A stretch of DNA of 64,000 bases. It comes from a virus. Numbering within the stretch: the stretch's first letter is position 1; the number at the start of each line of letters is the position of its first letter. Positions 1 to 64,000 of the stretch are shown here, piece by piece. The notes beneath the pieces are model-generated. The model was given only the letters and a program-made list of their open reading frames with translations, was not told the DNA's origin and searched no databases. Position numbers and translations under genes: made by a program. Where the stretch lies: the IMG/VR virus record IMGVR_UViG_3300035689_000004, positions 1-64,000 of that record; one strand, written 5' to 3'.

Positions 1-19
1 TAAGTTGCACCCGCAAGAT

Positions 20-62
20 GCCCCCGTTGTTACCTCCCTCGTAACGACGGGGGCTTTTCTTA
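20..62 (+). terminator. Rho-independent terminator before the tape-measure gene
   Basis: A 14-bp stem (20-33 with 41-54, one wobble pair) closes a 7-nt loop and is followed by a T-rich run. It would end transcription of a gene to the left of the window. The TAA at 1-3 may be that gene's stop codon, but there is too little sequence to tell. Confidence 0.8.
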
Positions 63-71
63 TTTACGGCC

Positions 72-3000
72 ATGGCTGACCAAGAACATAAGTTAGAGTA
101 CGTCCTAAACCTAGACCCGAGTGGCTTCATTGAAGGGGCAGAACGCGCCATCAATAAGCAACAGGACCTGGAGCGCCATTTCAGTACCGGTGCGCCCTCA
201 GCGGCGGCAGCCTCAGCGGCAGGTGGTGGTGGTTCCTTTGAGCCATTGCCGCGCCCTACCACTGACACCGGTGGGACGCTGCCACCGCCCCCGCAGCCGA
301 CCACCGATAGGGGCACTTTGGGCGACTTTCAACAACGGGTGCAAGCGGTACAGGCGATCGCGCCCAATGCGCCGGACGTGGCCAATATGGCCGCCTCTCG
401 CCTGCAAACCTCGATCCTCCATGCGTCGTTGAAAGACCCGGATAGCGCTAAGGACTACCAGGACCTAATCAACTCCCTGCGAGAACTACGCAATTCATTG
501 CAGGAGGACGGCAAGAAAAAGGACGGTACCAACGAGCTATTGGGTTGGATGAAAGGTTTGGCACTTAGCCAGACCATCAATACCGGCACGTCCATTGCTA
601 CCAATGCCATGCAGGGCAATATTGCCACCGCTGCCGGTGGCGTCATTGGTGGTGTACTCGGGCTACTGGGCGGCCCTGCCGGGATGCTGACCGGTGCGTC
701 CATTGGTAGCGGCATTGGCAGCTTAGTGGATCGGGTTGCCAAGGGGGGCGAACAATCCCTTGCCTACGAAACCCAGATCGCGGACATTAACCAGCGCTTT
801 GGCGTAGGTAGCGTTGGCAGGCTGCGTAATTTTGAACTAGGCACCCAGAACGGGTTTAGAATTGAAGAGACCGCCGGGCTGATTGACCAGCTACGGGAAA
901 ACCGAGCCCTGAGTAATCCGGCCATGGCCGGACCCCTGGTGAATACCATCCAGGAGCTTACCCGGGCGCTAGGGCTTAACGTAGAAGCCACCGCCAATAT
1001 GGCTGGCATCTACTCCCGCACCGGTGGCGAGAAGGGCGCTGAGGGCGTTCGCAGCTACCTATCCGATGTGGTAGGTGGTGCTATCCGGGCTGGGTTTGAG
1101 TCCAACATCCAGCAGTACGCCGACATGATGGGCAGCGCCCGCATGCAAGCGGTGCAGCAGACCGGCCAGGGGATGAGCGATCGCGCCTTTGGCTTGCTCC
1201 AGGACGTGATGGCAGGGCTAACCGGCGGCAATTCCCGCACCTCCGCCCTGTTTAGAGATAACGTCCAGATGGCTGGGGCGGGCTTACAAAGCTTCCTGTC
1301 CTATGGCGGCACCGCTGACCCCTATAGCACCTCAGCGGCCTACCTAAGGCTGGCAGGCGTCGATGAGGCAGCCCTAGACTCGCGGTTTAATTCGCCTGAA
1401 CAAATGATGGCCAATGCGCAGCGAGTGCTGCGGATGACCACCAACCGGGTGCAGGGCATCTCCGGGATGGGTGCCGATGAATTTAGGGCGGCGGCGGCTA
1501 GTGATCCCAACTTTGTCCAGAACCTAATTGCTGGTAATTCAGGGCTGCAGCGGCAAACCTCAGCTACTTTGCAAGGCATTTTGGGGCGACAGGCGACCGC
1601 CCAGGACCTCCGTACCTTTGAAGAGCTGGCCAATATCAGCGCGGCCAATGGCGGACGGCTGCCGACCGGCCCGGGCGGCGATGGCGGACGGGTGGAGCAA
1701 TTGCTAGCCCAACTACAGGAAAGCCCAGGCGACCAAGCCCGCAAACTGGAGGCGGAGGCCAATAACCTGACCATCAAGGCGATGTCTAACTTGAATGAGG
1801 CATCGCTCAAGATGAAGGAAACCCAAGTGGAGTTACTTGAACAACTCAACGGTTTCCCGCTTAAGGAGATCGGTGATGGTATTGCTGCCGCCATGGATGG
1901 GGTGATCAAGTTTATCCGTGAGGCAGGGCCACAGCTAGCCAACCTGACTAGAGAAGGTATCGCCGCCTTCCATAAGCTCAGGGATATGGTGAATGAGTTT
2001 AGGAATAGTGCGATCGGTAGGCTGATCTTTGGGGGTGACACCAATTCAAGGGAAATCGGGGAACAGGTTGGCAGCGCCATCTCTAGCCCAATAGGGCGAT
2101 CCGCAGCACTTTCTTTCGCCGCCGGACTACCCGGACCTATTGGCTCTATAGCAACAGCGGCCAATATCGTTCGGACCAGAGAATTAGCCCCTGATGATGT
2201 CGCAAACATCGAACTTGCGCACGAAGGTGCTGAATATATTCAACGCCATGGACCCCTTGGCGAACACGCTAGGCGGATAATCCCCAGGGCTTTAAGAAGC
2301 GCTAGAAACTATATCGGCGGACTGATTGATGGTGCTTTCAATGACACCCCCGGCACCGTCACCGCCGCCCCTGGCTATAACGTTTTTGAGTTTGCCCCCG
2401 GGGACATTGTCTCCGCCCGCATGGGTGGCACCAGCGGCGGTGCATCGCTGACCGACATCTTCCAGGTACTTCGAGAGTCCAATCTGATGGACATCCAGGC
2501 GTACCAGACCGCTAGTGAGCAGCGCAAGCTATTGCAGGACGTGACCAACGACATCCTGAAGACCGACCTATTGATTCACGTCAATTCTGAAATCAACACC
2601 CAGCGGCAACTACCCAGCATTATCCAGATGATGCAAGCCTTTTTCCCTCAGCTTATTTCAGCGGTGGACTCCGTGCGGGAGGCATTGGTGTCAACGCTTA
2701 ATTCGGTGATGGGTGGAGCGGGCGGCGGTGGATTTGGAGGAGTTGATGCTTCTGCTGCAGCTGACATTGTGAACGCCGCGAAAGGCTGGGAAGGCGAAGA
2801 ATTTAGGCGAGGCGTTCAGGCGCAATGCGCTTTCTTTGTCAGGGAAGTATTTAAGCAAGCCGGACGCGATGTGGGCGTGGCGCGTGGATCGTCCCCTGGG
2901 CTTGCCGGAAGCTTTTTCGATGAAAGCGTTGGAGAACTTAGGCACACGCTAAATCCTGACGAGATCCCTGCTGGTGCGATCGTGGGGTTTGAAAATACCT

Positions 3001-3917
3001 ACGATGGCCCTGGCTCAGGTATTGGTGGGTTTACCCATGTCGGAATAGCGGTCGGCGACGGTCAAATGATTGACAGGTCCACAAGATCGGCGCCAGTAAG
3101 GCAACGACCTATCACAACTTTCCGCGCAGACAGCAGGGGCGGATATACATACATCATCCCTCACAGCATCCAAGGCACCCAGCCAGCGGCAGGTGGTGGC
3201 GGTAGCGTCAACCTCAGCACTGGCTACGAGTCCCTAGAACAGCTAAGCGGACAATTAACTAGCCTGGACCCCCGGTTCAACACCAATACCCCAGACGGAC
3301 GGGCCGCACTCGCGATCGCCTTAGCGATCGGCGGGACTGAGGTTTATGGACGCGGGGCAACAGGCACCGACTTCTTTACCCGACGCGGCGGAACGGGTAA
3401 CAACATGCTGGGGTTTGCTCAATTCAACCTTGGCTTTCACCGAGCCAACACTGACACTCCAGGCGAATATACCGATTTCCTGGCGGACATCCTGACCGGC
3501 GATCGCGCCCAGCCAAATGGACGCCAAGCACGAAACTGGAGTGCCGAATTATCTAGGGCAGTACAGAGCGGGCAAATTGGCAGCGGAGCGGAGTTGCAGC
3601 AATGGTTAAGGCGAAGCGGGCTAGGCGGTAGCAATTGGCAGGGCATTGACGACGGCTGGAGTCGGGTTCCTGGACTTCCTGACCGGTTATTTCAAATGCT
3701 TAGGAGCGGCGGCGACAACCGCCAAGCCTCCAACAACCGCACCACCAACATTACTGTCAACATCGCCAGCGCCACCGACCCCGCCCGCACCCGGCAGGAG
3801 GTATTCAACGGCATCCATGCCGCAATGCCCTACCTGGACGAATTTGAGCAAGTCCGCCGAAATAGCAGCGATCGCAACCCGCGCAATAGTGGCAATCTAT
3901 CGCCGGTTTACGGCTAA
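72..3917 (+). CDS. Tail tape-measure protein with peptidoglycan-hydrolase domains
   Basis: This 1281-aa protein probably sets tail length and carries wall-degrading activity into the cell envelope. The N-terminal part is Ala/Gly/Pro-rich, followed by a hydrophobic glycine-rich stretch around residues 155-215, typical of tape measures. Around residues 900-1020 is an NlpC/P60- or CHAP-like cysteine peptidase/amidase domain, with a probable catalytic Cys919 (QCAFFVREVF) and His989 (THVGIAVGDG). A second, lysozyme-like domain follows (about 1070-1220), with Glu1090 a candidate acid; this part is less certain. The length and its place before baseplate genes fit a tape measure. The hydrolase assignments rest on motif spacing alone. 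Confidence 0.85.
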   Translation: MADQEHKLEYVLNLDPSGFIEGAERAINKQQDLERHFSTGAPSAAAASAAGGGGSFEPLPRPTTDTGGTLPPPPQPTTDRGTLGDFQQRVQAVQAIAPNAPDVANMAASRLQTSILHASLKDPDSAKDYQDLINSLRELRNSLQEDGKKKDGTNELLGWMKGLALSQTINTGTSIATNAMQGNIATAAGGVIGGVLGLLGGPAGMLTGASIGSGIGSLVDRVAKGGEQSLAYETQIADINQRFGVGSVGRLRNFELGTQNGFRIEETAGLIDQLRENRALSNPAMAGPLVNTIQELTRALGLNVEATANMAGIYSRTGGEKGAEGVRSYLSDVVGGAIRAGFESNIQQYADMMGSARMQAVQQTGQGMSDRAFGLLQDVMAGLTGGNSRTSALFRDNVQMAGAGLQSFLSYGGTADPYSTSAAYLRLAGVDEAALDSRFNSPEQMMANAQRVLRMTTNRVQGISGMGADEFRAAAASDPNFVQNLIAGNSGLQRQTSATLQGILGRQATAQDLRTFEELANISAANGGRLPTGPGGDGGRVEQLLAQLQESPGDQARKLEAEANNLTIKAMSNLNEASLKMKETQVELLEQLNGFPLKEIGDGIAAAMDGVIKFIREAGPQLANLTREGIAAFHKLRDMVNEFRNSAIGRLIFGGDTNSREIGEQVGSAISSPIGRSAALSFAAGLPGPIGSIATAANIVRTRELAPDDVANIELAHEGAEYIQRHGPLGEHARRIIPRALRSARNYIGGLIDGAFNDTPGTVTAAPGYNVFEFAPGDIVSARMGGTSGGASLTDIFQVLRESNLMDIQAYQTASEQRKLLQDVTNDILKTDLLIHVNSEINTQRQLPSIIQMMQAFFPQLISAVDSVREALVSTLNSVMGGAGGGGFGGVDASAAADIVNAAKGWEGEEFRRGVQAQCAFFVREVFKQAGRDVGVARGSSPGLAGSFFDESVGELRHTLNPDEIPAGAIVGFENTYDGPGSGIGGFTHVGIAVGDGQMIDRSTRSAPVRQRPITTFRADSRGGYTYIIPHSIQGTQPAAGGGGSVNLSTGYESLEQLSGQLTSLDPRFNTNTPDGRAALAIALAIGGTEVYGRGATGTDFFTRRGGTGNNMLGFAQFNLGFHRANTDTPGEYTDFLADILTGDRAQPNGRQARNWSAELSRAVQSGQIGSGAELQQWLRRSGLGGSNWQGIDDGWSRVPGLPDRLFQMLRSGGDNRQASNNRTTNITVNIASATDPARTRQEVFNGIHAAMPYLDEFEQVRRNSSDRNPRNSGNLSPVYG

Positions 3918-3945
3918 AGCAAAAGCCCCCAGCGAAGGCTAGGGG
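3916..3945 (-). terminator. Terminator of the first moron island (minus strand)
   Basis: A 9-bp inverted repeat (3925-3933 with 3938-3945, one mismatch, 4-nt loop) is followed on the minus strand by TTTTGCTTT. It serves the minus-strand gene at 3981-4292 and overlaps the stop of the tape measure. Confidence 0.75.
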
Positions 3946-3980
3946 CGGAGAGTGAAGCAATGCAGTAGCGCCAAATCTTA

Positions 3981-4292
3981 TCAGTACGCCGTAGCCTTGA
4001 TGGGGTGTCCTTCAGCATCCTGATAGCACACCTCAAACACTTCTCCGTGAACATTCAGTCTCGTGACATGCGCGAAACGATGATCCACGGAACAGTGCTC
4101 CGGCAGCCCCAAGCACTGAGACTCGGGAATCCTGGCGGCGGCAAGATGCTGAAAATAAGAACCCGCCTCTGTGCGAGATCCAGGTATTTCTAGCCATTCA
4201 ATTTCGGGAATGGTGGGAGGATGCTGGGAGATCAAGCTCCCGTCCCTTACATCGCAAATAACGAGCTTGACGTCTTCAACCTTAGTATTCAT
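3981..4292 (-). CDS. Hypothetical protein, moron island 1
   Basis: A 103-aa protein of unknown function, with no membrane segment and a mildly acidic composition. It is read against the tail operon from its own sigma70-like promoter at 4323-4352 and ends in its own terminator. That independent unit, and the lack of HIP1 sites here, mark it as a moron (an inserted accessory gene). No family was recognised. Confidence 0.7.
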   Translation of the reverse strand: MNTKVEDVKLVICDVRDGSLISQHPPTIPEIEWLEIPGSRTEAGSYFQHLAAARIPESQCLGLPEHCSVDHRFAHVTRLNVHGEVFEVCYQDAEGHPIKATAY

Positions 4293-4322
4293 GACTGCCC
4301 TCCAATGGCTTTCAACAATTTC

Positions 4323-4352
4323 AATATACCGCCCTTTCTATCGAATTGTCAA
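4323..4352 (-). promoter_or_regulatory. Sigma70-type promoter of the 3981-4292 gene
   Basis: On the minus strand, TTGACA (4352-4347) and TATATT (4328-4323) are separated by 18 bp, about 30 bp upstream of the start codon. The start of the spacer, ATTCGATAG, resembles that of promoters at 37638 and 40300. Confidence 0.75.
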
Positions 4353-4454
4353 CACTAAACGATAGCATACTGAAGCAGATGGCGAATTTTCTTTGCCCTT
4401 AACCTTTCCCTTAAAGCGTCGTCATTAAAGTGCATGGTTCTTTCCAAATGGGTA

Positions 4455-4482
4455 AGCAAAGGCCCCTAGCAAGGGCTAGAGG
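4455..4482 (-). terminator. Terminator of the 4476-4984 unit
   Basis: The hairpin at 4463-4482 has an 8-bp stem and an AAGG loop; on the minus strand it is followed by CCTTTGCTT. The stop codon of the shifted reading frame (4476-4478) lies inside the stem. Confidence 0.7.
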
Positions 4483-4763
4483 CGGAGGGAATCAATTGCC
4501 TGTTTAATGGCCCGGTCAGGCTCCGGGTGTTGCTCAATTAGCCGCCGCAGTTCGCGGTAGGCCGCTGAGCGACAGCCGGGTATCCGCAGTGTGGTGTTGT
4601 AGACTTCGGTGCCCTCGGTGGGGCGACCTTCGCCAGCAATACCCCGGGCAGATACCCGGTAGTTGCGGCCACTTAGGCTAGGACTGGCTGAAAAGACAGC
4701 ACAGTGCCTGGACGGGGGGCGGACGGGTGATGGGTGCTGACGACCACCGCACCGAGGCGGGGG
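4476..4763 (-). CDS. Downstream half of a split or frameshifted gene (no start codon)
   Basis: This 95-codon open frame lies -1 to the gene at 4673-4984 and holds no ATG, GTG or TTG. It nevertheless looks coding: the 4476-4670 part translates to a sensible, Arg/Glu-rich, helical C-terminus (for example RSAAYRELRRLIEQHPE, ending AIDSLRL) just before a terminator. It is probably read by -1 frameshifting from the preceding gene near the TCTTTTC sequence (4691-4697), giving a protein of about 169 aa. An inactivating mutation or a sequencing indel would look the same. Confidence 0.55.
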   Translation of the reverse strand, partial: PPPRCGGRQHPSPVRPPSRHCAVFSASPSLSGRNYRVSARGIAGEGRPTEGTEVYNTTLRIPGCRSAAYRELRRLIEQHPEPDRAIKQAIDSLRL

Positions 4764-4984
4764 TCACGGCAGGCTACCCATCGGCTAACGTGATAGTGGT
4801 GGGCCATGGCCGCATAGAGCCAGATCGGTCCCCTGCCAGAGAGGACGACCCCACCGGTGGGGTCGATGGCTGGCAGCTCAAGGCTGCTTAAGACATCAGG
4901 GCTCAAATCGCCGTCGAGAGTGAACTCGACAAGGGTGGCCTGATGGCCATTGAGGATAACGGAAGTGGTTGAAAAGTTGATCAT
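4673..4984 (-). CDS. Hypothetical protein, possibly the 0-frame part of a frameshift product
   Basis: A 103-aa protein of unknown function (begins MINFSTTSVILNGHQ). The N-terminal half is rich in beta-type residues. The frame stops 3 codons past a run of four T's where a -1 shift would join it to the open frame that continues to 4476. It sits 62 bp downstream of the 5047-5535 gene on the same strand, and the two are probably co-transcribed. Confidence 0.65.
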   Translation of the reverse strand: MINFSTTSVILNGHQATLVEFTLDGDLSPDVLSSLELPAIDPTGGVVLSGRGPIWLYAAMAHHYHVSRWVACRDPRLGAVVVSTHHPSAPRPGTVLSFQPVLA

Positions 4985-5046
4985 GTTTGCCTCATCAGTA
5001 CCGGGGTTACAACCACCCGGCAGACCCAGCTAGGGCTGGGTTTCGG

Positions 5047-5535
5047 CTATTCAGGCCAAGCGTAGTCCCAGAACAGGAGGAACCTGCTCCAGGCCCATTC
5101 GGGGGTGTCATCCCCAAGCGGAAAGGCCGCCTCCAGCAAGAAATCCATGCAAGAGGGCAAAACCTGCCCGTAGTCCTGCCCGTAGTCGAGGAAATCGCCT
5201 GCTAGTTTGAGGGGAACTTCCACCCCCCCAATTTCGACGACATGGGACTCATCCCACGCCGGATCGATGTGACACCAATGGACGTACTGTCCTGATATGT
5301 CGTCGTAACGGGAGCAGTACATCTCCTCTGCTACGACGGATCGCTGGACTACAAAGTCTAACGATCCAACACCCTCGCTACCCTCATAAGTGAGGGTCCG
5401 GGTTGTCTTTTCAATCCAGAGGCCCTGCTGCGAAAGCCTTTGTTTCTGGGTCAGATCTTCTTTGGAAGCAGGCTCATCCCAGCATTGGCCTAAAGCCTTT
5501 GAGATCGCCAGACCCTTGCCCCATGGTTCAGCCAT
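5047..5535 (-). CDS. Hypothetical protein, first gene of moron island 1
   Basis: A 162-aa acidic, Trp-rich protein with no recognised family. The start is set by a strong AGGAGG site at about 5544-5549. It is the first gene behind the operator-bearing promoter at 5581-5609 and probably leads a short minus-strand operon with 4673-4984. Confidence 0.75.
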   Translation of the reverse strand: MAEPWGKGLAISKALGQCWDEPASKEDLTQKQRLSQQGLWIEKTTRTLTYEGSEGVGSLDFVVQRSVVAEEMYCSRYDDISGQYVHWCHIDPAWDESHVVEIGGVEVPLKLAGDFLDYGQDYGQVLPSCMDFLLEAAFPLGDDTPEWAWSRFLLFWDYAWPE

Positions 5536-5580
5536 AACTTTTCCTCCTAAAACTTGCGGGCTTCACTCGCCCATGTCATT

Positions 5581-5609
5581 ACTATAGTGTTTCGTATACG
5601 AAACGACAA
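5581..5609 (-). promoter_or_regulatory. Promoter with a palindromic operator in its spacer
   Basis: On the minus strand TTGTCG (5609-5604) and TATAGT (5586-5581) lie 17 bp apart. The spacer is almost entirely a perfect 16-bp palindrome, GTTTCGTATACGAAAC (5589-5604). A dimeric repressor bound there would block RNA polymerase. No other copy was found in the window. Confidence 0.8.
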
Positions 5610-5728
5610 TAGTTAGTTAGTAGTAATTTTGCAAATTTACAACCCTATCGCCAATCTGCGCGAACCGATAGTATCCTAGAACTAGGGTGGGCATCGTCTA
5701 ATCAATAGCCCTACAGCTTTCCAGAAAA

Positions 5729-6520
5729 ATGCACCAGCTAGCCCTGTTCAATACCATTGACAATAAGCCAATGGCGGACGATCGCATCCGCACCTACCGT
5801 GGCGACGCGATCGCGGTCCTGGCCAACCTACTGGCTAAGGGAACCACCTGGGACTATTGCCTAACCTCCCCTCCCTACTACGGCCAGATAGACTATGGCC
5901 ACGAAGGGCAACACGGGCTAGAGGGTAGCCTTGACGCCTACCTGGATACTCAGCAGCAGGTTTTTAGGCTGGTGTACCAAGGGTTAGCAGAAGGCGGGGT
6001 GTGCTGGATTGTGATAGGTGATACCAGCAACAACTACAGCCCGGTACGCGCCAAGGGGCAACGGCGACAAGCAGGAGAATGGCTCTACCGCCGCAGCCTG
6101 GAGGACGACTACCGCGAAAAGGAACCCTTGCTAGTGCCTATCCGCCTAGCGGAGCGGCTACGGGCTGATGGCTGGGTAATGCGGAAGATATTGATTTGGG
6201 ACAAGGGGCAAAGTAGCCAAGTAGGCAAGGGTGATGCGCCGCCTGAAACCCATGAGTATGTCCTGATGATGGGCAAGAGCGGCAAAAACGGGCGACCGAT
6301 GCTGAACACCAAGCCGCTGCGATCGTCGGTGCTGGTGCATCGTCCCTGTGGCCACTCTAACCACCCCTGCCCATTCCCTGACTCATTAGTCCACGAATTA
6401 TTGTCTAGCGCCACCGTGGCCGGAGCGACGGTGCTAGACCCTTACTTTGGCACCGGCACCACCGGACGGGTAGCGTCCCTGTTGGGCATGAAATCTATCG
6501 GCATTGACCTAGGAGCATAA
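5729..6520 (+). CDS. Site-specific DNA methyltransferase (amino-MTase, beta-type order)
   Basis: A 263-aa DNA modification enzyme that would methylate an exocyclic amino group (N4-cytosine or N6-adenine). The catalytic motif TSPPYY is at residues 46-51. The AdoMet-binding motif VLDPYFGTGTTG is near the C-terminus (about 235-246), giving the beta-class order (motif IV before motif I). SPPY is commonest in N4-cytosine enzymes, but the target base cannot be fixed. No restriction partner is adjacent, so it probably protects phage DNA. Residues 3-7, QLALF, resemble the sliding-clamp binding motif. The next gene starts directly after its stop. Confidence 0.92.
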   Translation: MHQLALFNTIDNKPMADDRIRTYRGDAIAVLANLLAKGTTWDYCLTSPPYYGQIDYGHEGQHGLEGSLDAYLDTQQQVFRLVYQGLAEGGVCWIVIGDTSNNYSPVRAKGQRRQAGEWLYRRSLEDDYREKEPLLVPIRLAERLRADGWVMRKILIWDKGQSSQVGKGDAPPETHEYVLMMGKSGKNGRPMLNTKPLRSSVLVHRPCGHSNHPCPFPDSLVHELLSSATVAGATVLDPYFGTGTTGRVASLLGMKSIGIDLGA

Positions 6521-7264
6521 ATGCTAGTCCTTGAAATTACTGAGAACACGGTCCTGAAGCCAGGGCCGGACCAAGCGATCGCCTACGATAAGGCAGCGGT
6601 AGTGAATGTCAGCAAGGGGCGATCGTTCCCATTGTTGGCCTATCAGCTATTGCACGGTCATGTGCATTTCACCATCGACCCGAAGCGGTTCGACCTAGTG
6701 AACCTGCACCCATCAGGCAGGAATACTTGGTGGGCATTCGCGGGACACGCTAGCGATCCATCAGGGTTTGGCTCAGGCAATGACCCCAAAGATGAGCCCC
6801 CAACTCGCCGGGACGGCCATCGAATTATTTTGCCAGGGTTTGAGAACGACTGCTCCAGCACTCAGTCAATCTCGACCAAGGCGCCTAACTTCACCTGGGG
6901 GGAAGCACTCCATATGCGCCCTGACGGTAGCTACCGCCACCCTGAAAATGCCTCTGTGGTGTACGGCATCATTCGGGTAGCAGAGGTGATGCAAGACATT
7001 AGGGAGCGGTTTAAGCGGCCCATTAAAATCAACTCCTGGTATCGGGACCCAGGCACTAATGCCCGCGTGGGGGGCGCTCGCTTTTCTACCCACATGAAGG
7101 GCCATGCGGTGGATTTTAATATCCCTGGGCTGCCTCCGGTAGATGTTTATAACGAGCTGGACCATTGGTGGGGCGGCCAGGGCGGGCTTGCCCGGGGTAA
7201 TGGGTTTTTCCATATCGACTGCCGGGGCAGCCGCGCTCGGTGGGACTACCCTGGGGTTAGGTAA
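6521..7264 (+). CDS. M15-family peptidoglycan peptidase (endolysin or tail-associated)
   Basis: A 247-aa protein whose C-terminal half is an M15A-type zinc D,D-carboxypeptidase/endopeptidase domain. The zinc ligands can be read directly: His191-x6-Asp198 (STHMKGHAVDF) and His231-x-Asp233 (FFHIDCRG), followed by the usual RARWDY. It would cut peptide cross-links in the host wall. The N-terminal 100 residues match no family I know. The ATG abuts the methyltransferase stop, so the two are coupled. It could be the lysis endolysin or part of the baseplate. Confidence 0.88.
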   Translation: MLVLEITENTVLKPGPDQAIAYDKAAVVNVSKGRSFPLLAYQLLHGHVHFTIDPKRFDLVNLHPSGRNTWWAFAGHASDPSGFGSGNDPKDEPPTRRDGHRIILPGFENDCSSTQSISTKAPNFTWGEALHMRPDGSYRHPENASVVYGIIRVAEVMQDIRERFKRPIKINSWYRDPGTNARVGGARFSTHMKGHAVDFNIPGLPPVDVYNELDHWWGGQGGLARGNGFFHIDCRGSRARWDYPGVR

Positions 7265-7266
7265 TT

Positions 7267-8349
7267 ATGAAAATTTATACCCTTGCCGGGGTGCCCTACG
7301 TCCCGGCAGTGACCGCTAGCGGCATTGTCTTAAGGAAAGCGGGCAGGCGATCGCCTGCCCCAGGACAGTTAGGACTATTTGACGCTCAGCACCAAGAAGG
7401 TGAGACCCGCACCAACCAAGCGGGCCACCAGGAGGTATTGCAGGGCGGACGGTGGCACCTCGCTGGAAGCCAGGGAGCGACGCCTACAGCACCCGCTACG
7501 CCCGCCGCCCAAGCTCAACCACAGGCACAGCAAACTCAACCACAGGTGCAGCAACAAGCGCCGACGATGGAAGGGCTCCATGCCCTGCACCAACAAGTCT
7601 CCCAAGGTACTCAAGGCGAGCAACAAGACCCCTTAGCGGGAATTGACCCCAAGGCGGTACTTAACAGCGCCTCCCCGGAAGCTGGGCAATTTGTAAACTT
7701 TCTCAAGCAGTCTGGCGACCCGGATACGTTAGTTGAGTTGCTTACCGAGTGGCCCGCTAGTTCCTGCAGGCAACAAGCAAAAGAATGGGAGTCTGCTGTT
7801 AAAGCCTATGACAGCTTTGGCGTTCAAAGCATAGAAGACATTTGCACACCTGACGATCTTGCTGAAGTATTTGGAGGTAAAAACCCACCTCCAAAAGACG
7901 TTTATGCAAAAGCCGTTTACGATGCCGTAGCCGGTGCCGCTCAAAACTTTTCCGAACTTAGCCAGCACGGCATCAACCCGCTTGAGGAAGCTTGGGGCTA
8001 TGTTTATGAAGACAAGCCATCACTCCAAGCCCTTAGGAAGGATTTTGCAGGCGATCTGAACTCCGCAACCGATCAAGCGTCTAAACGCAAAGCAGAGCTT
8101 GCCCTTGGCTTGCTGGATAGCGTCATCAATGCACTGCCAGCCATCGAAAAAGCCAGTAGTCAGATGGAGTCTTTTCATGAAAAGCTGCCCGAAAACTTTT
8201 TTGATGCAGACTCTAAGCAGGAGGCGATCGCGCTACAAAAACTTTATTCGCTTGGAACAAGCCCAACCGCCAGGAAGGTAGCAAGAACCTTGGCACGAGA
8301 TGATGCCGCCTTCGACTCGATTATGAATAGAGCTGGTTCCCATGGATAA
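7267..8349 (+). CDS. Phage protein with QLGLF motif and GRW motif, paralogue of the 16504 gene
   Basis: A 360-aa protein of unknown role. Its first 67 residues are nearly identical to those of the gene at 16504, with QLGLF at 34-38 and a G-E-T-R...Q-E-V-L...G-R-W motif at 46-65. A Gln/Pro/Ala-rich linker (about 70-100) and an alpha-helical C-terminal region follow, the latter only distantly similar to the paralogue (shared N-FFDxDS/T-like and SAR/TARK patches). It overlaps the next gene by 8 bp and sits among baseplate genes. Confidence 0.8.
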   Translation: MKIYTLAGVPYVPAVTASGIVLRKAGRRSPAPGQLGLFDAQHQEGETRTNQAGHQEVLQGGRWHLAGSQGATPTAPATPAAQAQPQAQQTQPQVQQQAPTMEGLHALHQQVSQGTQGEQQDPLAGIDPKAVLNSASPEAGQFVNFLKQSGDPDTLVELLTEWPASSCRQQAKEWESAVKAYDSFGVQSIEDICTPDDLAEVFGGKNPPPKDVYAKAVYDAVAGAAQNFSELSQHGINPLEEAWGYVYEDKPSLQALRKDFAGDLNSATDQASKRKAELALGLLDSVINALPAIEKASSQMESFHEKLPENFFDADSKQEAIALQKLYSLGTSPTARKVARTLARDDAAFDSIMNRAGSHG

Positions 8350-8599
8350 ATCCCGCATCGATCGCGCCTGTCAGTGGTACATGGACAACCGCGACTTTAT
8401 CCGCGCCATGCTGCCGCTGGAGTTGCGTCATCCCAACGGCCAAAGCCTTAGCCTATATCAGGCTAATTGGGATATTACCTGCTGGGTAACCCGTTGGCAG
8501 GAGAACCGGCTGGCCGCCAGCGACGCGGAGCAACTTATCTGCGCTCAGCTACGACCCTTGTTTGAGGTGGTACGCGATCGACGGGTGAGTCATGGTTAG
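8342..8599 (+). CDS. Hypothetical protein
   Basis: An 85-aa protein of unknown function, with overlapping starts and stops on both sides (8 bp each), which shows translational coupling in the baseplate operon. Helical and mixed-charge, with no membrane segment. Confidence 0.75.
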   Translation: MDKSRIDRACQWYMDNRDFIRAMLPLELRHPNGQSLSLYQANWDITCWVTRWQENRLAASDAEQLICAQLRPLFEVVRDRRVSHG

Positions 8600-10319
8600 A
8601 ACCGTTGGCGTTTACGCGCCCGCTGGCATGGGCATTACTTCCGGCCATGAGTCCACGGTGCGCTTTGACCTGCGCATCATGACCCGCACCGGGGAGACCG
8701 TGGTGGACTTTGGCGAGTTCAAAGACTTGCTTAGCTACAACGATACCTTAAGCGTCGAAAGCCCTGCCGGTAGCTGGAACTTGAAAATGCGGGCACGGCT
8801 TGACAATGAGACGTTACTAAAGCGCATCCACCCGGGCATGGTGATCGAAGTCTATGCCTCCCGCAACCAGGACCCGTTGACCAACGTAGAAGCATTTGTC
8901 CCCCAGGACCCGGAGAATAACCCGGTAGTATTCCAGACCGCTGATGGCAGTGGCTCTAACCTAAGTCCCGCCTACGCGCCCGCCGACGGGCAGCCTAAAC
9001 CACCTCCTGAGCCCGACTGGGAGGACTATCTAGACAAAGCGCCCTACCTACTGATGCGCGGCATTACTAGCGCCTACGGGCGCTCCTCGGCGGTAATGGG
9101 CGGCGGAACGGAGACGACCCTAACCCTCTCGGGTGAGTCCTACGGCGCCATCTACCGCAATGCTCAGGTGCTCACCGACACCAATGCGCCCACCTCCCTG
9201 GGGCGATCGCTAGAGGTACGGTTCCAGACCGTTGACGTTAATACCGTCGTGCCTATCTACTACGGCATCCTACGCCACTGGGTAGAACAATTCTGGTTTG
9301 ACCCGGCTGACGGGCAAGGTGAAACTGGCTGGGAGGCTAGAACCCGACCGATCCCGATCCCGCCGGACGTATTCGCTAGGATTGCCAACGAGGGCAGCGC
9401 CTGGAGTGCGCTTCAGTACCTAACCGTCAACGGCATCTTTCAAATGTTCGTTGACCATACCGGCGCGATCGTGTGGGAAAAGCTACCCTACTCCGGCAAG
9501 TGTCAGACAGTACTGGATTCGGAATACCTGAAATGGAGCGATCGCCCGCTGCGCAATTGGGAGGACCTACCCTTTGTCCAGTGTCCATCGTCTAGCATTA
9601 TCGCCTGGGCGGATAGGCTATCCTGCGATCGCATTGCTAACTATGTTCGTTGTACCCTCCAGGGGCAGATGGGCGCCTCCGCTGGCGACACGGCCATGGA
9701 TGCGGGCCAATGCTACAACATGGGGAGTATCAAGCAGTATGGCGGGCCACGCAAGATGGAAATTGCCATCCCCGCCAGGCTTGTCAATAGCGGCAACAAA
9801 GATATTGACATAGAGCGAGACGGACGGGCCAGTACGTTTATGGACCTGATCGCCCTCGAAGTCATCCGCTGGTACGATCGCCCGGTGCAGCGTTGCACCC
9901 TATCGGTGCGGGGTGAACCTGGCTGGCGCATTAATACCTGTGTGGAGGTGACAGAGAACTGGCATAACCCCGAGGCGGTGCCAGGGCAGTACCTAATCCT
10001 TAGCCGCAGCCATAGCATCGAACTAGCCAGTGGCAGCTGGACAACTCAGCTAGAATGTTTGCGCGATCGCCGCAATCGTTACCTAGGCGCCGGGCTAACC
10101 GAAGACCGGGACCAGTTGGGCGGCGAGGGCGAGGTAAACCCAGAACGCGCCTCCGGGCCGGTCTCAACCGATGAGGAGCTAGAAGACTTTATCAGTCCCA
10201 TTGAGCCTGACTTTTATTATTGGTACAACCGCAAGGGCAACAAGATGGAAGCGATCGGCGGGGCGGAAGAGTATAACGCGCTGATTCAGGAGTATTTGCC
10301 GGAAGAGTGTAAGACATAA
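8592..10319 (+). CDS. Baseplate hub protein (gp27 / late control gene D-like)
   Basis: A 575-aa structural protein. The N-terminal beta-rich region (VRFDLRIMTRTG..., LLSYNDTLSVESPAGSWNLKM) and the motif GMVIEVYASR followed by a MRGITS step resemble the hub family of contractile tails (T4 gp27, Mu gp44, P2 gpD). Length and position, ahead of a gpV/gp45-like spike protein and close to gp25 and J homologues, support this. The call is by analogy, not from catalytic residues. Confidence 0.75.
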   Translation: MVRTVGVYAPAGMGITSGHESTVRFDLRIMTRTGETVVDFGEFKDLLSYNDTLSVESPAGSWNLKMRARLDNETLLKRIHPGMVIEVYASRNQDPLTNVEAFVPQDPENNPVVFQTADGSGSNLSPAYAPADGQPKPPPEPDWEDYLDKAPYLLMRGITSAYGRSSAVMGGGTETTLTLSGESYGAIYRNAQVLTDTNAPTSLGRSLEVRFQTVDVNTVVPIYYGILRHWVEQFWFDPADGQGETGWEARTRPIPIPPDVFARIANEGSAWSALQYLTVNGIFQMFVDHTGAIVWEKLPYSGKCQTVLDSEYLKWSDRPLRNWEDLPFVQCPSSSIIAWADRLSCDRIANYVRCTLQGQMGASAGDTAMDAGQCYNMGSIKQYGGPRKMEIAIPARLVNSGNKDIDIERDGRASTFMDLIALEVIRWYDRPVQRCTLSVRGEPGWRINTCVEVTENWHNPEAVPGQYLILSRSHSIELASGSWTTQLECLRDRRNRYLGAGLTEDRDQLGGEGEVNPERASGPVSTDEELEDFISPIEPDFYYWYNRKGNKMEAIGGAEEYNALIQEYLPEECKT

Positions 10320-10345
10320 AAATACCCCAGCCAAGAGGCCGGGGT
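10316..10345 (-). terminator. Terminator of moron 2
   Basis: A 9-bp stem with a 4-nt loop (10324-10345) is followed on the minus strand by ATTTTTATG. It ends the minus-strand gene at 10369-10896. Confidence 0.8.
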
Positions 10346-10368
10346 AGCGGACGAATGATGTGTGTAGG

Positions 10369-10896
10369 CTAGGCAGGAACTAGCTCTCGCACTTCAGCGG
10401 CAAGCTTTTCGTAATCGGGGCACCATTCAATAGTTCCGTCATAGATTTCGTCTTCTTGGCGAAGAGCTCTGGCCGCTAGCTCGTTTTGAACAATTCGACT
10501 AGCAAAAGCGTCAATTTGACGGCCAACAAATATGGTGACTCCAGCATCAGTGCCAGAGCTAACAGCTAAAGTAGGCCGGTTAAAACCTAGTTTTTCTGTC
10601 ACGTCAGATGTCCAATCCTCAACGCTGCCGCTATTAGTGATATGAAACAACGAAACGCCCTGAAAAACCGCCATCCGCTTGGCTCCCCACTCGGATCTTT
10701 TAGTCCGAAGTGAGAACTGAACAGGGGTGTTGTAGTCGTTGTACCCAGCCCCCGAGCAGTATTCCGTAGGATCACTGGTTACCTGCAACGACCCTTCAAT
10801 ATATGCGCGACAACCAAATGCAGTCATTCCCGCCTTAGCTCTATTGAGAATCGTGCGCTCGTCTTCCCGATCATCCCAAACAATTACTTCAACCAT
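10369..10896 (-). CDS. Hypothetical protein, moron 2
   Basis: A 175-aa protein of unknown function (starts MVEVIVWDDREDERT). An upstream ATG at 10923 is excluded because it would lie at the predicted transcription start. The ATG at 10896 has GAGG about 10 nt before it and a short leader. The gene is a single-gene minus-strand cassette set between hub and next tail gene, with its own promoter and terminator and no HIP1 site, so it is probably a horizontally acquired accessory gene. Confidence 0.72.
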   Translation of the reverse strand: MVEVIVWDDREDERTILNRAKAGMTAFGCRAYIEGSLQVTSDPTEYCSGAGYNDYNTPVQFSLRTKRSEWGAKRMAVFQGVSLFHITNSGSVEDWTSDVTEKLGFNRPTLAVSSGTDAGVTIFVGRQIDAFASRIVQNELAARALRQEDEIYDGTIEWCPDYEKLAAEVRELVPA

Positions 10897-10928
10897 GGCT
10901 CTAACCTCAATGTGACTCGACATCTATC

Positions 10929-10957
10929 ACTTTATCAACACCTTCCGATACTGTCAA
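10929..10957 (-). promoter_or_regulatory. Moron 2 promoter (duplicated cassette)
   Basis: On the minus strand TTGACA (10957-10952), a 17-bp spacer and TAAAGT (10934-10929). The surrounding 70 bp are almost identical to the promoter of moron 3 at 12647-12675. Confidence 0.8.
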
Positions 10958-10990
10958 GCATGTCTACAACCCTATAGCAAAAATCAGTTA

Positions 10991-11539
10991 ATGTTTACCC
11001 TCGTTGGCGAGCTGCCACGGCACCTCTACTGCTACGTTGATGCTAGCTTTTGCCAGCACAGCGGCGGGTTTATCCCAGCGCTATGGTTTGGGCTAGTGTC
11101 CTATCCAGATCGGGTGTGGGGCTGTACAGTGCTGCTAGAGAATGGTGCCATTTTTCGCAACCTACCCACCCACGCGATCGCGTTCAATGAGTCGCCACCG
11201 CCCTGGGGACCGAAGGACGCCCAAACCTGGAATTGCTACGGCCAGCAATTCACGACGCTGGAGTATAGCTACCTGCACGGGCTCAGGATAAAGGCGATCG
11301 CGAATGGGCAGCCCTACCTAGGGGAGTACCTATTCACCGCCGCACCGGTTAATGACGGCTTCTCCGCCTACCCCGAACAGGCTAAGGAATTTGTCTTTGT
11401 GAAGCTAGACAATGGCAGGTTGACGGTGCAACCCACCAACCGCCTGATTGTGGAAGACAAGAGCTTTACCACCAATGACGCCATGGAGTTTCCCAAGGGC
11501 ATGAAGGTTCAAGTTGATACCTGGAGTGCAGAGCGGTAA
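10991..11539 (+). CDS. Tail/baseplate-region protein of unknown function
   Basis: A 182-aa protein rich in aromatic residues (Trp, Tyr, Phe), with no recognised family. Its stop overlaps the ATG of the spike-like gene (TAATG), so it belongs to the baseplate operon. No clear ribosome site precedes the ATG. Confidence 0.7.
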   Translation: MFTLVGELPRHLYCYVDASFCQHSGGFIPALWFGLVSYPDRVWGCTVLLENGAIFRNLPTHAIAFNESPPPWGPKDAQTWNCYGQQFTTLEYSYLHGLRIKAIANGQPYLGEYLFTAAPVNDGFSAYPEQAKEFVFVKLDNGRLTVQPTNRLIVEDKSFTTNDAMEFPKGMKVQVDTWSAER

Positions 11540-12186
11540 TGGAGCTTAGTCGCTGGTATCGGGTGCTAACCTATGACCCGATCGCTCAGACCTGTGTGCT
11601 AGCGCCTGCTAGTCAGCATCAGTCAGGAATCATTTACGATGTGCCTATCCTAGCCTGGGGTGGCAACTGGCAGGACCAAAAGCGCGTGCCATTGCAGCTT
11701 ACCCAACCGGTTGACCCGGGCGCCTGGGGCAGTAGCGACCAGGGGCCACGCTGGGGGGTAACCTTCCCGGTGCAACAGGGCGACCTGGCTAAGGTGGAGT
11801 ACCTAGACGGTGCTGCGGTGGTGACGGGCTTTGCCAAAGGCATTGTAGGCACCGCAGGACCGGCGATCGCGGCTGAGGAGCAGGGCGAATCCATCGAGGA
11901 CCGCTTTGACCTATTGCTACCCTCCGGCGCCTGGGCGCGATCGCTAGGCGATGGTAGCTGGGTGCTAAGTACTGGCCCGGTGGGTAACCCCGCCGCTCAA
12001 ATTACCCTAGCCGCCGATGGCACCATTACTCTGGACGGCAGTGCCTTAGTAATCAATACGCCTACCATTACCGTCAATGGCCAGACCAGCTTTACTGAGG
12101 CAGGGCAGGTGATCAACGGCAAGGAAATCGCGGTGATTGGTGCGCCAGATAGTCGCGGCGATCGGCTGACGGGTTCTAACCAGTAG
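11539..12186 (+). CDS. Baseplate spike protein (gpV / Mu gp45-like)
   Basis: A 215-aa protein whose C-terminal third is a run of short beta strands (AAQITLAADGTITLDGSA; INTPTITVNGQTSF; INGKEIAVIGAPDS), the pattern of beta-helical tail spikes that pierce the outer membrane. The N-terminal part fits the OB-fold of the family. It lies between the hub and gp25/J homologues, as in P2- and Mu-type tails. The ending GAPDSRGD resembles those of other gpV-type spikes. Confidence 0.75.
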   Translation: MELSRWYRVLTYDPIAQTCVLAPASQHQSGIIYDVPILAWGGNWQDQKRVPLQLTQPVDPGAWGSSDQGPRWGVTFPVQQGDLAKVEYLDGAAVVTGFAKGIVGTAGPAIAAEEQGESIEDRFDLLLPSGAWARSLGDGSWVLSTGPVGNPAAQITLAADGTITLDGSALVINTPTITVNGQTSFTEAGQVINGKEIAVIGAPDSRGDRLTGSNQ

Positions 12187-12190
12187 GCAA

Positions 12191-12214
12191 TAAAAAGCCC
12201 TCCAAGGGGAGGGC
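12191..12214 (-). terminator. Terminator of moron 3
   Basis: A perfect 7-bp GC-rich stem with a 4-nt loop (12197-12214) is followed on the minus strand by TTTTTATT. Confidence 0.8.
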
Positions 12215-12234
12215 GTGTAGTCAAGCGACTGTTT

Positions 12235-12621
12235 TTAATACTCAGTGATAAAACTCCACCCATGGACGGGATTAAAAGAGGCATTCATAGACTTTTTCAA
12301 ATCCCCAGGCAGCTCATCAAAGCTGCTCTCCATTGAAGCCAGGAACGCCCGGCGTGATGCTTCGTTAGCCCGGCGTGATGCTTCGTTATAAGCATCGCGA
12401 AATGCTTTGACTACTTCATAGCGCCTTTGCCAAAACTCGGGATCTGGATCGGTGTAGTTGACCCCATCCTTCTGATCAAGTAACTCTATGGAGCGCTCCG
12501 CCGCAAAGGCTAGCAGCATAGCGTCAAGTTTCTCCTTCTCCGTCTTTTCGTCGCTGGCCATGATTTGGTGGGCCGATTCCATCGCTTGCCTAGCGTCATA
12601 AAAATCTTCAAACAGCTTCAT
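12235..12621 (-). CDS. Hypothetical protein, moron 3
   Basis: A 128-aa, strongly helical, charged protein (starts MKLFEDFYDARQAMES). The longer frame to 12675 cannot be used from the promoter at 12647-12675, since it would start inside it, so the ATG at 12621 is chosen. Short direct repeats encode a repeated NEASRRA-type unit (12350-12390). Function unknown. Like moron 2, it is an antisense cassette in the baseplate operon without HIP1 sites. Confidence 0.68.
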   Translation of the reverse strand: MKLFEDFYDARQAMESAHQIMASDEKTEKEKLDAMLLAFAAERSIELLDQKDGVNYTDPDPEFWQRRYEVVKAFRDAYNEASRRANEASRRAFLASMESSFDELPGDLKKSMNASFNPVHGWSFITEY

Positions 12622-12646
12622 AAGTTCCAATAGCTCAACATCTATC

Positions 12647-12675
12647 ACTTTATCAACACTTTTCGATACTGTCAA
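12647..12675 (-). promoter_or_regulatory. Moron 3 promoter (duplicated cassette)
   Basis: On the minus strand TTGACA (12675-12670), 17 bp, TAAAGT (12652-12647). It matches the moron 2 promoter over about 70 bp. GCATATTTAC at 12676-12685 is a 10-mer also found in other promoters here. Confidence 0.8.
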
Positions 12676-12724
12676 GCATATTTACAACTGCATAGCAAAA
12701 ATCAGATGACGAATCCCAACCAAC

Positions 12725-12762
12725 AAAAAAGCCCAGCGTCCCCGCCAGGCTGTCCTCTTTTT
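12725..12762. terminator. Hairpin with T/A tracts on both sides
   Basis: A 9-bp stem (12730-12738 with 12743-12751, including wobbles) has six A's on its left and a T-rich run on its right. It could stop transcription in either direction between moron 3 and the restart of the tail operon. Confidence 0.5.
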
Positions 12763-12797
12763 CAATCGTGCCGCCCCCACTATAGCTGAGGTGTCCC

Positions 12798-13196
12798 ATG
12801 TTCAAAGCATTCTTAGTTGGCGTCCTACGTGAAGCCATTGATACCGATAAAGTTAGAGGCGCGATCGCGGATGGCGTCCGTAGCGCGATCGCGTCTAGCC
12901 GCACCGCCGTCAGCTTTGCCGACAAGGCAAGCGACATCGTTGGTGTTACCTCCGCCCGCTATGACGCGCTAGGGCTCAAAGGTAAGTTGCTGAAGGGTTA
13001 CCTGCTGCAATTACTCAAGGACCTAGCCAACGACAGCCCCGCGATCGCGACGGGGTTACGCCATGGTGAGCCTTACCTAAAGGCAGTGCTCGATGGCATC
13101 AGCCCGGACGAGATCGCCACCGTCAGCATGTCGCTGTATAGCTTTCTGAAAATCCAGGCGATCAAGGTAGCTAGGGAGCAAGGGTTAGCTGAGTGA
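12798..13196 (+). CDS. Hypothetical helical protein in the baseplate operon
   Basis: A 132-aa mainly alpha-helical protein of unknown function; no certain membrane segment. TGAGGTG lies upstream of the ATG. It overlaps the following gene by 4 bp (ATG within the stop region), so it is translated with the baseplate genes. Two HIP1 sites sit in its 5' end. Confidence 0.7.
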   Translation: MFKAFLVGVLREAIDTDKVRGAIADGVRSAIASSRTAVSFADKASDIVGVTSARYDALGLKGKLLKGYLLQLLKDLANDSPAIATGLRHGEPYLKAVLDGISPDEIATVSMSLYSFLKIQAIKVAREQGLAE

Positions 13197-14386
13197 ATAA
13201 GAGCGATCGCGCCCGTTATGCCAGGGCAAACCATATCTTTTTCCGGCACGTTGGCAAGGAAACCAAGGACGTTTACTTTCGCGTAAACCCTCAGGCGATC
13301 CGTGTGCAGCAGCAAAACAAGGGTTCAGTGGTTGACACCCTAGGCGGCTATTTCAGAGAAATTCTGTACTCTGAGGACCCGCAGCGTAATGGGTTAATGC
13401 TGCCGGACCTGACGATTGAGTGTGACACCGGTGCGGGCTACCGCCAGGAGTTACAAAAGCTGGAATGGATATGGCGCAATCACGGTACGCCCAAGGAGGA
13501 CGGTAGCCCAGCGGATACCTACTTCATGGATATGACCGATGAGGATACCCTCTGGTTTGACGGCGCGGCGCCCGGTAACCCATGGACGGAGGGCGGCATT
13601 GGTGCAGGGCTCCCCCAGGGGACTGACCCGATACCGCCCACCAACCCCGGGCTAACCCAGGCGCAATTACAAAAGACAGTAGACCTAAAGCGACGATACA
13701 AGAGCACTATCGCCAAAACCCTTAAGGGTAGTCGCTTTGTGCCCCGGTGCTATCGCATTGAAATCCTTAACTTTGCCTGGGATGAATCGGTGCAGGATCC
13801 GTACCGCATTCGGTTCAACTTTCGCTGCAAGATCCTGCGCGATGAATTTTGGCAGGTGGATCAACCCCTGGCTGAAGGCACTGAGGTACAGCCGCTCGAA
13901 GATTGGACTGATGGCAGTGTCGCGACGCCTAAATTAGCCGCCGTCGATAAGGCCAAGATGGTAGAAGAGTCGCTTAAGAAAAGTACCGACTTCCCCCTGA
14001 ACCCCGCTGCCCAGGTAGCGTTGATCCGAACTACCCTGGGTTTATTGCCTGGCAATGTAGGCGCGATCGTCACGCCGTTGATCAATACGGTAATGGACTC
14101 CGTTGGACTAGGGGAAACCCAGATGCTGGCCAATGCCATGGAGCAGGGCTGGAGCGCCTACGACCCTGAGCTAGGGCAACGACTGTACTGGCGCTCTGAA
14201 TTTTCAGGTGTTCAGGTTACCCAAAATATGACTGAGCAACTAAAGAATGTTTACCCGGCCCTGCCGCCTTCGGTGCAGGCGATACTGAGCCAGACGGGAG
14301 TGCAGGTGGGGCCATGGTCGCCGGCGGCGGTGGATGGGCTATCAGCGGCGGTGCAGACGCTTAGCATTTTAGGAGTCAAAATCTAA
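13193..14386 (+). CDS. Tail/baseplate protein (gp53-region type)
   Basis: A 397-aa structural protein. The N-terminal VYFRVNPQAIRV...GGYFREI resembles the start of tail-tube-initiator or CIS-type baseplate proteins that precede LysM proteins in contractile tails. The next gene encodes a LysM protein and overlaps by one base. The exact homologue cannot be fixed from the sequence. Confidence 0.65.
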   Translation: MNKSDRARYARANHIFFRHVGKETKDVYFRVNPQAIRVQQQNKGSVVDTLGGYFREILYSEDPQRNGLMLPDLTIECDTGAGYRQELQKLEWIWRNHGTPKEDGSPADTYFMDMTDEDTLWFDGAAPGNPWTEGGIGAGLPQGTDPIPPTNPGLTQAQLQKTVDLKRRYKSTIAKTLKGSRFVPRCYRIEILNFAWDESVQDPYRIRFNFRCKILRDEFWQVDQPLAEGTEVQPLEDWTDGSVATPKLAAVDKAKMVEESLKKSTDFPLNPAAQVALIRTTLGLLPGNVGAIVTPLINTVMDSVGLGETQMLANAMEQGWSAYDPELGQRLYWRSEFSGVQVTQNMTEQLKNVYPALPPSVQAILSQTGVQVGPWSPAAVDGLSAAVQTLSILGVKI

Positions 14387-14715
14387 TGCCCCTCCTCCTC
14401 CCCAGCGAATATTCCCCAGAAGCCTTGATGGCCGATACACCCCTGCAGCGGGCTGCCGTGAACCAGCTAACCATGCAGCTAGTCGCCCTTGATGAAGGCA
14501 TCAACCTACCGATCTCGCCCACCGTTGGCCCCACCCGTCAGGGTGTACGCCAGTACGAGGTAGGCACCTTTGAAACGCTCCCCACGATCGCGGCTAAGGT
14601 GTACGGTTCGCCCGACCAATGGAATGCGATCGCGGCAGCGAATGGGCTTAGCTATCCGTACATTGTCACCCCTGGCCAGTTGCTAACCCTACCGGAGCTA
14701 CCCGTCGATGGCTGA
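14386..14715 (+). CDS. LysM-domain baseplate protein
   Basis: A 109-aa protein with a LysM fold at about residues 55-104: YEVGTFETLPTIAAKVYG, then the W-x-x-I-A-x-A-N-G and the V-T-P-G-Q-L-L-T-L-P ending. In contractile-tail clusters such proteins (T4 gp53-like, Mu gp43-like) join the hub to the wedge. Its place between the 13193 gene and the gp25 homologue agrees. It overlaps the next gene by 8 bp. Confidence 0.82.
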   Translation: MPLLLPSEYSPEALMADTPLQRAAVNQLTMQLVALDEGINLPISPTVGPTRQGVRQYEVGTFETLPTIAAKVYGSPDQWNAIAAANGLSYPYIVTPGQLLTLPELPVDG

Positions 14716-15142
14716 TGTAATTGAGTCGATCTTTGGCAGCGACATTGCCTTTGACGCATCGCCCGGGCTAACCGATGCGATCGCCAGTAGCACGGAGACG
14801 GACCTAGCCTACCGGGTGGGGGTACTGAGCCTGCGGGAGGAGATTGAGCGGCTATTTATGACGCCCAAGGGTAGCTTTGTCGATGACCCAACCTACGGCA
14901 TTGACTGGGGGTTAATTGGCACTAACTTTGACCCACGGGTAAGCCTGGGGATGGCCCGACTAGCGGCCCTCAATGCGCTACAGCACCCTAGCTTTAGGAC
15001 CCGCTTTAGGGTGCGGCAACTAGAGACCGACTATAGCTTCCAGACGCCTAATGCTATCTACGTTTATGGGTTGCTAGAGGTATTTGGCTTTAGCGGTGCT
15101 GCGTTTCAGTTCGGACCGATCGCCCTTCAACTCATGGGATAG
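14708..15142 (+). CDS. Baseplate wedge protein, gp25/gpW-like
   Basis: A 144-aa protein with the gp25-like core: LSLREEIERLFMTPKGSFVDDPTYGIDW and a following helix (LAALNALQHP) and strand (RFRVRQLE). It forms the baseplate wedge from which the sheath grows. Directly followed by the baseplate J gene, the usual order. Confidence 0.88.
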   Translation: MADVIESIFGSDIAFDASPGLTDAIASSTETDLAYRVGVLSLREEIERLFMTPKGSFVDDPTYGIDWGLIGTNFDPRVSLGMARLAALNALQHPSFRTRFRVRQLETDYSFQTPNAIYVYGLLEVFGFSGAAFQFGPIALQLMG

Positions 15143-15144
15143 CT

Positions 15145-16500
15145 ATGGCTGATAATGTACGGTTTCTTACCTGGCAGGAAGTATTGGACCAGATGCTATC
15201 CTTCCTGCCACCCCAATGGCGGGCCAACTTTACCGGCAAGCTATTTAAGCGCCTCCTGGTAGCCTTCAGCCTATCAATGGAGGGGTTGTATGGGTTTCTC
15301 TCTCACGTGCTGCGGATGAGCATTCTAGCCACCAGTGAGGGGCAATGGCTCAGGCAATTGGTGACAGGCTTCGGGATGAGCGCCAATGCCGGTATCGCGG
15401 CGGTGGCGGCGGTGCGCTTTGAACGCTACGGGGCGACAACAACCGCAGTCACTATCCCAGCGGGGACAGCGGTACAAACCAGTGGTGGTATTGTCTTTAC
15501 CACCAACTCCTCAGCAACCCTGGCGATCGCTCAAAGTTCTGTCCTGGTGGTTTGCACCTGCAGCCAGCCGGGGACGATTGGCAATGTGGTTGGGGGCAGC
15601 ATCAACGCGCTGCGATCGCCGATTGTAGGCATTGACAACGTGGTGAACCTGGACCCGGCGGTGGGTGGTGCCGACCCGGAGGCAGATGCGTCCATTAAAG
15701 CCAGGGTGCCCCAGCATTTAGCAATGTTGCACCGGGCGACGATACCAGCGACCGAGGCGGCAATCCTGGGCCAGCCCGCGTTATTCCCGTCAGTGGTAAG
15801 CTTTATCACCGAGCGGAGATCGGACCTACCCGGCTACGTGCGAGGGGTGCTAGCGGACGCCAGTGGCGGCGACCTATTCCGCCCGGGCACCTGGCAGGCG
15901 ACGGACCTACCCGGCACCTACTATGTCGTGACTAGCCAGACGCCCCAGGGGTTAATTGAGGTGGGTTGGCCCTGCAAGCGCTTCGGTGTAGTTAGCCAAG
16001 CCACGGACGGCAGAGAACTATGGAACCCGTCTGACTCGGCGGTGACCGTCTCCCAGGGCAATTACCGATGGTTTTATGACACCAGCAATAACCGCCTCTA
16101 TGCCCGGGGCAATGGCGGCAACCTGAATAGCCTGGAAATGGTGATCTACGCGGGGGTGGTATGGCAGGCGGTACAGGAGCTAGAGACCAAGTGGGTGGCG
16201 GCAGGGGTTGGCGTTGATGTGATTGTCCCCACCACCAGCCGGGTGGCGTTCGTCCTGTCCTATGCCCTGGAACCCGGCTACACCGCCAGCACCGTGGAGG
16301 CCGCCCTGGCCGCCGCGGTCAACAGTTACGTTGGCACCCTGCGAATGGGCCAAACCTTAGAGGTAGAAGCGCTCTATGGTGCCCTGGGGGGTGTCCCCGG
16401 TGCCGGTGGCATACTGCTTATCTCCCCTGCCACCAACGTGACAGTGGAGCGCGGCTTCATCATTCGGGTGGCATCGGTGCAAGTTATCAGACGAGGTTAA
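15145..16500 (+). CDS. Baseplate J-like protein (gp6/gp47 family)
   Basis: A 451-aa wedge component. Typical J features are the early FKRLLVAFS...GLYGFLSHVLRMS helices, the central strands AVRFERYGATTTAVTIPAGTAV..., GTIGNVVGGSINALRSP and the GADPEADASIKAR motif. Position after gp25 confirms it. HIP1 sites are present. Confidence 0.88.
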   Translation: MADNVRFLTWQEVLDQMLSFLPPQWRANFTGKLFKRLLVAFSLSMEGLYGFLSHVLRMSILATSEGQWLRQLVTGFGMSANAGIAAVAAVRFERYGATTTAVTIPAGTAVQTSGGIVFTTNSSATLAIAQSSVLVVCTCSQPGTIGNVVGGSINALRSPIVGIDNVVNLDPAVGGADPEADASIKARVPQHLAMLHRATIPATEAAILGQPALFPSVVSFITERRSDLPGYVRGVLADASGGDLFRPGTWQATDLPGTYYVVTSQTPQGLIEVGWPCKRFGVVSQATDGRELWNPSDSAVTVSQGNYRWFYDTSNNRLYARGNGGNLNSLEMVIYAGVVWQAVQELETKWVAAGVGVDVIVPTTSRVAFVLSYALEPGYTASTVEAALAAAVNSYVGTLRMGQTLEVEALYGALGGVPGAGGILLISPATNVTVERGFIIRVASVQVIRRG

Positions 16501-16503
16501 GCC

Positions 16504-17643
16504 ATGAAAATTTATACCCTTGCCGGAGTGCCTTACGTCCCGGTGGTGACCACTAGCGGCATCGTCCTGAGAAAAGCGGGCAAGCGATCGCCTGCCCCAG
16601 GACAACTAGGACTATTTGACGCCCAGCACCAAGAGGGTGAAACCCGCACTAACCAAGCGGGCCACCAGGAAGTATTGCAGGGCGGACGGTGGCACCTAGC
16701 CGACAAGCCTGGACCGGCTCAGCAACAGCCAGCACAGGCGCAGCAGCCAGCACAGGCGCAGCAGCCAGCACAACCACAGCAGTCAGTGCCTACCATAGAA
16801 AGCCTCCATGCCTTGCATCAGCAGGTTGCCCAAACCCATGGCATAGCGCCTAGTCAAAACGATCCATTGGCAGCGATCGCGTCAGAAGCATTGCTCAACA
16901 CAGCTTCCCCTGAGTCAGCCCAATTCGTCCAATTTCTGAAACAGCTAAAGAGCCCAGAAACATTCTTAGAACTCATCGACCCGGAAGAAGCGTCCGACAA
17001 GGATCTAAAGCAAAGGGAAGCCAAGGCACAGCACATCGTCAATTTATTCGGCCAATTCGGCGTTAACGAGTCCCACGAAATATGGGATTTATTAGACAAA
17101 GTGCCGGGAATACTTGAGGCTAACGTCCCGCCCGAACAGCCACACTTCAAGCCAATCTTTGACTTAATTAGCCAGTCTGCCGCCGGACTTGAAGAGCTGC
17201 ACAACTCTAAATCTTTGGCCCTAGAGTACGTCCAAGAGTACAACAAAAGCGAGCTTAAAAGCTTGCGCAAGGAAATGGAGCAGGATATGACAAGCGAAAC
17301 CGATCCAAAAGAACGACGCAAATATGAGCTGAGTATCAAGCTTGCCGACAATGTTTTAGAAAATTATCCGGCAATAAGTAAAGAGCTTAAAAAAATTCGG
17401 GATATGGGCGATCGCATGCCTGACGAATTCTTCGACCATGACACCGTTGATGACGCCAAGCAAAATTTGACAACTATCCAGGCTGCCATGACTCCATCGG
17501 CTCGCAAAATCGGCGCAATATTGTCTCCCTCCAAAGAAATTAGAGACAACGAAATTATTAACGATGATGACGAGCTATTGCCGTCCGAGAAAGCTGACGC
17601 TGCGCGGGATCACTATTGGGACACGGTCGCAAAGCTGCGTTAA
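16504..17643 (+). CDS. Paralogue of the 7267 protein, with QLGLF and GRW motifs
   Basis: A 379-aa protein of unknown role. The first about 66 residues and the DNA encoding them are nearly identical to the gene at 7267, while the remainder is a divergent helical domain. It carries QLGLF (residues 34-38), the E-T-R...G-R-W motif (46-65), and a linker made by three 18-bp repeats (16723-16776, QQPAQA units). The C-terminal 250 residues are acidic and helical. Close to the baseplate J gene (3-bp gap). Confidence 0.8.
   Translation: MKIYTLAGVPYVPVVTTSGIVLRKAGKRSPAPGQLGLFDAQHQEGETRTNQAGHQEVLQGGRWHLADKPGPAQQQPAQAQQPAQAQQPAQPQQSVPTIESLHALHQQVAQTHGIAPSQNDPLAAIASEALLNTASPESAQFVQFLKQLKSPETFLELIDPEEASDKDLKQREAKAQHIVNLFGQFGVNESHEIWDLLDKVPGILEANVPPEQPHFKPIFDLISQSAAGLEELHNSKSLALEYVQEYNKSELKSLRKEMEQDMTSETDPKERRKYELSIKLADNVLENYPAISKELKKIRDMGDRMPDEFFDHDTVDDAKQNLTTIQAAMTPSARKIGAILSPSKEIRDNEIINDDDELLPSEKADAARDHYWDTVAKLR
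16723..16776 (+). repeat. Three tandem 18-bp repeats in a coding linker
   Basis: Three in-frame copies of an 18-bp unit (16723, 16741, 16759) encode Gln/Pro/Ala-rich linker sequence. Copy number could vary without breaking the frame. Confidence 0.8.
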
Positions 17644-17668
17644 CCTGGCGGGAAAAGTTAACCACCGC

Positions 17669-17686
17669 GAACCCCGTTAAAATAGG
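17669..17686 (+). promoter_or_regulatory. Candidate phage promoter (GAACCCCG TTAAAAT)
   Basis: GAACCCCGTTAAAATAGG precedes the 17743 tail gene. Very similar sequences occur at 45364, 61291 and 28936, each before a plus-strand gene. No good -35 box is visible, which would fit an extended -10 promoter or one read by the phage sigma factor. Confidence 0.5.
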
Positions 17687-17742
17687 CAATAGATTGCGCT
17701 CCTTATCTCCTTCGGGTTCTGCCATTGGCGGAGCCCATTTTT

Positions 17743-19296
17743 ATGGCCACCCCCGTTAACCCTGCCTACCAACTAGACGCCTTCCAGGAATTTGAGCGGC
17801 ACCTACCGCCCACCTGGTTTCGGCAATTGCACCAGCGACAGGGACCCCTATACCCAGTGGTATGGGCATTGTGTGGCGCGATCGCAGGGGCACGGGAATC
17901 CATCGACTCAGCGCGATCGATGGCAATACCACAAACCTCAGAAGGCTTTTGGCTATCGCTACACCTGCTAGGGCTAGGGCTAAACCGCCGTAGTGCTGAG
18001 AGCGACGCCCAAGCCCGGACCCGCTACCGCTTTGAATTTAGCCAATCTCGCAATACCCGCCAAGGACTCCAGCTATCGCTAACCACCTTCAGCGGACTGC
18101 CGGCGGCCAATATTCGACTAGAAACTAACTTCGCTAGTGGCGAATACGGCCAGCTATCGCTAACGGTCAATACTGCCAGCCATTGGACCACCGTCGAATG
18201 GTGGTGGTTAGCGGACCTATTTACCAAATGGATTGCCAATGGCATCAACAGCAAGGCATCGTTAACCACCCAGGGGTTAAGGACCGTTGCCCTGCCACCC
18301 TGGGATTATTACACCCGCTTCCCGGTGACGACCGACCTGCTAAAGCCATTTTGGCAGCGGCCCGCCTTTGCCAACGAGCTACGGCTTGTCAACTTTACCC
18401 AAATTTTTGAAGAACGCGCCTTTGTTGAACTTGGTAGCTATAGCCTCCCTGCCGCCATCAGCTACGACGCGCCCAACCTTAGCACCGCCTCCTACCTATT
18501 GCCCGTCGATATTACGCCCATCGACCTAGTGCCAATTTCGGTACTATCTAGCGACGTATCGCGCAATGTGCTGGGCTTTATCTGCCAAGCCAATTGGAAT
18601 GATCAAAGCCTACGGATGAGTGAGATATGGCGCAGCCTCACCTATGCCCAGCAGCCTGGCCAGCCATTTTTCTACCTGGGGGACCCTGACACCTGCGATC
18701 GCTTGCTGGTGAACCTACCCGCCCCGCCTACCGTTGCCTTCCCGGGTGACTCGGTTGATCAAATGACCGGCAAGGGGCCATGGCAATTACAACTAGGCAA
18801 TAGCCAAGTGCCGGTGCCACGCATCCAGCAACCCTTTGCCACCCTTGAACCGGTCGCCCAATGGTGGACCGATGCGGACTTGCTCGCGCGATCGCCGACG
18901 CCGCTTGATGACCCCGAGGGCGATCGCTTTTTGATGCTGGAATTTTTGCTACCCAAGACAACGACGGGCGAAACGATCCGGCAGCTAGAGCTATTGCTAG
19001 GCTACGAGGCACCCCAGTATGGAGCAGCTTTGGGGTGGAGTTTGCCAAGCTCACCCGATGAATGGTTGGTGCCAGTGGCAGGCAGTTGGCAATTGGTAGG
19101 CGGCACCGACGCGATCGCGCTCAATACCCAGTTCCCGGTGCAGCAAACAATCCACTTTAGGCAGGTGAACCTACCCATCCCGCCTGATGTAAATATGGGC
19201 TTTCTTGTCCTGGTGCAGTACTCGCTATCAGGCGCCTTCATTAACCTGTGGCTGGACTTTGAAGAGCCGCTACATTCCTTTACCCTATACGCTTAA
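17743..19296 (+). CDS. Tail/baseplate protein (gpI-like position)
   Basis: A 517-aa protein. The N-terminal segment (FERHLPPTWFRQLHQRQGPLYP...ARSMAIPQTSEGFWLSLHLLGLG) resembles proteins encoded after baseplate J that attach fibres. A longer TTG-start frame from 17725 is possible, but the ATG at 17743 has GGAG at 17730-17733 with 9-nt spacing. C-terminal beta-rich part likely binds fibres. Function inferred from position. Confidence 0.65.
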   Translation: MATPVNPAYQLDAFQEFERHLPPTWFRQLHQRQGPLYPVVWALCGAIAGARESIDSARSMAIPQTSEGFWLSLHLLGLGLNRRSAESDAQARTRYRFEFSQSRNTRQGLQLSLTTFSGLPAANIRLETNFASGEYGQLSLTVNTASHWTTVEWWWLADLFTKWIANGINSKASLTTQGLRTVALPPWDYYTRFPVTTDLLKPFWQRPAFANELRLVNFTQIFEERAFVELGSYSLPAAISYDAPNLSTASYLLPVDITPIDLVPISVLSSDVSRNVLGFICQANWNDQSLRMSEIWRSLTYAQQPGQPFFYLGDPDTCDRLLVNLPAPPTVAFPGDSVDQMTGKGPWQLQLGNSQVPVPRIQQPFATLEPVAQWWTDADLLARSPTPLDDPEGDRFLMLEFLLPKTTTGETIRQLELLLGYEAPQYGAALGWSLPSSPDEWLVPVAGSWQLVGGTDAIALNTQFPVQQTIHFRQVNLPIPPDVNMGFLVLVQYSLSGAFINLWLDFEEPLHSFTLYA

Positions 19297-19298
19297 CC

Positions 19299-19982
19299 AT
19301 GGCTAATATCCCCGTCCGAGACGGCATCGGCAATACGATCTACTACGAGTCCAGGGCGGCTAATAGCAACCTAGACCCGGCCCCTAGCCCGCAAACCATC
19401 GTGGACCGGCTCGGGATATTGACGGAGACGGCCCCCAACACCGATACCGCTAGCGCTGGCCTCAATGGCAGGCTACAACGCATCGCCCAGCGTATCACCA
19501 CGCTGTTGACAATCCTGCCAACGTCGCTGGGCATCAAGACAAGCGCCAATAGCTTTCCGGTAGTTTTATCCAGCGACCAATTAGCGACGCTCCTGGGCGC
19601 CTTTCCGGCTACTTTGGGGCAAAAGACAAGCGCCAATAGCCTATCGGTGGTGGTGGCTAGCGACCAGCTAAGCCAGCCGGTGACCATGACTGCCATCAAC
19701 CTATCAGCGGTATCAGGGGACCAGACGATCATCTCTCCCACCGCTGGCAAGGCACTGCGGATTTATAACTTGGTGCTCAGCAATGCGACGACGCTAACTA
19801 GCTTTGCCCTTAGGTCCGGCACCTCCGGCCAGGGGCAGGTGAACCTAACCAGCGCGATCGCCGCCTATGACTATGCAGGCGACTTTAGCCCACCGCTGGG
19901 GCTACCGGTAGACCGCAGCTTTGTGATCAACCTACCGTCGAGCGGATCATTGACCGGTTACGTTACCTGGAGGGAAGAATGA
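19299..19982 (+). CDS. Tail fibre / structural protein with internal repeat
   Basis: A 227-aa protein with two copies of a unit like LGIKTSANSFPVVLSSDQ and LGQKTSANSLSVVVASDQ (about residues 88-130), seen in phage fibre and receptor-binding proteins. The C-terminal half is a beta domain. It overlaps the next gene by 4 bp. Confidence 0.65.
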   Translation: MANIPVRDGIGNTIYYESRAANSNLDPAPSPQTIVDRLGILTETAPNTDTASAGLNGRLQRIAQRITTLLTILPTSLGIKTSANSFPVVLSSDQLATLLGAFPATLGQKTSANSLSVVVASDQLSQPVTMTAINLSAVSGDQTIISPTAGKALRIYNLVLSNATTLTSFALRSGTSGQGQVNLTSAIAAYDYAGDFSPPLGLPVDRSFVINLPSSGSLTGYVTWREE

Positions 19983-20671
19983 GTTTCATCCGTAGTCAGG
20001 CAGTTAGCGGCGGTGGCTTTAGCTTTAAATACACCTTTAGCGATAGCACCAGCAGCGGGCCATCGGCGGGGCAGGTGCGGCTCAATAATGCCGCCTCCGC
20101 CAGTGCCACTCAAGTCTTTATCAACGAGAGCGATCGCAACACCAAAAACGTAGCGGTCCTGCTCGATCTGATCATCCCTGGCACAGCGTTATTGCTAGTC
20201 AGCGAGGCGGACCCTAGCCGGTACGCTTACTATATTGTCACTGGCAACACCGACAATGGCAGCGATCGGACCCTAGCGGTGACCCATGTGGCCAGCAATG
20301 GCATTTTGACAGGCAACCTAACGGTGTCGTTCTCTGGCGGCGGGGTGCAGGGCATTGGCACCACATCACCGCTGAACAGCATCACGCCATCAGCGGTCAA
20401 TGCCCTCTACCTCCAACGAACCACTAGCCCGTCTGATACCCAGGGAGCCCGGGAAGTGCTTTGGGTGGCCAGTGGCACCGCTAGCAGCAGCTGGGTGGTC
20501 GCTACCGCTAGCACCATCCGCCGCAATAGCACCAGCAACCCTGATGGAACGGTTGTTGCCGACCACCCAAGTCAGTTCCTAGTAAATTTCTCAGTGGACG
20601 TGTACGGCAATTCAACGGCGGCAACCCTCTACGTTTCTGGCACTGGCAGCACGTCATGGTATGCCGTATAG
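19979..20671 (+). CDS. Tail fibre protein, beta-rich
   Basis: A 230-aa Ser/Thr/Ala/Gly-rich beta protein of the type found in tail fibres. It lies in the fibre operon and overlaps the glycosyltransferase start by 16 bp. No receptor-specific domain was recognised. Confidence 0.6.
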   Translation: MSFIRSQAVSGGGFSFKYTFSDSTSSGPSAGQVRLNNAASASATQVFINESDRNTKNVAVLLDLIIPGTALLLVSEADPSRYAYYIVTGNTDNGSDRTLAVTHVASNGILTGNLTVSFSGGGVQGIGTTSPLNSITPSAVNALYLQRTTSPSDTQGAREVLWVASGTASSSWVVATASTIRRNSTSNPDGTVVADHPSQFLVNFSVDVYGNSTAATLYVSGTGSTSWYAV

Positions 20672-21570
20672 CATTCCTACGCCCTCCGTCAGATCGGCGG
20701 GTGGCGGGGCGGCACATCTCCACCCAGGAACTTGTTAGGGGCTTAAAAGCAATTGGCGTCAAGGCGTTCTGCACCAGAAACCTGAAAGCTGAGGCAGACT
20801 ATTACGCCGTTGACTGCCTGGATAACATCAAGTGGCTGCCCAAGGTAGACCCAGCCCGGCGGATTGCCTGGGTGCGGCGGGACGTATACCACCTAACCGA
20901 CCGACCACCTATTGAAGGCATTGGCCACCTATTCGCTAGCAGCCATTTTGTTGCTAGAGCCTGGAAAGATTACCCTGTTACGGTACTGCCGGACCCTGTG
21001 CATATACCATCCTGGATGCGCCCCCACATCCGGCATCGACTACTTTATGTTGGTCGGGTATGTCGTAGCAAGGGCATACCACTGCTACTAAAAGCCTTGA
21101 AATTTCAACACGGGCTAAACCACCTGACGATCGCTGGCCCCATCGTCGAGGACTTCCAGCAAATGGTGAGAAACTACCAGCTTACCTACCACGTCAAATT
21201 CACCGGTAAACTAAGCCATTGGCAAGTCTTACGGCTATACCGCCAATCAAAATGCGTGATCGTACCAAGCCAAGCAGAACCCTTCGGGCGAGCCATGGTT
21301 GAAGCTTGGGCCAATGGATGTACGCCAATCGCGATCGCAGGCAGTGGCGGGCCGGAGGAAATATTAAGGCAAGCTTCGCTCGATAAGCCCCCCTACCTAG
21401 TGGAGCACGACCCTAAGCGCTTGTCAGATGCTATCTCCCGGGTGACCGGCGCCGACTATGATGGCATCTCCCATCGCCTTGACTACGACCATTGCCGCGA
21501 ATTAGCTGCACCCTACGATCGCCGCATTATTGCCCAACGTTTTATGGACCACTTAACCCATGACTCTTAA
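20656..21570 (+). CDS. Glycosyltransferase, GT4-like (GT-B fold)
   Basis: A 304-aa enzyme. The C-terminal donor-binding half has LLYVGRVCRSKGIPLLL, LTIAGP, and the E-x7-E motif (Glu208 and Glu216 in AEPFGRAMVEAWANG), typical of family 4. It would transfer a sugar from a nucleotide sugar. It starts inside a fibre gene and ends inside the next, so its target is likely a virion protein or a host surface glycan during infection. The acceptor cannot be told from the sequence. Confidence 0.85.
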   Translation: MVCRIAFLRPPSDRRVAGRHISTQELVRGLKAIGVKAFCTRNLKAEADYYAVDCLDNIKWLPKVDPARRIAWVRRDVYHLTDRPPIEGIGHLFASSHFVARAWKDYPVTVLPDPVHIPSWMRPHIRHRLLYVGRVCRSKGIPLLLKALKFQHGLNHLTIAGPIVEDFQQMVRNYQLTYHVKFTGKLSHWQVLRLYRQSKCVIVPSQAEPFGRAMVEAWANGCTPIAIAGSGGPEEILRQASLDKPPYLVEHDPKRLSDAISRVTGADYDGISHRLDYDHCRELAAPYDRRIIAQRFMDHLTHDS

Positions 21571-23740
21571 CGTCCACCGATCGCCTCGGGATTTAGCCAT
21601 CCTTTGGCTGGGGCAACAATCTGACGTCGATACCCGGGTGCCGACCGCTGAGGAGCTAGCGAGCACCGAAGAATTGCTGAGGAGCCATATCGTTGCCCAG
21701 CGACAAGCGCGATCGCCTGCCGGGTTACTCAAGCGTCCTACCTTCACCTGCAATGGCCAGACGGTTTCTATCCCTACCCTCAGCCCATTTAGCCACTACA
21801 ACCCGCCGTTGACGACCATCCCGGCCCAGTCGCTGACGCTACCGCCCCTAACAGCGGGCACCGCCATCAACCGCTATGACTACCTGTACCTAGTGCTACT
21901 GACGGTGCAGGTAGGGGTTAGCCAGGACCCGGACGTAGCGCTATCGTTCCAGTGGCGCAGCAACGACATCCTGCAATCAGTATCGCGGGAAAATACGGTA
22001 AGGCTGCGTAGCGCCTATGGCATTTGGGTATCCCAGGGGGAAATGACCACCGCCCAGATCAAGGCGGCGATCGCGGGCCAGTTGACGGTATCAAAATCTG
22101 CCCCCCTGGTCTACGGCAATAGCCGATTGTTTCTAACCGGCGATGAGACGCTGACCAATAGCATCACCTACCAGGTGAAAGAAGTTGAGGCACTTAGCCT
22201 GCTACGGGTATGGCGACTGCAGGGGGTAGCGATCGACGGCTATCAGTGGCCGAGCTTTGAGTCATTGGAGGCATCCATCCACCTGCAGCCAACCTATACC
22301 TACGTGGGAGAGGGCTGGAATGATTGGAATGCGAGGCTAGAGGAAAGTGTCATTCGCCTGATGCGCGGCGATCCGCTACGCCAAAGCGAAGCACAACGAC
22401 GCTATGTGTTTAACCTTGTCAACGGGCAAGTAGGCGGCAACACGATAGCGCCAGGCGTAGCTACCCTATCGCCCAATGGCGCGTTGATGCTTGCCAATGA
22501 ACAGCGCATTACCTTCACCAACCAAGCAATCACCCAGACGGTTTACGCCGTCCCTGTGGTCACCACCGATGATGGCACCGGCAAAGCGGTAGCGACCGTC
22601 AGTTTTGCTAGCAATGCGCCGGCGGGCTCAAGCTTTGCTAATTCTGGCCATGCCATTGTTGCTAGCGACGGCACGACGCCGACCGGTACCTTCACTGGCG
22701 GCGGTGGCACCGGGGCCCTCACCTGGACAGCTACCAATGCCGGAGCGCCAGCGGTAGGCAATATGCTCTATGTCATCCCAGCGATCGCGTACCCGGCTGG
22801 CAGCGGGCTACCAGTGTGCGGCGACATTGAGCAGGTGTACCTCAATAGCACAGCCCTAGGCGACGTGCGGGAGACTGATATCACCGCCTACACCGAACCC
22901 AGTAGCGGCAACTTTATTGTGGTGATGGCCAAGCGCAATGCCGCCATTCAATGGATCTATCGCAAATTTACGGTTACTGCCTCCAGTAATGGCGTTGTGA
23001 CGATGCCAAATACTGCCCGTGGACTAATCGCCTGGATTAGTGGCCCTGGCGCGCCGACAGGCAGGCAGGACAAGGCAGTCATCACCGGGCTAACCAACAA
23101 TGGCTCTTACTCAGTGCTGTGCTACCACGCGCCACCCGCGGCGGAGCAATGGCAATTCCAGCTACGCTCCCCCGGCTATGCAGGCACCAAAGACTTTAGC
23201 TACCTAAATGGCGCTCGCATTGATGGCGAGGTGCGTTACTGGGCCCATAGCCTAGGCGGAGCGACGACCTTTAACCCGCCCTCTAGACCCCTACCCGATG
23301 GCAATGTGGCCAACCAAGCCATCACCTATCGACTACCCCGCAATACTGACGCGATCGCCGTCCAGGACCATGCCCTTGATGCTGAAATCAATCTGGGCGG
23401 CCTCTACGCTAGGGCAACGCCCTTCCAGGCAATACCAACCATCAGCGGCGAGGGCGGTAGCGCTAGCCTACGGCCAGGGTTAACGATCGCCGCGATCGCT
23501 GGCGTCACCAACTACCCTCAGGTGCTACCGGCCACCCTAACCGGGCTGAGCATCTACAAGCCAGCGCTAGCCAGTAACAAGGCATACCAGTTGGTTGTGG
23601 CCTGTGGGCTGGAGAAGGACGGAGATCGCCGGTTCCTGGTGCTGACCTTCAACCAAGGCACCCCGACAGTTGGCAACCTCCTGCCGGTAACGACTGACAG
23701 CCCGAGCTATGCAGGAATTGACGTTTTTAGGTACTGGTAA
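21560..23740 (+). CDS. Large tail fibre-associated protein
   Basis: A 726-aa protein. The N-terminal part (residues 1-200) begins TLNVHRSPRDLAILWLG and is proline/threonine-rich. The middle is Gly/Ala/Thr-rich beta sequence (about 330-430), as in fibre stalks. The C-terminus is also beta-rich. It starts 11 bp inside the glycosyltransferase and ends at the start of the next gene. Likely a fibre or baseplate attachment protein. Confidence 0.6.
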   Translation: MTLNVHRSPRDLAILWLGQQSDVDTRVPTAEELASTEELLRSHIVAQRQARSPAGLLKRPTFTCNGQTVSIPTLSPFSHYNPPLTTIPAQSLTLPPLTAGTAINRYDYLYLVLLTVQVGVSQDPDVALSFQWRSNDILQSVSRENTVRLRSAYGIWVSQGEMTTAQIKAAIAGQLTVSKSAPLVYGNSRLFLTGDETLTNSITYQVKEVEALSLLRVWRLQGVAIDGYQWPSFESLEASIHLQPTYTYVGEGWNDWNARLEESVIRLMRGDPLRQSEAQRRYVFNLVNGQVGGNTIAPGVATLSPNGALMLANEQRITFTNQAITQTVYAVPVVTTDDGTGKAVATVSFASNAPAGSSFANSGHAIVASDGTTPTGTFTGGGGTGALTWTATNAGAPAVGNMLYVIPAIAYPAGSGLPVCGDIEQVYLNSTALGDVRETDITAYTEPSSGNFIVVMAKRNAAIQWIYRKFTVTASSNGVVTMPNTARGLIAWISGPGAPTGRQDKAVITGLTNNGSYSVLCYHAPPAAEQWQFQLRSPGYAGTKDFSYLNGARIDGEVRYWAHSLGGATTFNPPSRPLPDGNVANQAITYRLPRNTDAIAVQDHALDAEINLGGLYARATPFQAIPTISGEGGSASLRPGLTIAAIAGVTNYPQVLPATLTGLSIYKPALASNKAYQLVVACGLEKDGDRRFLVLTFNQGTPTVGNLLPVTTDSPSYAGIDVFRYW

Positions 23741-24129
23741 TGACAGCAAGCTACACGATAGAAAACGGGTTCAAAAAGCTCGTCCTTGATGATGGTTCCA
23801 AGGTAGATGTGATCGCGCCCTTGTCCCTTGACGAAGGCCAGTTTGTGAGGCTAATTGCCTCCCAGATGAGTACGATCACCAGCATCAATACGGGGCTGAG
23901 CAACCTCAACACGACACTAGGCGCCAACAATGCCCAGGCAGTATTGAACGCGCCTGACTTGGCGATCGCCTATACCTACTTCGACCAAGGTACTGCCAAC
24001 CAGCGCATCAATACCGCCACCTATACCAGCGCAAGCGTTGGCTATCGGGTTGTTGATACCTACGTCTATGGCGGCACCGTGCCCAACTTCTATGTCGTTA
24101 GTACGAGTCGAGTGACCAATGCCCTTTAA
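23740..24129 (+). CDS. Small fibre-region protein
   Basis: A 129-aa protein, N-terminus suggestive of a short coiled region (IASQMSTITSINTGLSNLNTTLG). Start overlaps the preceding stop by 1 bp. Function unknown, part of the fibre operon. Confidence 0.6.
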   Translation: MTASYTIENGFKKLVLDDGSKVDVIAPLSLDEGQFVRLIASQMSTITSINTGLSNLNTTLGANNAQAVLNAPDLAIAYTYFDQGTANQRINTATYTSASVGYRVVDTYVYGGTVPNFYVVSTSRVTNAL

Positions 24130-25306
24130 CCTCGGGGATATTCCCCTTATCTACCAAGAGCTAAGGCGTTATTTTGCCTCCCAAAGCCAAGGGGCATTAG
24201 CTGATACCGCCCTACAGGCGGCAGCCATCGGCAATACGGTCCAAGGCTACGACGCCGACCTAGCGGCGATCGCGGCCATCAATAGCAATGGCTTTTTGCA
24301 ACGGACAGGCGTTGGCAGTTGGGGTATTAGCGATCGGGTGCAGCTATTTGGCGGCAATGGTGGCCAGAATGGCACCACCGACTTTGAAGCCACCGCTGAC
24401 ACCACCCTGGACCAAGGCATTTATTTCTATCGCAATTTCACGGTGACTAACTACACCGTGACGATCAACAAATTTGCCCATATTTTTTGCACCGGCAACG
24501 TGTTGATCAACCAAGGGCAATTGTTGGTAACGCCAGCAGCGCCCGGTGGTGTACCTGGCCACTTGGAGTTTTCGGCAGCGGCCTCCGCCGCTTTTGGTGG
24601 TAGGCCAGGGTTTGGTGCAGGCGCCACCCAGGTGGACAATGCGAACCAGCCCAAGTACGGCATCCCAGGTACCGCCTACCCATGGACACTCCACCCCTTT
24701 GGCACCGGTGGCAGCGCTGGTTATATTACCGGCAGTAGTGGTGAAGTACGGGCAGGCAATGGCGGCGACGGTGGCGGTGGGCTTATCATCGAAGCGGTTG
24801 GCTCGATTACGATTGTCCCTGCAGCTGGACTGGCAGGCGAAAGGTCCGCGATCGCGGCAGATGGCACCCCGGGCACCAATGGGTTTATTGGCGTTGGTGC
24901 GGTTGGTTCTGCCTCCGGCGGCGGTGGCGGCAGCGGCGGGCTAGTGCGATTGTCTAGCCTCACGTCAGTTGTCTTCAATGCTGGATCATCAGGTAATTTT
25001 TGTGTCTCCGCTCGGGGTGCCAAGGGCGGCAATGGGGCAGCTAGTGCCGGACGCGATGCCGGTGGTGGCGGTGGCGGTGGTGGTGGCTGGGTGCTGCTGA
25101 CAGCACCGACCATCACCTTCAATGGAGCCGCTAGCGTCCTGCCTGGAGTCGCTGGCACTAGGGTTGGCACCCTTGGCGCTAGCCCTGGCGGTGGCTATGG
25201 TGGCGCCTTCGGTGGCAATGGCGGGCCAAGCAGCGAAACGACTAACCCAAGTATTGACACCGCCCGCATTGGGCGCTATATCACCCGAGCATGGAGGGAG
25301 TTCTAA
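24119..25306 (+). CDS. Tail fibre with glycine-rich C-terminal adhesin domain
   Basis: A 395-aa protein with N-terminal 100 residues of ordinary fibre character and a C-terminal half full of long Gly runs (GGGGGG tracts at about 260-320). Such glycine-rich stacked helices form receptor-binding adhesin tips in some phages (T4-type S16 adhesin). It is at the end of the fibre block and next to a short downstream gene, consistent with a distal fibre. Confidence 0.65.
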   Translation: MPFNLGDIPLIYQELRRYFASQSQGALADTALQAAAIGNTVQGYDADLAAIAAINSNGFLQRTGVGSWGISDRVQLFGGNGGQNGTTDFEATADTTLDQGIYFYRNFTVTNYTVTINKFAHIFCTGNVLINQGQLLVTPAAPGGVPGHLEFSAAASAAFGGRPGFGAGATQVDNANQPKYGIPGTAYPWTLHPFGTGGSAGYITGSSGEVRAGNGGDGGGGLIIEAVGSITIVPAAGLAGERSAIAADGTPGTNGFIGVGAVGSASGGGGGSGGLVRLSSLTSVVFNAGSSGNFCVSARGAKGGNGAASAGRDAGGGGGGGGGWVLLTAPTITFNGAASVLPGVAGTRVGTLGASPGGGYGGAFGGNGGPSSETTNPSIDTARIGRYITRAWREF

Positions 25307-25818
25307 TGCAGCAGTACTACGTCGATAGCAGCACCCATGCAATTACTGGGCTGCACTACGGTGATCCAATAACACCGCCCGATGGTTGGCTATTGCTAGA
25401 AGGGCCGGACGGTAGCCCCGTTGATGTTTACTACGACGGCACCGCCATTCAGTTCAAGCCAGCACGGCTCAGCGATACCGCCTATTGGGACTATGCCACC
25501 AACACTTGGCAGGAGCCGCCCCCGCTGCCACCGCCGCCGGTGGTGCCCAACTGGGGCAATCTAGGCGATCGCTTGGTGTCTGACATCGGTATTCTGGCTA
25601 TCCTATCCGCTAACCCGTTATTCCCTGTCTTGGTGGGCCGCCTGCAAACCTTGCGCAATGGTGGCGCCATGGGTGACCCGGAGCCCTTGATAGCATTCTG
25701 GAACCACCAAGCTTATAGCTTCACTGAGGCACAGCTAAATGCCCTCAACCTAATGGTTGAAGAAGAGCACATCCCGTTAATTATCACGCCGGAGGGAATG
25801 CTAGCGGTTAAGCCTTAA
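25306..25818 (+). CDS. Tail fibre-associated or assembly protein
   Basis: A 170-aa protein starting MQQYYVDSS; the upstream ATG at 25291 lacks a site, while GGAGGGAG (25293-25300) precedes this start. The N-terminal part has Tyr/Asp/Gly turns and a proline-rich segment (about 73-84), like fibre-assembly proteins found after fibre genes. It ends 11 bp into the minus-strand gene 25808-26002. Confidence 0.65.
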   Translation: MQQYYVDSSTHAITGLHYGDPITPPDGWLLLEGPDGSPVDVYYDGTAIQFKPARLSDTAYWDYATNTWQEPPPLPPPPVVPNWGNLGDRLVSDIGILAILSANPLFPVLVGRLQTLRNGGAMGDPEPLIAFWNHQAYSFTEAQLNALNLMVEEEHIPLIITPEGMLAVKP

Positions 25819-26002
25819 ACGATCGCCAGGTGCCAATTGCACCCCCCGCGATCGCGGCAAGGCCAGCGGCAAGCATAATTACATCCCCAGCGCGGATTTG
25901 CGCTAGTATCACTAAAAAGACCCCATAGCCTAAGCTATGGGGTCTTTGCTTTGACCATTCAAAGGCCGCCTGGATGGCGGCCAGCACTTGCATCAATGTC
26001 AT
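25808..26002 (-). CDS. Small membrane protein, holin-like
   Basis: A 64-aa protein with a C-terminal membrane segment (IMLAAGLAAIAGGAIGTW) and perhaps a second in VFLVILAQI. It is the last gene of the minus operon and overlaps the preceding gene by 4 bp (ATGA). It may be a holin, but no family was recognised. A strong 14-bp hairpin lies within the coding sequence (25916-25947), so translation of it may depend on attenuation. Confidence 0.6.
   Translation of the reverse strand: MTLMQVLAAIQAAFEWSKQRPHSLGYGVFLVILAQIRAGDVIMLAAGLAAIAGGAIGTWRSFKA
25916..25955. terminator. Perfect 14-bp hairpin, probable bidirectional terminator
   Basis: AAAGACCCCATAGC (25916-25929) and its exact complement (25934-25947) enclose a CTAA loop. 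T-rich tails lie on both strands (TTTGCTTT on +, TTTTTAG on -). It may end the tail operon on the plus strand and, being inside the holin-like gene, limit minus-strand readthrough. Confidence 0.75.
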
Positions 26003-26577
26003 GGCTTGAGGCTATAGTTTCCACTAGAACTGCCTGCCATGGTAGCACCACTACCAGATAGCAGGCGACCGTAGAGGTGAGTGCCATGGAAAAACACCTC
26101 TGGCCCAACCACATTGAGCCAGACGGGGAAAGCACTAATCGCCCACAAGGACGATACCCCAAAGGCCAACATCGACGTGCTCAGGTTGTAGGCATAGGCA
26201 TTAAACCCGCCATAGCCCAACGCCAACACGATCAACACCGTTACCGCCGTCCCCAAGCTACGACTAACGGCGCCATCGCCGCTAATGCGCTTGATCTCCT
26301 CGAAGGCAGTCGGTAAACCTTTGGGGTGAAAGGCGATGCCGGAGATAATTAAACACATCGCATCAGTAGCGAAAGCGCTCCCGTACCTTGCTAGCAGTCC
26401 CTCCATGCCGCCCCGGGCAGCCACCGGAGTAAAGTCAGCAGTCGCCGCCATTCGGGCCACGACGCCGATACCCACAGCGCTGTAGTGGATATTGGCAAGC
26501 ATCAGAAACCCTGCGATCGCTAGGGCGCTGTAGTTGATAGTTTTACTGATTGCTGGGTTACGACCGAGTGAACTCAT
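25999..26577 (-). CDS. Multispanning membrane protein of unknown function
   Basis: A 192-aa protein with about four hydrophobic segments (NYSALAIAGFLMLANI; AMCLIISGIAF; TAVTVLIVLALGYGGF; LAFGVSSLWAISAF). No family recognised. It overlaps both neighbours by 4 bp, a translationally coupled operon with other small membrane proteins. Confidence 0.7.
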   Translation of the reverse strand: MSSLGRNPAISKTINYSALAIAGFLMLANIHYSAVGIGVVARMAATADFTPVAARGGMEGLLARYGSAFATDAMCLIISGIAFHPKGLPTAFEEIKRISGDGAVSRSLGTAVTVLIVLALGYGGFNAYAYNLSTSMLAFGVSSLWAISAFPVWLNVVGPEVFFHGTHLYGRLLSGSGATMAGSSSGNYSLKP

Positions 26578-27227
26578 GATTTGACGTCCTTTATCAAAGA
26601 AACAATACGGTTGTACTTTTCAGTCCCCTTGGACTGACCAAACACCACGGTGACGATCTTGTTTTGACTAACCCCTGCCGTTATCGCCCGCTCCACCCAA
26701 ACAGACGCATTAACCAACGCTTTGCGATCGCGATAACTAGTAACTTGAGCAGGCGGTAACGGGACTGGAAAAAAGCATTTGTTTTGCTCTAACCAATCGG
26801 TAAATGACAGCATTTCTGGCTCACCACAACCGGTTGCTCCACCGGTTGTACAACTAGTTGTTACAACCGGTTGTAATGCTGGTTGCACCAGGGTTTCAGG
26901 CGTATGTAGGGGGGTGGGCTCGGGGGCGGTGGCAGGTAGGTCCACGCCTATCCACGGGTCCCTCTCGATCGCTTCTATTTGTTCTTTGGAATATTTATGA
27001 TCTAGCTCATTCCAAAATTGCCTAGTAGCAGTCGCCCGCACTACAGGTGCTTCTACCTCAACCCTAGCGGTAGTCATAGGTGAGCTTGCCAGCCAAGGTG
27101 AACCCTCCCCACCTGTTCTGGCCACCAATTCCATCCGTTCGCGATCGTTCTCCCATTGGGCAAGCTTGGCCGTGCCAATGCCTAGAACAAGGAAAAAGAA
27201 AAAGGCGATCGCATTACCCATACCCAT
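26574..27227 (-). CDS. Membrane-anchored protein of unknown function
   Basis: A 217-aa protein with one N-terminal membrane helix (NAIAFFFFLVLGIGTA), then a Thr/Pro-rich region with repeated Gly/Thr/Val and a C-terminal helical region (SQNKIVTVVFGQSKG). Likely anchored in the inner membrane with a soluble domain outside or inside. No family recognised. Confidence 0.68.
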   Translation of the reverse strand: MGMGNAIAFFFFLVLGIGTAKLAQWENDRERMELVARTGGEGSPWLASSPMTTARVEVEAPVVRATATRQFWNELDHKYSKEQIEAIERDPWIGVDLPATAPEPTPLHTPETLVQPALQPVVTTSCTTGGATGCGEPEMLSFTDWLEQNKCFFPVPLPPAQVTSYRDRKALVNASVWVERAITAGVSQNKIVTVVFGQSKGTEKYNRIVSLIKDVKS

Positions 27228-27244
27228 GCACCCTCCAAACCCAA

Positions 27245-27778
27245 TTAACTACCGGCAATCACCGCAATGATGACGCCGAAGAATAACCCAGCAATAATCA
27301 TCACCCCACCGCCTTCACCCGCTGTCTGGCTGACAGTGATATTGGGGTTTACCTCAATGTGGGTAGGCTGCTCGGGCCGTTGGTGCTGGGCCATCATGGC
27401 CGCCAACAACGCATCAGAGCGCTGCTGTTGTTGCGCCATTAGCGCCATCATTTCAGAGACGCCCGTAGACGCCTCTTGGGGGCGTTGCGCCGCCTGGACA
27501 ATAGCCAGGACATCAGCGGCGGTTAAACCGCCTTCCTGGGCCGTAGGAGCGCTGGCGTGATAGTGGTTTTCGGTGTGGTTAATAACAATCACCGGCAACC
27601 CTTCATTGCGGCACAATTGGACGAAGCCTACCGGGTCCTGGCTGATGGCGCTTTCCAAGATAGCTAGGTTGTCAGGGCGCCGCCGTTGGGGCGGCAATGC
27701 CTCCCACGCATGGCGGGCGATCGCCGCCTTTTGCCGTGGATTGGCCAACGTGATCGCTTTAACATCAACGGTTTCCAT
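27245..27778 (-). CDS. Tail-anchored protein of unknown function
   Basis: A 177-aa protein. The soluble N-terminal part (about 1-150) includes a Gln-rich stretch (QQQQRSD) and the C-terminus is a single membrane segment (GGVMIIAGLFFGVIIAVIAG). It overlaps the next gene by 14 bp. Role unknown. Confidence 0.68.
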   Translation of the reverse strand: METVDVKAITLANPRQKAAIARHAWEALPPQRRRPDNLAILESAISQDPVGFVQLCRNEGLPVIVINHTENHYHASAPTAQEGGLTAADVLAIVQAAQRPQEASTGVSEMMALMAQQQQRSDALLAAMMAQHQRPEQPTHIEVNPNITVSQTAGEGGGVMIIAGLFFGVIIAVIAGS

Positions 27779-28085
27779 GCTTACCCTCCTTTTGCTTGCC
27801 GCGAGTCATAACGCCTAAGGCTACTAGGGTTAAACCAGTACCAGCGGCAAGCAGTCCTGGGCTCAAAACCGGTTGGTCCATCAGCCCAGTGTCATGAGTA
27901 TTAGCGCCCTGGGGGACACCTAAAACCTCAGCTTGCTGTGGTTCCTGTCCAGCACAGTAGGTTTGACCGCCTATCTGAACGTGGGTGTCGCAATCACGTA
28001 AGCCGCGCTCGGCAATGTCTGTTGCGGATAAACACTCGCTAAACGAGCCGTTTGTGTATTCAAACTCCGTACACTGATTCTCCAT
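27765..28085 (-). CDS. Tail-anchored small membrane protein
   Basis: A 106-aa protein with Cys-rich N-terminal domain (five Cys, e.g. ECLSATDIAERGLRDCD) and a C-terminal membrane segment (LLAAGTGLTLVALGVM) with a basic tail. A 14-base sequence (28091-28104) just upstream is identical to one before the gene at 44886. Confidence 0.66.
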   Translation of the reverse strand: MENQCTEFEYTNGSFSECLSATDIAERGLRDCDTHVQIGGQTYCAGQEPQQAEVLGVPQGANTHDTGLMDQPVLSPGLLAAGTGLTLVALGVMTRGKQKEGKHGNR

Positions 28086-28157
28086 AATTCGGTCTTTTGA
28101 GTGGTGGTTAAGAAAGGCGATCGCATAACGGAGGCGCTACGCGATCGCCCAAAACAG

Positions 28158-28567
28158 TCATTCAGCCTTGCAGTCCACCGATGAGCCGGAGGAAGGGTTC
28201 AAAGTTGCCTTGCTTGGCTGCCAAGACAATGCGGGCAGTGGTTCGAGGTCCAGGGCCACTGCCGCCGTGGACTTTGGGAGCGTTTCCATGTGCTGTTGCA
28301 GCAATTGCGCTGTGCGTCCCCACATCAGCTGTCCGCTCATCGCGGCGGCCAAGAACTCAGCGTTTTGATGGGCCACCCGGTCAATAGCTGCGATCGCGGC
28401 CTCTTGGATGCCTGCAGCATGGTCCCGCTGTTCTTTTAGCGCTAACTGAAGTGGGTGAGAAATAGAAAGGCTGCCCGCCTCACTGGGACCCGGACCCGAC
28501 TGGGTACAGTTGGGTGCAGTCGCCCCCGGCTTGCGGGGTTGATTGAGCTTGTCGGTATTGAGAGCCA
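28158..28567 (-). CDS. Hypothetical protein of the membrane operon
   Basis: A 136-aa protein starting MALNTDKLNQ, preceded by AGGAGA. It is proline/Ser-rich at the N-terminus, then helical (about 50-100), and lacks a membrane segment. A longer frame to 28661 exists but lacks a site. It overlaps the upstream regulator gene by 88 bp. Confidence 0.62.
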
Positions 28568-28842
28568 TTAGCTTTCTCCTGATTGCGATATTTTTCAACC
28601 TGACTGAGCGTGTAGTCCAACGCCTCTTGATGGGAGTAACCCCAACCCATGCACTGCCCATAGCAAATCAGCGCTAAGACATCCTCTTGGTCCCACACCC
28701 GCCGGCGGCCAGGCTGACCAGGCTCATAGCCCAGTTTTGCCATCCACCGGGATAGCGTGGAAGTAGGAATACTTCCACGGCTCAAACCCTGCGCCAGCAA
28801 GGTTTTAAGCTCGGTGTAGGTGTAGGTAACGGTTACTTCCAT
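28480..28842 (-). CDS. MerR-like HTH regulator
   Basis: A 120-aa protein. The N-terminal domain (TYTELKTLLAQGLSRGSIPTSTLSRWMAKLGYEP...GRRRVWDQEDVLALICYG) resembles the HTH plus Arg/Trp wing of MerR-type regulators. A GTG at 28863 would give seven extra residues but would lie in the operator. The operator palindrome CGTGGAACTTCCACG (28850-28864) lies directly before the ATG, and a partial copy is in the gene at 28756-28779, so autoregulation is likely. It leads the membrane operon. Confidence 0.68.
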   Translation of the reverse strand: MEVTVTYTYTELKTLLAQGLSRGSIPTSTLSRWMAKLGYEPGQPGRRRVWDQEDVLALICYGQCMGWGYSHQEALDYTLSQVEKYRNQEKANGSQYRQAQSTPQAGGDCTQLYPVGSGSQ

Positions 28843-28849
28843 GGAACTT

Positions 28850-28864
28850 CGTGGAACTTCCACG
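28850..28864 (-). promoter_or_regulatory. Palindromic operator of the MerR-like regulator
   Basis: CGTGGAACTTCCACG is a 15-bp near-perfect palindrome just before the start codon. The same half-sites in inverted arrangement with a 6-bp spacer occur at 28756-28779. It lies downstream of the promoter -10 at 28880-28885. Confidence 0.7.
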
Positions 28865-28879
28865 CTCTAGGACTCCTGT

Positions 28880-28909
28880 ACTGTAGTTCCGTTGTATTCT
28901 CCCTGTCAA
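28880..28909 (-). promoter_or_regulatory. Promoter of the membrane-protein operon
   Basis: On the minus strand TTGACA (28909-28904), an 18-bp spacer and TACAGT (28885-28880). A predicted transcription start near 28873 places the operator palindrome just inside the transcript. Confidence 0.7.
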
Positions 28910-28979
28910 CCCCCTACTTAGGGGTTTAGTGGGGAGAAAGCGCTAAAATAGGCGCACCACTTTGATGGAGTAAAATCAG

Positions 28980-29228
28980 ATGGCCTTTACTGCAGAAGCG
29001 ATGCCCACCAGCAAGCGCAAACTGGTAGAAATCAAAATCAACGTTCCTGAGAACTTGCTGGAAAGAGCCCGACGGGTGTTTGAGGCGATCGGGATAACTG
29101 ACGGCGATGGCCATCGCGACGCATGGATAGCAGGCGTTTATCACATGATAGAGTGCGAAAACAAAGCTTTAGTCAACGAAAAACTCCTCAATGATTCTGC
29201 AAAGACAACAGAATCAGAACATAATTGA
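28980..29228 (+). CDS. Small ribbon-helix-helix-like protein
   Basis: An 82-aa protein: a beta strand (KLVEIKINVPENLLERAR) followed by helices, a pattern of small RHH DNA-binding proteins. GGAG lies 9 nt before the ATG. The motif GAAAGCGCTAAAATAGG at 28936 may be its promoter. Divergent from the MerR-like gene. Confidence 0.62.
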   Translation: MAFTAEAMPTSKRKLVEIKINVPENLLERARRVFEAIGITDGDGHRDAWIAGVYHMIECENKALVNEKLLNDSAKTTESEHN

Positions 29229-29256
29229 TCAGTACTTTTACTTACGTCATATAACC

Positions 29257-29604
29257 ATGGCCTTCCTACCACCGCCGTCAGCAACGGCGATCGCTAGCCT
29301 TATAGCAGAAAACATCAGCAGCCTTGCCCCTGCAGGTTGCGAAATCAGTGTCCTGCCCCATCCTGTCTCTGGATACAGGGTACGGCTATGGGTTGCTAAT
29401 CATACCGCTGGCGCCCACCTAGCCAGCAACCTGTTAGCGATCGTCGGTATCCTAAAGAACATAATTCCCCTAACCTCTATTGAGATCAGGGGAGGCTTCG
29501 AGCTATTGGTAGATGACATAAGGCTAATTGAGCGCTTGTACCCTGATGAAACGGAGCAAGTGGACGGGAGGCGCGATCGCGTCCTTCAAGCTAGCAAGCG
29601 CTAA
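29257..29604 (+). CDS. Hypothetical protein
   Basis: A 115-aa protein of unknown function (starts MAFLPPPSATAI). An upstream start at 29191 would add 22 residues with poor character and overlaps the previous gene. There is no clear ribosome site. It meets the minus-strand gene at its stop. Confidence 0.6.
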   Translation: MAFLPPPSATAIASLIAENISSLAPAGCEISVLPHPVSGYRVRLWVANHTAGAHLASNLLAIVGILKNIIPLTSIEIRGGFELLVDDIRLIERLYPDETEQVDGRRDRVLQASKR

Positions 29605-29940
29605 CGCTTAGCTTCCTTTCTGATGGTGTGCCCGTAGGCGTCAAGTTCGCCCAACAGTACCCTCGCCAAATCATCTACCGTTGGGCGGATAGTGGACTCC
29701 AGAAATGTAAACTCTGGAATCCTGGATAGCGCCACGAGCACGATCCAGGCAGGCGTTTTTGCCAACCGTCCACCCCTGTAGATAATGTCTTTTGACAATG
29801 GGAAGCCGCTACGTTCACCAATCCACTTGGTGAAACCTTCCCAAGGCTCATTACTTCTCTTTGCTCTTAGCGCATCAATAAGCAGGGCAAAATTACGATT
29901 GCCCTCGCTAGTAACGTAACTCTTTCTCGAATTAGCCATT
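29601..29940 (-). CDS. Small regulator-like protein, divergent from the 30051 gene
   Basis: A 112-aa basic protein, starting MANSRKSY after AGGTAG. No family was recognised, but it has the size, charge and divergent position of a phage repressor. It faces a promoter with inverted repeats at 29985-30031, possibly its operator. Confidence 0.55.
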
Positions 29941-29984
29941 TTCAACTACCTACAAGTAACACCCGGTCTATCGCAATTCTAAAC

Positions 29985-30031
29985 CCCCATTGCAAAATTG
30001 TGAAACCTAGCACATTTGCACTACAATGGGG
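29985..30031 (+). promoter_or_regulatory. Promoter with flanking inverted repeat
   Basis: TTGTGA (29998-30003), 18 bp, TACAAT (30022-30027). The inverted arms CCCCATTG (29985-29992) and CAATGGGG (30024-30031) flank it, so a repressor or a looped structure could act here. ATTGCAAAATTGT here resembles ATTGTAAAATTGC upstream of 37638. Confidence 0.65.
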
Positions 30032-30050
30032 CGGAAGATTAGCGTAGGTG

Positions 30051-30419
30051 ATGACGATGACCGCTGAGTACAGACGAATAGCGCTGCCCCGGCGTTATAC
30101 CCGGGTGGTGATGGGCGCCGCCGCCCTCAGAAATATGAAGCCAATCAACTACCAGGAGAAAATCCTGGTGGCAGCGGCAAAGAAGGTGATTGAAGTGGGG
30201 GCAGACGGCAAGCCGTTTAAGCCAATTACCCGCAAGCCAGGCGAGCCTAACCTAGCCTTGATCTTTTCTAGGGAGGGCTATGATACGATCCGGACAGCAG
30301 CTCAGATTGAGGGGCTAAATCCGCCCCAGTTTGCCGTGAAATATCTACTGCCCAAGGCGTTCAGGGACATAGAGGCTGGCTTTAAGGCCATTAAGGCCAC
30401 CTACGACGGGGCAGCGTAA
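30051..30419 (+). CDS. Hypothetical early protein
   Basis: A 122-aa basic protein of unknown function. Its own promoter lies just upstream, with GGTG close to the start and a terminator following directly, so it is a single-gene unit. Confidence 0.68.
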   Translation: MTMTAEYRRIALPRRYTRVVMGAAALRNMKPINYQEKILVAAAKKVIEVGADGKPFKPITRKPGEPNLALIFSREGYDTIRTAAQIEGLNPPQFAVKYLLPKAFRDIEAGFKAIKATYDGAA

Positions 30420-30421
30420 TG

Positions 30422-30456
30422 AAAAAGGCGATCGCATAACCGGCGATCGCCTTTTT
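30422..30456 (+). terminator. Terminator built on HIP1 palindromes
   Basis: A 14-bp perfect stem contains GGCGATCGC on one arm and GCGATCGCC on the other, with a 7-nt loop and T run. It ends the 30051 gene. Confidence 0.85.
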
Positions 30457-30536
30457 GTTGTTTATTGCCAATAGACACCAGTTTGGCCCACGAAAGTAAC
30501 ACCTACGAAAGTATTACCAATGGAGGTAATTTTACC

Positions 30537-31787
30537 ATGAAATGGTTTGCTCATGACACAGATATGCACCGTAATCGCAAAATCCGTAAGCTTTTCCGCG
30601 TTCACGGAGGGGTTGCTTATGGCTTCTGGTGCGTGCTGCTAGAAAAGCTCTATGCCGCAGAAGGCGATTTTCAGATACCCGTCGATCATCTTTGGCTGGA
30701 GGACATCGCGGATGACATGAAAATGTCTGACTATCGAACCCCCTGCCGCATCCTTGACACTATGGCAGAAATAGGACTTATAGATCGTCAGTTGTGGGAA
30801 GAGCATATTATCTACAGCCCAGCGATCGCCAAAAGAGGCGACGGATATATGGTTAAACGCGCTCAGGAAGCAGAGAAAAAACGGCGCTACCGAGAAAAGC
30901 AACGGGAATTACTGACTACTGCTACAGAAGCATTGTCCACGGTGGACACCACAGGGACAGTAGGACAGAAGTTTATAATGTCCCCTGCAGATCCAGATCC
31001 AGATCCAGATCCAGATCCAGAGATCGATAAAAACTTATTAGAAAGCTATATAGAGTGTCCGGACATCGAACCGCTTTGTAGCGCTGACGCGCTACCCGAT
31101 CGCGACTCCATCTCAAAAATCAAAGAACCCGAATTATCCGAACCGGCTAAACAGGAAGCAGCCGATACCGTTACCCCTCTGGATAGCCAAGCAGAAAAAC
31201 CTGGGGCTCAACCAAAACCCCGGACAAGAAAAAAATCTACCGCCGGCGGCAAAACCAAAACCGAAGCCCAACACTATCCAGAAGCTTTCGCAAAATTCTG
31301 GAATGACTACCGCAATCACCTGAAGGCGATTGAAAGCAACGTCTGGGTTACCCAGAAGCGCCCAGAAGCAATTAAGGTATGGGACAGCCTGGTAGCCTCT
31401 GGAGTGCCTTTAGAGACGATTCTAGAGGGCGCTCAGGCATGGTTTGAACTTACCCTGCGAATGATGAAAGCCAAAGGCAAGGTTTACGGTGCTCCCCATT
31501 GCTGTCGGTTCTTGTCTGGCCGGTTATGGGAGAGTGCCTTGGACGACAAGCGATCGCAGCCTACCGCTGCCCTTCAGTCATCCGCCCGTCCCCAGGCAAA
31601 ACGCGACGGGCAGGTAGAGATTACGGGGCTGCTGATGGAGCTACGGCGGACGGTGCTATTGCCGGAGGACTGGCAAACCCGTACTGGCAAACAGCTATCA
31701 ACCCAGCTAGGGCCGGAGGACTCCGCTGACTATGCCGCATTCTTAAGACAAGAACGCGATCGCCTGATGAGCGGCGCTATTTTTTAG
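30537..31787 (+). CDS. DnaD/DUF4373-like replication protein
   Basis: A 416-aa protein. The N-terminal part (MKWFAHDTDMHRNRKIRKLFRVHGGVAYGFWCVLLEKLYA...) matches the Lin1244/Lin1753-type domain of phage replication initiation or helicase-loader proteins. The ATG at 30537 is chosen because GGAGG precedes it (the longer TTG-start frame is unlikely). A run of Asp-Pro pairs is encoded by the hexamer repeat at 30988-31021. C-terminal region (residues 270-340) is helical. It heads an operon that ends at 33509. Confidence 0.8.
   Translation: MKWFAHDTDMHRNRKIRKLFRVHGGVAYGFWCVLLEKLYAAEGDFQIPVDHLWLEDIADDMKMSDYRTPCRILDTMAEIGLIDRQLWEEHIIYSPAIAKRGDGYMVKRAQEAEKKRRYREKQRELLTTATEALSTVDTTGTVGQKFIMSPADPDPDPDPDPEIDKNLLESYIECPDIEPLCSADALPDRDSISKIKEPELSEPAKQEAADTVTPLDSQAEKPGAQPKPRTRKKSTAGGKTKTEAQHYPEAFAKFWNDYRNHLKAIESNVWVTQKRPEAIKVWDSLVASGVPLETILEGAQAWFELTLRMMKAKGKVYGAPHCCRFLSGRLWESALDDKRSQPTAALQSSARPQAKRDGQVEITGLLMELRRTVLLPEDWQTRTGKQLSTQLGPEDSADYAAFLRQERDRLMSGAIF
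30988..31021 (+). repeat. Tandem CAGATC hexamer repeat
   Basis: Five complete CAGATC units plus a partial one encode alternating Asp and Pro residues in the replication protein. It is a linker that could expand or contract without frameshift. Confidence 0.85.
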
Positions 31788-31795
31788 CCTAGCTG

Positions 31796-31825
31796 TTGCA
31801 TATTTGCTCTAAGCGATGCTAGTGT
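31796..31825 (+). promoter_or_regulatory. Candidate internal promoter with GCATATTTGC
   Basis: TTGCAT (31796-31801), 18 bp, TAGTGT (31820-31825). GCATATTTGC at 31798-31807 overlaps the -35. The same -35, spacing and 10-mer occur at 45321-45350 on the other strand. Confidence 0.6.
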
Positions 31826-31852
31826 AAATAAACATCTAGTACGGGGGAACCA

Positions 31853-32353
31853 ATGGATGATCAGCTAACCATGGAAGGGCTAGAATCCCTGATGGGTGAA
31901 ATGCAAACTTGGCATGGCAACAAGTTCCGGCTTGATGACGATGCCATGGAGCGATTGTTTGATTATTGCCACCAATGCTCATTGGATGAGCTTATTAAGC
32001 TATTTGGCAAGGCTTATGCTGAGTCATTTTTGACCCCAGCTCAACTGCTGGGCAGCGTTAAGCAACTGGTGCGCCAGGAGTTGGAGCGTAAGGCTTCAGC
32101 GGTGCCTAGTGGCTACAAGCGATACGCCGATATGAGCGATCGCGAGAAAGACGCTTACATCGCAGCTCAGCAACTAGCCAAGCAAAAGTTAAAAGCGAAT
32201 TTGGCCCAACTTCACCGGAAAGGCAAACTGCCCACTACCCGGGTGGGAGGGTTTTCTAGCGTAGGCGACGTTATGGTGCCAGCCATGTTAGGACAGGCGT
32301 TAGATGAGGCTGCCTTTAGCGATCGCCTGGAGGCTGCCAGTGGACTGCATTGA
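31853..32353 (+). CDS. Hypothetical protein
   Basis: A 166-aa helical protein of unknown function, mildly acidic N-terminus and a basic helix at 100-130. It lies in a set of small genes after the replication protein. A promoter at 31796 is likely its own. Confidence 0.68.
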   Translation: MDDQLTMEGLESLMGEMQTWHGNKFRLDDDAMERLFDYCHQCSLDELIKLFGKAYAESFLTPAQLLGSVKQLVRQELERKASAVPSGYKRYADMSDREKDAYIAAQQLAKQKLKANLAQLHRKGKLPTTRVGGFSSVGDVMVPAMLGQALDEAAFSDRLEAASGLH

Positions 32354-32387
32354 CGTTTTTTTGGCGAGAATCCAGTGCAATTTTAAT

Positions 32388-32606
32388 ATGGCACTGGAGT
32401 TGTTTAATCAAGACCGCGCCAAGGTCGAAGATTACATCTACAAGGTGGCCATTCGCTCGATTGTCCTTGAGGACGGCGTGAGCGAAGACGAGGCTATCCA
32501 ACGCCTGCAGGGTACATCCCCCATGCGTCAGTTGTCGCTGATGTCCTACGAGGCATTAGAGGCATTAGACGCCAAGTTTCAATCCGTTGTGGAGAGTTTT
32601 TTATGA
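32388..32606 (+). CDS. Small hypothetical protein
   Basis: A 72-aa acidic protein (MALELFNQ). An earlier start at 32304 would overlap the previous gene and add unlikely sequence. No good ribosome site is seen. It ends 4 bp into the next gene. QLSLM at residues 46-50 is near a clamp-binding type. Confidence 0.55.
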   Translation: MALELFNQDRAKVEDYIYKVAIRSIVLEDGVSEDEAIQRLQGTSPMRQLSLMSYEALEALDAKFQSVVESFL

Positions 32607-33124
32607 TTACCCTTACACCAGAAAAGCTGGCCCAAGTGGCCACCCACCGCGCCTTCAAAGGCGTACCTGATGATTGCATTGAGGCGATCGCTGCCCTGGC
32701 CGCACAGGAAGTGCAGGCTGCTCAACGTGCACTGACTAAAACCCTGGTGCAGAAAATTCTGGCTGACAGCGAGGCTGGGTATATTTATGCCAAAATTCAA
32801 GACAAGTATGCTGATTATGGCTACTTTGGCTATTTCGCCCCCTTGGGACGTAAATCAGCAGCCTACCGGTTCAAATTCGAGTGTACCGGCTATACCCGCT
32901 TATTCCGCTCCCTAGCAGAGGCTGATGAGTACTTTGTCAATACCCTCAGCCGTCAACCGATGGCGGTTGGTAGGGGCTGCCCTACTTGCGTCTATGGCGG
33001 CCATGGCGATGTTGAGGGACGGTTCTGTGCTGCCCAGCGGTGCACGGTGCCCTACCGTCAGCTATGGCAAGCTCACTTGTCTTGCAACGGCTACAAGCCT
33101 ATTCATGCTGAGGTGACGGCATGA
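32603..33124 (+). CDS. Hypothetical protein with a Cys cluster
   Basis: A 173-aa protein with a C-terminal Cys set (C-P-T-C-V-Y... then C-A-A-Q-R-C) that could bind zinc. Function unknown. It overlaps its neighbours by 4 bp on both sides. Confidence 0.68.
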   Translation: MITLTPEKLAQVATHRAFKGVPDDCIEAIAALAAQEVQAAQRALTKTLVQKILADSEAGYIYAKIQDKYADYGYFGYFAPLGRKSAAYRFKFECTGYTRLFRSLAEADEYFVNTLSRQPMAVGRGCPTCVYGGHGDVEGRFCAAQRCTVPYRQLWQAHLSCNGYKPIHAEVTA

Positions 33125-33345
33125 ATGAACCAGTTGTTTCTATGGTGGCAGACGTTAAGCCACCGGTTGCCGCTGCGATCGCGGCTTACCTCGATAGCCA
33201 CCGGGAATGGGACTGCGATCGCATCGTCAATGCCGCCCTCGCTATGTTTTTGCTGCAGGGTGGCAACTCGGGTGATCCTGAGTTGGCCCGGGTGTATCTG
33301 GAGGCTCAGTTTGGCGATGTGTTTCAAGCGGAGGAGCAGTCATGA
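33121..33345 (+). CDS. DUF2811-like cyanobacterial protein
   Basis: A 74-aa protein with the pattern H-R-E-W-D-C-D-R-I, A-A-L-A-M-F-L, G-N-S-G-D-P-E and V-Y-L, resembling DUF2811, a family from cyanobacteria. Its function there is unknown. Overlaps by 4 bp on both sides. Confidence 0.68.
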   Translation: MNEPVVSMVADVKPPVAAAIAAYLDSHREWDCDRIVNAALAMFLLQGGNSGDPELARVYLEAQFGDVFQAEEQS

Positions 33346-33509
33346 GTCCCCAGGTGAAAGAAAGCCTTAATTTAGCGATCGCGTTAACCAAGCAAGAGAA
33401 GCAAGTTGCCTATCAACTTGCCAAGGCGGTGCTGAAAATGCCAGATGCACCTCCTAAGGTGCGACAACTGGCGGAAAAGTTGCTGAAGCCATTGCAGGAT
33501 GCGGCGTAG
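33342..33509 (+). CDS. Small hypothetical protein
   Basis: A 55-aa helical, Lys-rich protein too short for most gene finders. GGAGGAG precedes the ATG, which overlaps the previous stop (ATGA). It is the last gene before the terminator at 33531. Confidence 0.68.
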   Translation: MSPQVKESLNLAIALTKQEKQVAYQLAKAVLKMPDAPPKVRQLAEKLLKPLQDAA

Positions 33510-33530
33510 CAAAACTTTCCCGCTAACACT

Positions 33531-33571
33531 GAACGCCATGGGACGGTTCCTATGGCGTTCTTTGCATTTTT
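33531..33571 (+). terminator. Terminator of the replication operon
   Basis: A 9-bp perfect stem (33531-33539 with 33552-33560) and TTTGCATTTTT tail. It overlaps the end of the recombinase gene by its second arm. Confidence 0.78.
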
Positions 33572-34869
33572 AGCCGCACCTCTACCACTTCATTCCCCTG
33601 CAAGATCACCCGCTCCACCAATTCCGCGTAGATTTCCCGACGCCTTACCACCGGCAATAGGTTTAGGTCCGCCTGCGCGATCGCCATTGTCTTTTCCCGT
33701 AACTCTTGCTGGTTGGCGCTGGTATGGCTTTCCATCCCTGCCAGGTTTTGTAGTTCCGCCTCGATGGCAGCAATTTCTTCAGCGATCGCCGCCCGGTGGG
33801 CCAAAGGTCGAAGTGCCTCTAGTTCTCGCTCCAATGCGATCGCCTGCGGGTTTGCCGTTGATGGCTGTAGCATATCCGCCGCGATCGCCTCAGCCGCTTC
33901 TGCCAATGCCTCCTGCATGGCTGCTTCAACTACCTCTTGACGGCAGGAAAGGGTATAGGCGCATTCCCGGTTGCGATAGTCATAGCGGGCGGCACAGGCA
34001 AAGTACCGATGGCCTTTCGAGACAGTGCTGCGGCATCGGGTGCCACAAACACAGGACACAATCGGCGGCACCGGGTAGATGCGCCCCTGATTATGGCCGC
34101 GCAGTTGTCGGTTGAGCCCAATTAGGTAATCAATCCGCTTGTACTCCTCTTCGGTGATAAGCGCTTGGTGGGTGTTGTAGCGCCATTCATCGGTGCTGGC
34201 ATAGTGCAAATGCCCACGCAAGGCAGCACTACGCAGCCACCACCGCCAGCCCGCCCGGGACTTATAAAACCCGTGCTCCTGTTCCATGTAGACCGATAAC
34301 CCCGCTACATTGCCGTGCTGCATGTAGTGTTCTACCGCCGCCCTTGCCTTTGCCCACTCTGGCCCTGGCTCATAGCGGCTACCGTCCGGCGATCTCTGGT
34401 AGCCAAAGGGAGGTGGGCCACACATGGGGCGTCCCTGTCGCCTCATCTGGGCATAGGCGCGCTGGATACGTTCGCCTAGTTCTACTGAGTAATAATGCGC
34501 CATCAGTGATTTAACGCCGGTGGTGAGCAACCCTGAGGCGGTCTGGAGGGTGATCTCCTGTCCAGTGGTTAGCTCCTTCACCTGCACGCCCGCCGCTTCC
34601 AATTGGGCTAGGCTCTCCATCGAATAAACCGTATCCCGTGCCCATCGGGTCCACTCGATGACCCATACTGTAACTTGATGACGTTGACCACGGAGGTCTA
34701 ATGCTCGTTCCACCATGCGCAAAAATTCAGGGCGATCGCGCCTACGCCCCGACAAATTTTCAGCAAACAGTTCATCGAACTCAAGCTGTTGCTGGAATTG
34801 CTGCATCTGTAATTCCAGGCTTTGCTCTTCAGTCGATACCCGCCCGTAGCAAAGTTGATAGTGTGCCAT
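33550..34869 (-). CDS. Large serine recombinase (integrase-like)
   Basis: A 439-aa serine recombinase. The catalytic Ser12 lies in CYGRVSTEEQS, and the resolvase core (about 1-140) is followed by the recombinase domain (QRAYAQMRRQG...CGPPPFGYQR) and a Cys zinc ribbon (CVCGTRCRSTVS). The ATG at 34869 follows GGAG/AGGGG; the TTG at 34887 lacks support. It would catalyse insertion and excision between att sites. A coupled attP is expected next to it, but cannot be recognised without the host junction. The C-terminal coiled coil is typical. Confidence 0.9.
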   Translation of the reverse strand: MAHYQLCYGRVSTEEQSLELQMQQFQQQLEFDELFAENLSGRRRDRPEFLRMVERALDLRGQRHQVTVWVIEWTRWARDTVYSMESLAQLEAAGVQVKELTTGQEITLQTASGLLTTGVKSLMAHYYSVELGERIQRAYAQMRRQGRPMCGPPPFGYQRSPDGSRYEPGPEWAKARAAVEHYMQHGNVAGLSVYMEQEHGFYKSRAGWRWWLRSAALRGHLHYASTDEWRYNTHQALITEEEYKRIDYLIGLNRQLRGHNQGRIYPVPPIVSCVCGTRCRSTVSKGHRYFACAARYDYRNRECAYTLSCRQEVVEAAMQEALAEAAEAIAADMLQPSTANPQAIALERELEALRPLAHRAAIAEEIAAIEAELQNLAGMESHTSANQQELREKTMAIAQADLNLLPVVRRREIYAELVERVILQGNEVVEVRLKMQRTP

Positions 34870-35017
34870 GGTCAATCCCCTCTCCAATTTCAGCGTACTA
34901 CGCCGCCTCTAAAGGGAGGTGCCATGGTGAGAGCTGCTCAGAGTTCTAGCTATGGCACAACTAGCCTAAATTAAAGTGTTATCGTAAGATATACACAAAT
35001 CGAACCCAGGAGGCAGT

Positions 35018-35242
35018 ATGGCTTGGCGTCCCCAGGCTTGCTTGGACAATTTGACACCCAAGCAGCCCTTTTACGAAGAACACAAGAAACGGGGTCAGCT
35101 TAGCCTTACCCCAACCGCGTGGGCTATCCTCAGCACCTTAGCAAAAAAAGCAGGCTTATCTCGCTCTGAATTTATAGAGCGGCTTGCTAGGGCTGAATTA
35201 AGCCTTGTCGATGGTGAAGTTATTCAAAAAACTCCTTCATAA
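35018..35242 (+). CDS. Ribbon-helix-helix DNA-binding protein
   Basis: A 74-aa protein with a beta strand (GQLSLTPTAWAIL) and a helix pair (SRSEFIERLAR) typical of CopG-type RHH regulators. A strong AGGAGG site precedes the ATG. It lies between recombinase and terminase genes and its 3' end overlaps the terminase end. Confidence 0.72.
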   Translation: MAWRPQACLDNLTPKQPFYEEHKKRGQLSLTPTAWAILSTLAKKAGLSRSEFIERLARAELSLVDGEVIQKTPS

Positions 35243-37091
35243 TTTCGCTTTGGGTCTTGCTGTAATCAGACCCGAGCTCTATTGGCCCTGTGGGCTCCTC
35301 TAAGCCCTCTTCTATCACCTCTGGCTCTGGTAGGCTATAGAACTCACCCGAGGCCGCTGACAACTTGCACAGTGCCCCCACAACCGATGCAACCGCGTCA
35401 GCAATGTCTTTGTGGCTATCGACATCACTGCCTAGGGCAGTACGCGGGGCATCAATCCGCCCGGTTGATAGCCTTACCAATTTCCTTAGCTCCCCGAACA
35501 ATATCGGGTCGATGCGGTAAACCAACTGCCGGGCATAAATCAACGCCTTTAGTTCATCGTAATAGCCTGGGTTGCGGTCCACCGAGAAATTCTGGCTGCT
35601 AACCCCATAGTGGTATAGCAGCTGTCGAGCCGTAGCGCTATTGAATTGGTCAAACGTCACCCGCGCGATCGCAAACCCTAGTCGCTTACTCAGCAGTAGC
35701 ACAAACTCCACCGGTGTTTGCAGGTCAATTTCCGCCTGGCGGATGTCCACAGTTGTGGAATCGCCGCCCTCCCAGTTCATCCGCTGCAACTGGCCGCGCC
35801 CGGTGAAATGCGCTGCCTTCCAGCGAAAGGATAGGTCCAGTACCGGTATCAGTCGGTCTGCGCGATCGCCCACCGGCTCCAGGTGGGCCATGGCAAACCC
35901 AGCACTATCGCCCGATAGCCCCAGGTCGATGTGGATATAGTACTCACGCTCTGGTTTACCCTTGAACCAGTTGGCTAACATCGGAAAGCCATAGCTATCC
36001 AGTACCACGTCGCCAAATAGGTCGCGCTCTAGGATGGGGTCAGGACTGCGATCGCTACCCGTCACGCCATAGCGCTTGAGCAGGTCAGCCGTCCCACCAC
36101 TGGCATGACGGACAATTAGTTCAGGCGATCTAAAGTAGGCTTCGGTCGCCGCCCGGGGTTGGGCTGCTAGCTTAGCCGCCGATCCTTCTGGGTCCCTGAT
36201 AAATTCAGTCTCAAAGTCTTTGTATTCCAGGTGGGGCACGACTTCCCAGGTAGGACGACGTACCACAAATAATTCAGGAAACCGCCCCTCCTGGTGGGCT
36301 TCAATGAGCTGTTCCTGCGGGTCCGATACACTACGCGGGAAGCTGGTTAAAAAGCCCTTCCATGCCTTCCTAAAGCGGGTCCGGCAGGAGGTGACAAAGG
36401 TATTGAACAATGCCTCCGCTGTGGCCCCCTGGGCTTCTGACTCTAGCCCTGCAAACTCGCTAATCACGAATGCCAGCAGGTTAAACCCTTCTGCGCTACT
36501 GCTAATCAGCGGTAGGTTGTGGATGCGGATATTGTGCGGTAGCTCAATATAATCCGCCGCGTCGGTGGCTTTTTTGATATAGCGGTCAACGTCTGCGATC
36601 GCAAACTCGGGCCGCGCTAGGTGGCTTTTTAGCCAGGTGCAGGTGCGCAATCGGTTCTTTAGCTTAGTGAACGTCACCCGCCGCGTCTGGCGCAGGGTAG
36701 GTGAAGCTAGAGCAATATCAATGGGTTCCTGGGGGGCAAGCTCTAGAAAGTCTTGGGGGTCTCTCAGGCACAGCAGCACATGGGCAAACCACACAAGGCA
36801 GACGGAGGCTAGGGTATCCTTGCCCGCTCCCTTGCCGTAGCATAGGATGCCACAATTGTAAAGGGTTGGCGGATTTTGAGTAAACAATGCCTTAGCATCC
36901 GCCGCTGTGGTGCCTAGAAACTGGCTTAGGTCCTGCTGTTGAATATCCCAGGGGGTAACGTCCAGGTAGGCGCGGCAGAACTCACCCAAGGGTAAGGGGT
37001 CCTCTAGCCAGGGGGAGTCACCCGCCGTTGGTTCCTGGCCCTGGCTCATTAGCTCCAATAGCGCGATCGCGTTACCCTGCTTTCTCTGCAT
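35220..37091 (-). CDS. Terminase large subunit
   Basis: A 623-aa DNA-packaging motor. The Walker A motif reads YGKGAGKDT (residues 85-93 from this ATG), a Walker B-like LLAFVISEFAGLE follows, and the nuclease half has acidic residues (YYIHIDLGLSGDSAG). A TTG at 37127 would add 12 residues that overlap the small subunit; the ATG at 37091 is the safer choice. It is opposite in strand to the portal gene. Confidence 0.88.
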   Translation of the reverse strand: MQRKQGNAIALLELMSQGQEPTAGDSPWLEDPLPLGEFCRAYLDVTPWDIQQQDLSQFLGTTAADAKALFTQNPPTLYNCGILCYGKGAGKDTLASVCLVWFAHVLLCLRDPQDFLELAPQEPIDIALASPTLRQTRRVTFTKLKNRLRTCTWLKSHLARPEFAIADVDRYIKKATDAADYIELPHNIRIHNLPLISSSAEGFNLLAFVISEFAGLESEAQGATAEALFNTFVTSCRTRFRKAWKGFLTSFPRSVSDPQEQLIEAHQEGRFPELFVVRRPTWEVVPHLEYKDFETEFIRDPEGSAAKLAAQPRAATEAYFRSPELIVRHASGGTADLLKRYGVTGSDRSPDPILERDLFGDVVLDSYGFPMLANWFKGKPEREYYIHIDLGLSGDSAGFAMAHLEPVGDRADRLIPVLDLSFRWKAAHFTGRGQLQRMNWEGGDSTTVDIRQAEIDLQTPVEFVLLLSKRLGFAIARVTFDQFNSATARQLLYHYGVSSQNFSVDRNPGYYDELKALIYARQLVYRIDPILFGELRKLVRLSTGRIDAPRTALGSDVDSHKDIADAVASVVGALCKLSAASGEFYSLPEPEVIEEGLEEPTGPIELGSDYSKTQSEIMKEFFE

Positions 37092-37527
37092 GGCGTTGTA
37101 GGATGCGGTGGAAGGTTTGTGCGTCAAAGTCTGGCCGGTTTAGTAGCGCGATCGTCGCCTCCTCCAGCGTGGTCGGGTTCATCTCCCGGTATAGCTGCAG
37201 ATACCTAGCCAGCGCCGTAGCGACGCCCTCCAATGACTTGGCCTCCGTCTCATTGACCGCACCCGCCAGAGTCTTGATGGTGCGGGTCATATAGTCATTA
37301 ACGTCGAGCCCGTCGATGGTGACTTTTGCCCCCGCCGCGATCGCGTCAGCGACCACCTGATTAGTGCTGCGGGTTGGGGTCCGGCTCAGCTTGCCCTCCT
37401 TGACTACCCGCTTAACGGTGCCGGTGGAGACGCCACAAATCTGGGCAATATCCTCAATGGTATTACCGGACTCAGCATAAAGCTTTTTAATTCGGGCTTG
37501 GATCAACTCTGGAGTCTTAGCAGGCAT
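37072..37527 (-). CDS. Terminase small subunit-like HTH protein
   Basis: A 151-aa protein with an N-terminal HTH (SGNTIEDIAQICGVSTGTVKRVVKEG), as in small terminase subunits that bind pac or cos. It overlaps the large subunit by 20-56 bp. Two nearby palindromes (37546-37582) lie directly upstream of its start and could be its binding site. Confidence 0.78.
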   Translation of the reverse strand: MPAKTPELIQARIKKLYAESGNTIEDIAQICGVSTGTVKRVVKEGKLSRTPTRSTNQVVADAIAAGAKVTIDGLDVNDYMTRTIKTLAGAVNETEAKSLEGVATALARYLQLYREMNPTTLEEATIALLNRPDFDAQTFHRILQRHAEKAG

Positions 37528-37545
37528 AGGCTTGTAGCGTTTGGA

Positions 37546-37582
37546 GATCTACCGTAGATCCTTAGATCAACTATAGTTGATC
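37546..37582. promoter_or_regulatory. Twin palindromes upstream of the terminase small subunit
   Basis: GATCTACCGTAGATC (37546-37560, near-perfect) and the perfect 18-bp palindrome GATCAACTATAGTTGATC (37565-37582) lie 4 bp apart. Their place is right for a TerS binding site, pac/cos signal or operator. Which of these cannot be told. Confidence 0.65.
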
Positions 37583-37637
37583 CTCCCCGCGATCGCGCCA
37601 ATACCCAACCCCATTGTAAAATTGCTATCAATAAGTG

Positions 37638-37666
37638 TTGACAATGCGATAGAGGGTTGATAGAGT
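37638..37666 (+). promoter_or_regulatory. Promoter of the 37697 gene
   Basis: TTGACA (37638-37643), 17 bp, TAGAGT (37661-37666). Upstream is AACCCCATTGTAAAATTGC (37608-37626), nearly the same as a sequence upstream of the 30051 gene. Confidence 0.78.
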
Positions 37667-37696
37667 GTAAATGTACACGACAGAGAGGACCGATCA

Positions 37697-37957
37697 ATGA
37701 CTGCACCGCTAAACCATGATTGGAGCATTATCACCACCGCCGAAGGAGGCGAGGTTCTAGCCCGCCTAGATGACAGCAGAGAAGGTTACATCCGGGTTTC
37801 TTACCCCGAAGACCTGAGGGAAGATTTCCTGATCGAAGCACTCAAAGACAAGGGGGTAAAGGTTGATCTGGGCGTTCAACCCTTTTACCAGTCGGGCGAG
37901 AGCCCCGGCGAGGCTGTAGCGCTGTTTAAGCTGGAGTATTCCGGCGCTAACCTCTAA
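37697..37957 (+). CDS. Small acidic protein, single-gene unit
   Basis: An 86-aa protein of unknown function, acidic, mixed alpha/beta. It has its own promoter and terminator. Such small, individually expressed genes near repressors are common sites for host-takeover or anti-defence proteins. This is an inference from context only. Confidence 0.7.
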   Translation: MTAPLNHDWSIITTAEGGEVLARLDDSREGYIRVSYPEDLREDFLIEALKDKGVKVDLGVQPFYQSGESPGEAVALFKLEYSGANL

Positions 37958-37982
37958 CCAACCCTGCATCACCACCCCGCCG

Positions 37983-38006
37983 CCCTCCCCCTGGAGGGTT
38001 TTTTAT
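37983..38006 (+). terminator. Terminator of the 37697 gene
   Basis: A 6-bp stem CCCTCC/GGAGGG, 4-nt loop and six T's, ended by ATTGCC as in the terminator at 40735. Confidence 0.8.
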
Positions 38007-38617
38007 TGCCCTGCCCCTAGCTTTGTCCGCCTCACCCGATCGCGTAATGCCCAGGCGACGGTATTAACGCTATGGCGGTTGGGGGACAGCGTTGGGGTGT
38101 AGTGTTCTCCCATCCATAGCCGCTTGGCGGTGTCTACCTCCCAGGTCCAATCGGTAGCGTCTTGATAGAAAGCCATCGCTACTTGGTAGAGAATCGCGAT
38201 CGCGTAGGCGTCCCGCTCGGGTTGGCTGCCTTGCCAATCATCATCGAGGCTATAGATTTGCTCAGCGTTATAACGCCCATCGTCATTGATCCAATGGTCG
38301 GAGACCAGAATAGTCAGCCGGTGGGTACCGCGTACCTTACCCCTACCCCTAGCCGGTGTCTTCATCCCTTCAAGGTGGTCACAGGTGATATGAATATCTC
38401 TAACGCCGCCCTCCTGGCGGTAGGGCTCAAAAATGTAGGCATCCACATGGCGTGGGCATAGGGAGCGGGGCCGTTGGACACGATGCAATAGGCCGCGCCC
38501 CGCTAGCCGCCAGGTTTGCAAGATGCGGTAGGGTCGTTGCTTTACCTGCCGCTCCCGCCACCAGTTGCAGCGGTTGACATAGCCAAGCAGGTCACTGACT
38601 ATCCGATCCACTTTCAT
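38003..38617 (-). CDS. Hypothetical protein, last gene of minus operon
   Basis: A 204-aa protein, Arg/Trp-rich, of unknown function. It overlaps the upstream gene by 26 bp. No membrane segment. Confidence 0.68.
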   Translation of the reverse strand: MKVDRIVSDLLGYVNRCNWWRERQVKQRPYRILQTWRLAGRGLLHRVQRPRSLCPRHVDAYIFEPYRQEGGVRDIHITCDHLEGMKTPARGRGKVRGTHRLTILVSDHWINDDGRYNAEQIYSLDDDWQGSQPERDAYAIAILYQVAMAFYQDATDWTWEVDTAKRLWMGEHYTPTLSPNRHSVNTVAWALRDRVRRTKLGAGQ

Positions 38618-38948
38618 CGTCCGGGTCCTCCTCTGAGGATGATTCGCGGGGCATCGCGTTGGTGCCTAGCACCCCGGCGGCGCCGATGCTGATAATGCTC
38701 ACCGCCAGATCTCGCAGTTGCTTTTGATGTTCCGGCGACCAGTTGAATAGCATCAAGGCGCCAATGATCACCACGGTACTGAAGCCTAGGGTTAGCCGTT
38801 GCTGGGTCTTGAGCTTACGGGATTGCTCGCGATCGCTTTTCATTAGCTTCAGTTGCCGCTCTTGCAGCTCGTGCAGCTTTTCATTAATCAACTTCAGGTG
38901 CTTCTCTATCGAGTCCAAGCGACGGCACAGAATATCAAAGAACTTCAC
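38592..38948 (-). CDS. Membrane protein with coiled coil, holin/XhlA-like
   Basis: A 118-aa protein with a basic coiled coil (about 13-50) followed by two membrane segments (LGFSTVVIIGALMLF; LAVSIISIGAAGVLG) and an acidic tail. This layout resembles haemolysin/XhlA or holin-accessory proteins of phages. Overlaps its neighbours by a few bases. Confidence 0.68.
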   Translation of the reverse strand: MKFFDILCRRLDSIEKHLKLINEKLHELQERQLKLMKSDREQSRKLKTQQRLTLGFSTVVIIGALMLFNWSPEHQKQLRDLAVSIISIGAAGVLGTNAMPRESSSEEDPDDESGSDSQ

Positions 38949-39418
38949 GTTAGGGCTGCCTTTCGGACAAATTCCGAGGTGGGGAGGACGGTATCAACTG
39001 CAGCCCGCATCCTGCGATCGCTGGCATATTTCCGATAGTCAAATCCGATCCACACCTCGACGATGCCAGATTCTTCTAACGGTGCGCAGCGTAGGTGGTC
39101 CAGGTCCACCACTTGTAGGTAAGTAGGGTAAGCACAGTCTGGGAGGTTCATCGGGATAGTTAGTTCTACCAAGTCCCGCAGGCGATCGTCGATATTAATC
39201 CGTTGCATCAGGCGCAGGCTAGCGGCTTGTCTAGTATCCGGAAACAACCACAACCAGCTTTCCTCTTCACCCTCCGCCGATAGCCTGGAAAAGTGACAAT
39301 AGGCCGGTTCCTTTTGTTGCTGGCCAGGCAAAATTAACCCCGACTCACTCTCTGTCGCCAAGGATAAAAACTGAGCGCTCCACGCCCAGCTAAAGAGAGG
39401 GGACGGTAGTTGGTACAT
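38945..39418 (-). CDS. Hypothetical protein
   Basis: A 157-aa protein of unknown function, in the same minus operon (overlap 4 bp with the next gene, 29 bp with the previous one). Confidence 0.68.
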   Translation of the reverse strand: MYQLPSPLFSWAWSAQFLSLATESESGLILPGQQQKEPAYCHFSRLSAEGEEESWLWLFPDTRQAASLRLMQRINIDDRLRDLVELTIPMNLPDCAYPTYLQVVDLDHLRCAPLEESGIVEVWIGFDYRKYASDRRMRAAVDTVLPTSEFVRKAALT

Positions 39419-39854
39419 AGGTTCCAGCGTTGATGAGTTGTAAGGTTTCTCGGCTTGGCAGGCTGGTTAAACTTTCCAGCAACCGGCGATCGCGCTCTGC
39501 CCTAGCGTCTAGCCCGTCGAAATACCGAGTAAGCGCGATCGTTGTTAGTTCGTGGTAGTCCTTGGCATAGCGATATTTCACCGCGTACTCCCACCGGCCA
39601 CGGGTATGGGAGTCCAGGGTGAAGGGGATCGTGCCATCGTTATCAACTGGCTCGCACTCCAGCGTCCCGCCCGCCTCACAAGCTTCGATATAAAGGTCGG
39701 TGGTCCAGCGCACCAAGTCGGCAACGCTCGCTAGTTCCCGGCCGTCCTCCGTCATTACCCGCGATTTCAGCCGCAAGAAAGTTGCTTCCCGCCTCACCCG
39801 CCCCGCGATCGCCTCGGGCACCAATAAATTAATCCGCTTGTGCTTAGTTGGCAT
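39390..39854 (-). CDS. Hypothetical protein with RHH-like start
   Basis: A 154-aa protein. Its N-terminus (KRINLLVPEAIAGRVRREATFLRL) resembles a ribbon-helix-helix strand and helix. The rest is helical and charged. In the minus operon. Confidence 0.65.
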   Translation of the reverse strand: MPTKHKRINLLVPEAIAGRVRREATFLRLKSRVMTEDGRELASVADLVRWTTDLYIEACEAGGTLECEPVDNDGTIPFTLDSHTRGRWEYAVKYRYAKDYHELTTIALTRYFDGLDARAERDRRLLESLTSLPSRETLQLINAGTYVPTTVPSL

Positions 39855-40206
39855 TGAGCAGCACCTCCATAAAGCAGCCCTCTGCCAGCATCAGCGCTGT
39901 TTGGGTATGGCTGGTGTCTGGATGCTCTAGCGCCCGTCCTAGGCGCTCCATCGTCCAGCCCAGTAGGTGAATTGCTATCAACATCACCGCCGCGCCGCGA
40001 TCGCGTACCATCAGCGCTGTTATGGCTTGCTCAATATCGGCATTGGTGAACCGCTCCGCCAGCCCCATCGCCCTGAAGCCATGGCCAGTTAGCACCAAGT
40101 TGGGCACCCCGGAGACGATGTGGCCGGAAGACATAATATTATCCAGGTTGCCGCTGCCCCATTGCTGGAGCAAAAAGCCAAGCTGCGACGGGCTATAGGT
40201 TGCCAT
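39844..40206 (-). CDS. Hypothetical protein, first gene of minus operon
   Basis: A 120-aa helical protein of unknown function with several aliphatic segments (AVMLIAIHLLGW). It leads the operon 40206 to 38003. A GCAAATA sequence at 40217-40223 lies just upstream. Confidence 0.66.
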   Translation of the reverse strand: MATYSPSQLGFLLQQWGSGNLDNIMSSGHIVSGVPNLVLTGHGFRAMGLAERFTNADIEQAITALMVRDRGAAVMLIAIHLLGWTMERLGRALEHPDTSHTQTALMLAEGCFMEVLLNAN

Positions 40207-40299
40207 TGTCTATTGCAAATACCCACAGCCCTATCGTATCGAACTAGGATAGGCGCGATCGTTTTAGCAACCAGAGAGCTTAATCACAATCGAAACGTG

Positions 40300-40328
40300 T
40301 TGACAATTCGATGGGGTTAGGGTACTTT
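40300..40328 (+). promoter_or_regulatory. Promoter of the 40511 gene
   Basis: TTGACA (40300-40305), 17 bp, TACTTT (40323-40328). The spacer start ATTCGATGGG resembles those at 4346 and 37644. Transcript would begin near 40335, leaving a leader of about 175 nt. Confidence 0.72.
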
Positions 40329-40329
40329 A

Positions 40330-40510
40330 GGTATAGCCAAACGGCGCCGCCCCCCGGCGGGATACCAAATAGGGTGCCACCCCGGAACAGGACGGGGATT
40401 CAACTAAACCCATCCTTCCGTAGGGATGTAAACAAATTTACGGCGGTTTACTTTCCGGTTGGTGTCCCGACAGCAACGAACCGGACCCACCATGATTAGG
40501 AGATACCGCC
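40330..40510 (+). ncRNA. Structured leader or small RNA candidate
   Basis: Five consecutive hairpins can be drawn between promoter and start codon: GGTAT/ATACC around CGCCG/CGGCG (40330-40366), CCCCG/CGGGG (40380-40397), CATCC/GGATG (40411-40428), GTAAAC/GTTTAC (40428-40451) and CCGGTT/AACCGG (40455-40484). AGGAG lies at 40498-40502. It may regulate the 40511 gene. Match to any known riboswitch was not seen. Confidence 0.5.
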
Positions 40511-40708
40511 ATGATGATTGTTCGTTACAGTGTTTTTCCCCGGGATGGAGGCTACCGTGTCTTTGCCATTTCACCAAAGACTGGTAAATGGGAGGATTGT
40601 GAAAGCCTATTCGGTGACGGTAGCCTATGGGTTACCTATCCGACTGAAGCTGAAGCAGAAGCCGCGATCTCGCCGCTGATTAAAGACGATTACTTGACTG
40701 TTGCTTAA
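40511..40708 (+). CDS. Small acidic protein behind a structured leader
   Basis: A 65-aa protein of unknown function (starts MMIVRYSVF), with AGGAG 8 nt before the ATG. It is a single-gene unit with its own promoter and terminator. Confidence 0.68.
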   Translation: MMIVRYSVFPRDGGYRVFAISPKTGKWEDCESLFGDGSLWVTYPTEAEAEAAISPLIKDDYLTVA

Positions 40709-40734
40709 CCGCCCCGGGACCACCCCGGAGCTAC

Positions 40735-40756
40735 CCCGCCACTTGGCGGGTTTTTT
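40735..40756 (+). terminator. Terminator of the 40511 gene
   Basis: CCCGCC/GGCGGG stem, 4-nt loop and six T's, followed by ATTGCC as at 38000. Confidence 0.82.
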
Positions 40757-40766
40757 ATTGCCTTAG

Positions 40767-40919
40767 CTACAGCCGTCCTGCAGCTGCCAGCCACGCCAGC
40801 GCTGCCACGGCACCCACCACCACGCCGGATAAAGTAAAGCGGATCTCGTGGAGCATGACTTCATGCCGGGCTATCTGGGTAGCGATCGCCTTCACTTGGG
40901 CTAGTTGATCATCACTCAT
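40767..40919 (-). CDS. Small membrane protein
   Basis: A 50-aa protein: short helical start (MSDDQLAQVKAIATQIARHE) and one membrane segment (VVVGAVAALAWLAAAG). AGGAGG lies at about 40928-40933. It resembles XhlA/holin-type small membrane proteins. TATAAT at 40946-40951 serves it. Confidence 0.7.
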   Translation of the reverse strand: MSDDQLAQVKAIATQIARHEVMLHEIRFTLSGVVVGAVAALAWLAAAGRL

Positions 40920-40945
40920 AGCAAGCCTCCTGAAGTTTGCCGGTG

Positions 40946-40951
40946 ATTATA
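40946..40951 (-). promoter_or_regulatory. -10 box of the 40767-40919 gene
   Basis: TATAAT on the minus strand (40951-40946), about 27 bp upstream of the start codon. The 31-bp surrounding sequence (40944-40974) is repeated at 41114-41144. Confidence 0.65.
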
Positions 40952-40962
40952 GCAGATAAGCA

Positions 40963-41109
40963 ATGAAAAGCCCCTGTGGGCAATGTCAGGGGCTCTGGCG
41001 CAGTATTAGGAGAATGGGGCTATTGTAGCGGATGCCAGCGGCGAAAGGCGGAGGAAGCGCGATCGCACTTAGCTAGGGCGCGATCGCGGGTATCAAGGTG
41101 TATCTAACG
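40963..41109 (-). ncRNA. Candidate small RNA between promoter and terminator
   Basis: On the minus strand a TATAAT box (41121-41116) is followed by a region of about 145 nt with no convincing ORF and then by a clear terminator (hairpin 40969-40994 with an 8-bp stem, T tract 40968-40964). It starts directly after the repressor gene's terminator. Expression is unproven. Confidence 0.5.
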
Positions 41110-41130
41110 GTGTTGATTATAGCGGATAAG

Positions 41131-41153
41131 CAACAAAAAGCCCCCGAGGGGGC
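41131..41153 (-). terminator. Terminator of the XRE repressor gene
   Basis: A 5-bp GC stem (41140-41153) with a 4-nt loop is followed on the minus strand by TTTTTG. The following promoter box at 41116-41121 is in the same 31-bp repeat. Confidence 0.72.
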
Positions 41154-41174
41154 CAAGCAATACAGCGCGTGGTT

Positions 41175-41408
41175 CTATGGTAGCGAGTTGCCGCTGTAGT
41201 CGATAAGCTCCGCCGGAGTGCAGTTTAGCGCACGGCAAAGGGCATCCAGTTGAGTGCCATCAATTCGGGGCATAGTGTCGCGGCGCTTCATATTGCTGAC
41301 GCTGGCCTCGTGGACGCCTAGCGCCTCAGCCAAGGCGCGATTACTGATTTGCCGGTCTGCCATAACCTGGCGGAGACGCCATCGAATCATCGGAGCTACA
41401 GAACGCAT
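41175..41408 (-). CDS. XRE/Cro-CI-family repressor
   Basis: A 77-aa protein with a full XRE HTH: MADRQISNRALAEALGVHEASVSNMKRR, then the last helices LDALCRALNCTPAELIDY. The start ATG at 41408 lies 9 nt from GGGAGG; one at 41417 has no spacing. It probably controls early genes. GCATATTTAC spans its start (41405-41414) and may be its operator. It is near the 41491 operator. Confidence 0.85.
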   Translation of the reverse strand: MRSVAPMIRWRLRQVMADRQISNRALAEALGVHEASVSNMKRRDTMPRIDGTQLDALCRALNCTPAELIDYSGNSLP

Positions 41409-41483
41409 ATTTACCATCCTCCCACGCGATCGCTAGTATTTGCCCCAACTATAGCGCAGACATCGAATACTTTATATTAAGCT

Positions 41484-41511
41484 TGCATTGTATAACGTCA
41501 GGCGTTATACT
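41484..41511 (+). promoter_or_regulatory. Promoter with inverted repeat before 41607 gene
   Basis: TTGCAT (41484-41489), 16 bp, TTATAC (41506-41511). The spacer contains TATAACG-N5-CGTTATA (41491-41509), a perfect 7-bp arm inverted repeat. Confidence 0.6.
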
Positions 41512-41606
41512 CATATCAAGCGATGGGGACGGCCCCAAAGCAAAGCCCCCGCCAAGGCTGGCACCGAGGCAGGGGAAGTAAAACCATTCACTAGAGGTTC
41601 ACTGAT

Positions 41607-41852
41607 ATGGTAGCCCAAGCTGTTAAAGTCCGCACTCCTGAAACCACCACTGCCCCTGCCCTTGTCAAATTCTTTGCTTCTTTGGTTGGGGAGGTGAGGG
41701 GCGAGTTTACCTTTACTGTCGAGGTTATTGAAATTCAAGACAGTTACATGGGGCTGGAGGACAAGCAGCGGATTGAGGCTGCTGTTGAGCAGCAATTTCC
41801 GGGTTTGGCAGTGCTGGATTTCTGGCGATGCCGCCAGGATAGCCTGCTGTAG
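41607..41852 (+). CDS. Small hypothetical protein
   Basis: An 81-aa protein of unknown function, with GAGG 9 nt before its ATG. Its leader (41517-41600) contains the hairpin GGGGACGGCCCC (41524-41535) and another GC-rich fold. Divergent from the XRE gene. Confidence 0.65.
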   Translation: MVAQAVKVRTPETTTAPALVKFFASLVGEVRGEFTFTVEVIEIQDSYMGLEDKQRIEAAVEQQFPGLAVLDFWRCRQDSLL

Positions 41853-41916
41853 TCGCGATCGCTGCCGCCCCACAGCGTTAGCGAGGGGACTAACTAAATT
41901 TCGTAGAGACGCTGTA

Positions 41917-42048
41917 ATGAAATACCGACCTTTTGTTTACCGCTGGCTGATGCACAAAACCAGTTGCCTTTTAGAAGATCTGGCCTATTGGATTGATCGG
42001 TTTGCCGGAGTTCTTGAGTGGGAAGCTAGGGAGCCAGGAGAGGAGTAG
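41917..42048 (+). CDS. Small hypothetical protein
   Basis: A 43-aa protein starting MKYRPFVYRWLM, Trp/Tyr-rich. The ribosome site is weak. It ends shortly before the terminator hairpin at 42052. A longer frame to the left is not convincing. Confidence 0.5.
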   Translation: MKYRPFVYRWLMHKTSCLLEDLAYWIDRFAGVLEWEAREPGEE

Positions 42049-42051
42049 AAT

Positions 42052-42090
42052 CAAAAGACCTCCGTGGACACGCTTCACGAAGGTCTTTTG
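42052..42090. terminator. Bidirectional terminator
   Basis: A hairpin of about 14 bp (42052-42090), CAAAAGACCT pairing with AGGTCTTTTG, separates the plus-strand 41917 gene from the minus-strand 42124 gene. The right arm contains GGTCTTTTGAGTG, a sequence also found at 28091 and 45050. Confidence 0.75.
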
Positions 42091-42123
42091 AGTGCGCCCT
42101 AGGGGGAACCCTGGGGCTTTCCT

Positions 42124-44313
42124 TTAGACGGCTAAATCGCCAAAAATGCTTGGTTGGTGAGGCTTTATCTGACTCTTTTGTGCCCAATAGTTTTCTATAG
42201 CTTTCTCCGCCCTTTCAAGCGTGGCTTTTTCTTCGGGTGTCAGTTGCCCGTAAGTTTTTTTGCGATGAGTAACCTTACTCAGTGGCATACAATTTTCAGC
42301 AGATCTGACTGACCTGCTTCTTATGTGATCAAACTCGCAATCTTTGGTTTTGGACCCATTGGCGTTGATCAACAACGTTTGGTCTATGACATCCCGCCCG
42401 GTGTTAAGCGTGATATACAAGAAAGCCTCTATAGCGCTAGATATAGCGTCTGGAAGAAATTCCTTGCGTGGAGAGTTTGTGTTTATGTCGATTCTGTTCA
42501 CTATTTCTTCTGTCCTAGTGGTTGTCGGAACTACATTATTATCCAAACGATCTTTCACAATCTGTACATCCCTATGTATGTTAACCAGCATTTCCCACGC
42601 GACTGGATCGGAAGTTTGAAGAGAACTGCCCGATGTTTGTATCTGACCTTTCAGGACATTAGCAATTTCTGCCAATGCAACCCAAAAGCTGCTCTTAATC
42701 AATTCGGCTGGCTCAGTACGCGCCGCCAAAGCTATCCAAGACGCCCCGGCAGGGTTGAACAATAGCAGGTGATGTGCTTTTGAATGGACCGTTTTGTCGA
42801 ATAACCCCTCTACCCTTCTAGATGTAGGCGAGTAGTACTCGCCTACATCTGGAGGGGTCAGGGGGGTCAGGGGGTTATAAATGCTTTTGTAGTTTTTTAA
42901 CCTATCCCCGGTCAACCGCTCAGTTAAAACAGCTTCTTGTACGGGGCAGCCTCTAAACCACCAAAGAACGCTATCTTCCTCCAGGCTCAGCAATGATGCC
43001 AACTGTTTGACCGTTAGCCATTTCTTGCCCTCAAACATGACCCATTCAAACTGACGGCCTATTCCTCTGGCGCAGGCAAGTAAAGCGCCTTCAAACAACT
43101 CTTGGTTTTTGTCTTCCTGAAAAGTCTCATAAAACCTCTGCCGAACTCCGTGCTCTAAAACGTCTTGCAGCGTCTCAGCATTGGTCAAGGCTTGGGCGGT
43201 TGGTACCAACGCCCCAGGACTCTCCTGAGCAACTTCGACTACCTCAACCTCAGCTTCAACGACAGCCGGAGCGGGCTTTGGCTCATCTGGCGGAGGGGTC
43301 ACGCAATAGTAAGTAACCCTACGATCCTTCCAGGTATATAATTTTTCTTGCTGAATTAAATATTCAGTCCGAACAAGATAAAGATCTCGCGCTTCATCCC
43401 CGTATTTACCTCGAACCTTATTTCGCAGGATAGTACTCGTGATCGGACAAGCACAAGCCCTTAATATCCGTTCATCTACCTTAATTTCTAGGTCTGACCT
43501 TTGATCCTGCTCAAACTCTTCTTCAATGGGCAAATCAACAACCTCCGCCGCCACCTTGACAGGGGGCTCAACAATCTCCGCCACTATAACGGGAGGATTG
43601 ATCGACTTAGCCTCAACGACAGCCGGGCTAGGCTCTGGCTCATCTGGCGGAGGGGTCACGCAATAGTAAGTAGCCTTACGCTCCTTCCAGGTATGCAACC
43701 TTCCCTGGGCCAGCAGAAGATCTCTTCGAGGAACAACATATTCTTGAAAACGTTTCCGATCTGGTCCGCTAGTCCTAGCCTTTTTGTACAAAACTTTTGC
43801 TGTAACCGGATGGCTAGCGCACTCCAAGATCCTTTGATCGATAATCTCCCAGATCTCCTCTTTAGTCTTTGAACTAAATGAGAACTTTTTGGCGCGACGA
43901 TTTGATCTAGTTGCAGTCTTGGCCGCAGCTTGCTCAGTCTCAACAACCGGCTCAGTGTTCTCTAGCAGCAGTTTGAATAATGGCTCAACCGGTCGCTCAG
44001 GCGCCTTGTCCCAACACAAAACTTTGTAGCTGTTTTTGCCTAATGGACGCGGAAAATATTCAAAGATGCACTCAAAGTCTTTTCTAGTAGCGCCGCCACG
44101 CTTTAGCGCAGTCTCGGCGAGCACCTTAATTTCAAGGGGAATATCTTTCTTGTCGTTTTTTATGTCGGTAACAGGACGGCGAACAGCATGAGCATCACCA
44201 TAAGGATCAGACTTAAGCTTGCTTTTGTGAGCTCGCTCTCCTTTTGGCATCTCATAGATGACATAGGAGAGATCATCAAAGCTATAGAGACGGTTGTCAC
44301 CAAAAGCGTTCAT
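42124..44313 (-). CDS. Winged-helix-repeat / HNH nuclease protein (moron)
   Basis: A 729-aa protein of unknown function. The C-terminal domain has an HNH-type pattern: D662-H663-I (CEFDHIRSRS), N674 and H683 (NCMPLSKVTH), which would cut nucleic acid. Two repeated domains of about 80 aa (about 155-235 and 288-365), each ending in a YYCVTPPPDEP linker, look like winged helices. A first region (1-120) may be a third, diverged copy. There is no GCGATCGC in the gene. It is a single-gene unit with its own terminator. Could be an anti-host nuclease, a defence protein or a mobile HNH. See findings. Confidence 0.7.
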   Translation of the reverse strand: MNAFGDNRLYSFDDLSYVIYEMPKGERAHKSKLKSDPYGDAHAVRRPVTDIKNDKKDIPLEIKVLAETALKRGGATRKDFECIFEYFPRPLGKNSYKVLCWDKAPERPVEPLFKLLLENTEPVVETEQAAAKTATRSNRRAKKFSFSSKTKEEIWEIIDQRILECASHPVTAKVLYKKARTSGPDRKRFQEYVVPRRDLLLAQGRLHTWKERKATYYCVTPPPDEPEPSPAVVEAKSINPPVIVAEIVEPPVKVAAEVVDLPIEEEFEQDQRSDLEIKVDERILRACACPITSTILRNKVRGKYGDEARDLYLVRTEYLIQQEKLYTWKDRRVTYYCVTPPPDEPKPAPAVVEAEVEVVEVAQESPGALVPTAQALTNAETLQDVLEHGVRQRFYETFQEDKNQELFEGALLACARGIGRQFEWVMFEGKKWLTVKQLASLLSLEEDSVLWWFRGCPVQEAVLTERLTGDRLKNYKSIYNPLTPLTPPDVGEYYSPTSRRVEGLFDKTVHSKAHHLLLFNPAGASWIALAARTEPAELIKSSFWVALAEIANVLKGQIQTSGSSLQTSDPVAWEMLVNIHRDVQIVKDRLDNNVVPTTTRTEEIVNRIDINTNSPRKEFLPDAISSAIEAFLYITLNTGRDVIDQTLLINANGSKTKDCEFDHIRSRSVRSAENCMPLSKVTHRKKTYGQLTPEEKATLERAEKAIENYWAQKSQIKPHQPSIFGDLAV

Positions 44314-44436
44314 CGCTTATGCCCAGACTGCAAATATGTCGCCCTATCAATCACAGATTGTATCTATAATAGACGCTTGTTTGCAATATGATACTGAAGC
44401 GGCAATTTAGCTACTCTATTGTAAAAGTGCTACCCC

Positions 44437-44691
44437 ATGCCCCTCGCCGATCGCACCTCCTACCGCAACGCCCTACAAGCGCTCAGGGCAATCAAGGACA
44501 CTACTGGCAATACGCCCCAGGTGAAGGCCATAGCGGCCTTCCTGCTAGAGGCGGCCAATGCTGAGTATCCAGGCGGCTACGTGGGCGACCCGAGCGACCC
44601 ACGGGATAGGGCGGTGGTAGAGGCGCAGCGCGACTACTGGCAACGGTTCATGGCGGGTGAGGACGTAGAAGAGAATTACTACGATCTATAG
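44437..44691 (+). CDS. Small hypothetical protein
   Basis: An 84-aa protein of unknown function (MPLADRTSYRNALQALRAIKD). The start is 123 bp from the divergent HNH gene; ATTGTAAAAGTGC lies upstream (44418), like the boxes at 29989 and 37613. Confidence 0.66.
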   Translation: MPLADRTSYRNALQALRAIKDTTGNTPQVKAIAAFLLEAANAEYPGGYVGDPSDPRDRAVVEAQRDYWQRFMAGEDVEENYYDL

Positions 44692-44697
44692 TCAAAG

Positions 44698-44722
44698 CAA
44701 AACCCCTGGCGAGGGCCAGGGG
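44698..44722 (-). terminator. Terminator of the minus operon at 44744
   Basis: 8-bp stem (44703-44710 with 44715-44722), GAGG loop, and TTTTGCTTT on the minus strand. Confidence 0.82.
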
Positions 44723-44743
44723 CTAGGGTGAGAGGCGGTAGGG

Positions 44744-44899
44744 TTAGATCTTACCCTTTGCCTTCTCAGTGGCCGCCAGGGCTATGATCGCCGCCCCAGT
44801 GGCGGCAAACAACAGCGCATTCTCCACGGTGCCGGGCACCTGGGAGGGCGGCTGCGGGTTGTCAGCGGGCTGGGTGGTAGTGCTATTAGTCGTTGACAT
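44744..44899 (-). CDS. Small tail-anchored membrane protein
   Basis: A 51-aa protein: Thr/Pro-rich start (MSTTNSTTTQPADN) and one membrane segment (NALLFAATGAAIIAALAA) with a basic tail. It overlaps the upstream gene by 14 bp. Resembles the small membrane proteins at 27245-28085 in form. Confidence 0.7.
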   Translation of the reverse strand: MSTTNSTTTQPADNPQPPSQVPGTVENALLFAATGAAIIALAATEKAKGKI

Positions 44900-45029
44900 G
44901 GGTGGTAAGCTCCTGATTGATTTGCTCTAATGCAACCCGTGCGCGGCGCAGGGTCTCCAGCGCTTGTTGAGCCTTGAGTATTGCCGCCCGTGCGGCTTGC
45001 TCATTGGCCTGTCTTTCCTCTTCAGTCAC
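44886..45029 (-). CDS. Small coiled-coil protein (GTG start)
   Basis: A 47-aa helical protein (begins with GTG, then TEEERQANEQAARAA) preceded by GGAGGA. Its leader holds a 14-base sequence also upstream of the 27765 gene. Confidence 0.7.
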   Translation of the reverse strand: MTEEERQANEQAARAAILKAQQALETLRRARVALEQINQELTTHVND

Positions 45030-45069
45030 AAACTTTCCTCCGTAAAAATGGTCTTTTGAGTGGAATAAA

Positions 45070-45297
45070 CTAACCCGCTTGGCGCAGGTCTTCCATCAGC
45101 AAAACAGTTCCTTGCACGTCCATGGCGCGGATAAGCCGCACCACACCCGTTTCGTCCGGTTCATCCAGCGGATCGGCATCAATCGCGCCGGTTTCCCGGC
45201 ACGCTTGGTTCCAAGCTTGCAGAACCCCTAACCCATCCTCCATGAGCGCCCTAGCCCGACGCTCGATTTCTTGTTGATCAACTGCCATGGTTGGCAT
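45070..45297 (-). CDS. Small acidic protein
   Basis: A 75-aa protein of unknown function, helical and acidic. It is the first gene behind the promoter at 45321-45350 and leads the three-gene minus operon. Confidence 0.7.
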   Translation of the reverse strand: MPTMAVDQQEIERRARALMEDGLGVLQAWNQACRETGAIDADPLDEPDETGVVRLIRAMDVQGTVLLMEDLRQAG

Positions 45298-45320
45298 CTC
45301 CTAAACGATATTGCATATTT

Positions 45321-45350
45321 ACTCTACCATGGCATATTTGCAATATGCAA
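45321..45350 (-). promoter_or_regulatory. Promoter with GCATATTT boxes
   Basis: On the minus strand TTGCAT (45350-45345), 18 bp, TAGAGT (45326-45321). GCATATTTAC (45313-45322) and GCATATTTGC (45332-45341) lie within it, and ATGCAA/TTGCAT arms give partial symmetry. Same layout as 31796-31825. Confidence 0.68.
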
Positions 45351-45363
45351 TAACCCAAGGGGA

Positions 45364-45379
45364 GAACCGCTAAAATTAG
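45364..45379 (+). promoter_or_regulatory. Candidate promoter of the portal operon
   Basis: GAACCGCTAAAATTAG lies 19 bp before the portal start and matches the motif at 17669, 61291 and 28936. It may be read by the phage sigma factor. Confidence 0.5.
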
Positions 45380-45397
45380 CCTAGAGACTGGCTACCC

Positions 45398-46936
45398 ATG
45401 GACCTCACCCGCCTTCACCGCCACCTAGAGACCTCCCCTGACCTGGATTTACCCCTATCCCAGGCGAGGGAGCTAGCCAAACGCGCCAATGGCCGTGGCT
45501 GGGATGACGGCATCGACAAGAAGCCTGGCCGCCGTTATCGCACGACTCCGAACATCTGGACCACCTTCGAGGGACGCGGCCAACCCCGTCAGGGCTTTCT
45601 TAGCCCCGAGGTGATGCGGATGGTTTATATGCGCTCTGAGGTTGTCCGCGCCTGTGTCGATACTCTGGTAGAGCTAGTCTGCGGTTGTGATTGGACGATT
45701 CGTCCCATTGACGAAGAGAAAAGCCGGTGGCTACGCGATCGCCGCCCAGATGACTACAAAACCCTTAAAAAGCGCATCCGCTGGCTAGAAAAGTTCTTTG
45801 CCCACCCTGCCAACCATTACAACCTGGACCAGTTCCACCGCCTGATACTGCGGGACTTACTCATCTACGACGCGGCAGCCTACGAGATCGTGACCGCTGA
45901 TGTAAATGGCCATCGGTTGCCGCTGGAGTTGGGCGCGATCGCGGGCGATACGGTGGAGATCGATTGTGACGATACGGGCATCCCGCTGGCCTACTGGCAA
46001 AGCTATAACGTCAAGACCCATGTACGGTTTGAGCCGGAAGAACTAGCCTATATCCGACTCAACCCGGTGTCCTGGAGTCCCTACGGCATCTCTCCGATTG
46101 AGACCGCCTACGTCAGCATCGCTAGCGACCTGAACGCTAACCGGTACAATGCCAGCTTCTTTGAAAAGAACGGCATCCCCCCGGCATTGCTGGCGGTGAT
46201 GGGATTGTCATCGGCTGAGTTCCGTAGCCTCATGTCCCAGATGCGGCAAACCAGCCAGGATAACCCGTGGAATATCCACGCCTTCCGGGCCGCCCGGGAT
46301 GCCGAGGGCAAGAGCCAGCAGGTATTCGACCTGGTGCCCCTGTCATCGGTATCTAACCGGGAGATGCAGTTCACTGAATTGCTGACCCACGTGGTGCGGC
46401 GCATCACCATGCTGTACCGCATCTCACCGAGCCAGATCGGCTTTACCGACGAGGTGACCGGCGGCATCGGTTCTGGGGTAGCTGAGACCCAGGTGGACTT
46501 GATGGAGTCCAAGGGTGTCGCGCCATTGCTGCGCAGCTTGTCCTCTATCCATACTGAACAGGTGATCCACGGTGTTTGTGGGTGGGAGGATTTAGAGTTT
46601 GCCTTCACCCAATCCCAAACCCCGGCGGAGCAGCAAGAATACCAGCGCGATGCCGGTGAAGTCACCATGGGCGCAATGACCATTAACGAACTCCGTTCTA
46701 AGTGGGGTGGACGCGATGCCGTCGAGTGGGGTGACTCGCCCCTCCAGCCGCCGCCCATGTGGGCACAGGAGAAGCAACAATCCCAGCAGATGCTAGCCCA
46801 AGCCCAAGGCATGATGGCCCCACCACCGCCCGGGCAGGAGGACCCTAACCAGCAACCACCAGGACAACCACCGGAGGACCCTAACCAGCCCGAGCTAGAG
46901 AAAAGCGCCAGGAGGCTAGTGATCCGATGGAATTAG
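45398..46936 (+). CDS. Portal protein
   Basis: A 512-aa protein of the capsid vertex through which DNA enters. Typical portal features are the N-terminal Arg-rich start, MRMVYMRSEVVRACVDTLVELVCGCDWTI, a domain with LPLELGAIAGDTVEIDCDDTG...YWQSYNVK, and PVSWSPYGISPIETAYVSI. The C-terminus is Gln/Pro-rich. The gene overlaps the next by 10 bp. Confidence 0.85.
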   Translation: MDLTRLHRHLETSPDLDLPLSQARELAKRANGRGWDDGIDKKPGRRYRTTPNIWTTFEGRGQPRQGFLSPEVMRMVYMRSEVVRACVDTLVELVCGCDWTIRPIDEEKSRWLRDRRPDDYKTLKKRIRWLEKFFAHPANHYNLDQFHRLILRDLLIYDAAAYEIVTADVNGHRLPLELGAIAGDTVEIDCDDTGIPLAYWQSYNVKTHVRFEPEELAYIRLNPVSWSPYGISPIETAYVSIASDLNANRYNASFFEKNGIPPALLAVMGLSSAEFRSLMSQMRQTSQDNPWNIHAFRAARDAEGKSQQVFDLVPLSSVSNREMQFTELLTHVVRRITMLYRISPSQIGFTDEVTGGIGSGVAETQVDLMESKGVAPLLRSLSSIHTEQVIHGVCGWEDLEFAFTQSQTPAEQQEYQRDAGEVTMGAMTINELRSKWGGRDAVEWGDSPLQPPPMWAQEKQQSQQMLAQAQGMMAPPPPGQEDPNQQPPGQPPEDPNQPELEKSARRLVIRWN

Positions 46937-48423
46937 AATTTATCGGTGATTGGCAACCCTCTGACGCCCACGCGATCGCGCTACAGCTGCGTAAATCCTT
47001 GAGCGTTGACGCCGGCGGTGGTGCTGAAATAACGGTGCAGCAGCTAGACGATAACCCGATCCAGCAAATGCTTAGCCAACGGCAAAAGCGATTGCTGGAC
47101 CTGCTGCGGGAGGCGGGTAGCAAAACCTTCAGTGAAGCGCCCCTGGCCAAGGCACTATGGACCGATGACCATACCTGCACCCCTGGTTGCCGCCATGATT
47201 GGCTGGAGGACTATAGCCTAGGTGCCCTGACCAAGGCGGTGAGCCGGGGAGCGCTCAAGCGCGATGCCCAGGGACGCGCCTATGTGTTTAATGCCAATAA
47301 CCGCTGGCAGCGCTACAATGCCACGCCGCCCCCGCCTGGTGACTATCGTTTCCCCCTAGGCGATGGTGACTATGGCCGGGGTGTTTATCTTCCTATCCTC
47401 GATACGCCCCAGGGCTACGCCAAGCTACGGGTACGGCTCAACCTATCGCCCGCTCAACTGATCAGCGACGATGAGTTCTATGCCATCGAAGACAATTTCG
47501 CCATGGACCTGACCACCGCCCTCGATCGCCAGGGCGTTCGGGGTGTGGTGCAGACCGAAGGCGATCGCGTGTCGTTGTTATTCCTACGCTCCCCCGCCGA
47601 CATCGAAGTGCTCGGGCTAATTGCTGACTCCGGCATCGTTCCCTCTGGGCCCGACTTTAGCTATCGCCTATCCTCCTTTGTCGCCAATGACGACCATTGG
47701 ACGCTGGATCTAGAGCTATCCCCCGCCGGTGATCCACCCTCCCCCCAGGCGCTTGTCAAGGCGGCTAAGGTTACCCTATTTCCCGATACGCCCCTAGCCA
47801 CCGCCACCACCAGCCGCGCTCGGGGGTTGCTTAGCCGTCGCCTGCTGCGGGATGCCTGCGATCGCCTCCGCGCAGACGGGCTAATGGGCTACTGCACCAT
47901 TCAACTGATTGATAGCGCCCCCGACTGGCTACCCCGCCATTGCAAAGCCTTTTGTCACCCCTCCACCGGCGTTATCTACCTGGTAGACCACGACCCCGCT
48001 GATGCTTTAATGGACCGGCTATTGATGCTTAGCCGTCAGCTAGAGGATGCCGCTAGCGATGGCATCATCACCTATGCCCAGGCGATGGATACCCTCCAGG
48101 CAGGGCTAAAGCTGACCAGTCAATGCTGGCTAGAATGCCTCCTGCGGCGGTTTATCGGAGCGTGCTTGATCGCTAGTCGCCATGACCTATCAACCAGCGC
48201 TGACTACGGCCCCTGGCAGGGCTACCTATCCTTGCAAGCCGCTCGCGGGATTCAGTACTGGGGCGATCGCACCGCGATCGTTCGGTGCATGGCCGAAGAC
48301 TATCGCTGTTGCTTTGAACCAACGGGACTACCTAACGAGGTGACGATGATTTGGGATATGGTGACGCCTGCGATCGCCAGGATGGCGCAACAACAATTGA
48401 TGGAGGTATTGAGTAATGCCTAA
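46927..48423 (+). CDS. Head-associated protein of unknown function
   Basis: A 498-aa protein directly after the portal gene, where head-morphogenesis genes usually lie. Residues 115-137 contain a Y-V-F-N-A-N-N-R-W-Q-R motif like those in other proteins of this phage. A Cys/His pair cluster (HTCTPGCRHDW) is near residue 80. The C-terminal half is helical. No family was recognised. Confidence 0.6.
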   Translation: MELEFIGDWQPSDAHAIALQLRKSLSVDAGGGAEITVQQLDDNPIQQMLSQRQKRLLDLLREAGSKTFSEAPLAKALWTDDHTCTPGCRHDWLEDYSLGALTKAVSRGALKRDAQGRAYVFNANNRWQRYNATPPPPGDYRFPLGDGDYGRGVYLPILDTPQGYAKLRVRLNLSPAQLISDDEFYAIEDNFAMDLTTALDRQGVRGVVQTEGDRVSLLFLRSPADIEVLGLIADSGIVPSGPDFSYRLSSFVANDDHWTLDLELSPAGDPPSPQALVKAAKVTLFPDTPLATATTSRARGLLSRRLLRDACDRLRADGLMGYCTIQLIDSAPDWLPRHCKAFCHPSTGVIYLVDHDPADALMDRLLMLSRQLEDAASDGIITYAQAMDTLQAGLKLTSQCWLECLLRRFIGACLIASRHDLSTSADYGPWQGYLSLQAARGIQYWGDRTAIVRCMAEDYRCCFEPTGLPNEVTMIWDMVTPAIARMAQQQLMEVLSNA

Positions 48424-48531
48424 CTGCTCTCCCCGCAACTATTCAACACCGCCAACCCTCTGTGTAGTGGAGGTTGTCGGTTTGAGTGTTGGCAAATGGC
48501 CTAAATTTGGACTAAATGGAGGGCTGGAGTA

Positions 48532-50094
48532 GTGCCTACAGCGTATCTGTCCCCCTCGCAACTCAAGGAACTGACCGACGTATCAGTGAACCCTGGCTCT
48601 GGCCAGAATGGTTACCCTTTAGTCTGGAACAATACTACGGGCAAATGGGAAGCCTCTAACGCCTTCACCGGCACTTTAACCGGTAGTGCCACCAGCCTAA
48701 CTACAGGCAGAACCATCAGCGCTACAGGGGATGTGGCGTGGACCTCAAGCGCTTTTGACGGAACCGGCAATGTAACTGGCACTGCTACCCTAGCTAACTC
48801 AGGGGTGACCGCTGGCAGCTATACCAATAGCTCTGTCACCGTTGACGCCAAGGGCAGGGTAACCGCCGCCTCAAGTGGCACTGCACCGGTAACCAGTTTC
48901 TCTGGTGGGACTACAGGCTTAACCCCTGCCTCTGCTACGTCTGGCGCAGTCACGCTAGCAGGAACGCTAGGGTTGGGCAATGGCGGGACCAACGCAACTA
49001 CCGACACAGCCGCTAGGGCAAATCTGAAAATCCCTGAATATACCATTTCCCGTGGTCAAAACCTTGTATCTAACGGGTTTGCCACGATGGGGACGAATTA
49101 TAATTTTTCACAATTTACTTTTAATGGTGCTGATACTTACTTTAGCGGAGGTAGTTTCAGGGCAACGGGCGTTGATGATTATGGAATTACCCTGATTAGC
49201 GACGAATTTATGCCGGTCGATATAACAAAAACCTATATTTTAAGTGTTGCAGCAAAACAAACTGGTCAATCTTACATACTGTTTGGATTACGTTTTTATG
49301 ACGTCGATAAAAACCATATAGAGCCTAGACATTACCAATACATTCCAAACACAATAACGACCCTTGCAACAAACTTAAATCCAGGTGATGCGGTAATAAA
49401 TCTAACAAGTGGTACAAATTGGCTGCCGAATGGTGGTGGACCTATTCCAGTATGGCAACGCTCTATAATTTTTTGGAATTATCAAAACTCTTTCGGCGGT
49501 TCTTATCCTTTTTCTATTAATCCCTATAGCAGAAATTTTTATTACAATGTTTGGAACAATGGCGGCATTGTCGGTAATACCATTACTCTTAACATGCAGG
49601 GAGGGTGGCCAGGACCTTTCTATCCAGCCGGAACTCCTTGTTCAAACGGAGACATTAACGTTAACAATACTGATAAACATATAGCTCTTCATACTGGACT
49701 TGGGTCTGTAGTTAATAATGCGTTTTCGGTCCATTCTGGCAAAATCAGCCAAGTTGCTTTAACTGGCATTGATCAGCCAAATAATTTTCCTCCGGGGACA
49801 GCTTATTGCAAATTAGTAGCGTATATTTTCGGATCTTCACTTATTGATTTTTCCTCTATTTCCTTTAGCGAAGATTACAGCTCTTTGCCCCGCTACACTC
49901 CCACTAGCAACGCCGACAGCACTAATACCACTTCAGGCTCAATTGTGACTCCAGGCGGGGTGGGAATAGCAAAATCATTGATTGTCGGTGGTTCAAGGGT
50001 GAATCTAGCTAATTTGCCTACTTCACTTAATTCAACAGTAGCAATTGGAGACCTCTGGCGAGATGGAGACGTTATTAAGGTGAGAACTTCTTAA
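48532..50094 (+). CDS. Tail fibre protein, mosaic
   Basis: A 520-aa protein with a GTG start preceded by GGAGG. The N-terminal 160 residues have repeats typical of fibre stalks (TGNVTGTATLANSGVTAGSY; VTVDAKGRVTAASSG). From about 49050 the DNA changes to strongly AT-rich with Asn/Tyr-rich coding until about 49870, then returns to normal: an acquired receptor-binding domain. No HIP1 site lies in the insert. Confidence 0.75.
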   Translation: MPTAYLSPSQLKELTDVSVNPGSGQNGYPLVWNNTTGKWEASNAFTGTLTGSATSLTTGRTISATGDVAWTSSAFDGTGNVTGTATLANSGVTAGSYTNSSVTVDAKGRVTAASSGTAPVTSFSGGTTGLTPASATSGAVTLAGTLGLGNGGTNATTDTAARANLKIPEYTISRGQNLVSNGFATMGTNYNFSQFTFNGADTYFSGGSFRATGVDDYGITLISDEFMPVDITKTYILSVAAKQTGQSYILFGLRFYDVDKNHIEPRHYQYIPNTITTLATNLNPGDAVINLTSGTNWLPNGGGPIPVWQRSIIFWNYQNSFGGSYPFSINPYSRNFYYNVWNNGGIVGNTITLNMQGGWPGPFYPAGTPCSNGDINVNNTDKHIALHTGLGSVVNNAFSVHSGKISQVALTGIDQPNNFPPGTAYCKLVAYIFGSSLIDFSSISFSEDYSSLPRYTPTSNADSTNTTSGSIVTPGGVGIAKSLIVGGSRVNLANLPTSLNSTVAIGDLWRDGDVIKVRTS

Positions 50095-50095
50095 T

Positions 50096-50404
50096 ATGGA
50101 ACAACTATCCCGATTTCAAGCTGATCTTACCCCCTCAGGCGCTATCTCCATGCAGGCGTACTGGTGCCGTGTGGCTACCATCGAGGGTGAGCCGCCGATT
50201 GTCGGCCCGTTGCAACAGGGGTTTGATCGCAACTATCCTTCTTTAGATGCCGCCGATCAAGCTGCTCTGGCGTTCCCTGACTTTGCTGAGCTAGCTGAGC
50301 AATTTCAGAGCCAGCCGTTTACGGCTTTTTGTGCCCTGCTAGAGGCGATTAAGAATTATCAGCCAGTACTCGAATTGCCTGAATTGCCTGAAGGTGAGCC
50401 ATGA
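50096..50404 (+). CDS. Small fibre-region protein
   Basis: A 102-aa acidic protein following the fibre gene. It could be a fibre assembly factor. Function unknown. Confidence 0.6.
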   Translation: MEQLSRFQADLTPSGAISMQAYWCRVATIEGEPPIVGPLQQGFDRNYPSLDAADQAALAFPDFAELAEQFQSQPFTAFCALLEAIKNYQPVLELPELPEGEP

Positions 50405-51150
50405 CCCAAGTCCTCCCCGCCGCCCTTGTCGCCCCCACCCGAGCTGGCCAAAGCGTTGGCTACCAAATCCGTGCGGTCGATGGCACGACCATTGCCACAG
50501 CCTTTACCACCACAGGGGTAACGGAGGTTTCTGCTACTGGCTATTACCGTGTGAATGGTGGTATAAGCGCCCCTGACGATGGAGGGACGCTGGAGTGGTA
50601 CTTGAATAATGCAGGAGCGGCAGGGGCGTTCCTCAGTGCCGTAGCGATTGAGCCCGCGCCCAACCAAGCAGACCAAGCGGCAGTCATCCGCGCCGCCCTG
50701 GGGCTGGCTAGCGCCAATCTGGATAGCCAGCTATCGGCCATTAACAGCAAGACCACGAACCTGCCAGCAGCCCCCGCAGCCGTTGGCGATATTCCCACGA
50801 CTAGCCAGATCTGGACCCATGCCACTAGGGCACTGACAGACAAAGATAATTTCAATCTTGCCAGCTCCCAAACCTTCAGCACAACCGGATCGGTCGGTAG
50901 CGTAACCGGAGCGGTAACTGTTGGCACGCTGAATAGCAACGTGATCACTGCTGGCTCTATTGCCACTGACGCCATTACCGCCGCTAAGATTGCCGACAAT
51001 GCTATTGACGCCGCCGCCATTGCTACCGATGCAGTAATCGAGATCCAGGCAGGCTTAGCGACTCAGGCTAGCGTAGACACCAAGGCCAGTCAGGCCAGCG
51101 TGGATACACTCAACGCCAAGGCTGATGACATTACGGCATTGGTGCTATAG
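50401..51150 (+). CDS. Fibre-like protein
   Basis: A 249-aa protein with many short repeats (NVITAGSIATDAITAAKIADNAIDAAAIATDAV, VDTKASQASVDTLNAK) that form trimeric stalks. The N-terminal part is beta-rich. Typical of appendage or head-fibre proteins. Confidence 0.65.
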   Translation: MTQVLPAALVAPTRAGQSVGYQIRAVDGTTIATAFTTTGVTEVSATGYYRVNGGISAPDDGGTLEWYLNNAGAAGAFLSAVAIEPAPNQADQAAVIRAALGLASANLDSQLSAINSKTTNLPAAPAAVGDIPTTSQIWTHATRALTDKDNFNLASSQTFSTTGSVGSVTGAVTVGTLNSNVITAGSIATDAITAAKIADNAIDAAAIATDAVIEIQAGLATQASVDTKASQASVDTLNAKADDITALVL

Positions 51151-51158
51151 GAGGAGCT

Positions 51159-51557
51159 ATGGGCGTTATCTACCTGCCAGTTTCACTACTCCCCGACCTT
51201 GGCGATGCGGTCACCACCGCCACCGCCAGCATCAGCCTATCGGCGCTCAGGGCGGTAATCCTCGACAATGCAGGCCAGTTTGCCTATGCAGACAGCAGCA
51301 CCCCCAGCCATGCCTACCGAGTTGCTGGTATTCTGCCCTATGCGATCAGCCAAGGGGCTGAAGGCGTAGCCTACCGGCTAGGGGAAATTAGCGATGCGGT
51401 GTGGAACTGGACCCGTGGCAGCCCCATTTACCTGGGCACCAATGGCCAGCTTACCCAGTCGCCACCCACCACGGGCTTTTTGCTAGTGCTGGGCCAGCCA
51501 GTGTCAGCCACGACGATCAACCTTCAACCACCTTCTCCCATATTTTTAGGAGTTTAA
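51159..51557 (+). CDS. Hypothetical protein of the fibre region
   Basis: A 132-aa protein of unknown function with AGGAGG before its ATG. Coupled with the downstream gene by a 5-bp gap. Confidence 0.62.
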   Translation: MGVIYLPVSLLPDLGDAVTTATASISLSALRAVILDNAGQFAYADSSTPSHAYRVAGILPYAISQGAEGVAYRLGEISDAVWNWTRGSPIYLGTNGQLTQSPPTTGFLLVLGQPVSATTINLQPPSPIFLGV

Positions 51558-51561
51558 ATCC

Positions 51562-52080
51562 ATGACCACGAAAAAGTTTTTAACCGTTGTAAGCGGCACC
51601 CCTACCTTGACTGAGGCGCCTAGCAGCAGTGCTGGAGCGGGCGATGCCAACAAGCTGATCGCTACCAATAGCTCAGGCTTGTTGGATACCACCTTCCTGC
51701 CACCTGGCGTTGAGTTGCAAACAGTGCTTTTGCCGACCAGCGAAAACCTGACCGCTGGCGACTTTGTGAACATCTTTGACAACTCCGGCGCTCCAACCGC
51801 CCGCAAGGCGGATGCAAGCAACAACCGCCCTGCCATTGGCTATGTGTTGACGGGGGTGACCTCTCCCGCTAATGCCACCGTGTACCTATCTGGGCGCAAT
51901 ACCGCCGTCACCGGCGCTACGGTGGGCACGGTGTACCTAAGTGCTACTGCTGCGGGTGGCTTTTCGTCCACCGCTCCCGCCACCCCAGGCGCGAACGTCA
52001 TTCTACAGCGGCTTGGCAATGCGATTTCAGGCACGTCAATTGTGTTTGAAAATGACCCACCCATCGCCCTGACGGTATAG
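51562..52080 (+). CDS. Fibre/decoration protein
   Basis: A 172-aa beta-rich protein: SENLTAGDFVNIFDNSG, ATVYLSGRNTAVTGATVGTVYLSATAAGG and FENDPPIAL. This arrangement is seen at the C-terminus of many phage fibres and decoration proteins (DUF2190-like). The ATG is preceded by AGGAG. Confidence 0.65.
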   Translation: MTTKKFLTVVSGTPTLTEAPSSSAGAGDANKLIATNSSGLLDTTFLPPGVELQTVLLPTSENLTAGDFVNIFDNSGAPTARKADASNNRPAIGYVLTGVTSPANATVYLSGRNTAVTGATVGTVYLSATAAGGFSSTAPATPGANVILQRLGNAISGTSIVFENDPPIALTV

Positions 52081-52084
52081 CGCC

Positions 52085-52384
52085 ATGACTAAAGCAGTCC
52101 AGCTCAGCAGTTCAGGCAACCTGGAGACCACCAATATTTTGCCGTTGGTCTCCTTGCGGCCTGAACCGTTCTACAAAGCCATCACCCGCACCAATGGCGC
52201 CATTACGCAAATCAGCATTTACGTCAGCAATGGAGGGGCGGAGCTGTACCGCAAAACCATCACCCGCACCAATGGCGCTATTACCAGCGTCACCGAGACC
52301 GACTACACCCGCAGCCCTGCGGTAACCCGCACCAAAACCATCACCCGCACCGATGGCGCGATCGCCGCCATAGGAGTCGCCTAA
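52085..52384 (+). CDS. Small repeat protein
   Basis: A 99-aa protein with three copies of a TITRTNGAI-type unit. Its 3' end was duplicated as a unit of 48 bp, giving a second, shorter ORF immediately downstream (52384-52440). Function unknown. Confidence 0.62.
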   Translation: MTKAVQLSSSGNLETTNILPLVSLRPEPFYKAITRTNGAITQISIYVSNGGAELYRKTITRTNGAITSVTETDYTRSPAVTRTKTITRTDGAIAAIGVA

Positions 52385-52438
52385 TGCCCCAAACCATCAC
52401 CCGCACCGATGGCGCGATCGCCGCCATAGGAGTCGCCT
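52335..52438 (+). repeat. Perfect 48-bp tandem duplication
   Basis: The 48 bp at 52335-52382 and 52391-52438 are identical, 8 bp apart. Both encode TITRTDGAIAAIGVA. Confidence 0.95.
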
Positions 52439-52440
52439 GA
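52384..52440 (+). CDS. 18-aa ORF created by duplication
   Basis: ATG directly after the stop of the 52085 gene begins an 18-codon frame that is a copy of its C-terminus. Its stop overlaps the next gene's ATG (TGATG), so it would be translated by coupling. May have no function beyond maintaining coupling. Confidence 0.4.
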   Translation: MPQTITRTDGAIAAIGVA

Positions 52441-52940
52441 TGACCCAAACCATCACCAGCATCGCTAGCCTAGGCTCTCGCTACACAGCGGGCATCCAAT
52501 ATCGCCTATTTGATGGCACTACCCTGGGTAGCCTCACCAATGGCACCCACCTGGGCGATGGCATTTGGCGGGCCGCAGTAGAGCTGCCAGATACTGGGGG
52601 CGAGGTGCGGTGGTTTGCCAATGCTGGGGCAAGGTTACTGGGAGTTGACGTGGTGGATGCGGCGCCATCCGTCAGTGTCGGTGAAAACATTGCCCAGTCA
52701 ATCTGGACCTACAGCCAAGGCGATCGCTCCCTTTCTGGCAGTCAAGCCACCCTGTTCTCTAACCTTTTATCCCTGGTGCAGGCCTTCACCCTGGGGCGCC
52801 ACCGCATCGACTTTGCTGCTAGTACAACCACCCAGTACAACATAGATGGCACCGTGCGACAGGTATTCAACCTCAGGGACAAGGACGGCAACCCCGCCAC
52901 CAATGCTCAGACCGCCGTTGATCGGGTGCCCCAACCATGA
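52440..52940 (+). CDS. Hypothetical structural protein
   Basis: A 166-aa protein starting MTQTITSIASLG, beta-rich in the first 90 residues. Similar in layout to the N-terminal part of the 50401 protein (YRLFDGTTLGS, TGGEVRWF compared with TLEWYLNNAG). Possibly a fibre paralogue. Confidence 0.62.
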   Translation: MTQTITSIASLGSRYTAGIQYRLFDGTTLGSLTNGTHLGDGIWRAAVELPDTGGEVRWFANAGARLLGVDVVDAAPSVSVGENIAQSIWTYSQGDRSLSGSQATLFSNLLSLVQAFTLGRHRIDFAASTTTQYNIDGTVRQVFNLRDKDGNPATNAQTAVDRVPQP

Positions 52941-52982
52941 GCCATTTTCCCGACGCCAGCAAAAAGGTAGGGAGCTAACCCC

Positions 52983-53177
52983 ATGCTCTACCCCCTTGGA
53001 CTGACCGGCACCCTTTATCCCCTCGGGCTACACCCTGGCTTGGTAGCCATACTGATCAAATTTTGCTTAAACCGCCTAGCGATCGCGCCATCGCCCGTTT
53101 TTGCCCTTGCCTTGATGCCATCGCCGGTCCTCGATCTAGTCCTGGAGCAATGCGACCATGCTGTTGATACCTACTGA
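52983..53177 (+). CDS. Small hydrophobic protein
   Basis: A 64-aa hydrophobic, Pro/Leu-rich protein; one or two possible membrane segments (GLVAILIKFCLNRLAI). Overlaps the next gene by 20 bp. Weakly supported. Confidence 0.45.
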   Translation: MLYPLGLTGTLYPLGLHPGLVAILIKFCLNRLAIAPSPVFALALMPSPVLDLVLEQCDHAVDTY

Positions 53178-53613
53178 TAGCGCCTTGGACCTGTCGAGCG
53201 ATCGCTTGTACATCGGCGATACCTTCACTCTTAGCTTTAGCTTATCGGTGGAGAGCATGGAGGCCAGCTTTCGCCCCAACCTAAGCCAGGTCAACCTTCG
53301 CATGATCGGCAAGCGTAACCCAGGCGACCCGGACGAAAAAGCATTATTTGATAGCGCCCGGGCGACTAATCCCTATTGCACGATCGCCACCGATCCACCG
53401 GTGGGCACCACCTTGAGCGGACGCATCACCATCAACGGCGCGGCAACTGCCAAGCTAAAAACCTTCAAGCCCCAGCCAGAACTAGCTAGCTCCACAACCC
53501 AGCAAGCGGTGCTGTACTTTGCCCTGACCGCCCTCTACCAAGGTGAGAGTCGCCGTAAGGTATTGGCGACCGGTGAAATTACCCTACGCCGCGATCGCAT
53601 CGAGGACCCTTGA
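53158..53613 (+). CDS. Hypothetical beta-rich protein
   Basis: A 151-aa protein of unknown function (YIGDTFTLSFSLSVESME). Overlaps the next gene by 4 bp. Confidence 0.66.
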   Translation: MLLIPTDSALDLSSDRLYIGDTFTLSFSLSVESMEASFRPNLSQVNLRMIGKRNPGDPDEKALFDSARATNPYCTIATDPPVGTTLSGRITINGAATAKLKTFKPQPELASSTTQQAVLYFALTALYQGESRRKVLATGEITLRRDRIEDP

Positions 53614-54335
53614 TCTATTACCGTTTCTATGGATGCTTGTACGAGCACCGGGGAGATCGCCTGTGCAAGGTAGCGGTCGGCACGATGCAGACCCGTAATG
53701 GCATCCAGTACCAGCTAAACCAAAACCATCGCTGGCAACGGGTCAAGGATTTTGCTGTCCATGAGGGCGATGAGGTAGGGCGTAACGTAGCGGCATGGAA
53801 GGCAGGCAAGGTGATTGGCGGAGCGGTCGCTAACCACGCGATCGCCATGGGTGCTGACCCGATGGCGGCTCAGTTAATTTCAGAAACCGTGGTGCAGGCG
53901 GGTACGGCAACGGCACTATGGGCCGCCCAGCAAGCGCGTAAGGGCACCCTTACCGCCGAAGGGTTAGCGGCTTACTTTATCCAACAATCAGCGGCGGCAG
54001 CCCTGGGCAAGATGGCCCACCACGAGGCAGAGCATTGGTTGCATACCTACAACGCCCAGGCGATCGCCCAGCAGGTAGGGCCAATCTTGGCGGGCAAGGG
54101 GGCGGGGCTAGGAACAGTTGTGACGACCGCTAAGACTAAAGCCCATACCGCGTTGGTAGACTGGGTGGTTAGCCGCAGCAAGCATGATCTAGCGATGCTG
54201 GGCAAGGTGTTTGGCCATGACCTAGCCAAGGCGGCTGACCCGCAGGCGATCGCATTGTTGTGGCAATTGCACCAAGCAGGTATTGCCATGGCCGCTATGC
54301 AGTTGAGGTATGCCCATGATGAACATCAGCCCTGA
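53610..54335 (+). CDS. Phage protein with GRW-type motif
   Basis: A 241-aa protein. Residues about 23-46 (TRNGIQYQLNQNHRWQRV) form a short beta-hairpin motif also seen in several proteins of this window. The remainder is helical with alternating small hydrophobics (ATALWAAQQARK). The role is not known. It may be an injected virion protein. Confidence 0.62.
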   Translation: MIYYRFYGCLYEHRGDRLCKVAVGTMQTRNGIQYQLNQNHRWQRVKDFAVHEGDEVGRNVAAWKAGKVIGGAVANHAIAMGADPMAAQLISETVVQAGTATALWAAQQARKGTLTAEGLAAYFIQQSAAAALGKMAHHEAEHWLHTYNAQAIAQQVGPILAGKGAGLGTVVTTAKTKAHTALVDWVVSRSKHDLAMLGKVFGHDLAKAADPQAIALLWQLHQAGIAMAAMQLRYAHDEHQP

Positions 54336-54465
54336 ACGCGCCGAACTATTGAAGCTAAAGGAAATGAGCGATGAGGAACGGCTTAGCTACCTGCTAGCCC
54401 GCCACGCGCTTATCCCCCTTGGCAGCCCACTGCCGCCTATCCATCAAGTGCTATGCGAACCCTAA
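54316..54465 (+). CDS. Small hypothetical protein
   Basis: A 49-aa helical protein starting MMNISPERAELL, overlapping both the previous stop and the helicase start. Coupled translation is likely. Confidence 0.6.
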   Translation: MMNISPERAELLKLKEMSDEERLSYLLARHALIPLGSPLPPIHQVLCEP

Positions 54466-57400
54466 CGCCAAAGTCAAAGCCCACGCCATTGCGCCCCAAG
54501 GGTGTCTTTGAACTGGAAATCCAGCCCGGCGATCGCCTGTACTTTGTCGGCAATGACTGTGAATTGTACCGGGGCGAACAATGCCTAGGGCGCTACGGCT
54601 ACCACTGGGAGGATGACCTAGCCAAAGCGGTACAACGCACCCAGCTAGCTCTGGTGGAGGGCGAAGAGAAGCCGGTTAAGGGTCCTAATGTCACCAGCAT
54701 GAAGCCGGAGGCCAAGGCACCCAAGGCACCGAAGGCACCGCCTAAGCCCGAGGAACAACCGCAGACCGGCGAGCGGTGGATCACCCTCCACCCCAACAAG
54801 GAAAACCCGGACTCCTACGTCAGGGTGAAGATCCGGCAGCACCCGGACGGCACCGCCAGTGTGATTGCAGGCGCTAAAGGCAAGCTGAACCAATTGCGCC
54901 TGACCAAGCTACGCAGCCCGGAAGAATGGAAGGAACGCGCCGCAGAACGCAAACAGAAACGACAGGAGAAGGAAGCAAAACGTCGGGCGGAGTTAAGCGA
55001 AGGCGATCGCCAAGCGGAGGACGACGAAACCACCCAAGCCCGGGAGTACCACCGGGGCGAACGGCACCGTAACGCCAAGGCTACCCTAGACGCCTACCAA
55101 GAGGCAGGGCTAGACCACGGGCTAACGCCAGACCACCTAGCCGCCCTTGATACCCCCGCTGGTGCTGACACCGACCCGGAGGAAGCCAAGCAAGTCGAAG
55201 CCCTAGCCAGAGAAGCGGTGCAAAAGGCAGCCGCCATCCAAAAAGCTTATGAACAACGCCTTGTCCAGGACCATGACGCCCGGGCCGCCGCTAAGCTAGG
55301 TGATGAATCCCTAGAGGGGCTAGGCAACCCCCTGCAGCAGGATATTGACCACACCGCCTATGGCGCCGACGGTGACGCCATTTCTAACCTCATCCAACTG
55401 CCCAATGGGCAATGGCTGGTTACCGCTGACGATAAGGCAGATGCTACCTTTGACACCTGGCAGGAGGCGGCTAAGTATCACCTGGGTAATGTCAACGAGT
55501 ACGACGGCACCGCCGGCGATCGCAGCCAGCCCGACGACTTTTATAACCCCAAGCTATGGGTGGCCAACCCAGATGGCGTTGATTTTTCTCCCCAACTAGC
55601 TGGGCAGATGGCAGCCCTGGCCCTGCAGCGCAAAGAGATTGATCGCTCTGATAAGGCAGCGGGTAAGGCTATCAAAAAGAAAATGCCATGGAAGCGAGAA
55701 CAGGGGTTTGACATTGGCGGGGTTAGTGGCATTGACGACCAAGCCGCGATCGCGCAACTGGACCAGGATGCCAAAACCATCGAGGATGCCATCACCCACG
55801 GCAAGCTGCTGGATATGGCGGGGCTGTTGGACCCGCAAGCGATGGCCAAACACCTGCAGACCGGTGGCATCGCCCAGTTGGGGGAAATTGCCTCTGACGT
55901 GCTCAAAGTTGCCCAGGTTGATCCGGCAATCATCGCCCAGATGGGCCACGATGAAGCGGCCAAGCTGATTGCCTACCAGATCCGTCAGGCGGTGGGGGAT
56001 AGGGAGTATCAGGCGATCGCGGCAGCCCAGGCGGCCCACCATGGCCAATGGTCCACCGAGTACGCTAACCAAGTGATTGCCGAAAACCAACCCCGCCTGG
56101 ACGCCCTGCGCGACATCCACCGCCGTATGCAGGAGATCGAAGCGGCCAAGGATGGTGACTATACCGCCAACCAACTCATTGAACTAGATACCCTCTCCTA
56201 CCAGTCGGAGACATTGCAAGCGTCATTGCAGCAGTCCATCGGCACCGCCCTGGGGCAATTGCAGGCTAGTGCGGCGATGACCCTAGCGTTAGAGTCCAAA
56301 CCCCGTAGCCTACGCTTTGCCGTCAAGGGTAGCCATGGCGAGGTGGCCGACGTGCCCGGGCTATTGTCTACCGATGGCAGCCCATCAATCTGGAGCAGCT
56401 ACGGACTAACCGCTGAAGACTTTAGCCTGGAGGATGGCCCGGATGGGCAGTTGGTATCTATCCAGCCCAGCGGCATGGAAAAGCTTGCCAGCGCCACCTA
56501 TAACCCGGAGGACCGGGACGCCTACGAGGAGGCGATCGCCATCAAGCGCGGTGCCTACGATGAGGACGGGTTCACCCCCGCTGGATTTGCCTATCGGCCT
56601 GAGTCCACCTTTACCGATGTGCGGGCGGAAGCCCAGCAGTTTGATACCACGTTTAACTACCAGCCGGAGATGGATGATGCTGAGGTGCTGCAGGCGGTTA
56701 AAGCTTATCTGGGCGCCCGGGTAGCCAATGGCGAAGATCCAGCAAGTGTCAGAAATGACCTGTTCTCCCATCAGCTCTATTTCAACCTAGGGTTGCTTGA
56801 ACACGCAGACCGCATCAAGGGGCTTTTGCTTAAGTTTGAAAAAGAAAAGTATGGCGATAAGGTCTATCCAGGCGCCAAACAAATCCGCAACGACTACCAG
56901 GAAATTGCAAACGAAGAGGCCGCCCGACTTAGGGGCACCCAGGCGGTAGAGTCACCTGAAGTACTGCACAGCCAAAACCTGGACGCTGATAGCGCCAAGG
57001 AGGCCGCCCACCGCACCCTGGCCGCCATGCCCATGGCGAGGGCTGCCCTCAAGCCATTGGACCAGCTATCCTCCAAAGAACGTAAGTACCTGCGCGACTA
57101 CGCGATCGCGGAGGTGATGAACGAAACCCTAGAAGCACCGGCGCGATCGACACAGCCCGCCGCCCAGGAGGAAGCGCCTGAGATGGGGGCATTGTTCGAC
57201 CTATCTGCCTTCGGTTCCCCTGAAGAAGAGTCCAACGACCCGGACGATCGCCCCATCAGCCTATTTGAGGACGAGAACGACGATCGCCCATTTGAATCCC
57301 TTACCCAGTGGCAAAAGTTTTGCCGCATCGTTGGCGGTGAGCATAAAGCCTATGAAGCACTCCAGGACCGCATTAAGGGTAATTTCTACAGTCGTTTTGC

Positions 57401-59501
57401 TGGCGCCTATTCATCATTGCAGGGCAAGCCACTAAAGACTGGACTGCAAACGATGGTCCACGTGGATCGCCTAGCCGCCGCCAGCCTGCCGCCGGAAGAG
57501 CGGGAGGAATTTCTATCATTCCTTAGGGCTCAGGCGCAAAAGGATATTGCCGCCGCGATGGAGCGCGACGAGCGAGGGCGGTTTGTAGACCAGACCGAGG
57601 GCTGGATAGACCGCTATGAAGAACTGAAAGGTCAGAAACGGCAAGCCGAACTACTGACCACCGAATCCACCTACCAAGGCAACGCCAGCCAATGGCAACG
57701 CACCACCCTAGGCACCCAGGCGGAGCAGGACTTAAATGATGCCCTCCAAAGCGTCCTACCGGGCTTCGAGCAGGTTAACTCAGCGGTGAATATCTACCCC
57801 GAGGTACGCTGGAATGGTGGCTTTGTCGCCCACCAGCGCGGGCTAAAGCTGCTAGAGAGCCAGAAGAAGATCGGCATGCACTATAGTGCCGGTTCTGGAA
57901 AGACATCAGGGATGCTCGGTGCTTTCACTCACCTGCACAGTCAGGGTAAAGTCACCCGTACCCTGGTAGCGGTGCCCTCCGGCATTCTGGGGCAGGCGGT
58001 GGGGGAATGTGCCACTTTCCTAGAGCCCGGGCAGTATAGCTACTCCGCCAACATTGGCTGGGACCGGGAGAAGCGCTTAGAGGCACTGCGTAACCCCGAT
58101 ATGCACCTCCACTTTACCACCCGGGAATCCCTCGCTAGCGACCTATTGCACCTGGTGGAAAAACACACCGGCATCGGGGCGGAGGACTTTCAAAATACCG
58201 ACGCCCGCAGTGAGGACGATCGCCGATCGCTTCTCCTAACCGCCCTGCAGCAGGAAGGCGTTGACCCTAGCAGCCTGCTATTCAGTGTGGACGAAGCCCA
58301 CGACCTATCCCGCCGCCAAGGTGTATCACCGTCCCGCCGATCGCTGGTGCTTGATGCCCTAGCCCACCATAGCGCCTACCATATCAATGCCACCGGCACT
58401 CCCCTAAAGAATGATGCCTCCGAGATTGCCGACTTCCTGCAAAAGGTAGGGGCACCTGAGGTAAAGGATGTCAGCGCTTTTATGGCCCGCTATGGCAAAA
58501 ATACCCAGGCTAGCCGCCGTAGCTTGCAACGATTGGTGGCTAAGTACGCTTACGCGATCGCCGTCAAACCCACCACCAAGGATGGACAGGAATTATCCAT
58601 GCGGATGGAGCAGCCCAAGGTAGCCCTATCTGACCACCAAAAAACCCAGCGGGCGGAACTACTGAAGCACTACGATACCCTGCAAGCCTGGCGGGAGCAG
58701 GAACTGCCCAAGGTAATGGCCGCTAAGCGGGAGCGGGGTGATAACTCGCCCCTCAATGCCAAAGACCTTGCCCATGCCTGGGAGGATGAGGGCGTCCGAA
58801 ATGCGATCGCCGCCCTGTCGCCTGAGTCCTACGGCAAACTGGACGAGGCCACCAAGCAAGCCAAAGCAGGCGGGCAATTGCTAGGGGCATCCGCGCTTAA
58901 ATATGCCGCCCTATCGCGGCTCTACCACCAGACTGACTATGCCAACAACGGCAAGGCGCAGCACGTCGTTAAAATGGCCGCCCAAGCTAAGGCGGACGGT
59001 AAGCCCATGGTGATCTTTGCCGCCTCCGCCCAGGCCGCCCAGATGTTGCGGGACCAGCTTGCCAAGGAGGGGCACCGGGTTGGCTATATCGACGGCACCC
59101 TGGGGCCAGCGGAGAAAGACAAAGAACGCCTACGGTTCTCCCCCGTCGCCGGCGAGGACGCTGAAACCGACATTCTAGTGGCCACCGACGCCGCCCAGAC
59201 TGGCCTTAACCTGCAACGGGGTAAGCTACTAGTCCACTACGATATTCCCCTCACCCAAAAGGCGTGGGACCAGCGCTCAGCCCGCATCTACCGCCGTGGC
59301 CAGACCGAAGATGTGGACGTTCACACCCTGGTCGCTGATGCCCCGGAGGATGCGATCGCCCTAGCTCGAATGCAACGCAAAGGTTCCGACAGCGAACTAT
59401 TCCAGGGCGCTGATGCCACCCAGGGCCATGCTGAACTGTTGGACGATACTGGACTAGCCGCCGCGATCGCGGAGTTTATGGCAGAGGATGACCCAGGCTA
59501 G
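54453..59501 (+). CDS. Giant SNF2-like DNA helicase
   Basis: A 1682-aa protein. The helicase core is in the last 550 residues: Walker A AGSGKTS with K1150, a DEAH-type D1280-E-A-H1283-D, motif III ATGTP, and the C-terminal LNLQRG and RSARIYRRGQ (about 1579-1616). This is the SNF2/strawberry-notch pattern. Residues 1-1100 are charged and helical, with a GERW-containing segment near residue 108. It is followed by a sigma factor and a methyltransferase. Large helicase-plus-methyltransferase pairs are known as DarB-type anti-restriction proteins ejected with the DNA; this function is inferred. Confidence 0.85.
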   Translation: MRTLTPKSKPTPLRPKGVFELEIQPGDRLYFVGNDCELYRGEQCLGRYGYHWEDDLAKAVQRTQLALVEGEEKPVKGPNVTSMKPEAKAPKAPKAPPKPEEQPQTGERWITLHPNKENPDSYVRVKIRQHPDGTASVIAGAKGKLNQLRLTKLRSPEEWKERAAERKQKRQEKEAKRRAELSEGDRQAEDDETTQAREYHRGERHRNAKATLDAYQEAGLDHGLTPDHLAALDTPAGADTDPEEAKQVEALAREAVQKAAAIQKAYEQRLVQDHDARAAAKLGDESLEGLGNPLQQDIDHTAYGADGDAISNLIQLPNGQWLVTADDKADATFDTWQEAAKYHLGNVNEYDGTAGDRSQPDDFYNPKLWVANPDGVDFSPQLAGQMAALALQRKEIDRSDKAAGKAIKKKMPWKREQGFDIGGVSGIDDQAAIAQLDQDAKTIEDAITHGKLLDMAGLLDPQAMAKHLQTGGIAQLGEIASDVLKVAQVDPAIIAQMGHDEAAKLIAYQIRQAVGDREYQAIAAAQAAHHGQWSTEYANQVIAENQPRLDALRDIHRRMQEIEAAKDGDYTANQLIELDTLSYQSETLQASLQQSIGTALGQLQASAAMTLALESKPRSLRFAVKGSHGEVADVPGLLSTDGSPSIWSSYGLTAEDFSLEDGPDGQLVSIQPSGMEKLASATYNPEDRDAYEEAIAIKRGAYDEDGFTPAGFAYRPESTFTDVRAEAQQFDTTFNYQPEMDDAEVLQAVKAYLGARVANGEDPASVRNDLFSHQLYFNLGLLEHADRIKGLLLKFEKEKYGDKVYPGAKQIRNDYQEIANEEAARLRGTQAVESPEVLHSQNLDADSAKEAAHRTLAAMPMARAALKPLDQLSSKERKYLRDYAIAEVMNETLEAPARSTQPAAQEEAPEMGALFDLSAFGSPEEESNDPDDRPISLFEDENDDRPFESLTQWQKFCRIVGGEHKAYEALQDRIKGNFYSRFAGAYSSLQGKPLKTGLQTMVHVDRLAAASLPPEEREEFLSFLRAQAQKDIAAAMERDERGRFVDQTEGWIDRYEELKGQKRQAELLTTESTYQGNASQWQRTTLGTQAEQDLNDALQSVLPGFEQVNSAVNIYPEVRWNGGFVAHQRGLKLLESQKKIGMHYSAGSGKTSGMLGAFTHLHSQGKVTRTLVAVPSGILGQAVGECATFLEPGQYSYSANIGWDREKRLEALRNPDMHLHFTTRESLASDLLHLVEKHTGIGAEDFQNTDARSEDDRRSLLLTALQQEGVDPSSLLFSVDEAHDLSRRQGVSPSRRSLVLDALAHHSAYHINATGTPLKNDASEIADFLQKVGAPEVKDVSAFMARYGKNTQASRRSLQRLVAKYAYAIAVKPTTKDGQELSMRMEQPKVALSDHQKTQRAELLKHYDTLQAWREQELPKVMAAKRERGDNSPLNAKDLAHAWEDEGVRNAIAALSPESYGKLDEATKQAKAGGQLLGASALKYAALSRLYHQTDYANNGKAQHVVKMAAQAKADGKPMVIFAASAQAAQMLRDQLAKEGHRVGYIDGTLGPAEKDKERLRFSPVAGEDAETDILVATDAAQTGLNLQRGKLLVHYDIPLTQKAWDQRSARIYRRGQTEDVDVHTLVADAPEDAIALARMQRKGSDSELFQGADATQGHAELLDDTGLAAAIAEFMAEDDPG

Positions 59502-59542
59502 CAGAGCATATATACTAAAGGGGTCGTGTTAGGGATACCCCG

Positions 59543-59680
59543 ATGAGTGTTGAGCAAATCATTATCGAACTAGAAGATATTGCCGCTGTCCTGCGCAGCG
59601 ATGCCGCTGTTGACCAGGAGGCGATCGTGGCCCGAGCGGAGCGGGTAAGAGATGAAATACTGGCGGCAAGCCAGGAGTAG
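59543..59680 (+). CDS. Small acidic helical protein
   Basis: A 45-aa protein (MSVEQIIIELEDIAAVL) with an AGGG element before its ATG. Followed by a terminator. Function unknown. Confidence 0.6.
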   Translation: MSVEQIIIELEDIAAVLRSDAAVDQEAIVARAERVRDEILAASQE

Positions 59681-59702
59681 TTTAACGTTAGGTTTTGGCA
59701 GA

Positions 59703-59727
59703 CCCCCGACGATCGTCGGGGGTTTTG
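59703..59727 (+). terminator. Terminator after the small acidic gene
   Basis: An 8-bp perfect stem (CCCCCGAC/GTCGGGGG) with a GATC loop and TTTTG. Confidence 0.85.
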
Positions 59728-59740
59728 CTTTGGGTGGCTA

Positions 59741-59769
59741 TTGCAAATATGCAATAAAAACGCTATTAT
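59741..59769 (+). promoter_or_regulatory. Promoter with ATTGCA-N4-TGCAAT operator
   Basis: TTGCAA (59741-59746), 17 bp, TATTAT (59764-59769). An inverted repeat ATTGCA-AATA-TGCAAT (59740-59755) overlaps the -35, and holds GCAAATATGC, the reverse of the GCATATTTGC box seen elsewhere. Confidence 0.75.
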
Positions 59770-59825
59770 GCTTTGACATGGTGCAAAAGTACTAATGCCA
59801 GACTTTAAGTTTAGAGATAAAAGCG

Positions 59826-60068
59826 ATGCAAGCTTATTTAATTTACGCTTTGATTAATCGACGCTTTCTGCTTCCTAAGCACGTCGCTGCTGTTGTGACA
59901 GCGACTACCACTAAAGAGGCGGCTGCCTTCTTCAAGGCAAAAGTGGCTGACGAACACAAAGTCAAAATTGAGTCTATTCGGATTCAGAAGATTTTGACCA
60001 AAGAGGGCATGACGCCCGAACAGTTAATCCAAGCTTGGGATGCCGCAGCTTATGAGGCTAGGCCTTAA
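59826..60068 (+). CDS. Small hypothetical protein
   Basis: An 80-aa basic protein (MQAYLIYALINRRFLLPKHVAAVVTA) of unknown function, alpha/beta. A single-gene unit under its own operator-bearing promoter, in front of the sigma factor. Confidence 0.68.
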   Translation: MQAYLIYALINRRFLLPKHVAAVVTATTTKEAAAFFKAKVADEHKVKIESIRIQKILTKEGMTPEQLIQAWDAAAYEARP

Positions 60069-60179
60069 CAATTCAACTTTAGGGGTTACTTATCCATAGG
60101 CACCTTTGGCATTTCTCCGTAGTAAAAACGCTATAGACGTGCTAAAAATACACTTGTGTTTTATTTTTGCTACACGCCC

Positions 60180-61292
60180 ATGCCTGGCATTCGCACCCTA
60201 TACCCCCGTGGCAGTAAAGAAGACGGTTTAGGCGTATTCCTAGCCAAGATGGGCAGACACAAGCTTCTCACCCCTGCCCAAGAGATAGAGCTAGGGCGAC
60301 AGGTGCAGGAGGGGCTATGGGCCGCGGCAACGGTCCTGGACGATCGCGATCGCCGTCAGCCACTACAGGAAGATTTCGAGCGCCAGCACCGTAGCGAGCA
60401 CGGTGAATTACCAACTCAGGTGGAAATTGACGCTTACTTTGACGAGGCACGGCAGCGGTTGATTGATACCTACCGCCAGGGCCACCCGGAGGCGACAGAG
60501 GCGGAGATGCGCCGACACTTTGAACGGGTAGCCCGGCAGGGCAAGAAAGCTTGCGACCAGATGGTAATCCGCAACCTGCGCCTAGTAGTGAGTGTGGCCC
60601 ACAAATATTCCAAGCACGGGCTAGAGCTAGGCGACTTGATCCAGGAGGGCGTTGTTGGCCTAGTGCGAGGGGTAGAAAAATTTGACCCGGCGAAGGGTTA
60701 TAAATTTTCGACCTATGCCTACTGGTGGATTCGTCAGGCGATCACCCGGGCCATCAGCAACAAAGCCAAGTCGATCCGCCTACCGATCCATGTTGTGGAC
60801 GTACTCAACAAGGTGCGCCGCTATGGCCATGTTTTTCGGGCTCAGCACGGACGCTACCCAAGCGATCGCGAAGTGGCCGAGCATTTCTCCTCCCGCAATG
60901 GCGTTTCTGCCGATGAATGGCTACGACGCTTGCAACGGTTCAAGGCGATGAATATCGCGCCGACCAGCCTGGACCACGTGGTAGATAACGGCGATCGCGC
61001 TAAAAGCACAATCCACGACCTTGTAGGGGGTATTGATGATAGCTCTATCAGTTTGTTTGGAGATCAGGTTATCGAGGAATTGGGCGCCGCTGTGGTGGGC
61101 TTGCCGACCAGGGAGCGGCAGGTGGTGGAACTAAAGTACGGGCTACTCAGCGGTACGCCTAAATCCCTCAGCGAAGTGGCTAGGGAGATGGATGCACCCC
61201 TGGCGACGGTACGAACGATCCACGTCAGGGCATTACGGCGATTGTCTAGGGAGCGGCGGGGCTTGCGATCGCTGCTCGAAGGACTAGATTGA
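60180..61292 (+). CDS. Phage-encoded sigma-70 family factor
   Basis: A 370-aa sigma factor (60156 GTG adds eight residues and is less likely). Region 1.2 starts [26 protein letters not shown]; region 2 has the [15 protein letters not shown], the -10-contact [20 protein letters not shown], and the core-binding [18 protein letters not shown]; region 4 ends with the [22 protein letters not shown]. It is close to cyanobacterial SigA/group 2 sigmas. It would redirect host RNA polymerase, possibly to the GAACC...TAAAAT sites. Confidence 0.9.
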
Positions 61293-61308
61293 ACCCCGAT
61301 ACAATAGG
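61291..61308 (+). promoter_or_regulatory. Candidate promoter of the methyltransferase gene
   Basis: GAACCCCGATACAATAGG overlaps the end of the sigma gene and precedes the ATG at 61334 by 25 bp. It matches the motif at 17669. Confidence 0.5.
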
Positions 61309-61333
61309 GGGTAAATTACCCCTCTCTTACCCC

Positions 61334-64000
61334 ATGGCCATCAATACCCTGCGCCCGCTGCGCCCCCGGCGGGCTATTTTATTGCGCAAAGACGCCCAGT
61401 TTGACTTGTTTGGCGGACAGGCAGAAGTAAAGCCGACAGCGGCGGCCAAGCGCCGGGAGCGAATTGCAGCAGGCTGGGGGGCTAAACCTAAAACCCAGCT
61501 AGGGCTATTTGGGCAGGATGACGATGTACCTGCCACCAAAGGCAAGGTAAAACCTAAGGCGCCTAAGGCACCCGTCGCGCCCAAGGTGCCAGAGGTAAAA
61601 GCGCCAGAGGTAAAAGCACCTGCTACACCTAAGGCGCCGTCTATGGCAGCAAAGGGACCCAAGGAGGGCGACACTCGCATTAACCGGGCAGGCAATCAGG
61701 AAGTATTGCGGGCAGGACGATGGCGGCTAGCCAGCAACCCTAAGGTAGTGGCTAAGGATAAGGGTAGTGCCGCGATCGTCCCGGTGGTTCAGGAGATTAA
61801 GGAGGAGAAGCCGGTAGAGAAACCAGCGGCAGCACCGGCGAAGGTAGAAGAGGTTAAGCCTGAACCCGTTGAGGTGCAGCAAGAGGTGAAGCCCGCCGAG
61901 CCAACTCCCGCGATCGCCGAGGAGAAACCTAGTCAGCAAGGATTGCCCCGGGCAACCATCCACCATGAGCGGCTTAATCGTTTCAAAAATCTTGCCAATA
62001 ACGCTAGTGCGCTTCCCCCGGGTTCTAATAAAGAATCCATGAGAGCCGCTTTCCGGAAACTTTCTGGGGCGGTAAAAGATGAAGACAAAGTAGTACAAAG
62101 ATGGCTGCGCGACTGGGAGAAGGAAGGGCTATCGCCTGATGAGGCGATGCAAAGAGCTTATCGGTATGGTCAAGGGTTAGATCCCGTTCAGTCAGCGGAA
62201 GCACCAGCAACACCCACCACGCCGGAGCAACCTGCCGCTGAGCCAACCCCGGCGATCGCGGTTGATGCTGACTTTGCTTCCACCAAGCAACAGAAGCAGC
62301 GCATCAAGATTAACCAGGATGTAGAGGCTCTGCTTAGCCAGAAGCCGGACGGACCTTATACCAAGGATGAATTAATCCTGCTTGCCAAGTATTCTGGCAA
62401 GGGCGGCATCACTGAAGATGACGGCAGCCTAAGCGAGTACTACACCCGTCCTGACGTTGCCAAGCACCTGACCGATATTCTCTACCAGCATGGATTTAAG
62501 GGCGGTGCCGTCCTAGAACCTAGCTGCGGTAATGGCGTATTTTTGCATCAGTTCAAAGACGATCCCAACGTGTTGCCGGTAGGGGTGGAGCTAAGTGAAA
62601 CCAGCGGCAAGGCGGCGGCAGCCCTGAACCCACACGCCGAAGTGACAGCCGGGGCATCCTTTGAACGGTTCTGCCTAGACAATCCAGACTTTAGCCCTGA
62701 TGCTGTAATCGGCAATGTTCCCTTTGGCACCCGCACCGTAGGCGGCGACCTAGAGGCATTTCGCAAGGTAGGGAAAGGATGGAAGGACAATGGCGACTTT
62801 TTCGTTCATGAAAGCCTATCCAGGCTGAAGCCAAGCGGCATCATGGCATTGATCGTGCCCCATGGCATCACCACCGGCAGCACCCATCAACGCCTGCGGG
62901 AGGAGTTGATGAAGCAAGGGCGGGTGATTGGCGTTCATCGTCTCCCTAATACCGCCTTTGCCCATACCAACACCAAGACTATTACCGATGTGCTGGTAAT
63001 TCAAAAACATCCTGACGTCATCCTTAACGCGATCGCTGACGGGCAGAGTGATGTTATCGCCAAAACCCGAGACGATGCCTTTATCCATGGCAAATACTTT
63101 GAGGCTCACCCCGAACATGTCCTAGGCGAATACCAGGAGACCAGTAACCAGTTTGGCGGTAAGTCATTTACCATCAACGGCAAGATCGAAGACGCGCTTG
63201 CCAGCGCCCAAGGGTTTACGCCAGACGTGAGCTATGACGGGCTACAAACAGATGGGGCGGAGGAGCGATCGCCGCAAAAGGGCGACACCCGTTATATCAA
63301 TGGCAGACTGTACCGGCTAGAGGGTAACCCAGCCCGTTGGCACCTTGTCGAGCAATCTGAACCGGTTGCCGAGGAAGTGGACGCCTCCGGCTATGGTGCT
63401 GAGTCGATGGCAGATGCAGAGGCGCAGCTATTGGATGCGGGGCGACGGGTCCTAATCCACCCAGATAACTTACAGGCATACCGAAACCTTGCCCACCAAC
63501 ACCTACCCAAGGCGGAGGCGATGGCGTTTGATGCCGCGATCGCGGCGAGTAATGCAGCAGGTTCTAGCATCGACAGGGAAAAGCTTGCCCACGCCATGCT
63601 GCTAGCAGACCACATTGAAAGGCTGCAGAAGGGCGATGCGGACCCGATGCAGGTAGAGAAAGCGCTTAACATGCTGCAGGGCTACAGAGAGGCGCACGGC
63701 AACCCCTCGACCGACAAAACATTGATTGGGCTGTCTAGCCAATTCCCTGCGCTGTTGCGGCTACAGGGATGTTTTGACGAGAACGACAAGATCAGTGATT
63801 ACTTCACCGACCATGACAAAGTTACCGCCCAGGTAAAGCGAACCCATAGTGAAGCGGGCGCCGCTATGGCAGAAGCCTATCGCGCCGCCGGGGGCGAAGC
63901 GGTTGACCTGGACATGATCCGAGCTCAGTTAGATACAACGATGACTGATGCGGACCTAGAGGCAACCCTGGTTGCTGATCCAACGGTTGGCTATATCAAT
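61334..64000 (+). CDS. N6-adenine DNA methyltransferase-type protein, 3' end beyond the window
   Basis: The frame is open to the window end (889 codons, no stop). Domains in order: a basic start with QFDLF (22-26) and QLGLF (55-59); a Lys/Pro/Ala-rich linker; a G-D-T-R...G-R-W motif (about 112-133); a helical region; then an AdoMet-binding methyltransferase with motif I VLEPSCGNGVF (393-403) and motif IV GNVPFG (460-465); a second GDTR...RW motif near residue 650. The GNVPFG motif is typical of the N6-adenine methyltransferase domain of DarB-type proteins, which join methyltransferase and helicase. The C-terminal part is unseen. Confidence 0.82.
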   Translation, partial: MAINTLRPLRPRRAILLRKDAQFDLFGGQAEVKPTAAAKRRERIAAGWGAKPKTQLGLFGQDDDVPATKGKVKPKAPKAPVAPKVPEVKAPEVKAPATPKAPSMAAKGPKEGDTRINRAGNQEVLRAGRWRLASNPKVVAKDKGSAAIVPVVQEIKEEKPVEKPAAAPAKVEEVKPEPVEVQQEVKPAEPTPAIAEEKPSQQGLPRATIHHERLNRFKNLANNASALPPGSNKESMRAAFRKLSGAVKDEDKVVQRWLRDWEKEGLSPDEAMQRAYRYGQGLDPVQSAEAPATPTTPEQPAAEPTPAIAVDADFASTKQQKQRIKINQDVEALLSQKPDGPYTKDELILLAKYSGKGGITEDDGSLSEYYTRPDVAKHLTDILYQHGFKGGAVLEPSCGNGVFLHQFKDDPNVLPVGVELSETSGKAAAALNPHAEVTAGASFERFCLDNPDFSPDAVIGNVPFGTRTVGGDLEAFRKVGKGWKDNGDFFVHESLSRLKPSGIMALIVPHGITTGSTHQRLREELMKQGRVIGVHRLPNTAFAHTNTKTITDVLVIQKHPDVILNAIADGQSDVIAKTRDDAFIHGKYFEAHPEHVLGEYQETSNQFGGKSFTINGKIEDALASAQGFTPDVSYDGLQTDGAEERSPQKGDTRYINGRLYRLEGNPARWHLVEQSEPVAEEVDASGYGAESMADAEAQLLDAGRRVLIHPDNLQAYRNLAHQHLPKAEAMAFDAAIAASNAAGSSIDREKLAHAMLLADHIERLQKGDADPMQVEKALNMLQGYREAHGNPSTDKTLIGLSSQFPALLRLQGCFDENDKISDYFTDHDKVTAQVKRTHSEAGAAMAEAYRAAGGEAVDLDMIRAQLDTTMTDADLEATLVADPTVGYIN

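Follow-up and report, generated by a model that had tools for sequence, protein, structure and literature searches.

The stretch analysed here (the window) belongs to a virus record of 92.5 kb, of which it covers the first 64 kb. We observed pentapeptides that resemble the bacterial sliding-clamp motif in several of its predicted proteins, all encoded on the plus strand. QLALF (5735 to 5749) forms residues 3-7, read from the sequence, of a 263-aa DNA methyltransferase of the N6_N4_Mtase type (5729 to 6520; PF01555, E=4e-29). QLGLF occupies residues 34-38 of a 360-aa protein (gene 7267 to 8349, motif 7366 to 7380), whose relatives have QLGLF or QLELF, and again residues 34-38 of its 379-aa paralogue (gene 16504 to 17643, motif 16603 to 16617). 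The body of the 7267 protein has no Pfam or PHROG match, and the paralogue has only a weak, below-cut-off Pfam methyltransferase match. A 2493-aa DarB-like polyvalent protein starts at 61289, runs through the end of the window at 64000 and continues to record position 68770. It bears QFDLF from residue 37 (61397 to 61411; QLGLF in the relatives G001 and G002) and a second QLGLF from residue 70 (61496 to 61510), in a segment missing from the same two relatives; with the ATG start at 61334, these become residues 22 and 55. The motifs of the 5729, 7267, 16504 and 61334 proteins lie exactly where the first-pass annotation had placed them. Two ORFs beyond the window, at record positions 69174 and 80539, each contain a further QLGLF.

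The host of this phage is most likely a cyanobacterium, given the abundance of GCGATCGC, which we take to be HIP1, a repeat characteristic of cyanobacterial genomes: it occurs 125 times in the window against 1.3 expected, and 174 times across the whole record. A serine recombinase gene and a replication-initiator-like (Lin1244_N) gene, at 33550-34887 and 30465-31787, suggest that the phage is temperate and may rely on enzymes of the host for its replication.

The QLxLF motifs of this phage are real and above chance level. Across 104 non-overlapping predicted genes (29,128 aa), QLxLF occurred six times compared to a shuffled mean of 0.42, and none of 500 shuffles yielded at least six. The looser pattern Qxx(L/M)F occurred 13 times in the same genes against 5.1 expected; isolated loose matches are therefore often due to chance, and we hold the loose QxxLF matches in the ORFs at 15145, 52440, 71220 and 87786 as unproven or chance. 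The last of these is a natural example of a chance match, as relatives with 98-99% identity have A/TSGLF in place of its QSGLF.

The first-pass annotation described the bearers as four unrelated proteins, and this did not hold. Alignments (A1, A2) revealed an N-terminal module common to the 7267, 16504, 69174 and 80539 ORFs, which spans residues 1-65 of the 7267 protein and has the approximate consensus GVPY...GIVLRKAGRR.PSPGQLGLF....GDT......RW. The 61289 protein bears a reduced form, ILLRKDAQFDLF followed by the GDT...RW element. Five of the six QLxLF copies fall in this one module, which rules out four independent cases. By alignment, the copies in the 7267, 16504, 61289, 69174 and 80539 proteins thus represent a single module on unrelated bodies. 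This N-terminus was also found on unrelated bodies across the relatives, and in G001 and G002 the 61289-type N-terminus heads a different, shorter protein; the distribution points to what is mostly one mobile module. The 80539 bearer is prohead-protease-like (PHROG head maturation protease, a weak match at E=0.0014). The C-terminus of the 69174 protein (record 69174-70244) contains a WEGYEAVGMKKKRGKMVPNCVP segment, and similar segments occur in many cyanophage proteins.

The module keeps the core of its pentapeptide. In an alignment of nine module sequences, Q, L4 and F are among ten invariant columns, and across nine related contigs (G000-G008) these residues are unchanged in every module copy; the second residue is L, with F in one case, while A, G, E and D all occur as the third. 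At the nucleotide level, the codons of the motif turn over synonymously in 29 copies from the window phage and its relatives (CAG/CAA, CTA/TTA, TTA/CTA/TTG/CTG and TTT/TTC), and since Q, L4 and F stay fixed while their codons vary, these residues are under selection. The loss of Q, L or F in close homologues, which the earlier annotation had proposed to look for, was not seen in any of the relatives, all of which retain the three residues. In the 7267 protein, the linker that holds the motif (residues 26-41) has a pLDDT below 50, within an AF2 model of low confidence throughout (pLDDT 51).

The QLALF of the 5729 methyltransferase is separate from the shared module. It sits on an N-terminal extension of ~14 residues that is missing in four distantly related phage enzymes of the family (alignment A4), and it begins 2 residues after the start of the protein, whose structure model is too poor to be informative. 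All six relatives at 94-96% identity retain QLALF. We recovered 79 other phage methyltransferases and found no QxxLF within the first 60 residues of any of them, which rules out an N-terminal motif as a general trait of this family. Seven of the 79 (3 of 38 after dereplication) have Qxx(L/M/I)(F/L) within the last 15 residues, a C-terminal counterpart that is only suggestive. QxxL(L/F)-like peptides such as QEGLL, QVNLL and QIDMF are present at or near the C-terminus of the methyltransferases of L145, L146, L180, L198, L201 and L212.

The DarB-like protein at 61289 combines an N6-methyltransferase and an SNF2 helicase in one chain (PF02384, PF00176, PF00271) and matches the DarB-like family phrog_10089 (E=2e-111). 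A sigma-70 family factor (PF04542, PF04545) is encoded directly upstream, at 60156-61292, and the ORF downstream is Ulx-like (phrog_1629). As in the P1 DarB dyad, an N6-methyltransferase is thus joined to an SF2 helicase, with a Ulx-like gene adjacent. A search of viral contigs with the window DarB alone gave no matches, and an alignment of eight DarB sequences had no usable conserved stretch. For the wider search we used as query a methyltransferase-domain alignment of the window DarB and that of Bordetella phage PHB04 (35% identical), which recovered 52 diverse viral loci. Dereplication by shared 4-mers resulted in 27 proteins with a long N-terminal extension; 16 DarBs with a short N-terminus served for comparison.

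We observed a marked enrichment of QxxLF in the long extensions, where it is present in 25 of the 27 proteins. The 8,906 extension residues hold 43 copies compared to a shuffled mean of 1.25 and a maximum of 6 in 1000 shuffles; because the proteins are related, and most of them share a homologous leading motif, the 43 copies did not all arise independently. The remainder of the same proteins has 3 copies in 48,242 residues (6.4 expected), and the short-N proteins show no excess (2 versus 4.0 expected). The enrichment is specific to spacing, with 43 occurrences of Qx2(L/M)F and 1-11 of the other spacings, and Q accounts for 43 of the 97 residues at motif position 1, against 4.1 expected. Unlike these extensions, the N-terminal region of P1 DarB lacks QxxLF. 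A general DarB trait is therefore ruled out, and the motif is not needed for DarB function generally, since short-N proteins including P1 DarB do without it.

The leading motif often occurs in the context MIILF.KSQLALFDAPVHVAAH, and the N-terminus of the PHB04 DarB contains LLTKAQLALFDTP; later copies read QADLF, QGDLF, QASLF, QPDLF and similar. The leading motif is embedded in a longer stretch that is conserved as well, KSQLALFDAPVHVA, so some of its conservation may have another purpose. Outside this context, the third position is S, D, T or N in 17 of 24 motifs, which agrees with QL(S/D)LF, the consensus for clamp binding. In phage L061, a single protein with ART-PolyVal domains carries both QLSLF and KPSPGQLGLF, which supports a link to polyvalent proteins. 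The SF2 helicases adjoining DarB (L105:15772-20307 and homologues) often end in (S/D/G/A)L(F/L), as in QGGLF, QDALF and QPSLL. We dropped these ~1,500-residue helicases and their tails as evidence for clamp binding, as Q is present in just 4 of 13, and the window's own helicase homologue at 54453 lacks such a tail.

Outside the window, at record 78416-79540 (L002:18416-19540), the phage encodes a 374-aa DnaN beta clamp with all three clamp domains (PF00712, PF02767, PF02768). Four relatives encode it at 91-95% identity, and a fifth has a partial copy with 89% identity. In comparison to Salmonella DnaN, with which it shares 28% overall identity, 10 of the 16 cleft residues are identical (binomial P about 0.004) and 4 are conservative replacements. 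The set of cleft residues was taken in part from a published description (PMC3716654). The differences include R246Q and S346P. As judged from this comparison, the peptide-binding cleft of the phage clamp is largely intact.

Taken together, these data suggest that the QxxLF peptides are beta-sliding-clamp-binding motifs, a reading that we consider likely (probability roughly 0.7) though unproven. It draws on the spacing-specific enrichment in the DarB extensions, on the fixation of Q, L4 and F under synonymous turnover, and on the phage's own three-domain clamp with its conserved cleft residues. The sole confirmed bacterial match to the module in a genome scan, RAPSPGQLGLFGG in the MutS of Archangium lansinium, also argues for it: the match lies just after the ATPase domain, and the clamp motif of MutS is located in the region behind that domain. 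A further argument is the preference for S, D, T or N at the third position together with the identity of QLGLF to the E. coli Pol II motif, QL(S/D)LF being the beta-clamp consensus (PMC3716654). Likewise, transposases of mobile elements are already known to bind the clamp through QLxLF (PMC4549789). Q1, L4 and F5 of the phage motifs recur in Pol II (QLGLF), UmuC (QLNLF) and these transposases. In contrast to the bacterial clamp clients, the phage motif is on DarB-like and other proteins, is often N-terminal, occurs in 1-3 copies, and its binding is a prediction. One bearer, the prohead-protease-like 80539 protein, would be an odd clamp client and speaks against this reading.

The motifs are placed in N-terminal extensions or in a linker that is probably disordered. 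From there, Q would dock beside the hydrophobic cleft of a DnaN-type clamp and L-F would insert into it. Such docking could keep both enzymes, the methyltransferase and the DarB-like methyltransferase-helicase, attached to phage DNA during replication, so that they would modify or remodel it at the fork. The motif-bearing proteins would be DNA-modifying and probably delivered from the capsid, and if DarB-like proteins enter with the DNA as in P1, the first clamp they meet must be that of the host; later in infection, the phage's own clamp could serve too. To our knowledge, there is no settled account of the way in which DarB-type proteins shield incoming phage DNA. T4 gp45 belongs to a different clamp family, and its role with gp33 and gp55 is in late transcription, unlike the role proposed for the window phage. 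The arrangements are alike in that phage proteins dock on a phage-encoded clamp (PMC9690074). DNMT1 and PCNA offer another parallel, in which a DNA methyltransferase docks on a clamp through a peptide and acts on new DNA (PMC9690074); the phage motif and clamp are of bacterial type, and the function suggested here follows this example by analogy alone. The survey in which polyvalent proteins were defined makes no mention of DnaN or of a sliding clamp (PMC5512222), and we found no report of a link between DarB and the clamp in the literature searched, the coverage of which takes in few subscription papers.

The first-pass annotation had proposed that the proteins may be brought to the host clamp. 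A clamp-type motif is strongly supported by the DarB comparison, and the host clamp becomes just one possible target: since the phage encodes its own, the partner may be the host clamp, the phage clamp or both. That the partner is the phage DnaN only is a narrower form of clamp docking, so that the two confidences overlap, and we hold it to be doubtful. The conservation of the phage clamp among relatives and of its cleft would fit such a restriction. Against it, the clamp gene is absent from 26 of 27 other records searched (several of them fragments), nearly all of which have motif-bearing proteins, and the host clamp would therefore be the sole candidate there.

The main rival to clamp docking, which remains the best-supported explanation, is that QLGLF is part of a capsid-targeting signal, such that the module marks proteins for the prohead and binds scaffold, portal or protease. 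We considered this because the first 30 residues of P1 DarB direct its packaging into the head (PMC9024508) and because the module is found on the prohead-protease-like 80539 protein; its presence on unrelated bodies would also suit a shared signal. In 24 loci of long-N DarBs, 17 DarB N-termini have an adjacent hydrophobic-K(S/A/G) element, and in 15 of these QxxLF follows it. However, the same element occurs at the N-terminus of 30 other proteins, none of which has QxxLF after it, which makes a role of QxxLF as a general packaging tag improbable. Together with the lack of QxxLF in the P1 DarB targeting region, this makes the hydrophobic element the better candidate for a packaging tag and QxxLF a separate feature. 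The extra motifs, at varied positions and mostly with S, D, T or N third, also argue against a capsid signal, which we regard as unlikely overall. In the window phage, where element and motif nearly always co-occur, QLGLF may still have a packaging role. In PHB04-like phages (L089, L091, L096, L099, L105 and similar), many proteins have an N- or C-terminal hydrophobic-K(S/A) element, for example MKPILFLKAS, a candidate tag for packaging or processing.

Chance or neutral hitch-hiking of the pentapeptide within a duplicated module is very improbable: it would be compatible with the concentration of QLxLF in one homologous module, with the near-chance level of loose QxxLF elsewhere and with the non-conserved match at 87786, but not with the fixed Q, L and F, the strong, spacing-specific enrichment across many other phages, or the retention of the motif in diverged paralogues and in DarB-like proteins that are ~35% identical over the methyltransferase domain.

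More broadly, we see about even odds that there is a large, apparently unreported group of DarB-like proteins with 1-3 N-terminal clamp motifs, in which an injected methyltransferase-helicase would dock on the host or phage clamp at the fork, and that phages reuse the docking module on otherwise unrelated proteins. If so, an antirestriction enzyme would ride the replication clamp and modify or remodel DNA during copying, a concrete and testable route, and phage DarB-like proteins would join the short list of mobile-element proteins that exploit the universal clamp cleft. Adjoining the clamp gene of this phage, at record 79722-80462 (L003:4723-5463), is a DpdA gene (7-deazapurine in DNA, PF23859), a possible candidate for a DNA-modification antirestriction gene.
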